Below are positions 1-40,869 of a stretch of DNA of 40,869 nt, in pieces (within the stretch, counting starts at the first letter, position 1; every line of letters starts with the position of its first letter). Made by a program: the position numbers and the translations under genes. The notes under the pieces are model-generated. The model was not told the DNA's origin, made no database searches, and worked only from the letters and a program-made list of their open reading frames with translations. Source of the DNA: Oscillospiraceae bacterium. Its GTDB lineage: Bacteria > Bacillota > Clostridia > Oscillospirales > Acutalibacteraceae. Location of the stretch: the NCBI GenBank assembly GCA_031269595.1, contig JAISYX010000002.1, forward strand, positions 1 to 40,869. The letters are read 5' to 3'.

Positions 1-51
1 CGTAGCTGCACTAAGCGCAACAGCCAGTAGAATTGCCATAAATTTTTTCAT
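1..51 (-). CDS. N-terminus of an exported protein (partial)
   Basis: Only the first 17 codons lie in the window, read leftwards from ATG at 49-51. They encode MKKFMAILLAVALSAAT, a positively charged start followed by a hydrophobic run, which is a typical signal peptide or lipoprotein leader. The function cannot be told. It is the next gene downstream of the CWB2/substrate-binding gene, on the same strand but beyond a strong hairpin. The Shine-Dalgarno is weak (AAAGG about 15 bases upstream). Confidence 0.5.
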   Translation of the reverse strand, partial: MKKFMAILLAVALSAAT

Positions 52-110
52 AATTAACACCGGTAGCCTTTCTTGTTGTTGTAAGAATACGGGGGAAGCG
101 GCTTAGGGGG

Positions 111-147
111 TGTGCGGCGGGGAGTTGATTGGGCTCCCCGCCGCGCA
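111..147 (-). terminator. GC-rich hairpin after the first CWB2/SBP gene
   Basis: A 14-bp stem (111-124 pairing with 134-147, one G-T pair, 9-base loop) lies 28 bases beyond the stop codon of the minus-strand gene. No T-run follows it on the minus strand, so it may be a 3'-end stabiliser or an imperfect terminator. The paralogous gene has a related GC-rich hairpin at 2782-2817. Confidence 0.55.
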
Positions 148-175
148 ATATGGGAACAAAAGGTAGGAGAAATCG

Positions 176-2494
176 TTAATAATATGTGGCGTTAACAGCA
201 GCTATTAACTCGGCAGCTGTGACATTGCCATTGAAGAAATCTGCGGATTGGCCGAAGAGGATAGCCTTGGCGGAAGGGGAAATCCAATCCTGAACAGCAC
301 CTTGGAACATTGTAACGCCTGCGTTAAAGGCAAGAGAAGACTTTAAGGTATCGGTGAGTGGAGTTGCAATAGCACCTTCAGAGATACGAGCGGCCTCAAG
401 CCAATCTGTGTCTGTTATAACATAGGCACGATTTTTGTTTGCAGCAGCACTTGCCGAAAGGGTGTAGGTGCGCCATTCACCGTAAGAGAGCAGAGCCTCG
501 GCAGAGGTGATAGACTGCACAAACTGAACAGCTGAATCTCTCTTAGCAAGGTCATTCCAAGCATTGCGGGAGATTGCGAAGCCCATGGAGATATCGCCTA
601 TAGCGTCTGTGCTTTTGCGGCTTGCGCCTGCCTTTGCAGGGAAGTAAGTGATAGCGATATTGGGGTTAGTAACATTGTAGCTCCAAGAGCCGCCTACAAA
701 GAAAGCGGCCTTGTCAGAAAGAAGTGCATCAAATGCATCGCCGTTTGTTGCGGTGTTAGCATTTCCTCCAACGCCATTGTAGAGCAAGCCGTCTGTATAA
801 AGAGCTTTGATGTCGTCAAGTCCTGCGGCAAAGGCGGCAGCTTCTGCGGCGTCCTTAGTGTATGAACCATGTTGTGAGGCAACCTTCTCGTTGTTGTAGG
901 AGGTGTACTCCCAGAGGTAGTGTATGCCCTCGGCAGGGTCAAAAACGGTTGCAAGGGGAATATAGCCTTTAGTCTTAATAGTTTTAAGGTTTGCAACCCA
1001 CTGCTCATAGGTGGTGTTTTTATCGGGTAGGGAGACGCCTGCGGCAGCCAAAACCTTTTTGTTGGCAAACAGTGCTTCAGAATAGCCAGGACCAGGGATA
1101 AAATACTGCTTGCCGTCTGAAGCTGTTGCGGTAGCTTTAATGAGATTCATGTCATGGTCGGAGGCAAAGTCAGGGTATTCCGCCTTGATTTCGTCAATAG
1201 AGACGAACTTGTTGGCACTTACAAAAGGCTCTGCATCAGCACCCATCCAGTAGTAAAGAACGTCTGGGTCGTTGCCGGAGAGGAATGCAGTGTTAACAGC
1301 TTGTTTGTATCGCTCGTCTCCTGTAGCGGCAATGTTGGTATACTCAACACCAGAATCCTCAGCAGCTAGGGAGAACAGAGCTGTCATCCAGTCGTTGGGT
1401 GTAAAGGTTGAGCGAATGGTGATTGGAAGCTTGTCGAGGATATGCCACCTGATAATTTTATCCGAAAGTGCGCTTGTACCGCCGTAAACATATACATCTT
1501 TAGGCTTTGTCTGCTGAATTATATTCCGGACACTGCCAACAACACTTACATTGTTGATTAACAGCAGTGGTGAGCCCTTTAAAGCAGCATGTGCGCCACC
1601 TGCAAGTGCATCAGGGAAGTTGCCGCCGGCAGCAAGGCTTATAGATGAGAGGTTATAGTAGAATTCATCACAAATAGCAACCGAGGTCTCATATCTGTTG
1701 CTTCCGGCTAATCTTACGACATCATCACATAGGTTTTTGCCTAAATAGTTTTCAACAGCTTGGGGAACAGAAGAAGTTCCGCCTGCAATATAAGCAACTT
1801 TTGTCTCTTCACTTATGCCTGCAATATACGCTTCTGTTTCGCTGTTAAGAATGGCTGAATTTTTAGGTGTGAACAGAATAGGCATACCGTATTTTCCGGC
1901 AGCAGCACCGGCAGCAAGAGCGTCAGGGTAGTTAAGTGCGTCGGCAATAACTACATGTGAGGGCTCAGATCCGTTTATCTCTGCCAGTTCGGTGGCTATT
2001 GCAACAGCTGTTCCATATCTTGTGCCGCCAAAAAGCCTTTTAACGTTTAAACCCTTAGCTTCAAGAGCACTTTTTACAGCAGCAGGGATTGTGCTCTCGC
2101 CGCCTAAGATATAAACATTTGAAGCTTTAAGCTTTTGAATTGCCTCAAGAACCAAGGGCTCAATTGCTTTGCCTGTTGTTAACAACAGCGGAGCATTTAA
2201 AGAGCCAGCAAGAGGAACTCCCGCAAGAGCATCTGCAAAGCCGTTGCCGCTTGCCAAAACAACACTGTCTGAAGTCTCGAAGTCGCTGGAGATGTCCAAC
2301 GCAGTGTTAACCCTGTTTGAGCCGCTAAATCTTGTAACCTTGCTTTCTTCAAGCTGCTGAGTAGTTTTTGCCGAAACGCCCAATGCCTGAACCATGCTAA
2401 AGACTAATGCCAGAGAGATGCACAAAGAAATAATCCTTTTCATACCTTTAACCTCTTTCTTTAAATTTTGGGCTTGCGTTAACTTTTTGCTCAT
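176..2494 (-). CDS. Cell-wall-anchored extracellular substrate-binding protein (3x CWB2 + SBP family 1)
   Basis: 772-residue secreted protein. A hydrophobic signal peptide begins at MKRIISLCISLALVFSMV (residues 18-35). Three CWB2 repeats follow (about 53-350), each with the R-x-x-G-x-x-R-x-x-T-A/S opening (FSGSNRVNTA, FGGTRYGTA, LAGSNRYETS) and a late GG-(T/E)-S element. CWB2 repeats bind secondary wall polymers. The rest (about 358-772) resembles the family 1 sugar-type binding proteins of ABC importers (DVLYYWMG, GIHYLWEYTSYN, AAFFVGGSW). I infer a wall-tethered binding protein; the ligand is unknown. I chose ATG at 2494 because GGAGG lies 7 bases before it; an inner ATG (MKRII) also has GAGG 8 bases upstream. 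A longer TTG-start reading lacks a site. The gene is transcribed alone from the promoter at 2572-2599. It is paralogous to the next gene: leader, CWB2 block, binding domain and promoter are all shared. No ABC permease is adjacent. Confidence 0.9.
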   Translation of the reverse strand: MSKKLTQAQNLKKEVKGMKRIISLCISLALVFSMVQALGVSAKTTQQLEESKVTRFSGSNRVNTALDISSDFETSDSVVLASGNGFADALAGVPLAGSLNAPLLLTTGKAIEPLVLEAIQKLKASNVYILGGESTIPAAVKSALEAKGLNVKRLFGGTRYGTAVAIATELAEINGSEPSHVVIADALNYPDALAAGAAAGKYGMPILFTPKNSAILNSETEAYIAGISEETKVAYIAGGTSSVPQAVENYLGKNLCDDVVRLAGSNRYETSVAICDEFYYNLSSISLAAGGNFPDALAGGAHAALKGSPLLLINNVSVVGSVRNIIQQTKPKDVYVYGGTSALSDKIIRWHILDKLPITIRSTFTPNDWMTALFSLAAEDSGVEYTNIAATGDERYKQAVNTAFLSGNDPDVLYYWMGADAEPFVSANKFVSIDEIKAEYPDFASDHDMNLIKATATASDGKQYFIPGPGYSEALFANKKVLAAAGVSLPDKNTTYEQWVANLKTIKTKGYIPLATVFDPAEGIHYLWEYTSYNNEKVASQHGSYTKDAAEAAAFAAGLDDIKALYTDGLLYNGVGGNANTATNGDAFDALLSDKAAFFVGGSWSYNVTNPNIAITYFPAKAGASRKSTDAIGDISMGFAISRNAWNDLAKRDSAVQFVQSITSAEALLSYGEWRTYTLSASAAANKNRAYVITDTDWLEAARISEGAIATPLTDTLKSSLAFNAGVTMFQGAVQDWISPSAKAILFGQSADFFNGNVTAAELIAAVNATYY

Positions 2495-2571
2495 TTTCTT
2501 GACCTCCAATTTCGTTATGAGATTCAACTACTTTTTGAAACGGCTAAGCCTCCTTTTCTTAACATGCTTCA

Positions 2572-2599
2572 ATTATAACATAAGTTCATAAGAACTCAA
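2572..2599 (-). promoter_or_regulatory. SigA-type promoter with palindromic spacer, first CWB2/SBP gene
   Basis: On the minus strand, TTGAGT (2594-2599) and TATAAT (2572-2577) are separated by 16 bases. The spacer and the edge of the -35 hold an AGTTC-N4-GAACT inverted repeat (2583-2596), a likely operator. The paralogue has the same arrangement at 7623-7650. Confidence 0.8.
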
Positions 2600-2632
2600 T
2601 GCCGATTTTAGGCGATTACAGCCAATTATAAG

Positions 2633-2644
2633 GGAATATATTCC
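2633..2644. promoter_or_regulatory. Upstream palindrome GGAATATATTCC
   Basis: Perfect 12-bp palindrome 34 bases upstream of the -35. It is kept as GGAATATCTTCC (7684-7695) at the same place before the paralogue, inside a conserved block of about 90 bp that also shares TTAGGCGATTACAGCCAATTA. Candidate regulator site; the regulator is unknown. Confidence 0.45.
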
Positions 2645-2732
2645 ATTTTCTTTGATTTTCATGAGTTTTCGCAGTTTTTTAACTTTTTTAAAATTTTAGG
2701 TATCTTAAAAACCTGTAGTACCCTTTAATTAA

Positions 2733-2754
2733 AAATTTGCGCAGTAAATTCACC
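2733..2754. repeat. Dispersed intergenic repeat AAATTTGCGCAG-type, copy 1
   Basis: This 22-bp string matches 14648-14669 with two mismatches. A shorter relative (TAAATTTGCGCAATTTTCAA) occurs near 19190. Each copy is followed by short TTCAATT/TTCACTT runs. It is a genome-dispersed intergenic repeat of unknown role. Confidence 0.5.
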
Positions 2755-2781
2755 ACAACTCTTCACTCTTCACTTGAAAAG

Positions 2782-2817
2782 TGCGGCGGGGCAGCCGATT
2801 CAAACTGCTCCGCCGCA
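2782..2817 (-). terminator. Terminator hairpin after the LRR/CWB2/SBP gene
   Basis: 13-bp stem (2782-2794 with 2805-2817, one G-T pair) with a 10-base loop, followed on the minus strand by CTTTTC. It lies 28 bases past the stop codon and resembles the hairpin at 111-147. Confidence 0.65.
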
Positions 2818-2844
2818 ATAGGGTAACAAAAGTTAAGGAGAAAT

Positions 2845-5800
2845 TTATGCGGCGTTAACAGCAGCTATTAAATCGGCCGCTGTGCCTGTGCCGTTGAAGA
2901 AGTTTGCAGACTGGCCGAAGAGGATGGCTCTACTTTTTTGGGAAAATTCATCCTGCACAGCACCTTGGAACATTGTAATGCCTGTGTTAAAAGCAAGGGC
3001 AGATTTTAAGGTATCGGTGAGTGGAGTTGGATAGTAGTCATAATCTTCTGCTGTAAGATCAGCTATGCGTTTGGCACGAGTCCAATCAAAGTTTGGAGTA
3101 TAAGCACGGGTTTTGTTTGAAACAGCACTTGCTGAAAGGGTGTAGGTGCGCCATTCGCCAAAGGAGAGCAGAGCCTCGGCAGAGGTTAATGATTGCACCA
3201 ATGCAACAACACCAGCTCTCTTTTCGGGGTCTTCATAGGCCTTGCGGGAGATTGCGTAGCCCATAGAGATACCGCCTATAGCGTCTGTGTTTTTGCGGTT
3301 AGAGCCTGCCTTTGCGGGGAAGTAGGTTATGCCAACATTTTCGTTCCAAACATTGTAGCTCCATGAACCGCCTACAAAGAAAGCAGCATTGCCGTCGATA
3401 AGGGCAAAAAATGTATCGCTGTTTGTTATGGTGTCAGCATCGGGTGAGAGCAAGCCATTGTCATAAAGGGCTTTAATGTCATCAAGTCCTGCGGCAAAGG
3501 CGGCAGCTTCTGCTGCGTCCTTGGTGTACGCACCGTGCTGTGAAGCATCCAGCTCATTGTTGAAGGAGGTGTACTCCCAGAGGTAGTGTATACCCTCGGC
3601 AGGGTCAAAAACTGTGGCAAGGGCTGTGTATCCTGCGTCTTTAACCTTTTTAAGGTCTTCAACCCACTGCTCATAGGTGGTGTTAGCATCGGGCACGCTT
3701 ACGCCTGCTGCATCAAGAACAGCCTTGTTGTAAAGCAGAGCCTCAGAATAGCCAATGCTTGGTACAAAGTAATGCTTGCCGTCGGCAGCTTTGCCGCCTA
3801 CTGCATCAATACGGTTGATGTCATGGTCAGCAATAAAGTTGGGGTAATCCTGCTGTATTTCTTCAATAGAGACAAGCTTGTCAGCGTCTATTAAGGGCTT
3901 TGCATAATCGCCCATCCAGTAGTACAGAACGTCAGATTCATCGCCTGAGAGGAATTCAGTAATAACATCCTGCCTGTAATTATCATCGCCTGTATCAGCA
4001 ACATTAACACAGTTAACGCCGGAATCCTCGGCAGCCAGAGTAGTAAGAGCTGTCATCCAGTCATCGGTTGTGAAGGTAGAACGAAGGGTGACACGGGAAA
4101 CATATTCGCCTGCATATCTTGTAACTATGCTATTGGAAACAGAGCTTGTGCCGCCAAAGATATAAAGCTTTGATTTGTCGTTTGTACGCAGGTCAAATCT
4201 GATTGTGCTGTAGAGGTAATCAGGGTGCAGCAGGATAACGGGGGCAAGATTCTTTGCAGCAAATGAGCTGCCTGCAAGTGCGTCAGGGAAGCTTGCGCCT
4301 GTTGCCACAGTAAAGGCATCGCCTGCAAACAAATCCTTGTAGGCTCTGTATATAGAGTCAGAGGTGATATAGCGGTTTGAGCCGGAAATACGGCTTGTTC
4401 CGGTAACTCCCAAAGAGGCAAGGGAGCCCTCTGTCTTTGCGTTTACAGAGCTTGTGCCGCCCACTATTGTGGAGCTCTTTATAGCATTAGTTTTTACAAA
4501 CGTTGAGGCTTCTTCCGAAAGCGCACTTTGTCCGGGGTTTGCGAAGAGTATAGGAGCACCCTTTATTGCCGCAACAGGGCTTATAGAAAGCGCGTCGGGG
4601 AAGGAGGTACCGCTTGCAAGGAAGAACTCAGTTGGTGCGCCCTTGACCTTTACCAGAGCCTTGGCGATTTCAACAGCGGTAACATAGCGGTTTCCGCCTG
4701 CCAGCCTTTCTACATTGTAAAGCTTGCTAAGCTCATCAAATGTAGCATTGTTAACGGAGCTTTCGCCGCCCAGAATGTAAACATCCTTTGCGCCAAGACG
4801 TGCTATTTCCTTTTTAACGTCTTCTTCCAGAGTGGCTGCTGTTGTTAACAGGATAGGGGCATCCTTTGATGCGGCAAATGGGCCGCCTGCCAGTGCGTCT
4901 GCAAAGTTTGAACCGCTTGCCAAAACAACTGCTGTTGCCTCGCCGTCTGCCCAGCCCTCTTTGGAGATTTCCAGGGCTGTGTCAACTCTGTTGTTGCCGC
5001 TAAGGCGTGTTTTTGTTTGGATTGACGTGTAGAGTGGGCTTTGTCCATCATTCTTAACTTTTACGCCATTCTTTTTAAGCTGCTGTATTGTGTCATAGGT
5101 GTCGGATTTTGGGTCTGTGTCAAAGTAGTTCTTGCTGATATCCAGCTCAAAACCTTTTTTTAAAAGTGTAGTAAGGGGAGATAAATCTGCAATATAAGAA
5201 TTATAAATGCCAAGAGAAGTGGGCTTAGTAAGGGTAGAAAGGGCTGCAAGGCCTTCTTGAGCAAGGTTATACAGATTAAGGGACTTAATTGCAGGTAACT
5301 GTGCAAGGATAGAGTAATTGCTTACCTGTGAATAATACAAGCTCAAATCAACAAGCTTATTGCAATACTCCAAGCCGCTTAGGTCTGATACAAAAGAAGC
5401 AGAGAGATTAGTAACCCCTGAAAGCTCACGCTCTGAAAGCTCGCCGTCCCAGTTGCTGTCATACGTCTTCAACAATGCTGCCTTTAGGTTTTCGTCAGGA
5501 ATATTAACAATTGGCGTGTTATCTATTCCTGTGATGTCTTGGTATTGATACCAAACTGTTGCGCCGTTAGCCAAAAATGTCTCTATTATCTGCATTACGG
5601 CGGGGTCGTCTAAATTAAGCCCATTGTTCTCTATATCCAAATACTCTAAATTAGTTAAGCTTGCAAGGGGGGTAATATCTGCAATTTGGTTTACCCATAA
5701 AACTAATTGATACAAATTGCTTAAGCCCGCAAGAGGTGAAACATCTGTTACTTGGTTGTTGTACAAACTCAGATAGCCAAGATTTGCAAGTGAAGCAAGG

Positions 5801-7545
5801 GCTGAAATATCTGTTATTTTATTGTTGCCCAAATACAGATAATCAAGCTTTGTCAGTGCGGAAAGTGCAGAAATATCTGTTATTTGGTTGTAGCCCAAAT
5901 CTAGGCTTTCAAGATTTGTTAGTGCAGCAAGGGCTGAAACATCTGTTATTTGGTTGCCGTACAAACTCAGGCTTTCAAGATTTGTCAATGTAGCAAGGGC
6001 TGAAATGTCTGTTATTTGGCAGTTTCCCAAACTCAGATATTTAAGATTTGTCAGCGCAGAAATAAATGACAGGTCTGTTACAGAGGTTTCATACAGGTTA
6101 AGGCTATAAAGCAATGGTAACTGCGCCATGGCAGAAAAATCACTTACAGTTGAATTGTACAAGCTCAAATAATCCAAGTTGGTGCAATACTCCAAACCGC
6201 TTAAATCTGCTACCTCTTCGGCCCATACATAATCAACCTGTGAAAGCTCATACTCTGAAAGCTTACCGTCGCCGTTTGTGTCTGCGCCATAGTCAAAAAA
6301 CGCCTGCCTTAGGTTTGCGTCAGGTATGTTGACAACAGGGGTGGTGTCGGGGATTATCTGGTATTCATAATTAACCCATGTGCCGTTAGCCTCTAGTGCC
6401 TCTATTACCTGCATTGTGTCGGGGTCGGTTAAATCAAGATTGTTACCATCTAAATACAAGTAGTCTAAACTAGTTAAGCTTGCAAGGGGTGTAATGTCTT
6501 CAAGTTGGTTGTAGCCTAAATCCAAGAAATATAAACCGCTTAAGCCAGCAAGGGGCGAAACATCTGTTATTTGGTTGCTGGATAAAGCCAAAAGCCCAAG
6601 ACCGTTCAGATTTGCAAAAGCAGAAACATCTGTTATTCCTGAATCAATAATCTGCAGCTGCCATAGGTTTGGTATGCTTTCTAAAACTGAGTAGTCGCTT
6701 AAGCTCAAACCTGATATATCCAAGGCTGAAAGATTCTCAAAAGTTACTAAGGATGATATATCTTTTACATTTGTATGTGAAATGTAAAGAGAATTAATAG
6801 GAAACCCTTGAAGAACAGATAAATCACTCAATGGGGTGAAACTAAGGTCAACAACTTCCAAATTGGCTAAGGCTGAAAGCACAGAAGAATCAGCAAAGTC
6901 TGTATTTGAAATTCTTAAGCTGCTAAGGTTTGTTAAACCTGCAATAGGAGACCAATCTGTAACAGAGCCCCCATAAATACTTAAATAGGAAAGGTTTGTA
7001 AGGCCTGAAATTGCAGAAATGTCACTTATATTGGTCTCAAATAACTGAAGAGAACTAAGGTTTGTTGCGCCTGCAAGCGGAGTCCAATCTGCAATATCAG
7101 AATATTCAATGCTAACATAAGACAAATTAGTAAGGGAGGGTATGAATGAAATGTCGGTAATATTGCTTAGTTCCACGCTGTCAAGCCCAGTTAACTGTGT
7201 GAGAATAGACCAATCGCTTACAGCTGGACGGCTCAGGGTAATCCAATGTAATTCATCGCAATACTGTAAGCCAGTTAAATCGGATACATTGTCAGCGTAT
7301 AAATTAAACACATCCGCCAGTTCGCTTTCGGTAAGCTGGCCGTCGTCATTGTAGTCTACTTGATTTAACAACGCCTGCCTTAAATTCACATCGGGAATGT
7401 TAACCACTGTATTCGGGGCTGCTTGAACGCTAAATGCCTGAACCATGCTAAAGATTAGTGCTAGGGAGATGCACAAAGAAATAATTCTCTTCATAACTTT
7501 AACCTCTTTCTTAAAATTTTGGGTTTGTGCTAACTTCTTGTTCAT
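2845..7545 (-). CDS. Wall-anchored LRR / CWB2 / substrate-binding mosaic surface protein
   Basis: 1566-residue secreted protein. After the signal peptide (MKRIISLCISLALIFSMV) come three modules starting near residues 45, 402 and 677. Each opens with VNIPD-x-NL and a calcium-loop sequence (DYNDDGQLTESEL, DTNGDGKLSEYEL, DSNWDGELSEREL; EF-hand/dockerin-like) and runs into 21-22-residue leucine-rich repeats of the LTNLxxLxLxxNxITDISAL type, as in internalins. Three CWB2 repeats follow (about 845-1150: LSGNNRVDTA, LAGGNRYVTA, ISGSNRYITS), then a family 1 substrate-binding domain (about 1150-1566) close to that of the neighbouring paralogue. LRRs usually bind protein or glycan; the joint role here is inferred, not known. 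ATG at 7545 is chosen for GGAGG 8 bases upstream over an in-frame GTG further out. It has its own promoter and terminator, so it is monocistronic. Confidence 0.9.
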   Translation of the reverse strand: MNKKLAQTQNFKKEVKVMKRIISLCISLALIFSMVQAFSVQAAPNTVVNIPDVNLRQALLNQVDYNDDGQLTESELADVFNLYADNVSDLTGLQYCDELHWITLSRPAVSDWSILTQLTGLDSVELSNITDISFIPSLTNLSYVSIEYSDIADWTPLAGATNLSSLQLFETNISDISAISGLTNLSYLSIYGGSVTDWSPIAGLTNLSSLRISNTDFADSSVLSALANLEVVDLSFTPLSDLSVLQGFPINSLYISHTNVKDISSLVTFENLSALDISGLSLSDYSVLESIPNLWQLQIIDSGITDVSAFANLNGLGLLALSSNQITDVSPLAGLSGLYFLDLGYNQLEDITPLASLTSLDYLYLDGNNLDLTDPDTMQVIEALEANGTWVNYEYQIIPDTTPVVNIPDANLRQAFFDYGADTNGDGKLSEYELSQVDYVWAEEVADLSGLEYCTNLDYLSLYNSTVSDFSAMAQLPLLYSLNLYETSVTDLSFISALTNLKYLSLGNCQITDISALATLTNLESLSLYGNQITDVSALAALTNLESLDLGYNQITDISALSALTKLDYLYLGNNKITDISALASLANLGYLSLYNNQVTDVSPLAGLSNLYQLVLWVNQIADITPLASLTNLEYLDIENNGLNLDDPAVMQIIETFLANGATVWYQYQDITGIDNTPIVNIPDENLKAALLKTYDSNWDGELSERELSGVTNLSASFVSDLSGLEYCNKLVDLSLYYSQVSNYSILAQLPAIKSLNLYNLAQEGLAALSTLTKPTSLGIYNSYIADLSPLTTLLKKGFELDISKNYFDTDPKSDTYDTIQQLKKNGVKVKNDGQSPLYTSIQTKTRLSGNNRVDTALEISKEGWADGEATAVVLASGSNFADALAGGPFAASKDAPILLTTAATLEEDVKKEIARLGAKDVYILGGESSVNNATFDELSKLYNVERLAGGNRYVTAVEIAKALVKVKGAPTEFFLASGTSFPDALSISPVAAIKGAPILFANPGQSALSEEASTFVKTNAIKSSTIVGGTSSVNAKTEGSLASLGVTGTSRISGSNRYITSDSIYRAYKDLFAGDAFTVATGASFPDALAGSSFAAKNLAPVILLHPDYLYSTIRFDLRTNDKSKLYIFGGTSSVSNSIVTRYAGEYVSRVTLRSTFTTDDWMTALTTLAAEDSGVNCVNVADTGDDNYRQDVITEFLSGDESDVLYYWMGDYAKPLIDADKLVSIEEIQQDYPNFIADHDINRIDAVGGKAADGKHYFVPSIGYSEALLYNKAVLDAAGVSVPDANTTYEQWVEDLKKVKDAGYTALATVFDPAEGIHYLWEYTSFNNELDASQHGAYTKDAAEAAAFAAGLDDIKALYDNGLLSPDADTITNSDTFFALIDGNAAFFVGGSWSYNVWNENVGITYFPAKAGSNRKNTDAIGGISMGYAISRKAYEDPEKRAGVVALVQSLTSAEALLSFGEWRTYTLSASAVSNKTRAYTPNFDWTRAKRIADLTAEDYDYYPTPLTDTLKSALAFNTGITMFQGAVQDEFSQKSRAILFGQSANFFNGTGTAADLIAAVNAA

Positions 7546-7622
7546 TTGCTTGACCTCCAATTTCGTAATACGGTTCACTTAATTCCTTTGATAGTTAAGC
7601 CTACTTTTCTTAACATGTTATA

Positions 7623-7650
7623 ATTATATCATAAGTTCACAAGAACTCAA
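7623..7650 (-). promoter_or_regulatory. SigA-type promoter with palindromic spacer, LRR/CWB2/SBP gene
   Basis: TTGAGT (7645-7650) and TATAAT (7623-7628) on the minus strand, 16 bases apart. The inverted repeat AGTTC-N4-GAACT (7634-7647) spans the spacer. Position and sequence match the promoter at 2572-2599. Confidence 0.8.
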
Positions 7651-7683
7651 CACCGATTTTAGGCGATTACAGCCAATTACAAG

Positions 7684-7695
7684 GGAATATCTTCC
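7684..7695. promoter_or_regulatory. Upstream palindrome, paralogue copy
   Basis: GGAATATCTTCC, the counterpart of 2633-2644, again 34 bases behind the -35. The GGAA/TTCC arms are kept while the centre differs by one base, as expected for a protein-binding site. Confidence 0.45.
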
Positions 7696-7823
7696 ATTTT
7701 CTTTGATTTTCATAAGTTTTCGCTATTTTTTAACTTTTTTAAAAAATTTTTAAAATCAATTAATATAGCAGAATTTTGCAAAACAGGGGTATAAAGCAGA
7801 TGTATGAAGCAAAAACTATTTTT

Positions 7824-7864
7824 GCTAATTAACATTTATAGAGCTATTTATGGCTCTAGTTAGC
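7824..7864 (+). promoter_or_regulatory. Leader hairpin before spoVT
   Basis: Two nested stems, GCTAA/TTAGC (7824-7828, 7860-7864) and AGAGC/GCTCT (7840-7844, 7853-7857), end 8 bases before the GGAGG at 7873-7877. It may tune translation or mRNA stability. I found no convincing sigma-G promoter in the 7741-7823 stretch. Confidence 0.35.
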
Positions 7865-7884
7865 GAATAAATGGAGGAATAGTT

Positions 7885-8424
7885 ATGAAAGCTACAGGTA
7901 TAGTTAGAAGAATAGACGATTTAGGCCGCATTGTTATACCCAAAGAGATTAGAAGAACTATGCGTATCCGTGAAGGCGACCCGCTGGAAATCTATACGGA
8001 CAGCGACGGAGAGGTTATTTTTAAAAAGTATTCTCCCATAGGTGAAATTTCGCCTTGGGCCGCTCAATATGCCGAGGTGCTCAGCAAAACCGCAGGCTTC
8101 CCCGTGCTTATTTGCGATAGTGACCACGTGGTTGCAGCCTCTGGTGTTTCTAAAAAGGAATATCTTGAGCGCAGAGTTTCAAGCTCTCTTGAGAACCTTT
8201 TAGAGGAGCGCAAGAGCTTTGTACTGGGGCAGGGCGGAGATAAGTTTTTGCCTGCCGAGGGCATAGACCGCTCTGCTGTGGCCGTGTTCCCTATAATCTC
8301 CTCAGGAGATATAACAGGTGCGGTTGTGCTGCTTGAAAACGATGGCGGCACTGCACCCAAGGAATCTGAAATAAAGCTGGCGCAGGTTGCTGCCGGATTT
8401 CTTAGCAAGCAAATGGAAGAGTAA
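7885..8424 (+). CDS. spoVT: Stage V sporulation protein T, SpoVT
   Basis: 179 residues, the usual SpoVT length. The N-terminal AbrB-type swapped-hairpin DNA-binding domain (about 1-50: MKATGIVRRIDDLGRIVIPK, then EIRRTMRIREGDPLEIY) is followed by a GAF-like C-terminal domain (about 60-178). In Bacillus SpoVT acts in the forespore as a transcription factor that tunes sigma-G genes, affecting spore coat, germination and resistance. Start: ATG with GGAGG 7 bases upstream. It stands alone on the plus strand, divergent from the surface-protein gene and convergent with the DNA glycosylase gene. It is the clearest sign that the host forms endospores. Confidence 0.96.
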   Translation: MKATGIVRRIDDLGRIVIPKEIRRTMRIREGDPLEIYTDSDGEVIFKKYSPIGEISPWAAQYAEVLSKTAGFPVLICDSDHVVAASGVSKKEYLERRVSSSLENLLEERKSFVLGQGGDKFLPAEGIDRSAVAVFPIISSGDITGAVVLLENDGGTAPKESEIKLAQVAAGFLSKQMEE

Positions 8425-8438
8425 TTCTTTTAACATGC

Positions 8439-8472
8439 AAAGGCAGGTGTGTATTTAAGCATAGCTGTCTTT
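8439..8472. terminator. Weak hairpin between convergent genes
   Basis: AAAGGCAG (8439-8446) can pair with CTGTCTTT (8465-8472) with one G-T pair and an 18-base loop, between the stops of spoVT and the DNA glycosylase gene. T-runs on both sides are short, so termination here is only a suggestion. Confidence 0.3.
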
Positions 8473-8527
8473 GTTACATAAACACAAGAGTTAGAAGCGA
8501 TGGTTGAAGGGCTTGTCCAATAGAGGG

Positions 8528-9355
8528 TCAGCTTAAGCTCCGCACCCAATAAAACAGGTATTGCTGAGCCACTCCTGCGTAAGAATCAGTAGTAATTGGC
8601 GTGCCATTGGGGAAGTATTGCTCCATTACACGCTTTATCCACACATCCACAGGAAAGGCCTCCAGATGCCCCAAGCCATATAGCAGGGTGCAGTCGGCCA
8701 CCTTTGGGCCAACTCCGCATATTTTAACCAGCTCCGCCCTAGCCTGAGCCAGAGGGAGTGTGCGCAGATCGGGTAAATTCACTATCCCGCTGCCGATTTT
8801 TTTGGCTGCATCCAGTATATATTTAGCCCTAAAACCACTGCGAAGAGGGGCTAAATCCTCCGGATTAAGGTGCATTAGAGCCTCCACTGTAGGGAAGGCA
8901 TAGCCCTTCCCGTTGGCTAACGGCTCGCCGAAGCACTCGCAAAGTCGGCCTATAATGCCCTTTATACGGGGTATGTTGTTGTTTTGTGAAATGATGAAGG
9001 AGCACAGTGCCTCCCAAGGCTCTTGTGCCAGAATGCGTATGCCTTGGGAGTACTCAGCTGCTTGCAGCAGCTCAGGCTCAAGGTTGATTAAATGGACAAA
9101 AATTGACGCATAATCACAATCTAAGTGAAAAAAAGGCCTCCATATTTGCTCAAAGTCGGCTTCTGTGGTGTTAAAGAAGGTTAAGCCCTGAGCATCCTGC
9201 AAAATCTCAACATAACAACCGCATACTATGCCGCTGTAGCGGTTTTCGGCCAGCTGCTGCCAGCGGAAGCACTGCCCGCTCTCAAGGGTTTGAGCTAGGT
9301 CAAAATGCTGTAGGTCTGTTATGGCGATGTCATTTTTTGTGAATGATATATACAT
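8528..9355 (-). CDS. OGG1-type 8-oxoguanine / base-excision DNA glycosylase (HhH-GPD)
   Basis: 275 residues. The N-terminal OGG_N-like domain (LESGQCFRW near 25-32) is followed by an HhH-GPD domain (about 115-270) with IISQNNNIPRI, the hairpin GVGPKVADC carrying the catalytic lysine (K218), and PVDVWIKRV with the aspartate (D237). Enzymes of this family excise oxidised purines and cut the strand by beta-elimination, using Lys for the Schiff base and Asp for activation. Both residues are present, so it should be active. It lacks the Fe-S cluster cysteines of MutY/Nth. Start ATG at 9355 is the first in frame and begins MYISFTKNDI; AGGAG lies just upstream (CTCCT at 9364-9368 on the plus strand). 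It is convergent with spoVT. A homologous AlkA-type activity is the main alternative. Confidence 0.88.
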   Translation of the reverse strand: MYISFTKNDIAITDLQHFDLAQTLESGQCFRWQQLAENRYSGIVCGCYVEILQDAQGLTFFNTTEADFEQIWRPFFHLDCDYASIFVHLINLEPELLQAAEYSQGIRILAQEPWEALCSFIISQNNNIPRIKGIIGRLCECFGEPLANGKGYAFPTVEALMHLNPEDLAPLRSGFRAKYILDAAKKIGSGIVNLPDLRTLPLAQARAELVKICGVGPKVADCTLLYGLGHLEAFPVDVWIKRVMEQYFPNGTPITTDSYAGVAQQYLFYWVRSLS

Positions 9356-9375
9356 TTTGTGTGCTCCTTATATTA

Positions 9376-9466
9376 AAAAAGTGAAAAGATAATAATGAAA
9401 ATTACAAGCTTGCCATTTTTAAATTGCGGCGAGGGAGTACCTTTCATTATTCTCTTTTCACTTTTT
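9376..9466. repeat. Palindromic intergenic element with 25-bp inverted ends
   Basis: Arms 9376-9400 and 9442-9466 are inverted copies with one mismatch, rich in GTGAAAAG. The centre (GCCATTTTTAAATTGCGGCG...GTACC) resembles 9980-10007, so it belongs to the same family as the repeat field at 9938-10198. It looks like a MITE-like or REP-type element that could fold as RNA and serve as a 3' end for the gene at 9506. Confidence 0.65.
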
Positions 9467-9505
9467 GGTGTGGGGGGTTATTTACTAAATATAATAAAGA
9501 TGCCT

Positions 9506-9847
9506 TTAATTTTTAGCTGTGTTAAGCGATGAAATCAGCATTGCTTTTATTTCTTCTGCCAACTTGAGATATTGCTCTAAATTATCAATTAAATTAGCGT
9601 TCATTAACACTTTTAGCCAATAAATGCTTTCGCTGCATTCTTTTAACGCAATGTGAAGATTGGAAATAAAGTCGGCTTTACTGTTGCCGAACACAGCTTC
9701 ATTTATATTAGCACCTATGCTTGTGCCCGAACGCAACAGCTGCTTTATGATGGTAGTATCTTTGTGCTGCTTACCATAACTTTGAAAAAGAAGTACAATT
9801 TGTGTGGCGAATTCCAACGATTTTTCTGCTAAAATAGATTCCTGCAA
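9506..9847 (-). CDS. Four-helix-bundle protein (S23/IVP family)
   Basis: 113 residues starting MQESILAEKSLEFATQIVLL. The pattern fits the small four-helix-bundle family (TIGR02436, first known from 23S rRNA intervening sequences): LLRSGTSIGANINEA, a helix with DFISNLHIALKECSESIYWL, and LIDNLEQYLKLAEEIKAMLI. The molecular role of this family is not established; members often sit in accessory or repeat-rich DNA. I chose TTG at 9847, with AGAGGG six bases upstream, because a longer frame back to 10009 adds only repeat-derived low-complexity sequence. No rRNA gene is near, so it is a free-standing copy. It is flanked on both sides by palindromic GTGAAAAG repeats, suggesting arrival with mobile or repeat DNA. 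Confidence 0.8.
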   Translation of the reverse strand: MQESILAEKSLEFATQIVLLFQSYGKQHKDTTIIKQLLRSGTSIGANINEAVFGNSKADFISNLHIALKECSESIYWLKVLMNANLIDNLEQYLKLAEEIKAMLISSLNTAKN

Positions 9848-9937
9848 AATTGTCCCTCTTTCAGTGAAAAGTTTTATGATAGTAGTTTTTATTCGAGTGG
9901 TAACAACAAAAAACTGTGCGGTCTGCAGACAAAGTAT

Positions 9938-10198
9938 TTGAGTGAAAAGAGAAAAGTGAAAGGAAAAAGTACAAAATTTGCCATTTAAATCGTGCGAAGC
10001 ACGTACCATTTCTCTTTACCCTTGCCTGTAAGGCAAGTTTTGGAAAGGGTTGACGAAAAAGATGCATTTCGCCTGCGGGCGGGTTAGTGAAAAGAGAAAA
10101 ACGAAAGGAGAAGAGTGAAAAGTACAAACCAGCGAGACCCGTTCTTATTTTTCACTTTTCTCTCTTAACTTTTCACTTCCAGCGATTTATCGCTGGTT
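9938..10198. repeat. Field of palindromic GTGAAAAG repeats and small hairpins
   Basis: No gene is seen here. Direct copies of AGTGAAAAGAGAAAA start at 9941 and 10086, and an inverted copy lies at 10149-10177. Between them sit short perfect hairpins: CGTGC/GCACG (9991-10003), CTTGCC/GGCAAG (10021-10037) and CCAGCGA/TCGCTGG (10179-10196). It looks like several nested copies of a dispersed repeat placed 3' of tRNA-Gly. Confidence 0.55.
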
Positions 10199-10272
10199 TG
10201 GAGCGGAAGATGGGAATCGAACCCACAACTCAAGCTTGGGAAGCTGGCGTTTTACCACTAAACTACTCCCGC
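10199..10272 (-). tRNA. tRNA-Gly (anticodon CCC)
   Basis: Read on the minus strand: acceptor GCGGGAG pairs with CTTCCGC (one G-T), D-stem GTTT/AAAC, anticodon loop TTCCCAA giving CCC, T-arm GTGGG-TTCGATT-CCCAT, discriminator U and an encoded CCA (plus strand 10199-10201). The anticodon stem CCAGC/GCTTG has one mismatch at 28:42 (C-U). It reads GGG glycine codons. Confidence 0.95.
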
Positions 10273-10302
10273 ATATGCTTTTATCATAACCTATGCGGGA
10301 GT
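10265..10302. repeat. Inverted copy of the tRNA-Gly 5' end in its promoter spacer
   Basis: ACTCCCGCATA (10265-10275, covering the tRNA acceptor 5' strand) is repeated inverted as TATGCGGGAGT (10292-10302), with 16 bases between. A transcript that starts upstream would fold an 11-bp hairpin here; a transcript from the tRNA promoter would not. Confidence 0.6.
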
Positions 10303-10311
10303 AAAAATCAA
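10283..10311 (-). promoter_or_regulatory. Promoter of tRNA-Gly
   Basis: TTGATT (10306-10311) and TATGAT (10283-10288) on the minus strand, with a 17-base spacer, place the start of transcription just before the tRNA 5' end. It lies in the short gap after the stop of the upstream GH18 gene, so the tRNA can be expressed on its own. Confidence 0.7.
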
Positions 10312-10322
10312 GTTAAAATTTA

Positions 10323-12701
10323 TTAAAAATTATTATTTATATGCATTTTTACGGTTTCTTCACTAATTGTGCCTGTTCCACCGAAAACGCTAAGCTTTTC
10401 CGCCTCTATTTTTTGCATGGCCTGTTTAACCCCTGCAAAGCTCTGGCCGTTGTTAAGCAGGAACATGGGCGAGCCTGTCTTGGCCGCATAGGCCGAGCCC
10501 GCAAGTGCGTCGGGGAAGTTTTCGGCTGAGGCAAAGGCTGCTGTCTTTTTTGCAAAGTCTTCACTGTAGCTGTTGTAAATGGCAACGGAGGTCTCGTAGC
10601 GTGTGCCGCCCGCAAGGCGGTTAACCTGCATCCCTGAGGCCTTAATGCCTGTCTCCACACTGCTGCTGATAAGCCCTGTGCCCCCCAGAACCACGGCGTT
10701 TTTAACGCCTGCCTGCTTGACGTAGGCAGAGGTTGCGGCATTTAGCTTGCTTTTATCTGAAGCTCCTGTGAACAAAATAGGCTGCCCCTTAATGGCGGCG
10801 GCAGAGCTTGCCGCAAGAGCGTCCTGAAAGCTCTCGCCGTCTGCGATAAATACTGTGTCAAAGTTCCGGCCTGTTTTGGCAAGGGCATCGGCAATTTGAA
10901 CCGCAGTGCCGTAACGGTTGCTGCCTGCCAACCTCTCAACTGAGTAACCGTTGCTGCGCAGCTCATTTTCAGCGGCAGTGCTAACAGAGCCTGAGCCGCC
11001 CAGTATAATCACCTTTTTTGCCTTTAAGCCCCTTATGGCGTTAAGGACAGAGGCCTCCAGCCGTGAGGTGTTGGAGGTGAGGAGTATAGGGGCATCCAGT
11101 GCCTTAGAGAGGGGAGTGCCCGCCAGTGCATCTGCAAAGTTTGTGCCGCTTGCCAGCAAGACGGTATTTGCCCCTGTGCTCCAGCCCTTTTGGGCTATCA
11201 GATTGGCTGTTTCTATGCGGTTGCTGCCGCTTAAACGCTCCAGCTGCAGCTCATTAATAACAGGCGGATTTACTACCTCAGGGGGCGTTACAGTGGCGGT
11301 GACAGGGATTTTAAGCAACTGCCCGGGGTATATAGCATCGCTGGTAAGGTTGTTAAGGGATTTTATTGAATCCACAGTTACACCAAAGCTTTTTGAAATG
11401 AGATAAAGAGTATCGCCTGATTTTACAGTGTAATTGATATGCTCAGAGGGAGGCTCAACAACAGCGGTGTCGCCGTTAAGCCAGGTGTTGTAGTCGTTCC
11501 ATATGGTGACATCCTCCTGCCCCAAGGCCCAAGAGCCCGCACCCTTTAAATCGTATTTATGCACCAAATCAACCTTTTTTTGCAGGGATTGGGCGTTTTC
11601 GTACCACACCACATATTTGCCTGGGGCAAGGGCTTTGCCGCCTACGGTGTAGGTTTTATCCCCTGTCTTTACCTCAAATTCTGCCTTGGGAGACTGTGAG
11701 GCGGCATCAAAGCTTACTGTTGCCTTATAGTCCTTTATCATGTTCTCTATGGTTTTAACGGCTATACCCTTGCCCTGCACAGAGGTGTTGCCAACGCTCC
11801 ATATTCTGCCAAAGAAGGGCAGACCAAGCACCAGCTTATCGGCGGAGGTTTTGCTCAGGCCATATTTTATGGAGTCCTCCACAAAGCCTATGCTTGCTAC
11901 AGGGCCGGCGTCGCCGCCCTCAAAGTGCTCGTCATAGGTCATTACCATAAGATAATCAGAGTTTTTGGCAAGCTCCGTGTAATCATAAGAGCCATGCCAG
12001 CCTGTCTGCCAGTTCTTAGGATTAGCCGCCACCGCAACAGAGACCTCCTTATCCGCAGGGAGCTTTTTGCGCAGCTGCCGCACAAGCTCTGTATACTGTG
12101 CTCTCTCGGTGTGAGTGACGTTTTCTATATCCACATTCACACCGTCCAGATTATAAAGGCCCACATAGCTTGCAATCTGGGTTGAAAGGGTGTTAACATC
12201 CTTGAGTGCATTTACGCCCGTGGCTCTGTCCCAGTGGTTGCTCAAAAAGGGCACAACCTTAATGTTGTTATTGTGCATGGCAGTAACAAGGGAGGTGCTA
12301 ACGGTGTTAAGCTTTAAGCTGCCGTCTGTGTTAAGGTCAAAATAGCTGGGAGAGACCGTTTGCAGGGAGTTGTTTGTGTTGCCTACATACTCTATTTGCT
12401 GGGCGGCTGTGCCCCCGTAGAGGTAGCTCATGCTGTATTTTGCGTCTGCCGCCCCCGCCTTTACAAAGGACATAAAGGGAATGGAGGTGAGTATAACTCC
12501 TGCCGCCAAAACCCGCACTGCCTTAATTTTTATATCCTTGCCGCTCTTTTCAAGAAAGTCGTTAATGCTACTGCCGCAGCCCTCTTTAAATTTGCCCTTT
12601 GAGAAAAAGTCCAGAGCAAACTCAGCGTCCCCCCTGCTGTATTCCACCGCAAGGTCATAGGAGCCGTCACTGTTTTGTATAAGCTTAAAATTACCTGTCA
12701 T
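10323..12701 (-). CDS. Wall-bound GH18 glycosidase with LysM and three CWB2 repeats
   Basis: 792 residues. An N-terminal cytosolic segment of about 57 residues leads to one membrane helix (about 58-82, VLAAGVILTSIPFMSFVKAG). A GH18 barrel follows (about 85-415) with LDGVNVDIENV near 185; the catalytic glutamate of the D-x-x-D-x-E region is kept while an upstream Asp is Asn, as in spore cortex enzymes of the YaaH/SleL type. Next come one LysM (about 420-467, YTVKSGDTLYLISKSFG) and three CWB2 repeats (about 482-792: LSGSNRIETA, LAGSNRYGTA, LAGGTRYETS). The likely job is cleaving N-acetylglucosamine linkages in peptidoglycan or spore cortex while held to the wall by two binding systems. The ATG at 12701 has only a weak ribosome site, and the leader carries a 28-bp palindrome. 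Confidence 0.9.
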   Translation of the reverse strand: MTGNFKLIQNSDGSYDLAVEYSRGDAEFALDFFSKGKFKEGCGSSINDFLEKSGKDIKIKAVRVLAAGVILTSIPFMSFVKAGAADAKYSMSYLYGGTAAQQIEYVGNTNNSLQTVSPSYFDLNTDGSLKLNTVSTSLVTAMHNNNIKVVPFLSNHWDRATGVNALKDVNTLSTQIASYVGLYNLDGVNVDIENVTHTERAQYTELVRQLRKKLPADKEVSVAVAANPKNWQTGWHGSYDYTELAKNSDYLMVMTYDEHFEGGDAGPVASIGFVEDSIKYGLSKTSADKLVLGLPFFGRIWSVGNTSVQGKGIAVKTIENMIKDYKATVSFDAASQSPKAEFEVKTGDKTYTVGGKALAPGKYVVWYENAQSLQKKVDLVHKYDLKGAGSWALGQEDVTIWNDYNTWLNGDTAVVEPPSEHINYTVKSGDTLYLISKSFGVTVDSIKSLNNLTSDAIYPGQLLKIPVTATVTPPEVVNPPVINELQLERLSGSNRIETANLIAQKGWSTGANTVLLASGTNFADALAGTPLSKALDAPILLTSNTSRLEASVLNAIRGLKAKKVIILGGSGSVSTAAENELRSNGYSVERLAGSNRYGTAVQIADALAKTGRNFDTVFIADGESFQDALAASSAAAIKGQPILFTGASDKSKLNAATSAYVKQAGVKNAVVLGGTGLISSSVETGIKASGMQVNRLAGGTRYETSVAIYNSYSEDFAKKTAAFASAENFPDALAGSAYAAKTGSPMFLLNNGQSFAGVKQAMQKIEAEKLSVFGGTGTISEETVKMHINNNF

Positions 12702-12740
12702 TTGTTAATTACCAAGCCGGAGCTGGAAGCTGTGAAAATT

Positions 12741-12822
12741 TTGTAGGGGCAGACCTATGTGTCTGCCCTAGGTTAACATAAAACGCCCGCCTTTGGGCAG
12801 ACACATAGGTCTGCCCCTACAA
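12741..12822. repeat. Perfect 28-bp inverted repeat (GTAGGGGCAGACC family)
   Basis: 12741-12768 is exactly the reverse complement of 12795-12822, with a 26-base centre. Each arm is itself near-palindromic (GGGCAGAC...GTCTGCCC). Similar GTAGGGGC-palindromes are dispersed between genes in many Firmicutes. Here it interrupts the leader of the GH18-LysM-CWB2 gene, where it would form a very stable RNA hairpin. Confidence 0.85.
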
Positions 12823-12924
12823 ACGAGTTGGGAAATAGAGGTTCTCATTTGCCATTTGTCATTTTCAATTTTCAACTCTCCCGCTCCGGCACTTTTCCTT
12901 TCATTAAAAACCTGTTTGTTTCAT

Positions 12925-12953
12925 ATAATAAAATTATTTCCTGAGTATGTTAA
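12925..12953 (-). promoter_or_regulatory. Candidate promoter of the GH18-LysM-CWB2 gene
   Basis: TTAACA (12948-12953) and TATTAT (12925-12930) with a 17-base spacer on the minus strand. It would give a leader of about 215 bases containing the palindromic repeat. The rest of 12823-13060 shows only AT-rich sequence and a TTTCAATTTTCAA repeat run. Confidence 0.5.
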
Positions 12954-13072
12954 AAAATACAGTGGGCATTATCAATAATGGGTGGGAAAAGTAAATGAAG
13001 GTATATTTTTTTAGAGAGGCTAAAAACTACCAACAAACTCAAAAAATCACGTCTATTATTAACAGCATAGTA

Positions 13073-13190
13073 TTGACTTTTTCTAAAATATGGAATATAC
13101 TATAAGCAAACGAAATCGGCCAAGGTGCAGGTTTATGTTAATAAAATTAGCCCCGCCTGTTTCGCTTAACAGGCGGGGCTTTATGTTTTT
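13073..13190 (+). ncRNA. Candidate small RNA (promoter to terminator, no gene)
   Basis: TTGACT (13073-13078), 17 bases, TATACT (13096-13101) form a good plus-strand promoter. About 45 bases after the expected start comes a strong intrinsic terminator (13149-13180, then TTATGTTTTTT). The stretch between has no convincing reading frame; one of 21 codons would run through the terminator. The transcript would be about 80 nt. I do not recognise a riboswitch class. The same hairpin also ends the deaminase gene from the other side. Confidence 0.45.
13149..13180. terminator. Bidirectional intrinsic terminator
   Basis: Perfect 13-bp stem AGCCCCGCCTGTT/AACAGGCGGGGCT with a 6-base loop. It is followed by T-rich sequence on the plus strand and by TAATTTTATT on the minus strand, 17 bases beyond the deaminase stop codon. 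Confidence 0.9.
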
Positions 13191-13196
13191 TATTGT

Positions 13197-13679
13197 TTAA
13201 TACCGTTTGGTGTCCTCGTTTTCAACAAAATCTCTTTGTACAAGGTATGGCGTGTATCGTTCAGGGGTGTTGCGGACTATCACCTTGTCTATGCCTGCGT
13301 TTATAATAAACCGCTCGCACATCATGCAGGGTGCGGCGTCCTCAACCAGCTTGCCTGTGGAGGCTTCAACCCCCGCCAAATACAGCGTTCCCCCTATCAT
13401 CTCCTTGCGCTGAGCCGAGATAATTGCGTTGGCCTCTGCATGCACAGAGCAGCAGAGCTCATACTTTTCACCCTTAGGGGTTTGCAGCTCCTGACGCTTG
13501 CAAAAGCCCTTATCTATGCAGTTCTTCCTGCCTCTGGGTGCGCCTGAGTATCCTGTGGAGATAATTTCATCATTGCTTACAATAATTGCACCAAAGTTCC
13601 TGCGCAGGCATGTGCCTCTTTCGGCCACTATTTGGGCAATATCCAAATAATAATTTTCTTTGTCCTTGCGATTTGCCAC
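13197..13679 (-). CDS. dCMP / cytidine-type deaminase
   Basis: 160 residues. The zinc site is complete: H80 and proton-shuttle E82 in HAEAN, and C118/C121 in APCMMC. An N-terminal GTCLRRNFGAIIV and a substrate-loop region (STGYSGAPRG) fit deoxycytidylate deaminases of the ComEB type, which convert dCMP to dUMP for thymidylate synthesis. The extra cysteines (C54, C60, C76, C77) are common in this family. Start is GTG at 13679 with AGGAGG 8 bases upstream. It is monocistronic: its own promoter lies at 13714-13742 and the hairpin at 13149-13180 ends it. Confidence 0.92.
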   Translation of the reverse strand: MANRKDKENYYLDIAQIVAERGTCLRRNFGAIIVSNDEIISTGYSGAPRGRKNCIDKGFCKRQELQTPKGEKYELCCSVHAEANAIISAQRKEMIGGTLYLAGVEASTGKLVEDAAPCMMCERFIINAGIDKVIVRNTPERYTPYLVQRDFVENEDTKRY

Positions 13680-13713
13680 GGTAAAAACCTCCTTTTATGT
13701 TGTGTGTAATATT

Positions 13714-13742
13714 ATTATAGCGCAATTTGAATAATTAAGCAA
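13714..13742 (-). promoter_or_regulatory. Promoter of the dCMP deaminase gene
   Basis: TTGCTT (13737-13742) and TATAAT (13714-13719) on the minus strand with a 17-base spacer, about 35 bases before the GTG start. Confidence 0.7.
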
Positions 13743-13883
13743 TATCTTGTATACATAAACGCAGACATGTGTTAAATGTTATTTATTTTTTTAAAGTGTA
13801 TTAATTTCCTGTTCTTACTTATAATATATGGTAGGAATAAGGATTAGAGTAATTTGTTAAACTTAAATTGAGGGGATGGTTAA

Positions 13884-14366
13884 ATGAAAAAAGTAATACC
13901 AAGAATAGGAAAAGGCATAGTTGTCTCATGTATAATCATGGCATTTTTCTTACTTGTGTGGACAATGGCAGGCAAATACTACTACTTTGGCGATTACGCC
14001 GGCCAATTTTTACTGTGCTGCCTTGTGTGTGTAGGGCTGTATCTCATCTCAGGTGACCCTGAGGAGGGCTTGGAATACCTTGCGCCAAAGCTGCGTGACC
14101 TTGGCAGGATTGTTATGACCTTTATAATTTTCGCCTTTGTATTTGACTGGATAGTTCCCACCCTTTGGAATGTACTTGTTATTGCAGGCTTTGCTGCGGC
14201 GGCTTGGCTGCTGTTCTCACTTATTATCCACTCCACTAAAAAGGCCATTAAGGTTAGCCAGGCCGCAAAAGAGGCCGCTGAGGCCGAGGAGAGGCCCGTT
14301 AAGCTGGAGCTTGTTGAAAAGAGTGAAGATAAAACAGAGGATGTAAAGCTGGCAAAAGCCGAATAG
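13884..14366 (+). CDS. Small integral membrane protein, unknown
   Basis: 160 residues with four predicted membrane helices (about 9-28, 35-56, 75-95, 97-115) and a charged, Glu/Lys-rich cytosolic tail (about 117-160). I do not recognise the family. Between helices two and three lies a conserved-looking SGDPEEGLEYLAPKLRD loop. GAGGGG lies 8 bases before ATG, and a TATAAT at 13820-13825 could be its -10 although no good -35 is visible. It is transcribed against its neighbours and ends in a hairpin at 14417-14449, so it is a single-gene unit. Confidence 0.75.
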   Translation: MKKVIPRIGKGIVVSCIIMAFFLLVWTMAGKYYYFGDYAGQFLLCCLVCVGLYLISGDPEEGLEYLAPKLRDLGRIVMTFIIFAFVFDWIVPTLWNVLVIAGFAAAAWLLFSLIIHSTKKAIKVSQAAKEAAEAEERPVKLELVEKSEDKTEDVKLAKAE

Positions 14367-14416
14367 CAAAATTAGGCAAAAAATGTATGTTGAAACAGAT
14401 GCATTGATTTATCACT

Positions 14417-14449
14417 TTGACCCGCTAAACGGCAGTTTTAGCGGGTCAA
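14417..14449 (+). terminator. Terminator of the small membrane protein gene
   Basis: Perfect 13-bp stem TTGACCCGCTAAA/TTTAGCGGGTCAA with a 7-base loop, about 50 bases past the stop. The T-run after it is poor (TATTGTTG). Confidence 0.6.
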
Positions 14450-14464
14450 TATTGTTGAAAACCC

Positions 14465-14482
14465 TGTGGAAAATGTTGATAA
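14465..14482. promoter_or_regulatory. Two adjacent DnaA-box-like 9-mers
   Basis: TGTGGAAAA (14465-14473) abuts TGTTGATAA (14474-14482). Each differs by one base from TGTGGATAA, the reverse complement of the DnaA box TTATCCACA. There is no AT-rich unwinding element or dnaA/dnaN neighbour, so this is not a chromosomal origin. Confidence 0.3.
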
Positions 14483-14576
14483 GATGCATTTTTAACGTAA
14501 TAATTCGTCAAAGACGTATAAACAGGGTGTATGATTAGGGCAAAATAAACAAAAAAACGCAACTAGAAGCCAGAGG

Positions 14577-14601
14577 CTAGAAGCTAGAAATTGCCCAGTC
14601 G
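14577..14601. repeat. Dispersed intergenic repeat CTAGAAGCTAGAAATTGC, copy 1
   Basis: This 25-bp string recurs at 17952-17976 with one mismatch. It is preceded here by another partial unit (CTAGAAGCCAGAGG). With the AAATTTGCGCAG repeat at 14648-14669 it fills the gene-free stretch before the next gene. Confidence 0.6.
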
Positions 14602-14647
14602 AAGCTTGCTCCCTCTATAAAAATAAACTTGAAGCACTTTTCAAATA

Positions 14648-14669
14648 AAATTTGCGCAGCAAATCCACC
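14648..14669. repeat. Dispersed intergenic repeat AAATTTGCGCAG-type, copy 2
   Basis: Matches 2733-2754 at 20 of 22 bases and is followed by AATTTTCAATTTTCAATT, another recurring motif of this genome's intergenic DNA. Confidence 0.5.
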
Positions 14670-14690
14670 TTAATTTTCAATTTTCAATTA

Positions 14691-14732
14691 AAAAGCTGTG
14701 CTCATGCGCTTTGGCGCATGAGCACAGCTTTT
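14691..14732 (-). terminator. Strong intrinsic terminator of the hflX cluster
   Basis: Perfect 19-bp stem (14691-14709 with 14714-14732) with a 4-base loop and A/T tails on both sides, immediately next to the stop codon at 14734. It can act in both directions. Confidence 0.92.
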
Positions 14733-14733
14733 T

Positions 14734-15462
14734 TTACAGCCTTGTTCTAATTATAATCTGATTTTTCTCAACCCTTATTTCGGTTATCTCTAAATGCAGC
14801 ATTTCCTCTGCCTTAAAATTGATGTTGAATATCCCCGCAACCCCTGTAACAAAGCCCTCAACCTGATTAACCGTGCTGTTTTTGCGTGCCTCTTCAATAA
14901 TAATTTGCTTTAGATTAGTGGTATCGTAGCAAATGCGCTCACCTGAAACACTTATGTCCTTTGGCAGCTTCTTCTTGCTCACATAGGAGCTCACCCAGCT
15001 TACAGGCACATCAAGCTCGCCTATTTTAAAGGAGGTCAGCACTAGCTCAATATCAGGTGAGATATACCTTGGCACGGCGGTAAGAGTGGCATAAACAGGC
15101 GTAGAGCCTGATTTAGCACGGCAGTAAATGATTATATCATCGCTGCGCACCTTGCCGAAGAGCTCGGAGATAACAAAGCTTGAACCCTGCTCCGCAAGGG
15201 ACTTGTTGCAGGATTCCATGGTCTGAGCAAGTAATCCGTTAAACTCATCATCCTTTATAACAACCCTGCTTTTAAGCAGAACATCCTTTGCAATTGCACC
15301 CCCAAGATTAGAGGGCTCAGTGTAAGAGAGGGGCGGTGCGGGCAGCACATCCCTTGTGCCCTTGACATAAAGGGTAATGCCTGTGCCTATTATAATAAGC
15401 AATACCAGCGCAATTACGCTTGGGATTATCCACTTTTTAGGGGGAAGCTTTAGCTTTTTCAT
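14734..15462 (-). CDS. YpmS-like (DUF2140) membrane-anchored protein
   Basis: 242 residues: a basic start, one membrane helix (about 12-33) and an extracytoplasmic domain. The segment IELVLTSFKIGELDVPVSWV followed by KKKLPKDISV and a predicted beta-strand tail matches the pattern of the YpmS/DUF2140 family, whose function is unknown. Start ATG at 15462 follows GGAGG by 8 bases. It lies 18 bases downstream of hflX on the same strand and shares the terminator at 14691-14732, so it is the last gene of the hflX cluster. The family assignment is by pattern only; a sporulation YunB-type protein is another possibility. Confidence 0.6.
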   Translation of the reverse strand: MKKLKLPPKKWIIPSVIALVLLIIIGTGITLYVKGTRDVLPAPPLSYTEPSNLGGAIAKDVLLKSRVVIKDDEFNGLLAQTMESCNKSLAEQGSSFVISELFGKVRSDDIIIYCRAKSGSTPVYATLTAVPRYISPDIELVLTSFKIGELDVPVSWVSSYVSKKKLPKDISVSGERICYDTTNLKQIIIEEARKNSTVNQVEGFVTGVAGIFNINFKAEEMLHLEITEIRVEKNQIIIRTRL

Positions 15463-15480
15463 ACCTGTGACCTCCTGCTT

Positions 15481-16722
15481 CTATGTTGTATACATTTCGT
15501 ATTTATGCAAATCTTCAATACGCACAGTTGCGTCAATTAAAGTGCCGTTTTCGTTAAAAACCTCACTGTGTACAAGGCCTGTGGCTCTTATTTCGGCTGT
15601 TAAGCTGCCGCTGCTGTAGGGTATTAACAGGCTTAATCTAACCCGTGAGGGCGGCAGCGTCTGCTGTATTTTTAGCAGCAGATCTTCAAGTCCTTGGCCT
15701 GTTTTGGCCGATATACACACAGATGCGCCTATAGCAAGCGGCCTTTCGCCCTCCAGCTTATCGCACTGATTCAACACCGATATAACCCTCTCGCCGCTTG
15801 CGCCCAGTTTCTCGAGGAGCTCATTTGTCACCTTTAGGTGCTCGGCTGATTCAGGTGAGGAAATATCGCAGATGTTAAGCACCACATCGGCCTCTGCGGC
15901 CTCCTCAAGTGTGGAGCGGAAGGCTCTAACCAAATGGTGGGGCAGACGTCTTATAAAGCCTACCGTATCCACCAGCATAACCGATTTGCCGTCGGGCAGA
16001 GCTAGTGCCCTTGCGGTTGGGTCAAGGGTGGCAAACAGCATATCTTCAGCAAGCACTCCCGCACCTGTAAGTGTATTCATAAGGGTGGATTTGCCTGCGT
16101 TGGTGTAGCCAACCAGAGCTACTATTTGCACTCCGTCCTTTTCCCTGCGTCTGTGCAGCTCCCTGCGGTGCTTTTCCACCTCGGCGAGTTGTTCCTTTAT
16201 TGCATCTATACGCCTGTGTATGTGCCGCCTGTCTGTCTCCAGCTTGGATTCGCCAGGGCCTCTTGTGCCTATGCCTGCCCCCTGACGGGAAAGGGCTATG
16301 CCTTTACCTGTAAGCCTTGGCAGCATATAGTTAAGCTGAGCCAGCTCCACCTGAAGCTTGCCCTCTTTTGAGCGTGCACGTGCGGCGAATATATCCAGAA
16401 TAAGCATGGTTCTGTCCACCGTGCGTATGCCTGTACCCGCCTCAATGTTCCTAATCTGTGTAGGGGAGAGCTCCCTGTCGAATATGAGCAAATCCAGCTC
16501 CTCGGCCTCAGCAAAGGCCTTTATCTCCTCCAGCTTGCCGCTGCCCACACAGGTGGCTTTATCTACAGAGGGGCGTTTTTGCTCTATTACGCCCGCAACC
16601 TCAACACCGGCCGTTAAGGCCAGCTGCTCAAGCTCTGCAATCGAGACCTCTGCATCGTATTCCCCTGTATCAAGGCTTACCAGCAGAGCTTTTTCTATTT
16701 CTACAGTGTTTTCAAACATCAT
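15481..16722 (-). CDS. hflX: Ribosome-associated GTPase HflX
   Basis: 413 residues. The N-terminal HflX domain (about 1-190) includes the family signature SRQGAGIGTRGPGESKLETD (145-164) and a basic coiled linker, followed by an Obg-like G domain: Walker A GYTNAGKS (205-212), G2 threonine in FATLDPT, G3 DTVGF, and G4 NQCD where NKxD is usual. HflX splits and rescues stalled 70S ribosomes, especially under heat stress. The start ATG overlaps the stop of the gene before it (TAAATG), so translation is probably coupled; a second ATG follows directly. The Lys-to-Gln change in G4 could alter guanine binding and deserves a look. Confidence 0.95.
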   Translation of the reverse strand: MMFENTVEIEKALLVSLDTGEYDAEVSIAELEQLALTAGVEVAGVIEQKRPSVDKATCVGSGKLEEIKAFAEAEELDLLIFDRELSPTQIRNIEAGTGIRTVDRTMLILDIFAARARSKEGKLQVELAQLNYMLPRLTGKGIALSRQGAGIGTRGPGESKLETDRRHIHRRIDAIKEQLAEVEKHRRELHRRREKDGVQIVALVGYTNAGKSTLMNTLTGAGVLAEDMLFATLDPTARALALPDGKSVMLVDTVGFIRRLPHHLVRAFRSTLEEAAEADVVLNICDISSPESAEHLKVTNELLEKLGASGERVISVLNQCDKLEGERPLAIGASVCISAKTGQGLEDLLLKIQQTLPPSRVRLSLLIPYSSGSLTAEIRATGLVHSEVFNENGTLIDATVRIEDLHKYEMYTT

Positions 16723-17829
16723 TTATCTGCAATACCTTTTAAGCCAACCGCTGCACGCCCACGCACCCAAAAGCGGGGCGATTATTGCCAGAGCACCGTA
16801 AAATACCAGCGTCCAGTTAACAGAGGTGCCAAGGCTTGCAAAAATGCTTGAGCCGCTCTGCTTCACCTCTATATCGTTAAGGACATAGAGGGTTGCGCCC
16901 ACGGAGCTTATAACAGAGAGTGCAGCCGAGAGCCAGAAGCCCAAGGCTTTAGACTTTTTGCCCCTTAGCAGGATATAGCCAACAATGGCAAGTGCGCCCG
17001 CAGGCAGACAGAAGCCGGAATTGTTAAGGCCGGAATTGTTAAAGAAAAGCAGCTGATATATAAGGATATAGGGCACAACGCCTATTGCAGCACCCAGAAG
17101 AGCACCCAATATGCCTGTGAATACATTGCCTCTGCTGCCTTCTCTGCTTCCGTAGCTAAAGCTGTCGTCATCAAGAGGGGAATCGTAATTATCATCATTT
17201 GTAATTTGCCTCTGATCGGTCCAGCCCGCTCCAAAGCTAGAATTTCCGGCAGGCGCAGCCACTGTCTCGTTATTGTAATAAGAGCTGACATTTTCTTTGC
17301 TGCGGCCTATTTGATAATTTGCGCCGCTGTAGGCGTCGTCGTCTATGCTGTCTAGGAAGCTGTTGCCCTCTTCGGTGGCCGGTGCTGTTTTTGCGGCCAG
17401 ATTATTCCTGCGGCACTGTTCGCAAATGGGCCTGACTATGCCATCCTCAAAGCGCAGCTTTATTGGCGAAGCCCCGCACTTTACACAGGCCTGAGGCTCT
17501 TCAAAGCCCGCCTCCTTAGCAGAGCTTATGGCAAAATCCACTATCTCGCTGGCCGCAGTGCCAGAGGCAAGAGTGGGCACAAACAGAGCCAGATACTCCT
17601 CAACCTTGCCAACCTGTGCGCCCTTAAGCGCACCGCCTGCACGGTCTGCCTCCTTTTGCAAGGCCTTGTATGCGGCCTCGTTGTCTGAAAGCAGCGTGAT
17701 AACAAAGAGGCTTCCGCCCCCTTCCTCATTAACTGCAAAGCCCACGCCGTTATAATTGCCGTAAACATAGCCCTCTTTAAAAGAAAGGCCGTTATCGTTT
17801 TTCCATTGTTCTAGTACTGTACTGCTCAA
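16723..17829 (-). CDS. Zinc-ribbon membrane protein, unknown
   Basis: 368 residues. The N-terminal soluble region (about 1-108) is followed by a four-cysteine zinc ribbon (C115, C118, C136, C139), a low-complexity acidic linker (about 150-225) and four or so hydrophobic helices (about 228-365). I do not recognise a named family; similar proteins with a zinc ribbon and TM tail occur in Clostridia without assigned function. TTG at 17829 is the start, with GGGGAGG 9 bases upstream. It heads the cluster with hflX, whose start overlaps its stop. Confidence 0.7.
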   Translation of the reverse strand: MSSTVLEQWKNDNGLSFKEGYVYGNYNGVGFAVNEEGGGSLFVITLLSDNEAAYKALQKEADRAGGALKGAQVGKVEEYLALFVPTLASGTAASEIVDFAISSAKEAGFEEPQACVKCGASPIKLRFEDGIVRPICEQCRRNNLAAKTAPATEEGNSFLDSIDDDAYSGANYQIGRSKENVSSYYNNETVAAPAGNSSFGAGWTDQRQITNDDNYDSPLDDDSFSYGSREGSRGNVFTGILGALLGAAIGVVPYILIYQLLFFNNSGLNNSGFCLPAGALAIVGYILLRGKKSKALGFWLSAALSVISSVGATLYVLNDIEVKQSGSSIFASLGTSVNWTLVFYGALAIIAPLLGAWACSGWLKRYCR

Positions 17830-17951
17830 AGTAAAAACCTCCCCACAGTATTTAAATTTGTTACTTCTATTTTATATGAAAAATCTTCAAAGGTCAATAG
17901 GAAAGAAGAAATTTAGCTTGATTTAGCTTGCAGAACATACAAACGGTGCGA

Positions 17952-17976
17952 CTAGAAGCTAGAAATTGCTCAGTCG
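17952..17976. repeat. Dispersed intergenic repeat CTAGAAGCTAGAAATTGC, copy 2
   Basis: Matches 14577-14601 at 24 of 25 bases. GCGACT before it and AGTCGC at its end form an inverted pair (17948-17977). It lies in the gap after the MFS gene. Confidence 0.6.
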
Positions 17977-18009
17977 CAGTTAATTTGCCTAGTCTGCGGG
18001 GGGAGAGAG

Positions 18010-19167
18010 CTAGTTCTGTTTAGCCGTAACTCTGTTCAACCTCTCAGTCATAAGCAGCATTAATGCGGCCAGCAAAAGCATGTAAACAGGAAGCAGCCCT
18101 ATTTTAAGCAAGCCAAAAAGCGGAGGCATAAGGGTTGAACCTACATAGGCACTGGCCATTTGCACGCCTATCATGGCTTGAGAGTTCTCCTTGCCAAAAT
18201 TTTGTGGTGTGGCGTGTATAATAGAAGGATAGATAGGCGCACAACCAAGTCCGATTACAATTAATCCGTTAAGGCACAGCCAGGTGGAGTTCATGGGTAT
18301 CCATACAGCAATTACTCCTGCAAATATGATGTATAAGCCTATTCTTATCATGTTTTTGCTGCCGATTTTATCTGAGATAAACCCGCAAAGGAACCGCCCG
18401 ACTGTTATGCCCAAAAAGAAAAAAGAGGCGTATTTTGCCGCAGTCTCGCTGCTTACTCCCTTTTTTAAAACCAGATAGCTGCTAGTCCAAAGGCTTGCTG
18501 TCACCTCAAGAGCACAGTAGCCCAAAAATGCGAGAAGCACAAATTTTGCGCCTCTGATTTTAAAAATCTGACCTAGGGTAAGGGGCGCAGTAGCTGCGAT
18601 TTGCTCAGCAGATTCCCTGCACTTTCCCTTCCACAGCGGCAAGGATAAAAACAGTGTCGCCGTAAGGATTATTTGTATTATAGCAACAGTTTGATAGCCG
18701 CTTTGCCAGCCCGTGCCGCTGCTTAGGGCATTGCCCATAATATAGGGGCTTATAATTGCGCCCACGCCCCAAAAGCAATGCAGCCAGTTCATGTGCCTTG
18801 AGGCATAGTGCAGCGCAACATAGTTATTAAGTGCTGCATCCACAGCCCCCGCACCAAGGCCATAGGGTACGGCAAAAATGCACAGCCACACAAAGCTCCC
18901 CGATAAAGAGAAGCCAAGCAGTGCTCCTGCTGTCATGCCGACGCTTATGGCAGTTACAAGCCCTGCACCCAGCTTTTTTGTCAGCCTTTCAGAGAGAAGG
19001 CTGGAAACAATAGTGCCCAGAGCGATTATCATGGAGACAATGCCCGCAAACGAGAGGGGAACACCAAGCTCAAGGTGCATAGAAGGCCAAGCCGCTCCAA
19101 GCATAGAATCGGGCAGCCCAAGACCAACAAACGCAAGATATATTATGGCAATAAGCAATGAAAACAT
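18010..19167 (-). CDS. MFS transporter, fucose-permease-like
   Basis: 385 residues, almost entirely membrane helices (about 11-12), with the major facilitator layout: an intracellular basic loop SERLTKKLGAG between helices 2 and 3 and a repeat of it in the second half (GFISDKIGSKNMIRIG). The opening FVGLGLPDSMLGAAWPSMH and DAALNNYVALHYASRHMNWL are typical of the sugar-permease-like MFS branch. The substrate is not predictable. The start ATG at 19167 has only a poor ribosome site (AAAGGG 11 bases away). It follows the ABC permease gene by 57 bases on the same strand, so read-through is possible. Confidence 0.85.
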   Translation of the reverse strand: MFSLLIAIIYLAFVGLGLPDSMLGAAWPSMHLELGVPLSFAGIVSMIIALGTIVSSLLSERLTKKLGAGLVTAISVGMTAGALLGFSLSGSFVWLCIFAVPYGLGAGAVDAALNNYVALHYASRHMNWLHCFWGVGAIISPYIMGNALSSGTGWQSGYQTVAIIQIILTATLFLSLPLWKGKCRESAEQIAATAPLTLGQIFKIRGAKFVLLAFLGYCALEVTASLWTSSYLVLKKGVSSETAAKYASFFFLGITVGRFLCGFISDKIGSKNMIRIGLYIIFAGVIAVWIPMNSTWLCLNGLIVIGLGCAPIYPSIIHATPQNFGKENSQAMIGVQMASAYVGSTLMPPLFGLLKIGLLPVYMLLLAALMLLMTERLNRVTAKQN

Positions 19168-19224
19168 AAATAAACTAACCCTTTAATTTAAATTTGCGCA
19201 ATTTTCAACTTTCAATTTAAAAAA

Positions 19225-22200
19225 TCACTCCGCACTCTTAAGTGAATCAATCATATCGATTTTGCGCAAATGCCGGCGTGTTACCAAATTAACCAGCACA
19301 GAGGAGAGCAGCGTAAACGCTACTGCGTATGCATAGCTCAGGGGCTGAATAGTGCGCCTGAACATAACGTCGTCAACCTCGGCGGTGCTTATTACATAGG
19401 CGGCAAGGAACACCCCGCCAACCAAGCCCAGAGCTATCCCCAGCCAGGTTAGCACACGGTTTTCACGGAAGATGTAGCGTCTAACCTCTTTTTCATAAAA
19501 GCCCAGCACCTTTAGGGTGGCAATCTCTCTGGTGCGCTCTACAAGATTGATATTTGTCAAATTATACAGCACCACAAAGCACAGTGCTGCCGCCGAGATT
19601 AAAATAAGCCAGACAATAGAATTTAAGCTGCTTAGCATATCGTCTACATGGGCTTCTATAGTCTTCATATCCAATGCGCCAAGCACCTGTTCATCATCTA
19701 CAATGCTGCTTAAAAGCTCGCTTCTGGCCTCGTCCTCCAACTCAGGGAACTTCAAATTAACCGCCTTGTACTCAGGCACAGAGCCAAAGGCACTGCTGTA
19801 GCTCTCGGCAGAGATATAAACCACGTGATACACATAGTTTTCCATTATACCCGCAACCTTCAATTGGGTGGTTTGATCTGTGCCGTCCCTGCGCTGAGTT
19901 GTAATTGTAAATGTATCTCCCGCCTTAAGATAGAGCTTGTTTGCCAGCTTTTCGGTTAAAACTGCCTCTCCCTTTTTAGGGTAGTCTATAGCCTTTTGGC
20001 TGCCTCTTTTATGCATAGAGGTAAAGCTGTTGGCTATGCTGCCATCCTCGGCTACACGCAGGCTTACAGAGAGCGGCAGCTGCTTAACGCTCTCGCTTTG
20101 CACCGATATAGGTGTCTGCTGATAATAACAGGCTGTAACTCCGCTTTTCTTGAGCAAAAGGTTAAGGCTTGTATTCGCTTTTGCGCTTGAGGCCTCGCTT
20201 AGAGTGCCCGCTGCGTCATAGGTGTTAATAGAACCAAACTGCTTTTGCGCAATGCCGTTTATAGCGTCCCGCAGGCCAAAGCCTGTGAGCAGCAGCGCAG
20301 TACAGGAGAAAACGCCAAACACAGTAAGGAAGAATCGCTTGCCGTTTAGCAGCAAATTCCGCACAGCTACTTTGTTTGAAAACTTTAGCCGCTTCCATAT
20401 AAAGGGTATGCGCTCCAGCAAAACCCGCTTGCCTGCCTTTGGGGCTTTAGGCCGCATCAGACTGGCGGGTACGCCCCTTAAATTGCCAAAACAGGCAAAA
20501 AATGCGGGCAGAGTGGTGCACAAAACCATAACCGCAAGGGTTAGCAGAATCAGCTGTGTGTTGCCTGTTAATTTAATATCAGGCATACGGTAGAGTATGC
20601 CATAGGCCTGCCACACGGTGGAAGGGAAGACAACAAGCCCCGAGGCTATGCCAAACACAGAGCCAAAAAGACTGGCTGCGGCGGCATAGAACACATATTT
20701 AAGCGCAATTCTTCGGCGGTTAAAGCCCAGAGCCTTAAGCGTGCCTATTTGTGTGCGCTGGTCCTCCACCATGCGTGTCATGGTGGTAAGGCACACCAGT
20801 GCCGCCACAAGAAAGAAGAAAACAGGAATGATAGTGGCAATAGAACCCACCCTGTCTGTATCAGAGGCAAAGCCTGCATAGCCGCTGTTTTCATCTCTGC
20901 TCTGCACATACCAGGCGGGAGTCTGCAAGTCCTTTAGGCGGCTGCGGCCGTCCTCAATTTCATCCTCAGCCTTGGCCAGAGCCTGCTCCGCCTCTGCCTT
21001 TCTTTGATTATATTCACTGCGCTTGCCCTTAAGCTCTGCCTGACCGCCCCACACCTTTTGCTGTGCAGAATCTAATTCACTTGTTGCCTCGGCTATTTTA
21101 GCCTGAGCGTTGGCCGCCTGCTGCTTGCCCACTTGATAGGCCGCCTCCTGTGCGTCCAGCTGCGCCTTTGTGCCCGCCAGAGCGGCCTCGCCCTGCTCCA
21201 GCTGTGCAAGCTGCTCAGGGGAGAAGGCGGCGGGGTTAGCCGCATATGCGGCTCTTAGCTTGGCAAGCTGCTCCGCCTGAGCATTCCACGCCCTCCAAGC
21301 TTCATCCAGCTTTTCTCTGGTGGCACTTAGCTCGCTCTCTTTTGCGGCAAGCTCCTTCTTTTGCGCCTCTATTTTGCTGCGGCCCTCTGTAATTTGCTGC
21401 TGTGCGGCATATAGCTTACCCTCTGCCAGAGTTAGCTCCTTTTCAGCCCTTTGCAGCTCCTCCTCTGCCTTTGCTCTCTCCTGAGCAAGCTGCTCCTCTG
21501 ATTCCCTTAGCTTATCGGTTGAATTGGCAAGGGTGTCACTTTTCCAGCTGCTTGAACGCTTGCTGCCAAGCAGCTTAAGCTGCGCTTCATACTCCTCGCT
21601 TAATTGAGTGTAGCGGCTTGAAAAGGCCGAAACACCTGCGGTATCCTTAAGGGTGACAAAAAGCTCTGTATAAACAGGCACATCAAAGGCTTTTTCAGAG
21701 ACATATAAATAATTAGAGAGTGAGCCTGTTCCAACATTGGTATTGCCCACAAAATTTGATATATACAGCGGGGATTCTACTATGCCTACTATTGTAAAGC
21801 TGCGCACAGTGAGCCGCTCAAGGGTTAAAGCCTCGTTGCTCTCAGGCAACACCAGCCTATCCCCGGGCTTTAGTGAAAGGCCATTGTTAAAGCTCATGTT
21901 GCCTATTACGCACTCCCCCGCAGCGGCAGGCAGCCTGCCCTCAAGCAGGGTTAGCCTGTTGATATAATCGGCATTTTTATTTGAGGTATCCTTAGGGACT
22001 GTGTGTATGCGCACGGCACTCTCGCCCCCCTCAGGCAGAGTAAGCAGCACATCTGCCCATTGTGAGGGCATAACGCCCCCCACATAGGCCTGTGTGCGCA
22101 GGGAGCGTATATCATCCTCAGTGAACCCCACGGTAGAGAGCAGCCGATAATCCATTAAATTGGAGCTGCTGTAATATGAATCTGCCGTGCGGCGCATGTC

Positions 22201-22329
22201 AGGGCCTATTGCCCGCATACCCGCAAAGGTAAAGGCACCTAAAAATGCAATTAAAAAAATAGCAAAAAAACGCCGCTTAGACTGCGCAATATCCCGCCGT
22301 GCATTTTTCCATAGTGTTTTTGTAAACAT
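19225..22329 (-). CDS. MacB/FtsX-type ABC permease with long periplasm-facing coiled coil
   Basis: 1034 residues. One N-terminal helix (about 20-45), a large extracellular part (about 46-490) containing a coiled coil of roughly 200 residues (about 265-475, rich in Ala, Glu, Gln and Lys), then an FtsX permease domain with three helices (about 500-625), a second extracellular region and a final FtsX set (about 905-1020). The layout is that of Firmicute DUF-type lipid/peptide ABC exporters that pair with a LolD-like ATPase. The ATPase gene stops 3 bases before this ATG, so the two are translationally coupled. No binding protein is present. The substrate is unknown; cell-envelope stress or antimicrobial peptide export is a guess from the family. 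Confidence 0.88.
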   Translation of the reverse strand: MFTKTLWKNARRDIAQSKRRFFAIFLIAFLGAFTFAGMRAIGPDMRRTADSYYSSSNLMDYRLLSTVGFTEDDIRSLRTQAYVGGVMPSQWADVLLTLPEGGESAVRIHTVPKDTSNKNADYINRLTLLEGRLPAAAGECVIGNMSFNNGLSLKPGDRLVLPESNEALTLERLTVRSFTIVGIVESPLYISNFVGNTNVGTGSLSNYLYVSEKAFDVPVYTELFVTLKDTAGVSAFSSRYTQLSEEYEAQLKLLGSKRSSSWKSDTLANSTDKLRESEEQLAQERAKAEEELQRAEKELTLAEGKLYAAQQQITEGRSKIEAQKKELAAKESELSATREKLDEAWRAWNAQAEQLAKLRAAYAANPAAFSPEQLAQLEQGEAALAGTKAQLDAQEAAYQVGKQQAANAQAKIAEATSELDSAQQKVWGGQAELKGKRSEYNQRKAEAEQALAKAEDEIEDGRSRLKDLQTPAWYVQSRDENSGYAGFASDTDRVGSIATIIPVFFFLVAALVCLTTMTRMVEDQRTQIGTLKALGFNRRRIALKYVFYAAAASLFGSVFGIASGLVVFPSTVWQAYGILYRMPDIKLTGNTQLILLTLAVMVLCTTLPAFFACFGNLRGVPASLMRPKAPKAGKRVLLERIPFIWKRLKFSNKVAVRNLLLNGKRFFLTVFGVFSCTALLLTGFGLRDAINGIAQKQFGSINTYDAAGTLSEASSAKANTSLNLLLKKSGVTACYYQQTPISVQSESVKQLPLSVSLRVAEDGSIANSFTSMHKRGSQKAIDYPKKGEAVLTEKLANKLYLKAGDTFTITTQRRDGTDQTTQLKVAGIMENYVYHVVYISAESYSSAFGSVPEYKAVNLKFPELEDEARSELLSSIVDDEQVLGALDMKTIEAHVDDMLSSLNSIVWLILISAAALCFVVLYNLTNINLVERTREIATLKVLGFYEKEVRRYIFRENRVLTWLGIALGLVGGVFLAAYVISTAEVDDVMFRRTIQPLSYAYAVAFTLLSSVLVNLVTRRHLRKIDMIDSLKSAE

Positions 22330-22332
22330 GAC

Positions 22333-23037
22333 TTACCACTCTATTTCATCTACAGATTTTGGGAGGTCGTTAACCTTGATTTTAGATACCCTTCCATTCT
22401 TTACAACAATAACCCTATCCGCCAGCTGAGTTATTGCTGCGTTATGGGTTATAAGCACCACTGTCATGCCGTTTTTGCGGTTTTGCTCCAAGAGCAGGCG
22501 CAAAATTTGCCTGCCTGTATCGTCGTCCAGAGCACCTGTAGGCTCATCACAAAGCAGCAGCTTTGGATTTTTTGCCAGTGCCCTTGCAATAGAGACACGC
22601 TGCTGCTCGCCCCCTGAGAGCTGAGCGGGGAAGTTGTTTAGCCTGTGTCCCAAGCCCACCTGCCGCAGTGTCTCGGCAGAATCCAGCGGATTAGGGCAAA
22701 TCTCAGAGGCTAGCTCTACATTTTCAAGTGCGGTTAAATTTGGCACAAGATTATAAAATTGAAATACAAAGCCTACATCCAAACGCCTAAAGGCTGTCAT
22801 TTTTTTAGAGGAGATAGAGGCTAGCTCTGTTCCGTCAACCCTAATAGAGCCTGAGGTGCACCTGTCCATGCCCCCAAGCAGGTTAAGCAGGGTGGTTTTG
22901 CCTGCGCCGGACTGCCCCACGATAACGCAAAACTCGCCCTTTTCAATAAAAAACCCAGCCTTGTTTACAGCTGTAATAGCAAGCTCGCCTTGCCTGTATA
23001 TTTTAGATACATCTAAAAGCTCAATATAGTGCGGCAT
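22333..23037 (-). CDS. LolD/MacB-type ABC transporter ATPase
   Basis: 234 residues. Walker A GQSGAGKT (41-48), Q-loop in FVFQFYNLVP, signature LSGGEQQRVSIARAL, Walker B LLLCDEPTGALD and the H-loop VLITHN are complete. It powers the coupled FtsX-type permease downstream. ATG at 23037 follows GGAGG by 6 bases. No clear promoter is seen between the large palindrome (23067-23130) and the start. Confidence 0.95.
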   Translation of the reverse strand: MPHYIELLDVSKIYRQGELAITAVNKAGFFIEKGEFCVIVGQSGAGKTTLLNLLGGMDRCTSGSIRVDGTELASISSKKMTAFRRLDVGFVFQFYNLVPNLTALENVELASEICPNPLDSAETLRQVGLGHRLNNFPAQLSGGEQQRVSIARALAKNPKLLLCDEPTGALDDDTGRQILRLLLEQNRKNGMTVVLITHNAAITQLADRVIVVKNGRVSKIKVNDLPKSVDEIEW

Positions 23038-23066
23038 AAAGCACCTCCGAATAAATAGTGCGAAAA

Positions 23067-23130
23067 GGGCGTGTTAAACTACCCCTTAACGCCTGTTTTA
23101 AGGCGCATTTAAGGTAGTATTAACACGCCC
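23067..23130 (-). terminator. Long imperfect palindrome after the CotH gene
   Basis: GGGCGTGTTAA at 23067 pairs with TTAACACGCCC ending 23130; the inner parts ACTACC/GGTAGT, TTAA/TTAA and CGCCT/AGGCG extend the fold with small bulges. It sits 22 bases past the stop at 23153 and before the ABC operon, and probably separates the two units. Confidence 0.65.
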
Positions 23131-23152
23131 TAAGGCAATCATACCACAAAAA

Positions 23153-26100
23153 TCAGCTAATTTCAACTAAAATAACATGCTTAACTCTTGTTTGGTTAAA
23201 ATCATCGGCATACACTGCAACCGTGTAAGTGCCCGCAGCGGGGAAGCTGTAGCTAAAGCTATTCTCTAGGCTATAGCTGTTTGAGTAGTAAACCTTACCC
23301 TCGGCATAAACATAGTAGGAATACTTGATAGGTGCCTGCCCGCCTATGGTGTTTGTAATAAAGGTTAGCGGGCTGCCTGCTTCCAAGCTCTCAGGAGTGC
23401 TTATGCTTGTAATGCCAAACTCAATAGCCGGAAGCTGCGGCCATGCCCCCTCTGCAATAGAGCGCGGGTGCTTGGCGTCTATAACCTCAGCTGCGGCCTT
23501 GGTGTAATCCAGCGATTCAAAATCGGCGGCATTGTTGCGGGTATCCTGCAAATCAATGCGGAGCACAGCCTTCTTTTTGGTAGAGCCGTCTACAGGTGCG
23601 CCTAAATAGCCTGTAACCTTAGAGGCATCGCCGTCATATGCGCCAACTAAATCTACAAGCTGAGGCAGCTCTGCGGGGTTGTTTACGCTAAGCAGATTTA
23701 AAGACGAGACCAGCGCAGCCTTGTATTCCTTGTTGTACATATCAATGCCTGCCCATGCCTGATCATATTCGGTTATTGTATATGCGGCTGTGGGTGAGAC
23801 TGTTTTTGTAAAGGCCACAAGGAAGGAGTGCTTAGGAGGCACAGAGCCTACCAAATCTAGCTTTTGCCAGGTGCTCTCTGTGCCCTTGGCTATTTGCAGA
23901 GAGCAGCCGCTTAAGTCAACGGTGCTGTCTGTGGGGTTATACAGCTCAATAAAGGAGTGGCTTATTGCAGTAGCGGTAGCGTCTCCTCCGTTGCCGTATA
24001 TCTGATTGATTATCAGGCTTACGCCTGTTCTGTAAAGCTCGGTAAACCTGGCCTCAAGGGTTCTGCTTGCCTCTGCGGCAAAGGTGTATGAAGCACCTGC
24101 GCCCTCCAGCTTGCTTTCGTTTTCATACCAGCCCTCAAACACGTGGGTTGAATCTGCTGCTGCGCTTAAGGTGACGTTTGCGCCTGCACTGTATTCGCCG
24201 CCGCCTGTAACCTCACCGCCGACTGTGCCTGCTGTAGCGGTGATGGTGTATCGCTCTACAGGTGTGCTTGTAAATCTGGCCTCAAGCACTCTTGCTGCGG
24301 AGGGTGCAAAGGAATAGGAGGCCGCGGAGCTTGCAAGCGTGCCGCTCTCATACCAGCCGTCAAAGTAGTAGCCTGAATTGGGCACAGCAGAAGCTGTGGC
24401 CACAGTGCCTTGAGTATAGCTCCCGTTACCGGAGGCAGTGCCGCCCGCCGTTGCAGAGGCAAGCACAGCAAATGCTGTCACGGGAATAGCCGTAAATCTA
24501 GCTTGCAGGGTGACATTTGCCGTGGCGGTAAAGGTGTAGTTAAGTGCTGTAGAAACTCTGCTTGAGCCGTTGTACCAGCCGTCAAAGCTATAGCCTACAT
24601 TTGGAGCTGCCGTAACTGTTACCTCAGAGCCGTTGCGGAACTGGGTATCGCCGTTTGCGCCAATGGCCGTGCCGCCTGTAGCGGCGGTTACGGTAATGCT
24701 GCGCAGCTGGGGCAGAGTGCCGTTGTAATATTCGATGTCAAGCCACCTTAAACGGCTGTTAAGCATGGTTTTAAGGCGGGTAACGTTAGAATCCCAGCTA
24801 GGCAGCACAACCCCTGTTGAGGGCCATATGCCCAGCTTAAGGGAGTGCCAACGCTGCTCGTTAAGAGCCTGAGAAAATGTAAGCTCTGTGCGGTAGCTCT
24901 CTATAATGCTGTCTATTTGCTCGAGCAAGCCGTTGTTGCGCAGGTAGGTGTAGCGTGCAATTACAGCGTTTTTAAATTCGTTGTAGGTAAACAGCTGAGC
25001 AAACCAAGGGTGGCCTGTTCTTGTTACCCACTGCTCAACCCAGTAGCTGTTGGGGTCGTAATTTGTTTTGTTCCAGTAAAGAGCCTCTCCTATTTGGCCT
25101 ATTGCGCCGTCAAAATCCCATACAGGGCCGGCCTTTAGGGTGTCTGTAAGGCTCTCGGACCACATAAAGCCGCTGTTGTTGTTCTCGTCCCAGTTCATCA
25201 TTATCTCATTGACAAGATAAAAATCTATCCAAGAGTTAACATCAATGTTGCTCTGCCAAGTGTTGTTATACAGGCTGTTCTCTACCGCTTGAATCCTGCT
25301 GCGAATTGGGTTAAACACATTTTGGCCGGCGACAGCTCCGCTGTCCATTTTATCCCCGGGCTCAGGCTCTTTTATATACATTGCCCTGTTCCTTGAGGTA
25401 AGCACACGGGTGTCGGGGTCTTCCTCAAATTTTGCATCGTGTTCTATTATATAGCCCTCTGCGGCGGTGTTAATGTCTATTCTTGCACTGCCGGATTCAA
25501 CCTTGCTTGCCAGCATATAGGTGCCGTCATAAACCCCGTTGATTATAAGCTCTACATTTCTTGTCTGTATAGTGTAGGGCACAGGATTGCCGCCGTAGCG
25601 GGATTCTGCCATAAAGCCCTCCATGGCATAGGCAAGCTCGCTTTGTATGGCGGTTTTATCGGCATAATTTGATATAAGCACCCACTTTTTTGCCGAGCCC
25701 ATACCTAAGACATCCTGCTTTTTATCAAATTTAACCTGATACCCCAGCTTTGGGAAGTAGGAAGAGGAGGAGCTGCCTCTGGTTTTTATGGTTGTGCCCT
25801 TTGAAATAGCAAAGGAGAGCTCGGGATATTCTCCGTCGGCTGTTATGTCAAAGGAGCAGGGGAGCTGCTCAGCCTTTGAGATTAGCGGGTCGTTGGTGTT
25901 TGCTGTGTTTATAGAGACAACAGGCAGGCCTGTGTCAGGCAGAGGCAGGGGCACATTGGGTGAGGGTGTTGGTGCTATATCCGAGAGGAGCATTATATTA
26001 TCAAAGTAAATATCCCCTGAATATTCTTGATAACCAAACACCGTTGAGATGAGCATCAGCTCGCTAAGGTGCTGACCCTGTGCAATGGTGGTGCCTGAGG

Positions 26101-28288
26101 CCATATCTCTTGTGTGAACCAAAGCACTAAACTTAAGCAGGTTGTTGCCCACAGGCACACCCCAGTTAAAGGAGGCGGCGGTTTGCTCACAGTTAAGGGA
26201 ACCGTTGCCGTCTGAGCTGCCAATGTGCGGCTCTATATTAAAGGTTCCCCATTTTGTAAGCCCGCTATCTTGAATGTAATATTCAAAATAGAGCCACTTT
26301 ACATTGCTTATATCTGTGCCCGCACCGTTTGTTGTGCGCAGATAGGGCACACGGGTTTGGTCTGTGCACCACTCGTTGGACTCGCCGACATTAAGGTTGC
26401 GTGTAATCTTAAGTGCCTGAGATTCTGCAGTGCCCAAGCTTGTGCCGCTGCCCGCAGTGGTGTTCCAGCCCTGTAGGCCGCTTTCAAAATCCCACTTGTA
26501 TACAACATTGCCTATTGGACGTGGTGCATATTCTGCAGCCTTCATAACCGCTTTAGCATACTGTCCGGAATCGGTGAGGTCATATACGCTTAAGCCATCT
26601 GTTGGCTGTGCGGGGGCTGTGTCCTTGTACTTGCGGTAGCCTCCCCGAATGATATAATTTAGCTCGCCTGTAAGCAGCCCGCTGTTGGTGGTGTTAAAAT
26701 CACCCCAAGAGCCGCCCACGCTGTTATCTGCACGCCAGGTCTTCCAAGTATCTGCACGGTAGTTTATTGCCTCCAGATTGTACATTGTAAGCTTGCACTG
26801 GGTTACAAAAACAGGTATGCTAAGTGCACTTAGGTAAGTAGTAGTAGGGGTTGCGGCAGATTCTGCACAGTCTATGCTAAGGGCATAGAGTATGTTAGAG
26901 CCTGTAAGCACAGCCGCTTGATCAGGCCGCTTGCCTGCGGAGGGGCTGCCTGCAATGATAAGCGCAGAGGGAGCAAAGCGGCGTATCTCATTAACTATAC
27001 TCTGCCCGCCGGAGGCCACCCCTGAAAAGGCGTAAATAACGCCTGGGTTATCCTTGTAATCGTAAGCAATGGCGGCAAGATATTTGGCCGCTCCTGCTGC
27101 GTCTGTGCCTGTGTAATCCACCACTGTATACAGCCCTGCATCCGTGGCTAATTTAACCGCAAGAGAGGCGGTTACAGAGGGTGTAACACGCACAAAGTCG
27201 GCGTTCCAATCATTTTGCAGCACATAAAAGGAGGCGGCGTTGACCCTCTCAGGCTCTGTTACAGTAACGCCGTTAAGGGTGAGTGTGGTGTTGGCGGAAT
27301 CCTTGATATATTTGCCCTCCACATGCAGTGCGCCGTATTTTAGGGGCACTATAGGAAAGGATACACGCACAAACTTAGCCTCCAGTGACCGTGAAGCTGT
27401 GGCTATAAAGGTATAAGCTGCATCTGCATTGGCAAGCTTTAATCCGTTTTCATACCAGCCCTCAAACTGAAAGTTGGGGTCAGGGGTGGCTGTTAGGGTA
27501 ACTCCTGTGCCGGAATCGTAAGCTCCGCTGCCTGTAACAGCTCCGCCTGCGCCTGCGGCGGCGGTTATGGTGTAGCTTATTGTGGGCGGGGGTGCAAAAA
27601 CTCCGTCTGCAAGGGAGTGAGGACGCTTAGCCGCAAGCACCTCTGCGGTGGCCTTGGTGTAATCCAGCGATTCAAAGTCTTCGGAGTTGTTGCGGGTATC
27701 TTGAAAATCAATGCGGCGCACGGACTTCTTTTTTGTAGAGCCGTCTACAGCCGCACCTAAATAGCCTGTAACCTTGGAGGCGTCGCCGTCATATGCGCCC
27801 ACTAAATCCACCAATTGAGGCAACTCTGCGGGGTTATTTACATCTAGCAAGGCTGTAGAGGAGAGCAGTGCGACCTTGTATTCCTTGTTGTACATGTCAA
27901 GGTTTGCCCAAGCTTGGTCATATTCAGGTATTACATAGGCAGAGCTTGGGGAGCTTGTTTTGGTAAAGACAATCAAGAAGGAATGACCTGAGGGCACAGA
28001 GCCTGTTAAGTCCAGCTTTTGCCAGGTGCTCTCTGTGCCCTTAGCCAGCTGCACAGAGTAACCGTTTAAGTTTATTGTGCTGCTTGTTGGGTTGTACAGC
28101 TCAATAAAGGAGTGGCTTACGGCGGTTGCGGTTGAATCGCCGCCGTTGCCGTAAATTTGATTAATAACCAGAGTGCTTGCAGGTGAGCCTGACTCTGCAA
28201 CAGCAGAGAGGGGGATGGACGTTAGCAGCATTGCAAGGATTAAACCCCATGCAATAAGCTTAAACGAACGCTTAAGATTTTTTTTCAT
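23153..28288 (-). CDS. Secreted CotH-kinase exoprotein with two lamin-tail domains and a degenerate GH5 domain
   Basis: 1711 residues. Signal peptide (1-33); lamin-tail domain (about 40-165, SFIELYNPTSSTINLNGYSV); one InlB-type B-repeat (about 236-310, FEGWYENG); a GH5-like region (about 305-540); a beta-sandwich region resembling a carbohydrate-binding module (about 560-720); a CotH kinase domain (about 800-1180) with IKTRGSSSSSY, KKQDVLGMG, KKWVLISNYADK and VWDFDGAIG (D1060); three B-repeats (about 1196-1420); a second lamin-tail domain (about 1424-1545); and a C-terminal beta domain (about 1626-1711) shared with the chitinase upstream. CotH kinases phosphorylate secreted or coat proteins. 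In the GH5 part V424 stands where the acid/base Glu of NEP is expected and Q497 where the nucleophile Glu is expected, so it is probably inactive. ATG at 28288 follows GGAGG by 7 bases. It is the second gene of an operon with the chitinase. Confidence 0.85.
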   Translation of the reverse strand: MKKNLKRSFKLIAWGLILAMLLTSIPLSAVAESGSPASTLVINQIYGNGGDSTATAVSHSFIELYNPTSSTINLNGYSVQLAKGTESTWQKLDLTGSVPSGHSFLIVFTKTSSPSSAYVIPEYDQAWANLDMYNKEYKVALLSSTALLDVNNPAELPQLVDLVGAYDGDASKVTGYLGAAVDGSTKKKSVRRIDFQDTRNNSEDFESLDYTKATAEVLAAKRPHSLADGVFAPPPTISYTITAAAGAGGAVTGSGAYDSGTGVTLTATPDPNFQFEGWYENGLKLANADAAYTFIATASRSLEAKFVRVSFPIVPLKYGALHVEGKYIKDSANTTLTLNGVTVTEPERVNAASFYVLQNDWNADFVRVTPSVTASLAVKLATDAGLYTVVDYTGTDAAGAAKYLAAIAYDYKDNPGVIYAFSGVASGGQSIVNEIRRFAPSALIIAGSPSAGKRPDQAAVLTGSNILYALSIDCAESAATPTTTYLSALSIPVFVTQCKLTMYNLEAINYRADTWKTWRADNSVGGSWGDFNTTNSGLLTGELNYIIRGGYRKYKDTAPAQPTDGLSVYDLTDSGQYAKAVMKAAEYAPRPIGNVVYKWDFESGLQGWNTTAGSGTSLGTAESQALKITRNLNVGESNEWCTDQTRVPYLRTTNGAGTDISNVKWLYFEYYIQDSGLTKWGTFNIEPHIGSSDGNGSLNCEQTAASFNWGVPVGNNLLKFSALVHTRDMASGTTIAQGQHLSELMLISTVFGYQEYSGDIYFDNIMLLSDIAPTPSPNVPLPLPDTGLPVVSINTANTNDPLISKAEQLPCSFDITADGEYPELSFAISKGTTIKTRGSSSSSYFPKLGYQVKFDKKQDVLGMGSAKKWVLISNYADKTAIQSELAYAMEGFMAESRYGGNPVPYTIQTRNVELIINGVYDGTYMLASKVESGSARIDINTAAEGYIIEHDAKFEEDPDTRVLTSRNRAMYIKEPEPGDKMDSGAVAGQNVFNPIRSRIQAVENSLYNNTWQSNIDVNSWIDFYLVNEIMMNWDENNNSGFMWSESLTDTLKAGPVWDFDGAIGQIGEALYWNKTNYDPNSYWVEQWVTRTGHPWFAQLFTYNEFKNAVIARYTYLRNNGLLEQIDSIIESYRTELTFSQALNEQRWHSLKLGIWPSTGVVLPSWDSNVTRLKTMLNSRLRWLDIEYYNGTLPQLRSITVTAATGGTAIGANGDTQFRNGSEVTVTAAPNVGYSFDGWYNGSSRVSTALNYTFTATANVTLQARFTAIPVTAFAVLASATAGGTASGNGSYTQGTVATASAVPNSGYYFDGWYESGTLASSAASYSFAPSAARVLEARFTSTPVERYTITATAGTVGGEVTGGGEYSAGANVTLSAAADSTHVFEGWYENESKLEGAGASYTFAAEASRTLEARFTELYRTGVSLIINQIYGNGGDATATAISHSFIELYNPTDSTVDLSGCSLQIAKGTESTWQKLDLVGSVPPKHSFLVAFTKTVSPTAAYTITEYDQAWAGIDMYNKEYKAALVSSLNLLSVNNPAELPQLVDLVGAYDGDASKVTGYLGAPVDGSTKKKAVLRIDLQDTRNNAADFESLDYTKAAAEVIDAKHPRSIAEGAWPQLPAIEFGITSISTPESLEAGSPLTFITNTIGGQAPIKYSYYVYAEGKVYYSNSYSLENSFSYSFPAAGTYTVAVYADDFNQTRVKHVILVEIS

Positions 28289-28357
28289 AAGAATACCTCC
28301 AAAATATAGTTTTAAAAAAACTCTGAAAGGTAAATACGAAGGCATGACACAGGTGTT

Positions 28358-30928
28358 TTAGACTATATTAACATATATAACACGCTTGACCCTTGCGCCC
28401 TCACTGTCGTCTGCATACGCTGCAATGGTATAGCTCCCTGCACTTGGGAAGGTGTAGGTGAAGTTGTTTGATGAGGTATAGGCATTTGAGTAATACACCT
28501 TTCCCCCTGAATAAACATAGTAGGAGTACTTCAGAGGCTCTTCGCCTCCCGCCGTTATTGCTTTAAAGCTTAAAGGAGTGCCTGCTGTTAGATTGCTTGG
28601 GGTGGTAATGCTTGTTATTTCAAAGTCAATTTGAGGCAGCTCCGTAAATACGGCAACCAAGGTGCGGTGACTTGCAGCAGGGAAGGTGTAGCTTGCGCTT
28701 GAGCTAACCTTTTGAGAGGGATTTGTGTTTGGATAGCTGAGCTTGCCCTCATACCAGCCATCAAAGGCATAGCCCTTATTTGGTGTTGCCGTTACTGTGG
28801 CAGAAGCTCCGCTGTTGTAGATGTTTGTACCGGAGACAGCTCCGCCGCCTTCAGTGTCTACATACACACTGTATTTAGTTGATGCTTTATACGCACCGTT
28901 TACACTCTCCCACATGGCTTTGGATACAGTAAAGTCTGAGGTATCCAGCATAACGCTCCATGAGAATATGCCCGCAAGGTTGTTATCTATGACATACTGG
29001 CCTTTTTCGGCGGCGGCACGGGTGCTCTCATAGGTTACAGCAAACTCCCCATCCTTTGAGAGGTAAGAGGCGTGTGCCTGAGCATCCCACTCATCCTGAT
29101 ATACTCCGCTTGCAATTAGCGACCTAATCTTCTCTAAATTGTAATAATCACTGCTGGGGTTATACCCGGCCTCGTCCTTATATTCAAAGGCAGGGAACTG
29201 GCCGCCTATGTTGATTTTATTTGAGGGTATGCCCTTGCTCATTGTGTATCTTACAGTGTAATCGGTAGAGATGCCGCTGAGGCCGTCTGTCCCGGGCCAA
29301 GCAGCATGAGGCGAGCCGTTGCCGTAAAGGTTGGAATCATGAAAGCCTGCGCCGCAGTTCCCCGGGGAGTTGCCCATGGTGTAGCAGTAGGTCATTGCAT
29401 TCCAAAAATCAAGGTAGGTATCCATTGCAGGGTAATTATAGTGCTGCCCGTACCAATTGCCGGGAGGGGCGGCTACGCTTAAATCCTTGTCGCTGCCAAT
29501 GGCGTTGCGAATGTCACGCAGCAGATAGACATAATTTTGAGTGTCCGCAGGGGAATAGCCAACGCCAGCATCGCTTGAGCCGGGGAACTCCCAGTCTATA
29601 TCAAAGCCATCCAGATTAAACTCCTGCATTAAGTCTACAAGAGAGGCGACAAAGGTATCTCTGCCCTGCTGTGTAGCGGCCATTTGAGAAAAGCCGTCTG
29701 CTCCTGCGCCGCCCACAGATAAAATTATTTTTAAATTAGGGTTGATTTTTTTAAGCTCGCTAAGGCGGTTGAGGCAGAACGCATCGGAATAGCTGCCTGT
29801 GCGGTTGATTTCCGCTTTGTTAGTGTAGAAGTTTACAGAACTAAAGCAGTAAAAAATGTGTGTGAACATATTAGGGTCGGGCAGGGTGCTGCCGTCCCAG
29901 TTCCAGGGGGCAAAATATGCGCCTGCAATTTTGCTTGGTGCAGGGTAGATTGGTTCAAATCTGGCCTCTAATGTACGTGATGCTGTAACTGTGAGCCTGT
30001 ATGCGGCATTTTCAGGCTGTATACAAACTCCGTTTTCATACCAGCCCTCAAACTTATAGCCCTCAAAGGGTACAGCTCTTAGCACGGCGTTGTCGTTAGG
30101 TTCATATGCGCCTGCGCCCAGCACCTTGCCGCCCTCTTGAACCTGTGCTGTTATATTAAAAACAGTTGTGCCGATTGATGGCTTAAATCTGGCTTCAAGA
30201 ACTCGGTCAGTTACCGCCTCAAAGTCGTACGATTCGCCCGCTCCGTTAATCTTTACGCCGTTTTCATACCAGCCCTCAAAGTCAAAACGGGGGTCCGGCA
30301 TGGCACGGACATGGGCGTTTTCGCCTGCATTATAAATAAAGGTGCCTCTGACACGCCCACCGGAGGAGCCCAGATCTACATTTATTGAGACCTTATCAGC
30401 GGGCAGAACAACAGGCGCAGCACTGAGATAGCCCATTGCGGTAACGCTGCCTGTGGGGTTATTTTCGCCGTAAACCACAATGGTTACGCCCTCTGCGCCC
30501 CCTGCGTCATAGGCAAACTCATTTAACAGCTCCCAATAGCCCCAATAAACAGGTATAGCAGGCCTTTCTAAATAGCCATTTCTCTCATTCATTCCCGTTA
30601 AACATGCGCCCTGGCTGGCGTCGGGCAAAACTGAGGGGCCGCCGCCCCAAGGCATTCCGGGGCCTCCGTAAATGCTGTTAACAACGGCGGGATTATTTGT
30701 TTGGTCGCCGTTCCATATGTATATTGCACCCAGAGCTATAACATCAGGATAGGTGGGATACCCTCCCACAACCCGAACGGTTGTGCCGTCGTAGGTGCCA
30801 TAAACAGGCAAAATGGTGGTGGCGGCATTGCTTATTAATGCCGTGTTTGACATGCCGAAGCTTAATGCTAAAATGATAATTAAAGCAATACATCGTTTTA
30901 GGTTCTTAGTTGTAGTTGGGGTTTTCAT
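28358..30928 (-). CDS. Secreted GH18 chitinase with InlB-type B-repeats
   Basis: 856 residues. Signal peptide (about 1-36), an N-terminal domain of unknown type (about 37-175), two B-repeats (about 176-330, FEGWYENG in both), a GH18 catalytic domain (about 335-680), a further B-repeat (about 685-765) and a C-terminal beta domain (about 775-856, YSYYVYSGGKVYYSN). The catalytic motif DGFDIDWE (440-447) is complete, with SVGG earlier and a final FSWSVMLD, so it should hydrolyse chitin or related N-acetylglucosamine polymers outside the cell. The GH18 order and the AFEYKDEAGY-type loop fit extracellular chitinases rather than cortex enzymes. It is the first gene of the operon: promoter at 31059-31087, and the CotH gene follows after 69 bases without a terminator. 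The ribosome site is weak (GTGAG). Confidence 0.92.
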   Translation of the reverse strand: MKTPTTTKNLKRCIALIIILALSFGMSNTALISNAATTILPVYGTYDGTTVRVVGGYPTYPDVIALGAIYIWNGDQTNNPAVVNSIYGGPGMPWGGGPSVLPDASQGACLTGMNERNGYLERPAIPVYWGYWELLNEFAYDAGGAEGVTIVVYGENNPTGSVTAMGYLSAAPVVLPADKVSINVDLGSSGGRVRGTFIYNAGENAHVRAMPDPRFDFEGWYENGVKINGAGESYDFEAVTDRVLEARFKPSIGTTVFNITAQVQEGGKVLGAGAYEPNDNAVLRAVPFEGYKFEGWYENGVCIQPENAAYRLTVTASRTLEARFEPIYPAPSKIAGAYFAPWNWDGSTLPDPNMFTHIFYCFSSVNFYTNKAEINRTGSYSDAFCLNRLSELKKINPNLKIILSVGGAGADGFSQMAATQQGRDTFVASLVDLMQEFNLDGFDIDWEFPGSSDAGVGYSPADTQNYVYLLRDIRNAIGSDKDLSVAAPPGNWYGQHYNYPAMDTYLDFWNAMTYCYTMGNSPGNCGAGFHDSNLYGNGSPHAAWPGTDGLSGISTDYTVRYTMSKGIPSNKINIGGQFPAFEYKDEAGYNPSSDYYNLEKIRSLIASGVYQDEWDAQAHASYLSKDGEFAVTYESTRAAAEKGQYVIDNNLAGIFSWSVMLDTSDFTVSKAMWESVNGAYKASTKYSVYVDTEGGGAVSGTNIYNSGASATVTATPNKGYAFDGWYEGKLSYPNTNPSQKVSSSASYTFPAASHRTLVAVFTELPQIDFEITSITTPSNLTAGTPLSFKAITAGGEEPLKYSYYVYSGGKVYYSNAYTSSNNFTYTFPSAGSYTIAAYADDSEGARVKRVIYVNIV

Positions 30929-31058
30929 GGTGTAAATCTCACTTTCAATCTTAATTTTTGGGCAGTATCAACGGATGTTTTGAACATTTTTGTACATGTT
31001 GACCAGCCTGTTTTTGCATAAACCCATCCACATGAATTTACAGCAAAACAACGAATAA

Positions 31059-31087
31059 ATTATAACATGTTTTCTTTGATTTGTATA
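31059..31087 (-). promoter_or_regulatory. Promoter of the chitinase-CotH operon
   Basis: TATACA (31082-31087) and TATAAT (31059-31064) on the minus strand, 17 bases apart, giving a leader of about 125 bases. The leader holds an AACAT/ATGTT inverted pair around 30988-31001. No known operator type is recognised. Confidence 0.65.
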
Positions 31088-31165
31088 CTTTTTTTCTTGA
31101 AAATTCCAAGTATTTTATGTTAAATTTGCGTGGGAGTGTTGGTTTTTCAAGGTTAAAAGCAAAAA

Positions 31166-31201
31166 GCCGCCAAAACCCTTTGTGTGAAGAGCTTTGGCGG
31201 C
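31166..31201 (-). terminator. Intrinsic terminator of the lipoprotein gene
   Basis: 9-bp stem GCCGCCAAA/TTTGGCGGC (31166-31174 with 31193-31201) followed on the minus strand by TTTTTGCTTTT. It isolates the lipoprotein gene from the chitinase promoter. Confidence 0.85.
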
Positions 31202-31309
31202 GGGGGATTTATTAGTTTAATTGCTTGCTTTGGATAAATTGACATAAGGTCTCAAAATTTAAACTGTGTTTGTTGAATTGCGTCTTATCTGCAATTTAAC
31301 TAATAAGCT

Positions 31310-31840
31310 CTAATTATGCAGCCAGCCGCTTTTAAGCAGCAGAATATTCTCCCCCGTTAAGTCTTCAAAGGCTTTATACATGTTATTCCAAGTTTTTGGG
31401 TATGCATTGCTGCCTGTGATTGTTTTCTGTGTGCCGTCGGCAAAAAGGATTTTTATCTCCCATTGGTCTCCGTCATCAACATTATAGTTATTGTAAGCTT
31501 CTTTCCAGTTGGTAAAGCCGTATCTTGCGGAGCTTCTAATAAAGGCTGCGATTTTATCCTCTTCTAAATTAGAGAGAAAGGTAAAGCCTTCATTTTCAGC
31601 AGATGCATCACGAGGAACATATCCCTCGCCAATCTCAGCTGTATATTCAAAATACTGCTTGTTTTGCAAATCAATTTTGTGCTCCCGCAAGGTCTGGCCA
31701 AAGCCGCTGTGAGCGACATAAATTATGTCTATCTCTTTTTGATAGGTGCCGTATTTGTCACGGCTGGCATTAGAGCCGTTACACGCAGAGAAAAACAGAA
31801 CGAATAAAATAGCATAAATAGGTAAGGTAAATTTTTTCAT
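31310..31840 (-). CDS. Putative lipoprotein, unknown
   Basis: 176 residues. The leader MKKFTLPIYAILFVLFFSAC ends in a lipobox (FSAC, Cys20), so it should be lipid-anchored on the outer face of the membrane. The remaining domain has no motif I recognise; it contains a WEIKILFADGTQKTITGSNA strand pair and an NMYKAFEDLTGENILLL helix reminiscent of small immunity-like lipoproteins, but that is weak. AGAGG lies 7 bases before ATG. It follows the HEPN fragment by 16 bases and ends at a strong terminator. Confidence 0.75.
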   Translation of the reverse strand: MKKFTLPIYAILFVLFFSACNGSNASRDKYGTYQKEIDIIYVAHSGFGQTLREHKIDLQNKQYFEYTAEIGEGYVPRDASAENEGFTFLSNLEEDKIAAFIRSSARYGFTNWKEAYNNYNVDDGDQWEIKILFADGTQKTITGSNAYPKTWNNMYKAFEDLTGENILLLKSGWLHN

Positions 31841-31856
31841 AGTAAATCCTCTATAC

Positions 31857-32060
31857 TTAAATTTTGCTCACGACAAATTTTGATACTACGCCTGCACGTT
31901 CTAAAGCGGTTTTTGCAGCTTCGTCTGCAATTTCCAACTCATAAGGATAACAAGGAGCAATGCCGTATTTAGTCAAACTCCCGCACAGCAGGGCAAGCTC
32001 AGAAAAAGCTTTTGGCGACTTTTCCACAGCTTGCTGTGAATGATAGCAAATAATTTCCAA
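31857..32060 (-). pseudogene. HEPN-domain protein remnant
   Basis: 67 codons read as LEIICYHSQQAVEKSPKAF, the core of the HEPN helix pair, then jump to LTKYGIAPCYPYELEIADEAAKTALERAG, the last helices. The usual N-terminal helix and the middle part are missing, and the frame opens without a proper start (TTG without ribosome site). HEPN proteins pair with MNT nucleotidyltransferases as toxin-antitoxin systems or are RNases; no MNT partner is nearby. The upstream edge abuts a lectin fragment on the other strand at about 32055, marking a deletion or recombination joint. Confidence 0.65.
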
Positions 32061-32230
32061 CGGCTGCGGGTGCAGGGCTTGAAATATGGCAAGGGCTGGA
32101 TAATGCTAACCAAAATTGGATTATTTCTCCGGCAGAGGTTGAGCCAGGAGAATATTATATTAAAAATATGGAGACAGGTCAATATCTTCAGCTTTCCAGC
32201 CGTAGTGAGAGAATCGTAGTTATCGGTTAA
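32054..32230 (+). pseudogene. Ricin-type beta-trefoil lectin remnant
   Basis: A 58-codon open stretch ending at TAA 32228-32230 reads LEIWQGLDNANQNWIISPAE, then EPGEYYIKNMETGQYLQLSS. The Q-x-W-like repeat and YYIKNxxTGxYL are typical of RICIN/beta-trefoil carbohydrate-binding repeats. There is no start codon; the frame is cut at 32051 by a stop where it meets the HEPN remnant. It is the last repeat of a lost secreted protein. Confidence 0.55.
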
Positions 32231-32421
32231 TTTGTCGTTCTGTTGGGGTGACTAAATCTAATGAATGCCATAGCAACAAAGTTATTAACAACAATGCGAT
32301 ATATTTTCAGTGCATCAGTACACGATTTCCCTACTATCGTACAAGAGGTTAATATCTCAGAATAGCTTCATTAAGTTTTCGAGTTTTAGGTGACAAGAAA
32401 TAATAGGGGCTCGCAGCTTTA

Positions 32422-32692
32422 TTATACACAGTATTCCTTTACCTCGTCAAAGGTGGATTCATGGAGCGTTAGCTGTTCAACGGGGGCTTCAATTATCTTT
32501 CTTGTCCAAATGCCATTTGCCGCCATCGTATTCATCATAGACCCCGTTAACCCACATCTTTGGTGTAAATTGATAAAACATATACCATCTGTCCGCAAAC
32601 GTGAGCTTTGGTGCGACCCTTGCGCTCCACCTTTTGCACCAGCAGCGGATAGAGGCAGGAAACGACATTTTGTATATACGTTCGTTGCCCAT
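32422..32692 (-). pseudogene. DUF2200-type gene, frameshifted and truncated
   Basis: ATG at 32692 opens MGNERIYKMSF, the typical DUF2200 start. The continuation LYPLLVQKVERKGRTKA is found one frame over, so a frameshift lies near 32660. After KAH the match stops; the original frame continues as an unrelated-looking WYMFYQFTPKMWVNGVYDEY, which shifts again near 32490 to IIEAPVEQLTLHESTFDEV. The gene appears broken at least twice and fused to foreign coding sequence. It starts one base after the tag stop codon, so it was part of that operon. DUF2200 function is unknown. Confidence 0.65.
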
Positions 32693-32693
32693 T

Positions 32694-33248
32694 TCAAATA
32701 CCTCTAAACTCGCACTGCACTATGTGGTCGTTGATGAGCCCTACAGCCTGCAAATAGCTGTAAATAATTGTGCTGCCGACAAATTTGAAACCCAGATTTT
32801 TCATGTCACGGCTGATTGTGTCCGACAGGGTTGAGTTTGTAGGCAGTTCCGCCTGCCGTTCCCAATGGTTGATGATGGGCTGCCCGTTCACATAGCTCCA
32901 CAGGAATTTATCCAATCCGCCAAGATGCAGAACACACTGCGCATTTGTAACAGCAGCGTAAATTTTTAGCTTGTTGCGGATGATGCCGGGATTTTGGAGC
33001 AGTTCAACAAATTTGTCCTTGCCGTATGCCGCAACTTTCACTACATCAAAATTGTCAAAGGCGGTTCGGTAGTTTTCTCGTTTATTCAGAACGCACGACC
33101 ATGAAAGCCCTGCCTGTGCGCCCTCCAGTATCAACATCTCAAACAATTCACGCTCATCATGGCAGGGCTTACCCCATTGGGTGTCATGGTATTTGCGCAT
33201 AAGATCGTCGGTCGTATCGCCCCAAGGGCAGCGGAGTTTTTCTGTCAT
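32694..33248 (-). CDS. tag: DNA-3-methyladenine glycosylase I
   Basis: 184 residues, normal for Tag. It has RCPWG (C7), YHDTQWG (H21), LILEGAQAGLSW with the base-recognising E42 and W50, and a C-terminal HIVQC (H175, C179). C7, H21, H175 and C179 form the zinc snap known from E. coli Tag, so the enzyme looks intact. It removes 3-methyladenine from alkylated DNA. ATG at 33248 is chosen because GGAGG lies 7 bases upstream; its ATGA overlaps the stop of the Cys-rich gene before it, and the DUF2200 remnant follows directly. Confidence 0.95.
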   Translation of the reverse strand: MTEKLRCPWGDTTDDLMRKYHDTQWGKPCHDERELFEMLILEGAQAGLSWSCVLNKRENYRTAFDNFDVVKVAAYGKDKFVELLQNPGIIRNKLKIYAAVTNAQCVLHLGGLDKFLWSYVNGQPIINHWERQAELPTNSTLSDTISRDMKNLGFKFVGSTIIYSYLQAVGLINDHIVQCEFRGI

Positions 33249-33412
33249 GCACTGGCCTCCTTCTTCCCGCAAAAGAACCGCACAAGCCTCTGCTTCCATC
33301 TGGGGCTTTTACAAAAGGTTTTCCCGTGATGTGCCTTGTTGCAAGCTTCACATAGGCCATGTTGAGGACAGGATTTGTTGGCGCAGGGGCAATTTTCGTT
33401 TCGCTTTAGCAT
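33245..33412 (-). CDS. Small Cys-rich protein linked to tag
   Basis: 55 residues starting MLKRNENCPCANKSCPQHG. Six cysteines and two histidines lie in the first 35 residues (C-x-C-x4-C-x4-G-x-C-x2-C-x3-HH-x5-C), which suggests a small metal-binding domain; the rest is basic (WKQRLVRFFCGKK). Related short proteins of Firmicutes have no assigned role. GGAG lies 9 bases before the ATG, and the stop overlaps the tag start (ATGA), implying coupled translation. The gene is too short for many annotation cut-offs but the coupling and cysteine spacing support it. Confidence 0.7.
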   Translation of the reverse strand: MLKRNENCPCANKSCPQHGLCEACNKAHHGKTFCKSPRWKQRLVRFFCGKKEASA

Positions 33413-33484
33413 CACAAAATTCTCCAATCTTTACCGCATAATGTCGGCGATCAGGGTATAATCAATCGGCTTGTCTGACAGCTT

Positions 33485-33940
33485 TCATTTCGTATGTCCC
33501 ATGTGGATTCCGATATGCCCAATACCGAGGATGACGGATCCGGCAATCAGCCAAATCAGCTTGCCGTATATGCCAATAAGCAGAAAAGCTGCCACCGGCA
33601 AGACTGCGCCGGGCAGAGGTATGCCAAGGAACGGGCGATAGAAATTTTTTAGCGTTGGATTACGGAAATACCGCACCCAATAGCACTCGTAGAGTATCAT
33701 CAATGCCGCAGATAAAATCAGCCAGCCAAGCCACGGCTCAAAACGGTGCGGATTGGTGTCGCTAAACAGCAGCACCGCAGCCGTGCAAAGCACCTGACCG
33801 ATACGCTCGAACACAAGAAGCACCTTGTTTTCGCCCGATGGATCGTAACCCTCCTGCGTATGTTTTGCCCACAGAATGTTAGGCACTTGAAGCATAATCA
33901 TAAATATTAAGCCGATGTACGAAAATCCAAAATGTCCCAT
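33485..33940 (-). CDS. Small integral membrane protein, unknown
   Basis: 151 residues with four hydrophobic helices (about 5-23, 45-62, 72-92, 110-140). It starts MGHFGFSYIGLIFMIMLQVP and carries NILWAKHTQEGYDPSGENK in the first loop; similar proteins occur in many Firmicutes without known function. ATG at 33940 has GGAAGGA 7 bases upstream and is preferred to a frame reaching 34144 that lacks a site. After its TGA the same frame runs on for 17 codons (33434-33484) before a second stop. It may be transcribed from the divergent promoter at 34157-34185 with the Cys-rich and tag genes. Confidence 0.75.
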   Translation of the reverse strand: MGHFGFSYIGLIFMIMLQVPNILWAKHTQEGYDPSGENKVLLVFERIGQVLCTAAVLLFSDTNPHRFEPWLGWLILSAALMILYECYWVRYFRNPTLKNFYRPFLGIPLPGAVLPVAAFLLIGIYGKLIWLIAGSVILGIGHIGIHMGHTK

Positions 33941-34156
33941 ATTCAATCCTTCCAGCTGCACTAATTTTGCTTGTCTGGCGGCAGTTGCCGTTGTTGTCGG
34001 CATAACGAACCGCCTATTTTTCTTTTCATCACCCAGTAGTATATAGGCAACATCATAAGCACACGGTTGAAAAAGTGACACGGAGAGAAGAAATGATAAA
34101 ACGAAAAAAGGGCGGCACTGGTGTTTGTATAATCCTCTTCCCATCGTTGTACATTA

Positions 34157-34185
34157 ATTATACGACTGATCGGACGTAATATCAA
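34157..34185 (-). promoter_or_regulatory. Divergent promoter towards the membrane protein and tag genes
   Basis: TTGATA (34180-34185) and TATAAT (34157-34162) on the minus strand with a 17-base spacer. The transcript would have a leader of about 210 bases before the next start at 33940; I see no convincing gene in that leader. Confidence 0.7.
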
Positions 34186-34211
34186 GATTTTTTATTAGAC
34201 GAAATTTTCCG

Positions 34212-34241
34212 GCACCTATTGACCGCGCGGTCAATAGGTGC
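34212..34241. promoter_or_regulatory. TetR operator O1, 30-bp perfect palindrome
   Basis: GCACCTATTGACCGC (34212-34226) is followed by its exact reverse complement to 34241. It covers the -35 (34219-34224) and the entire spacer of the regulator's promoter, so a bound repressor would exclude polymerase. Its core TTGACC-N4-GGTCAA is repeated in O2. Confidence 0.85.
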
Positions 34242-34247
34242 TATAAT
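34219..34247 (+). promoter_or_regulatory. Promoter of the TetR-ABC operon
   Basis: TTGACC (34219-34224), 17 bases, TATAAT (34242-34247); a near-consensus sigma-A promoter lying inside operator O1 and just ahead of O2. Confidence 0.88.
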
Positions 34248-34249
34248 AT

Positions 34250-34269
34250 ATTTGACCAATCGGTCAAAT
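34250..34269. promoter_or_regulatory. TetR operator O2
   Basis: ATTTGACC-AATC-GGTCAAAT, 8-bp arms, centred at the expected transcription start. It shares TTGACC-N4-GGTCAA with O1, and the two centres are 33 bases apart, about three helical turns. Confidence 0.8.
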
Positions 34270-34291
34270 GGCATTGCAGGAGGTAGCCCCC

Positions 34292-34978
34292 ATGAATACT
34301 GGTCAAACAAAGGCTGACATTTTAACCGCCTTAAAGAGTGACTTGGACAGTGACGATGTATACGCACACTTTATAAAGCTTGATGAGGAAAAGAGGGAGC
34401 GCATACTTACAGCGGCTTACGATGAGTTTCTCGAAAAAGGCTATGGCGAAGCATCCACAAACGCCCTCACAAAAAAGGCAGGAATCAGCAAAGGCTTGCT
34501 GTTTCGCTATTTTGGCAGCAAGGAGGGTTTGTACAAATTTCTGATGATAGAATCCGCACGGCGCATTGCGCATAAGGCTCTATCTGCCTTGCCTTCTGAG
34601 CAGGGCGATGTGTTCGCCATCATCAAGGGGATTGTTCAGCACAAAATTGCTGTTTGCTTGACATTTCCAAAGGAAACGAATTTTTTGATTGCCGCTTGGA
34701 ACACGAATTTGCCTGACAGTTTGCGGGAGCAGCGCAAGCAAATGACTTCAATATCAAACAATTATTTTGACATTGTGTGCGATTTGCTTGATGACAGTCT
34801 GCTTAGAGTTAATTTAGAGAAAACTGTCGCCGCCGAAATTATCGCTTGGGTGTGTGAAAAATTTTCTGACAAGGTGCTTTTTGGCGGGATTGTCGGTATC
34901 AACGAGGAAAGTTGGAATCATATATCAGAGGATTTAGACAAATACATGGATGCGCTGCGGTGCGGATTATACAAATAA
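34292..34978 (+). CDS. TetR/AcrR-family repressor
   Basis: 228 residues. The helix-turn-helix domain (about 32-80) reads EKRERILTAAYDEFLEKGY, then TNALTKKAGISKGLLFRYFG, typical of TetR. The ligand-binding C-terminal half is divergent as usual. ATG at 34292 follows GGAGG by 8 bases. The gene heads an operon with an ABC exporter 15 bases downstream, and two matching palindromes (34212-34241, 34250-34269) sit on its promoter, so autorepression lifted by the exporter's substrate is the natural model. Confidence 0.93.
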   Translation: MNTGQTKADILTALKSDLDSDDVYAHFIKLDEEKRERILTAAYDEFLEKGYGEASTNALTKKAGISKGLLFRYFGSKEGLYKFLMIESARRIAHKALSALPSEQGDVFAIIKGIVQHKIAVCLTFPKETNFLIAAWNTNLPDSLREQRKQMTSISNNYFDIVCDLLDDSLLRVNLEKTVAAEIIAWVCEKFSDKVLFGGIVGINEESWNHISEDLDKYMDALRCGLYK

Positions 34979-34993
34979 AAGGAGACTAACTAT

Positions 34994-35887
34994 ATGTCAA
35001 ACACAGTCATTAAAGCCGAGGGCTTGGTTAAGACTTTCGGCAAAGTCAAGGCACTCGACGGGGTGAATCTCGCTGTAGAGCAAGGAGAGGTTTACGGCTT
35101 TATCGGGCCAAACGGTGCAGGCAAAAGCACTACGATTCGTATCCTCATCGGTGCGTTAAAAGCGGCTTCTGGCAAGGCTTCCATCTTCGGGCAGGATGCA
35201 TGGCGTGACGCTGTGGACATCCACAAACGAATCGCCTATGTACCTGGCGATATGAACCTGTGGGATAATCTGACAGGCGGTGAAATCATCGACTTGTTTA
35301 TACGTTTGCGGTGCGGGAGCGACAAGAAATACAGGGAGGAGTTGATTGAGAAATTCGACTTTGACCCGACAAAAAAGTCTGGCACATACTCAAAGGGGAA
35401 TCGGCAGAAAGTGGCTCTCGTGGCGGCTTTTGCGTCTGCTGCAGACCTGTACATTCTCGACGAGCCAACTAGTGGACTTGACCCGCTGATGGAGCTTGTT
35501 TTTCAAGAGTGTGTGGCAAAAGTGAAAAGCGAAGGCAAAACCGTTCTGCTCTCCAGCCACATTCTTTCCGAGGTTGAAAAGCTCTGCGATAGGCTTTCCA
35601 TTATCCGAAATGGTAAAATCATTGATACGGGAACGCTCCGTGAATTGCGGCATCTGTCACGGAACAACGTAACGGTGGAAACCGAAAAGCCTATCCCGCA
35701 GCTGAGCGATATGGGTGGCGTGTTTGATGTGTCAGAAACTGCGGGAGAGGTCACGTTTCACGTTGACAGCGATGCCATCGGTGCGGTAATGAGCGTTCTC
35801 GCAAATGCAGGGATCAAACATATTTCCGTCACGCCGCCGACGTTGGAGGAGCTTTTTCTGAGCCATTACGGCGTGAAGGAGGGTTGA
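34994..35887 (+). CDS. ABC-2 type exporter ATPase
   Basis: 297 residues. Walker A GPNGAGKST (38-46), signature region YSKGNRQKVALVAA (degenerate against LSGGQ, as in DrrA-like proteins), Walker B LYILDEPTSGLDP and H-loop LLSSHI. The C-terminal 80 residues form the usual accessory domain. It pairs with the membrane protein that starts 2 bases after its stop. AAGGAG lies 9 bases before ATG. Drug or antibiotic export is inferred from the family and the TetR control. Confidence 0.93.
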   Translation: MSNTVIKAEGLVKTFGKVKALDGVNLAVEQGEVYGFIGPNGAGKSTTIRILIGALKAASGKASIFGQDAWRDAVDIHKRIAYVPGDMNLWDNLTGGEIIDLFIRLRCGSDKKYREELIEKFDFDPTKKSGTYSKGNRQKVALVAAFASAADLYILDEPTSGLDPLMELVFQECVAKVKSEGKTVLLSSHILSEVEKLCDRLSIIRNGKIIDTGTLRELRHLSRNNVTVETEKPIPQLSDMGGVFDVSETAGEVTFHVDSDAIGAVMSVLANAGIKHISVTPPTLEELFLSHYGVKEG

Positions 35888-35889
35888 TA

Positions 35890-37488
35890 ATGAAACGATT
35901 CACAAACACAGGCGCATTATTTCGCTTCGCCTTGCGCCGTGACCGCATTTTCTTGCCCCTGTGGATTGTCGGTATTGTGTTTTTTACGGTGATATGCGCA
36001 CCGTTGTTCACGCAAATTGCGCAGTCTCCCGCAGACCTTGCCATGTACGCCGAAACGATGAAAAATCCTGCGATGATTGCCCTCTGTGGGCCACTGTATG
36101 CCGAGCCGTACACCTACGGCGTGATGTACACACAAATGATGGCAGTGTGGATTTTGATCCTAATTGGCGTGATGAATTTTTTCCTTGTGTCACGCCACAT
36201 GCGGCGTGACGAGGAGGATGGCAAAATTGAGGTTTTGCGTTCGCTGCCTGTCGGTCGGGGGGCGATTCTGTCTTCTACATTATCCGTGGCGGTTCTCGCT
36301 AATGTGGCGATTGGCTTGCTCTGTGCCATCGGTCTTGCCGCCTACGGAATCGAGAGCATGACCATAGGCGGTTGCCTATTGCTCGGCACGATTTTCTGTG
36401 TGGTTGGCTTACTGTTTTCAGCGATCGCCATGCTTGTCTCGCAGCTTTGTTCCACCTCACGCAGCGTCATTGGCGGCAGTTTTCTCACCCTCGGCGTACT
36501 TTATATGCTTGCCGCAATGGGCAATGTGCAGGGCGGTGTGTTGTCGTATATCTCGCCGCTTGCTATCGTGTTCAAAACCTTGCCGTTTGCGGGCAATCAA
36601 ATTTATCCTATATTCATTATACTTGCGGAAACGTTCGTTGTTGCGGTGATTGCCATTTGCTTAAACGCCGTACGTGACCTCGGTGCAGGATTGCTTCCGC
36701 AGAGAAAAGGATGCGCCCACGCAAATCAAATGCTGTCCTCCCCCTTTGGGCTGGCTTGGCGGCTGACGAAAAACACCTCAATTGCATGGGGCATCATCAT
36801 GTTCGTGGTGGGACTGATGTATGGCTCGGTTTTTGGAGATTTTGAATCCTTTATCGGCGGCAGTGAGATGATTCAAAAAATCATCGCAGCGGGTGCGGGC
36901 GGAGATATGATGCTCAGTTTCATGACCTACATTACGCTGATTATGGCGAACGTTGCGGCAATTCCCGTGATTAACTGCGTGTTGAAGCTGCGCTCTGAGG
37001 AAAAGAAAAACCGCTTGGAGCCGGTTTATGCGAAAGCCGTGTCAAAAACGGGACAATTCATTCCGTATATCGCAATCGGTGTATGTCTTTCAGTTCTCCT
37101 ACAACTTTCACTGTCTTTTGGCCTATGGCTTGCGATACGCTCCGTTATGAGTGAACCGTTTGCGCTTGCGGACATTATAATTGCCGGCATCATAAAACTG
37201 CCGGGAATATGGCTGCTTGCGGGGCTTGCCGTTCTGCTTACGGGACTGCTGCCCAAGCGGACCTCGCTTGTATGGGTATATTTCGGACTGTCATTTTTTG
37301 CGGTATACATCGGGCGGCTTGCCGATTTGCCGGATGCATTTGTAAAAATCACTGCTTTCGGCGCATTGCCGGACTGCCCGATTGATAGATTTGATGCTGT
37401 GCCGTTTGTGATTATGACAGGCGTTGCGGTGATACTGACGGTTGCGGGCATGGTGCTGTATTCGCAGCGTGAGCTGCGGTATAGCTAA
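35890..37488 (+). CDS. ABC-2 exporter permease (polyketide-antibiotic exporter type)
   Basis: 532 residues with about 12 membrane helices in two halves, starting MKRFTNTGALFRFALRRDR. The order and the motif RHMRRDEEDGKIEVLRSLPVGR fit COG3559-type membrane subunits (putative exporters of polyketide antibiotics), which are twice the usual ABC-2 length. ATG at 35890 follows GGAGG by 7 bases; that site lies in the last codons of the ATPase gene. The substrate is unknown. Confidence 0.9.
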   Translation: MKRFTNTGALFRFALRRDRIFLPLWIVGIVFFTVICAPLFTQIAQSPADLAMYAETMKNPAMIALCGPLYAEPYTYGVMYTQMMAVWILILIGVMNFFLVSRHMRRDEEDGKIEVLRSLPVGRGAILSSTLSVAVLANVAIGLLCAIGLAAYGIESMTIGGCLLLGTIFCVVGLLFSAIAMLVSQLCSTSRSVIGGSFLTLGVLYMLAAMGNVQGGVLSYISPLAIVFKTLPFAGNQIYPIFIILAETFVVAVIAICLNAVRDLGAGLLPQRKGCAHANQMLSSPFGLAWRLTKNTSIAWGIIMFVVGLMYGSVFGDFESFIGGSEMIQKIIAAGAGGDMMLSFMTYITLIMANVAAIPVINCVLKLRSEEKKNRLEPVYAKAVSKTGQFIPYIAIGVCLSVLLQLSLSFGLWLAIRSVMSEPFALADIIIAGIIKLPGIWLLAGLAVLLTGLLPKRTSLVWVYFGLSFFAVYIGRLADLPDAFVKITAFGALPDCPIDRFDAVPFVIMTGVAVILTVAGMVLYSQRELRYS

Positions 37489-37501
37489 TGATTTGTAAAA
37501 C

Positions 37502-37546
37502 AGTTTATCTCCATTTTATAAATAGTTTAACTTTGCGTGATATGCT
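37502..37546 (+). promoter_or_regulatory. Response-regulator-dependent promoter of the two-component operon
   Basis: Heptamers AGTTTAT, ATTTTAT and AGTTTAA start at 37502, 37513 and 37524, exactly 11 bases apart, with a weaker one at 37491. A -10 (TATGCT, 37541-37546) lies 10 bases after the last, and no -35 is present. OmpR/PhoB-type regulators bind such phased direct repeats in place of a -35. Confidence 0.75.
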
Positions 37547-37572
37547 GATATGGTAAGGGAGGCGTTATTGCC

Positions 37573-38730
37573 ATGACAATAAAAAAACGGCTTTTCATAT
37601 CCAATATTCTTATGATAGTCATACCTATCATCCTTGCGCTGTTCACCATGCTCATTGCCTATGGGGTAGTAAACGTTATGTTTCACGGTTCGCTGTACGA
37701 TATTATTCAGCAGGCGGAGGAATTAAACAAGGAGCAATTCGGCGAATCTATCGAATCCATGCGGGCACAGATTGCCATGCTTGCCTTGCTCTTTATGGCG
37801 GGCGTGGTAGCAATCACCTATTTTACCAACCGATTTTTAACCAAGTTTGTGTTCCGCAAAATCGAGCAGCCGCTGGAGATGCTGTCACAGGGCGTCCGCC
37901 AAATCAAAAACGGCAACCTTGACCACCGCATTGAATATGATGGGCCGGATGAATTTCAGCCGGTGTGCGAGGATTTTAACGACATGGCAGTTCGGCTTAA
38001 AAGCTCTGTGGAGGAAACGCTCAAAAATGAGCAGAGCCGAAAAGAACTGATTGCAGGGATTTCCCACGATTTGCGCTCCCCGCTGACATCTATCAAAGCA
38101 TATGTGGAGGGGCTGATTGACGGCGTTGCCGTTACACCTGAGGCGCAGCGGGAGTATTTGCAGACAATCAAAACCAAAACGGACGACATCAGCAAGATGG
38201 TTTCGCAGCTTTTTCTCTTTTCAAAGATGGACACAGGGAATTACCCTGTAAATCTTGAAACACTGGACATTGGCAGGGAAATCACCGATTTTGTAAATGT
38301 CACTCAAGAGGACTATGCCGCAAAAGGGCTTACAGTACGGCTGAATGAACTGCCGGAAGCGGTCACGGTAACTGCCGATCCGGTGCAGATTCGCAGCGTG
38401 TTCACCAATATACTGGACAACAGTGCAAAGTACAGCGGCAAAGCCTCCGCCGAGGCTGTGATTCATTGCGAAGTCAATGCCGACACGGTGCAAATTATCT
38501 TTGACGACAATGGGGCGGGGGTTCAGCCGGATGCACTGCCAAAGCTCTTTGACGTATTTTATCGCAGCGATGTCTCCAGAAATAACCCCCAACAAGGCAG
38601 CGGCTTAGGGCTTGCCATTGCCGTCAAAATGCTTGAGCGCATGAATGGCAGCATTTATGCCAAAAACCGCACCGAGGGCGGGCTGCGTATTGTTATAAAG
38701 ATTCCTGTGCGAGAGGGAGCGACGAAATGA
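37573..38730 (+). CDS. Sensor histidine kinase
   Basis: 385 residues. Two membrane helices (about 9-34 and 62-84) flank a short extracellular loop of about 28 residues. A HAMP segment (about 85-150) is followed by HisKA with the phospho-acceptor H165 in ISHDLRSPLTSIKAYVEGL and a HATPase domain (about 270-382) with ILDNSAKYSG (N box), DDNGAGV, VFYRSD and GSGLGLAIA. The short loop suggests sensing in or at the membrane, as in antimicrobial-peptide sensors. GGGAGG lies 10 bases before the ATG. Its stop overlaps the response-regulator start by 4 bases. Confidence 0.93.
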   Translation: MTIKKRLFISNILMIVIPIILALFTMLIAYGVVNVMFHGSLYDIIQQAEELNKEQFGESIESMRAQIAMLALLFMAGVVAITYFTNRFLTKFVFRKIEQPLEMLSQGVRQIKNGNLDHRIEYDGPDEFQPVCEDFNDMAVRLKSSVEETLKNEQSRKELIAGISHDLRSPLTSIKAYVEGLIDGVAVTPEAQREYLQTIKTKTDDISKMVSQLFLFSKMDTGNYPVNLETLDIGREITDFVNVTQEDYAAKGLTVRLNELPEAVTVTADPVQIRSVFTNILDNSAKYSGKASAEAVIHCEVNADTVQIIFDDNGAGVQPDALPKLFDVFYRSDVSRNNPQQGSGLGLAIAVKMLERMNGSIYAKNRTEGGLRIVIKIPVREGATK

Positions 38731-39416
38731 AAAAGGTTTTAATTGTAGAGGATGACCCGCAAATTGCCTTGATTGAGCGGGATTATCTGGCCGTCAACGA
38801 TTTTGAGGCAGAAATTGCAGGCACGGGCGATAAAGGGATTCAAATGGCCTTAAACGGCCAGTATGACCTTGTGCTTCTTGATTTAATGATGCCTGGGACA
38901 GACGGCTTTGCAGTTTGCCGAAAGCTCCGAGAAACACTGGATATTCCTATCCTCATGGTAACGGCCAAAGGGGAGGATATTGATATGATAAAGGGCTTAA
39001 GCCTCGGCGCAGACGACTATATCACAAAGCCATTTTCGCCCAATGTCCTAATTGCCCACGTCAAGGCCAATTTAGCGCAGTATGAACGCTTGAAGCAATC
39101 GGGGCAGCGCATCACCGCCGAGATGCAGGCAGGCAATATCCTCATACAAACAGGTGCTCGCAGGGTTTTTGTGCGGGAAAAGGAAGTGGATGTTAAGAAC
39201 AAAGAATATGAGCTTTTGCTCTTCCTTGTCACCAACATGGACATTGTGTTCAGCAAGGAAACGCTGTATGAGCGGATATGGGGCTTTGATGCCATGGGCG
39301 ATAACGCCACCGTTGCGGTTCACATTGGCCGCCTCCGAGAAAAAATTGAGGATGCCCCTGCAAACCCAAAGTATATTCAAACAGTGTGGGGTGCGGGGTA
39401 TAGGTTTAAGGTATAA
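38727..39416 (+). CDS. OmpR/PhoB-family response regulator
   Basis: 229 residues. Receiver domain (1-115) with acidic E8-D9-D10, phospho-acceptor D52 in LLDLMMPG, T79 and K101 (YITKPF). Winged-helix DNA-binding domain (about 130-229) ends VAVHIGRLREKIED, then YIQTVWGAGYRFKV, typical of OmpR. ATGA overlap with the kinase gene implies a fixed ratio of the pair. Its likely targets are the 11-bp phased repeats at 37502-37530 and 39461-39511. A terminator follows at once (39433-39460). Confidence 0.95.
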   Translation: MKKVLIVEDDPQIALIERDYLAVNDFEAEIAGTGDKGIQMALNGQYDLVLLDLMMPGTDGFAVCRKLRETLDIPILMVTAKGEDIDMIKGLSLGADDYITKPFSPNVLIAHVKANLAQYERLKQSGQRITAEMQAGNILIQTGARRVFVREKEVDVKNKEYELLLFLVTNMDIVFSKETLYERIWGFDAMGDNATVAVHIGRLREKIEDAPANPKYIQTVWGAGYRFKV

Positions 39417-39432
39417 AATTAGATTTTAAGCG

Positions 39433-39460
39433 GCTTCACCTGTGCAGGTGGAGCTTTTTT
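39433..39460 (+). terminator. Intrinsic terminator of the two-component operon
   Basis: 9-bp stem 39433-39441 with 39446-39454 (one T-G pair), 4-base loop, then TTTTTT. It starts 17 bases after the response-regulator stop and ends right where the next operator array begins. Confidence 0.85.
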
Positions 39461-39527
39461 AGTTTAAGAAAAGTTTAAAAACAGTTTAACTGCATTTTAA
39501 GATGAGTTTAGGAAGATGGGGTATTAT
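39461..39527 (+). promoter_or_regulatory. Five 11-bp-phased AGTTTAA boxes and -10, resistance-type operon
   Basis: AGTTTAA, AGTTTAA, AGTTTAA, ATTTTAA and AGTTTAG start at 39461, 39472, 39483, 39494 and 39505. A -10 (TATTAT, 39522-39527) follows the last by 10 bases, the same spacing as at 37524-37546. This is a second promoter for the same response regulator. Confidence 0.8.
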
Positions 39528-39582
39528 ATAGTCGAATCATTTGAAAATCGGCATTTCATCAATCAGAAAGATAGTGGAAATA

Positions 39583-39846
39583 ATGGAGTACATTCTTCAA
39601 ACAAAAGCGACATCCAAAGATTTCTCAGGGAAGATGGCCATTGATTATGTGTCAATCAAGGTTGGCAAGGGCGATATTTGCGGCTTTATAGGAGAAAATG
39701 ACGCAGGCAAAACAACCCTGATGCGCATGGTGTGCGGGCTGGCAAGATGTCAAATAAGACACTGGCAAAGACACCGCCGCAAGGGAGTTCATCCCGCCGC
39801 TTGCGGCGGAAATACACCGAAAAGGAGCAGATTTGATGATAGATGA
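39583..39846 (+). pseudogene. Truncated BcrA-like ABC ATPase
   Basis: The first 54 codons (MEYILQTKATSKDFSGKMAI to MRMVCGLA) match the start of bacitracin/lantibiotic-type ABC ATPases, including Walker A, here GENDAGKT with Asp for the usual Gly. After 39744 the homology stops; no signature, Walker B or H-loop follows, and the frame runs into basic sequence up to 39846. Another frame there reads KDTAAREFIPPLAAEIHRKG, probably the end of a different lost gene. An internal deletion has joined the two. The permease partner is absent. Confidence 0.75.
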
Positions 39847-40297
39847 AATAGTTGCATTCTTTATGTCTATGTTGCCTGTTATAGAGCTTAGAGGCGGTGT
39901 TATCTACGCCGCTGCACGGGGCGTTCCCTTTATCGTGGCCTTTATCGTTTGTTTTTTAGGGAACATTTTGCCCGTGCCGTTTATTCTGCTTTTTATTCGC
40001 AGAATACTTAAATTTTTGGAGAGATTCAAATATACAAAGAAGCTTGTGAAGAAAATAGAAAACCACGCCCACGCAAAGTCAGCGAGCATACAAAAATATC
40101 AGGTGCTTGGTTTATTTCTGTTTGTTGCTATTCCATTGCCTGGTACCGGAGCGTGGACAGGCGCAATAATTGCGGCATTGATGGACTTGCAAATCAAGAA
40201 ATCATTTCCGGCTATTGCTCTTGGGGTTCTTGGCGCAGGAATAATTATGTCGGTGCTTTCGTTTTTAATCCCCGGATTATTTTTTTCGGCAGTTTAA
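39836..40297 (+). CDS. Small multidrug export protein family (COG2426)
   Basis: 153 residues with four to five membrane helices. LPVIELRGGVIYAAARGVPF at the start and FVAIPLPGTGAWTGAIIAAL in the second half are the hallmarks of the Sm_multidrug_ex family; actual transport has not been firmly shown for this family. ATG at 39836 is preferred over an adjacent TTG because AAGGAG lies 8 bases upstream. It overlaps the tail of the ATPase remnant and is probably transcribed from the promoter at 39522-39527. Confidence 0.88.
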   Translation: MIDEIVAFFMSMLPVIELRGGVIYAAARGVPFIVAFIVCFLGNILPVPFILLFIRRILKFLERFKYTKKLVKKIENHAHAKSASIQKYQVLGLFLFVAIPLPGTGAWTGAIIAALMDLQIKKSFPAIALGVLGAGIIMSVLSFLIPGLFFSAV

Positions 40298-40310
40298 CAG
40301 GAGGCTCAAT

Positions 40311-40703
40311 ATGTCTAAAAAAATTAATATTGCCGCAGGGTTCTCACTTGTGGTTTTTGCTTTAACAGCAATTCTGACGGTTTCAGGGTATTTGGACACG
40401 CTGAACAACTCCCTCTCAGAGGCATCACATTCGCTGGAAAATCCTGCGCTAACCATTATTTTAAAAATCATCACGAGCATCAGCGAGTGGTTTGTATATG
40501 TGCCAATTGCGCTCTTGCTTTTTGCTATCCCCAAGCTACGGTGGAGGGTGGGCTTCCCTGTGACCGTTACACTTATGGCGTCGGGTATGCTCAACTGGAC
40601 TTTGAAGCAGCTATTCGCCATTCCAAGACCCGATACACACCGTTTGATTGCAGAATCTGGTCTTAGCTTCCCTAGAGCGTGTCTACACGACTTTACAAGT
40701 TAG
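40311..40703 (+). pseudogene. PAP2 phosphatase gene interrupted by an insertion sequence
   Basis: Codons 1-121 encode the first half of a PAP2-type membrane phosphatase: helices near 8-27, 50-75 and 80-100, then KQLFAIPRPDTHRL (the K-x6-R-P motif) and GLSFP. The next expected motif SGH is missing because the element at about 40676 interrupts it; nine IS-derived codons (RACLHDFTS) end the frame. Family members dephosphorylate undecaprenyl pyrophosphate and can give bacitracin resistance, or act on other lipid phosphates. GGAGG lies 6 bases before the ATG. The distal half must lie beyond the window if it survives. Confidence 0.85.
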
Positions 40704-40720
40704 AAGAATTGTGTTATAAT
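40693..40720 (+). promoter_or_regulatory. Transposase promoter
   Basis: TTACAA (40693-40698) and TATAAT (40715-40720), 16 bases apart, 23 bases before the transposase ATG. Confidence 0.7.
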
Positions 40721-40743
40721 GGTAAGAAAACAGAGGTATTCTA

Positions 40744-40869
40744 ATGGACTCAAAACTTGCATCTTACCATCGTCATGACATTTCAGATAAAATCTGGGGT
40801 GTTCTCGAACCGCTCATGACCGGAAAACACGGGCAGTGGGGCGGCGTTGCGAAGGACAATCGCACCTTT
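40744..40869 (+). CDS. IS5-family transposase, N-terminal part
   Basis: The first 42 codons: MDSKLASYHRHDISDKIWGV, then LEPLMTGKHG and a GQWGG segment. The D-I-S-D-x-x-W-x-x-L-E-P-L opening is typical of the N-terminal domain of IS5/IS427-group transposases; the DDE residues lie beyond the window. AGAGG is 7 bases upstream of ATG. Confidence 0.85.
   Translation, partial: MDSKLASYHRHDISDKIWGVLEPLMTGKHGQWGGVAKDNRTF

Follow-up and report, generated by a model that had tools for sequence, protein, structure and literature searches.

A GH5-type barrel predicted to be inactive and a CBM17/28-like module precede the CotH kinase domain of an Oscillospiraceae exoprotein

Bacillus subtilis CotH is a kinase whose targets are proteins of the spore coat (PMC7821199). 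The Clostridium thermocellum cellulosome also includes CotH proteins that bear lamin tail domains (PMC6083626). For cellulosomal CotH proteins a part in assembly or regulation has been proposed, and the function of CotH kinases among polysaccharide-degrading exoproteins is still called unclear (PMC12484212). Among endoglucanases, a GH5 domain followed by CBM17/28 is a known layout (PMC4976890). The window analyzed here, 40,869 nucleotides of contig JAISYX010000002.1 from an Oscillospiraceae bacterium (assembly GCA_031269595.1), encodes an exoprotein in which these two themes appear to meet: a divergent copy of the endoglucanase layout stands ahead of a CotH kinase domain.

Layout of the CotH exoprotein and its genomic setting

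The coding sequence occupies 23153..28345 of the minus strand, and residues are numbered here by the longest reading frame in the ORF list (1730 aa). The natural start is probably M20, at 28288, chosen because MKKNLKRSFKLIAWGLILAMLLTS resembles a signal peptide. The first-pass annotation of this DNA counted from M20 (MKKNLKRS), and its V424 and Q497 correspond to V443 and Q516 below. Pfam places a lamin tail domain block (PF00932) at residues 59-253 (27587..28171) and an InlB B-type repeat (PF18998) at residues 258-327 (27365..27574), assigns no domain to residues 328-852, and then recognizes the CotH kinase domain at residues 853-1202 (24740..25789). Three more InlB-type repeats (PF18998/PF09479; ~residues 1213-1430, limits approximate; 24056..24709) bring such stretches to four altogether. 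The protein closes with a second lamin tail domain block, identified by Pfam and self-comparison (residues 1444-1638; 23432..24016), and a Y_Y_Y/PKD-like module (residues 1645-1730; 23156..23413); all of these features lie on the minus strand. The two lamin tail domain blocks, one at each end of the protein, share 77% identity at both the protein and DNA levels.

The CotH assignment is secure by PF08757 (127.6 bits, E 9.7e-37, above the cut-off), in agreement with the original proposal that the degenerate GH5 domain shares its protein with a CotH kinase domain. A search of PDB sequences with this domain returned no CotH structure. In an alignment with 14 others, D1035, N1051, D1053, W1076, and D1077 are retained; given that these residues are conserved in relatives, kinase activity is plausible.

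The C-terminal Y_Y_Y/PKD-like module, ~80 aa in length, has 30 matches in the same genome, some of them in exoproteins of the GH18, GH5, and CotH kinds, which may all use it to attach to the surface or to a matrix. Its recurrence in exoenzymes links the CotH protein to this exoenzyme set. The neighboring gene (28358..30928, minus strand) encodes a GH18 exoprotein with an intact DGFDIDWE motif and its own copy of the module at 28364-28618. The genome (2.57 Mb, 148 contigs) holds four GH5 genes that score above the cut-off of Pfam, besides three CotH genes, and its ~30 GH18 matches constitute an unusually large chitinase-type set. GH18 catalysis requires DxxDxDxE. Elsewhere in this genome, a giant exoprotein of 1635 aa (L018:2724-7628, contig C24) contains two GH18 domains, the second of which reads LDGVEISWIPE and is, judged by this motif, predicted to be a dead GH18 barrel.

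Descent and predicted fold of the barrel and its adjoining module

The GH5-ordered motifs that the first-pass annotation had placed at 26600-27360 are present there on the minus strand, within a domain that we delimit to residues ~336-605 (26531..27340) by profile match, structural model with fold matches, and alignment. The Pfam GH5 family (PF00150) gives no match to the whole protein and only a sub-cut-off score to the domain alone (E 0.03), and the GH5 case therefore rests on other tests. With phmmer, GH5 cellulases rank first among PDB sequences (5i2u, E 3.7e-4; 1egz, 3.9e-4; 6gjf, 1.1e-3). Public genomes searched with an alignment of the barrel and two intact GH5 domains provided 80 GH5 loci, the candidates having tblastn E values against the barrel down to 6e-18. 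A profile built from these 80 intact domains, with the barrel itself left out, matches residues 336-520 at 47.9 bits (E 5e-17, for a database of one sequence), and by this route the proposed GH5 assignment holds despite the weak PF00150 score. Among 2000 shuffled versions of the domain, the maximum was 7.5 bits, compared with 63.4 bits for the real sequence. The alignment extends from the first strand, KYGALHVEG in place of the KHGxLxVxG of GH5, to the last helix, LTDSGQYAKAVMKA compared with LTPAGLYYRAHMKG in a GH5 protein of the same genome, and identity to intact GH5 domains is 22-31%. From these comparisons, residues ~336-605 are assigned as a divergent GH5_2-type domain whose homology is not a matter of chance.

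An AlphaFold2 model computed with 75 intact GH5 sequences as the alignment reached a pTM of 0.82 and a mean pLDDT of 78.6, with high confidence over the first two thirds of the barrel and a minimum near strand 8. GH5 endoglucanases were the top Foldseek matches to this model (E 4e-15), the structural matches include 2ckr, and VIA-align superposed the model on GH5 endoglucanases with a Z score of 27.3 over 258 residues at 2.7 Å. A (β/α)8 barrel, the TIM barrel suggested by the first-pass annotation, is thus the predicted fold, with the caveat that the guiding alignment of intact GH5 sequences may bias the model. A model computed without an alignment was poor, and its fold matches were uninformative, pointing neither way.

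The first-pass annotation had overlooked a second module directly behind the barrel, at residues 614-790 (25976..26506, minus strand). PF03424 matches this region at E 0.006, under its curated cut-off, and a profile of five relatives matches it at E 6e-14; shuffled versions score 5.9 bits, compared with 46.0 bits for the real sequence. Of the conserved tryptophan lines that may bind the glucan chain, one lines up with W659, whereas a second has no plain alignment. A search of PDB sequences with the region returned no CBM match. By profile comparison, we assign residues 614-790 as a CBM17/28-like module; together with the barrel, a whole cellulase cassette would therefore precede the CotH domain. 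One match in the survey of other genomes is a GH5-CBM17/28 protein over both modules of which a single query aligns. The same genome also encodes a 1594-aa exoprotein (L018:8479-13260) with GH5 at residues 76-322, CBM17/28 at residues 408-585, and both catalytic Glu residues present. In that GH5 domain, CPWF replaces DWH and a catalytic-site His is absent, and its activity is not certain. The GH18-bearing exoprotein L018:2724-7628 likewise has a GH5-CBM pair with both Glu residues.

The active-site region of the barrel

Across the 80 intact GH5 domains, the Asn-Glu pair, the His-x-Tyr motif, and the strand-7 Glu are invariant. The CotH-protein barrel retains one of the eight GH5 catalytic-site residues, the strand-2 Arg (R386). 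The strand-3 His is absent, the end of strand 6 reads S490-I491-D492 (26870..26878, minus strand) where GH5 has His-x-Tyr, Q516 (26798..26800, minus strand) takes the place of the strand-7 nucleophile, and the catalytic-site Trp position is F550. These alignments bear out the original claim that both catalytic Glu and both His residues have been lost, with no Glu aligned at the ends of strands 4 and 7. At strand 4 (VIYAFSGVA, residues 436-444; 27014..27040, minus strand), where the Asn-Glu-Pro line had been read as replaced by G-V-A, the acid/base Glu is indeed missing, but the line and its loop have been deleted rather than cleanly substituted. Loops behind strands 1, 2, and 3 are also shorter, and the Trp, Tyr, and His residues conserved near the active site of intact GH5 domains are mostly gone. 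Of the acidic residues, D410 is retained at the end of strand 3 and D492 is newly sited at the end of strand 6.

Three GH5 relatives from the same genome retain six or seven of the eight catalytic-site residues, including both Glu residues in every case. They also keep 31-34 of 50 conserved non-catalytic columns, compared with 19 in the CotH-protein barrel. Preferential loss at catalytic positions was considered and is not significant (1/8 versus 19/50 kept, p 0.24), indicating that the whole domain has diverged. As read from the alignments, the damage goes far beyond a point lesion, and the GH5-derived barrel is predicted to be catalytically dead as a glycosidase.

Distribution, possible roles, and comparison with known systems

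Four genome surveys (60 relatives and 394 order-, 398 family-, and 398 phylum-level genomes, in overlapping sets) returned no orthologue of the cassette-CotH fusion. The CotH exoprotein itself aside, every match was a weak one to some other GH5 protein, and the proteins inspected have the catalytic lines. A single-protein scan of genome contigs with the 528-aa cassette detected no relative, and a plasmid search with the cassette gave no match. The first-pass annotation had proposed examining V443 and Q516 in homologues bearing the CotH domain; ~70 CotH loci of the same family, comprising the 30 best matches (with flanks of only ~1.5 kb) and 40 regions picked mostly for long ORFs, contain no GH5-like domain at E values up to 1. 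The first-pass annotation knew of no described combination of this kind, and neither the surveys nor the open-licence literature, searched for GH5 modules without activity and for GH5 joined to CotH, supplied a second example. In a quick tree, where its placement is not reliable, the terminal branch of the barrel measures 8.4 changes per column. A branch of this length fits relaxed constraint or decay and weakens the case for retention of the barrel.

We lean, with slightly better than even confidence, toward a pseudo-cellulase cassette in which the barrel serves as a spacer or scaffold. A GH5_2-CBM17/28 endoglucanase cassette lies within a secreted protein of lamin tail domains and InlB-type repeats, ahead of the CotH kinase domain, and sequence and model show that its catalytic residues and the loops of its active site are gone. 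The barrel would now most likely be an inert but folded spacer or scaffold, and any tethering of the protein to β-glucan would fall to the CBM17/28-like module rather than to the dead cleft. The C-terminal module common to the exoenzymes of this genome may position the CotH protein among them, and the CotH domain would there phosphorylate nearby secreted or surface proteins. A serious rival to the scaffold reading, tentative but well short of negligible, is that module shuffling captured the cassette and that the barrel is a relic decaying in frame, tolerated in a long, repeat-rich exoprotein of which only the rest matters. The very long end branch, the loss of conserved residues throughout the domain (19 of 50 non-catalytic columns kept) without a significant excess at catalytic positions, and the lack of an orthologue in the genome surveys all speak for such decay; the reading frame, however, is open through 1730 codons, glycine and core positions are retained, and the fold is predicted to persist, with high confidence in the first two thirds of the barrel.

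The remaining readings assign the cassette or its barrel a more active part. The cassette could be a glycan-targeting or sensing unit of an extracellular CotH kinase, such that exoproteins are phosphorylated where β-glucan is bound, which we consider doubtful. The first-pass annotation held that the barrel was kept as a glycan-binding or structural module. In the glycan-binding version, the dead GH5 cleft itself would hold a glycan, in the manner of chitinase-like GH18 lectins. Sugar-binding glycosidase barrels without the catalytic acid are known, and exchange of the nucleophile Glu for Gln still permits ligand binding in crystal complexes, as in Thermobifida Cel5A E355Q (2ckr). In the CotH-protein barrel, however, most of the aromatic and His residues expected in the cleft have gone, and the cleft-building loops have been deleted; such binding is very unlikely, and the adjoining CBM17/28-like module is the likelier binder. 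That the barrel is an enzyme employing other acids, such as the retained D410 where strand 3 ends and the newly placed D492 where strand 6 ends, is scarcely credible, given that no match was obtained to a family with this kind of site and that the active-site loops are deleted.

If the dead cassette does act as a targeting unit, it would provide a concrete, testable reason for the presence of CotH kinases among polysaccharide-degrading exoproteins. The barrel also adds a GH5 example to the glycosidase barrels that persist without catalysis. The weight of both points is limited by the cassette-CotH fusion having been seen in one genome so far. Like the chitinase-like GH18 lectins of the YKL-40/CHI3L1 type, the CotH-protein barrel is a glycosidase barrel minus its catalytic acid. 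Those lectins retain the binding cleft, whereas the barrel described here belongs to GH5 rather than GH18 and has lost most of its cleft residues.

A CotH-family domain is shared with B. subtilis CotH, which is a single-domain coat kinase rather than a large multi-modular exoprotein (PMC7821199). Closer in setting are Cthe_0239 (LTD-LTD-Fn3-CotH) and CseP of C. thermocellum, in which secreted CotH and lamin tail domains are likewise combined in a polysaccharide-degrading clostridium (PMC6083626); their listed domain structures include no GH5-CBM cassette, and no dockerin was seen in the exoprotein described here. For the cassette itself, the counterparts are Cel5I of Ruminiclostridium cellulolyticum and EngF of Clostridium cellulovorans, GH5_2 enzymes with CBM17/28 (PMC4976890), which share its module order, its barrel fold, and similar start-strand and end-helix motifs. 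The CotH exoprotein differs from both in lacking the two catalytic Glu residues, the His and Tyr residues, and any SLH domain or dockerin, and in that its cassette is followed by a CotH kinase domain.

Follow-up and report, generated by a model that had tools for sequence, protein, structure and literature searches.

Two promoters flanking a sensor kinase and response regulator gene pair, here called P1 and P2, carry arrays of A[GT]TTTA[AT] boxes in 11-bp steps, and with a probability that we put at roughly 0.88 these arrays are the operators of the regulator encoded between them. The case is built on the positions of the boxes, their non-randomness, their conservation at orthologous loci, the phase in which the -10 element stands to them, the absence of a -35 element and a terminator in front of P2. 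On the best reading, the pair would be a two-component system under positive autoregulation that activates in a class-II-like manner. The novelty lies in the pairing of this motif with this regulator and in targets among which undecaprenyl-phosphate genes (PAP2, DedA-like, PF04018) are frequent, with dltX-dltA in addition.

Box arrays around the kinase-regulator pair

The window, by which we mean the whole stretch of 40,869 bases that was analysed, has the following features at and between the two promoters:

37502..37530, + strand: P1 operator, three boxes, AGTTTAT (37502), ATTTTAT (37513) and AGTTTAA (37524), in exact 11-bp steps
37541..37546, + strand: -10 element of P1, TATGCT, 17 nt from the start of the last box, without a -35
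37573..38730, + strand: sensor histidine kinase, by its matches to HAMP, HisKA and HATPase_c domains
38727..39416, + strand: OmpR/PhoB-type response regulator, by its domain matches, the proposed ligand of the boxes
39432..39455, + strand: intrinsic terminator, hairpin and T-run, between the regulator gene and P2
39461..39511, + strand: P2 operator, five boxes (39461, 39472, 39483, 39494 and 39505) in 11-bp steps
39522..39527, + strand: -10 element of P2, TATTAT, 17 nt from the start of the last box

Read off the sequence, the layout of P1 is AGTTTATCTCC ATTTTATAAAT AGTTTAACTTT GCGTGA TATGCT and that of P2 is AGTTTAAGAAA AGTTTAAAAAC AGTTTAACTGC ATTTTAAGATG AGTTTAGGAAG ATGGGG TATTAT. The eight box positions, the 11-base spacing and the 17-base distance from box to -10 given for both promoters in the preliminary description are all present, and a promoter scan agreed with it in detecting no sigma-70-type -35/-10 pair on P1 or P2. 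Taken alone, the scores of the -10 elements are ambiguous: TATGGT, 8 bases downstream of TATGCT, scores equally at P1, and TATAGT scores slightly above TATTAT at P2. TATGCT and TATTAT were chosen because of the comparative phase lock described below.

The protein encoded between the promoters carries both a Response_reg and a Trans_reg_C domain (PF00072, E 6.9e-27; PF00486, E 4.8e-26), which places it in the OmpR/PhoB family, as had been supposed, and its sequence relatives in the PDB include RegX3, MtrA, KdpE and the PhoB receiver. P2 is a promoter in its own right, because the terminator at 39432-39455 separates it from the regulator gene. An ABC permease gene immediately precedes P1; the region directly upstream (34268-37488) contains a TetR regulator, a DrrA-like ABC ATPase and a large permease. 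The stretch scanned before P1 has no terminator-like site on the + strand, and read-through from the upstream genes into the kinase gene is consequently possible. Elsewhere in the window, at 5729-6080, there is a tandem repeat of 66-bp units that appears on reading to be leucine-rich-repeat-like.

Runs of three or more A[GT]TTTA boxes with a period of 11 occur just twice on both strands of the window, one of three boxes at 37502 and one of five at 39461. The concern that random models might make such arrays common is not borne out, as the longest run in Markov simulations of the window (200 each of orders 1, 3 and 5) was two. The score of the P1 array was reached by none of 500 shuffles, and 11 was the best of the periods from 7 to 16. 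In the genome to which the window belongs (2.57 Mb), AGTTTA repeated three times with a period of 11 and up to two mismatches gave seven forward matches, the top four of them being the P1 and P2 arrays; there were no reverse matches, and the reversed pattern gave none either. When three exact boxes followed at 17 bases by a -10 (TANNNT) were sought among 98 genomes, two matches were obtained, namely P1 and P2.

Conservation of the arrays and phase of the -10 element

Relatives of the regulator were gathered across genomes, and two regions of each locus, one ahead of the kinase gene (P1) and one behind the regulator gene (P2), were tested for period-11 arrays. The boxes of the window served as the scoring model, and each region was compared with 500 dinucleotide shuffles of itself and with periods 7 to 16, p<=0.05 being taken as significant. 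The sample, with the window counted, was made up of 52 loci with a regulator identity of at least 46%, which gave 102 regions; relatives of lower identity were left out and two loci had no callable P1.

At a regulator identity of at least 61% (15 loci, the window included), a significant array was present at P1 in 10 of 15 loci and at P2 in 9 of 15. Below 58%, 11 of 70 regions reached significance, most clearly the two promoters of L044, an Enterococcus locus. Period-11 arrays at both promoters (p 0.014 or less) were found in L038, L039, L147, L148, L043, L149, L154 and L044, with another period outscoring 11 in L154. L150 and L153 have a significant array at P1 only, and each has an in-phase array one gene further down. 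The recognition helix is closely similar among the array-bearing orthologues.

Some relatives count against the operator reading. Three Paenibacillus orthologues (L040, L041 and L042, 65-66% identity) have no P1 array, despite a near-identical recognition helix, and at most one marginal P2 array (L041); L151 and L155 (61-62% identity) have no array at P1 or P2. Plasmid relatives from E. raffinosus, E. gilvus and A. rectalis gave no A[GT]TTTA array when the promoters of two Enterococcus loci were read. Taken as a whole, the sequence comparison supports the view that the arrays track the orthologous kinase-regulator pair across genera and families and fade as the regulator diverges. An array-like site also stands before a divergent-PAP2 (DUF212) gene elsewhere in the genome of one of the three Paenibacillus orthologues (L243), a loose and unsystematic lead.

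The relation of the -10 element to the arrays was analysed by placing each array by box score alone and then seeking the best -10 at 40-77 nt from the array start, first on 24 hand-picked promoters and then on the full set of 32 significant and 70 non-significant regions. The best -10 lay in the 17-nt phase (6 modulo 11) in 20 of the 32 significant regions, where about 2.5 are expected, against 4 of the 70 non-significant ones; promoters of related species are not independent, and we attach no formal probability to these counts. The mean -10 score was 5.16 in phase and 0.63 or less in every other phase. Six of the 32 significant regions lack a good -10 in phase, and at P1 of L148 the -10 is one base off phase, at 18 nt. 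When regions are aligned on the -10, the boxes starting 39 and 50 nt upstream are the most conserved, followed by those at 17 and 28.

At L188, a gene for another OmpR-type regulator has AGTTTA-type boxes in front of it (1501-1545), the -10 again lying in the 17-nt phase, in a genome that has no close orthologue of the regulator of the window. The 17-nt rule may, on this example, be general in the clade.

Genes behind the arrays

Three features follow P2 before the contig ends:

39583..39744, + strand: broken ABC ATPase gene, of which 54 N-terminal residues are left; they share 72% identity with the intact ATPase that follows the orthologous P2 in L038
39833..40297, + strand: PF06695 membrane protein (Sm_multidrug_ex), by profile match
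40311..40679, + strand: 5' part of a PAP2-type phosphatase gene, into which a repeated IS-like sequence breaks ahead of the FPSGH motif

The preliminary description had the regulator activate the operon after its own. The terminator upholds P2 as a separate promoter, but the first gene behind it is a broken ATPase. At 39583-39846 the remnant is joined out of frame to unrelated sequence, so that the five-box promoter now heads a decayed first gene, and with 54 N-terminal residues left an intact LanFEG-type (lantibiotic-protection) ABC operon under P2 is rejected for this genome; L038 retains an intact ATPase and permease behind the orthologous P2. The end of the contig (40675-40869) falls within the IS-like sequence that interrupts the PAP2-type gene just before its catalytic motif; two further copies lie on contigs C142 and C120. 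A search of this genome with the PF01569 profile found no PAP2 gene. The PF06695 family is reported to be a distant homologue of DedA/VTT proteins (PMC7818093), and to the PF06695 protein a likely role could be assigned through its common promoter and its pairing with the PAP2 gene. A DedA-like gene followed by an intact PAP2 gene, the same pairing, occurs in another genome (L263), where the families are named by reading and not by profile search; no array is visible upstream of this pair.

The two promoters had been presented as the targets of the regulator, a list that proves incomplete, as at least one more array is present in the same genome. On contig C66 a GTTTAA-based scan found a four-box array (0 of 2000 shuffles) whose last box begins exactly 17 nt before TATACT; it is followed by a short, leader-like frame and then by genes for an ABC ATPase and an ABC-2 permease (exporter). 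This was the only lead followed up in this genome with a good in-phase -10. The C36 site, lacking a good -10, and the C117 site, a perfect GTTTAA triple that lies right behind a reading frame close to the end of a contig, are doubtful. A loosened pattern (DKTTWA, one mismatch) was run genome-wide on 18 genomes against a reversed control and was used for leads only. It gave 13 matches against 3 in the control in this genome; in most of the 18 the matches were at about the level of the reversed control, for which reason it was not used to predict targets.

The genes of the P2-type targets at the other loci are as follows:

L038: ABC ATPase and permease
L039: ABC-FtsX protein
L147: zinc-ribbon membrane protein, then ABC genes
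L148: PF04018, 'undecaprenyl phosphate translocase-like'
L149: PAP2
L153: PAP2, one gene further on
L150: VTT/DedA, one gene further on, in a split frame and over the cut-off
L154: Zn-phospholipase C-like, then MGDG-synthase-like
L044: DltX and an AMP-binding enzyme consistent with DltA
L043: secreted-looking protein without annotation (family profiles were not run on this locus)

The envelope genes behind the arrays of L149 (5603-6091, PAP2) and L150 (DedA) appear to be split into two frames, as if P2 cargo often decayed, or as if these were assembly errors.

With the window counted, 5 of 11 P2-type targets have PAP2, VTT/DedA, PF04018 or PF06695 genes. As background, the PAP2, DedA-related, PF04018 and PF06695 families gave 23, 26, 12 and 2 match rows in the 11 genomes of these targets (about 35 Mb), where some rows are pieces of a single gene; the four families would make up about 0.2% of genes, assuming one gene per kb. 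The enrichment of C55-P-linked families behind P2-type arrays looks real on these sequence counts, and should be taken as a lead since the targets were picked by inspection. DedA and DUF368 proteins are reported to be C55-P flippases (PMC12893004). One may speculate, at somewhat less than even odds, that the regulator group (Clostridia, Paenibacillaceae, Enterococcus) is a dedicated stress switch for the lipid carrier (undecaprenyl-phosphate) or for envelope damage, which would have kept its autoregulatory operator while the P2 cassette was swapped for functionally equivalent parts: PAP2, a DedA-like or PF04018 translocase, PF06695 with PAP2, dltX-dltA, glycolipid synthesis or ABC exporters.

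The targets seem to point to control of the cell-wall lipid carrier, and regulators of the flippases (DedA, DUF368/PF04018) are little described in the portion of the literature surveyed. For this VanR-like two-component family, which is uncharacterised, the analysis yields a predicted operator code with a promoter rule, A[GT]TTTA[AT]-N4 in n boxes with 17 nt to the -10, by which its targets could be predicted from sequence.

Mode of action and relation to known systems

In the mechanism that we propose, an envelope signal would lead the kinase to phosphorylate the regulator, molecules of which would bind head-to-tail on one face of the DNA, one per 11-bp unit of seven recognised and four loose bases. 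The promoter-proximal subunits would occupy the place of the -35 and hold RNA polymerase on the -10, 17 nt past the start of the last box. P1 would thereby provide positive autoregulation of kinase and regulator, and P2, insulated by the terminator, would drive the envelope genes behind it. Binding, activation, dependence on phosphorylation and the nature of the signal are the steps that we infer; both marks of class II (-35-replacing) activation are seen, namely an operator that keeps a constant helical phase to the -10 and the lack of a -35. Motif, period and -10 phase are kept at orthologous pairs of promoters, which upholds the earlier proposal of one regulator for both, its activation of them being our inference.

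The five boxes of P2 against the three of P1 had been taken to mean a different threshold. P2 has more boxes than P1 in 4 of 10 pairs of promoters and as many in 6, and the summed array score is higher at P2 in 9 of 10, or in 9 of 12 when L148 (against) and L046 (a tie) are added. A different threshold is only suggested.

The boxes could be operators at which the bound regulator mainly represses and from which it is released on phosphorylation, in the way that C. difficile RR_1586 is said to repress its own expression on similar 11-bp repeats until phosphorylated (PMC6222199). We regard this as unlikely: both promoters lack a -35, so that a protein is probably needed to recruit polymerase, and the fixed in-phase distance to the -10 resembles the rule of CiaR-activated promoters, whereas a repressor need not hold one spacing. 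That another OmpR-family regulator of the cell binds the boxes is also quite improbable, as the arrays follow the orthologous kinase-regulator locus across families and weaken with its divergence, although the motif is generic, the in-phase array at L188 precedes a different OmpR-type gene and this genome encodes two further close regulators (E<=1e-40). Phased T-tracts, recurring as TTT each 11 bp, near the helical phase, upstream of the -10, might bend the DNA and stimulate the promoters without a regulator; this is very unlikely given tracts of just 3-4 T, conserved flanking positions (A/T and G/T before, A after) and the dependence of the arrays on one particular family of regulators. That the arrays arose by chance in intergenic DNA rich in A+T is hardly credible: looser forms of the pattern do abound in A+T-rich genomes, G481 among them, but the simulations, the shuffles, the reversed-pattern controls and the conservation reject chance.

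Operators of the adjacent regulator thus stay the preferred reading: the arrays are a real, conserved operator system of a known type and very probably a genuine switch for the regulator's own genes and nearby envelope genes. A literature search, in which subscription papers were mostly outside coverage, returned no paper combining AGTTTA, 'response regulator' and 'direct repeat', and the system was not found in print.

Among known systems, VanR/VanS is the closest by profile. In NCBIfam the regulator matches vanR_ACDEGLN best (E 5e-63) and the kinase matches HK_VanS_ACDEFG; however, 212.7 bits is below the exception-level cut-off of 350, by which the regulator is rejected as a VanR (vancomycin resistance regulator), and there are no van genes among the annotated neighbours of the pair. 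C. difficile RR_1586 is likewise a clostridial OmpR-family regulator with 11-bp direct repeats (DRTTAAGNWWW) and putative autoregulation, but differs in its sporulation and germination targets and in the repression reported for it, and the parts of its published account that we could consult describe no long arrays (PMC6222199). Streptococcal CiaR recognises a similar T/A-rich 11-bp repeat (NTTAAG-N5-TTTAAG, also given as TTTAAG-N5-TTTAAG) with ten bases to the -10, a distance that agrees with ours within one base depending on register (PMC3091779). The recognition helix is VVEVYVSKVRKKL in CiaR and ATVAVHIGRLREKIE here, and the CiaR site as published has two boxes (PMC3091779), in contrast to the up to five found here. 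The PHO box likewise consists of direct repeats in 11-nt units, seven bases of each being conserved and four loose (PMC4415409); the units are bound head-to-tail over the -35 region, where a PhoB dimer has been modelled together with sigma (PMC3348028), and some PhoB promoters are reported to be multi-box (PMC4415409, PMC3348028); the heptamer is A[GT]TTTA[AT] here and CTGTCAT there, the regulator belongs to another subfamily and we saw no link to phosphate. The geometry of the predicted operators is that of the published PhoB and CiaR classes.
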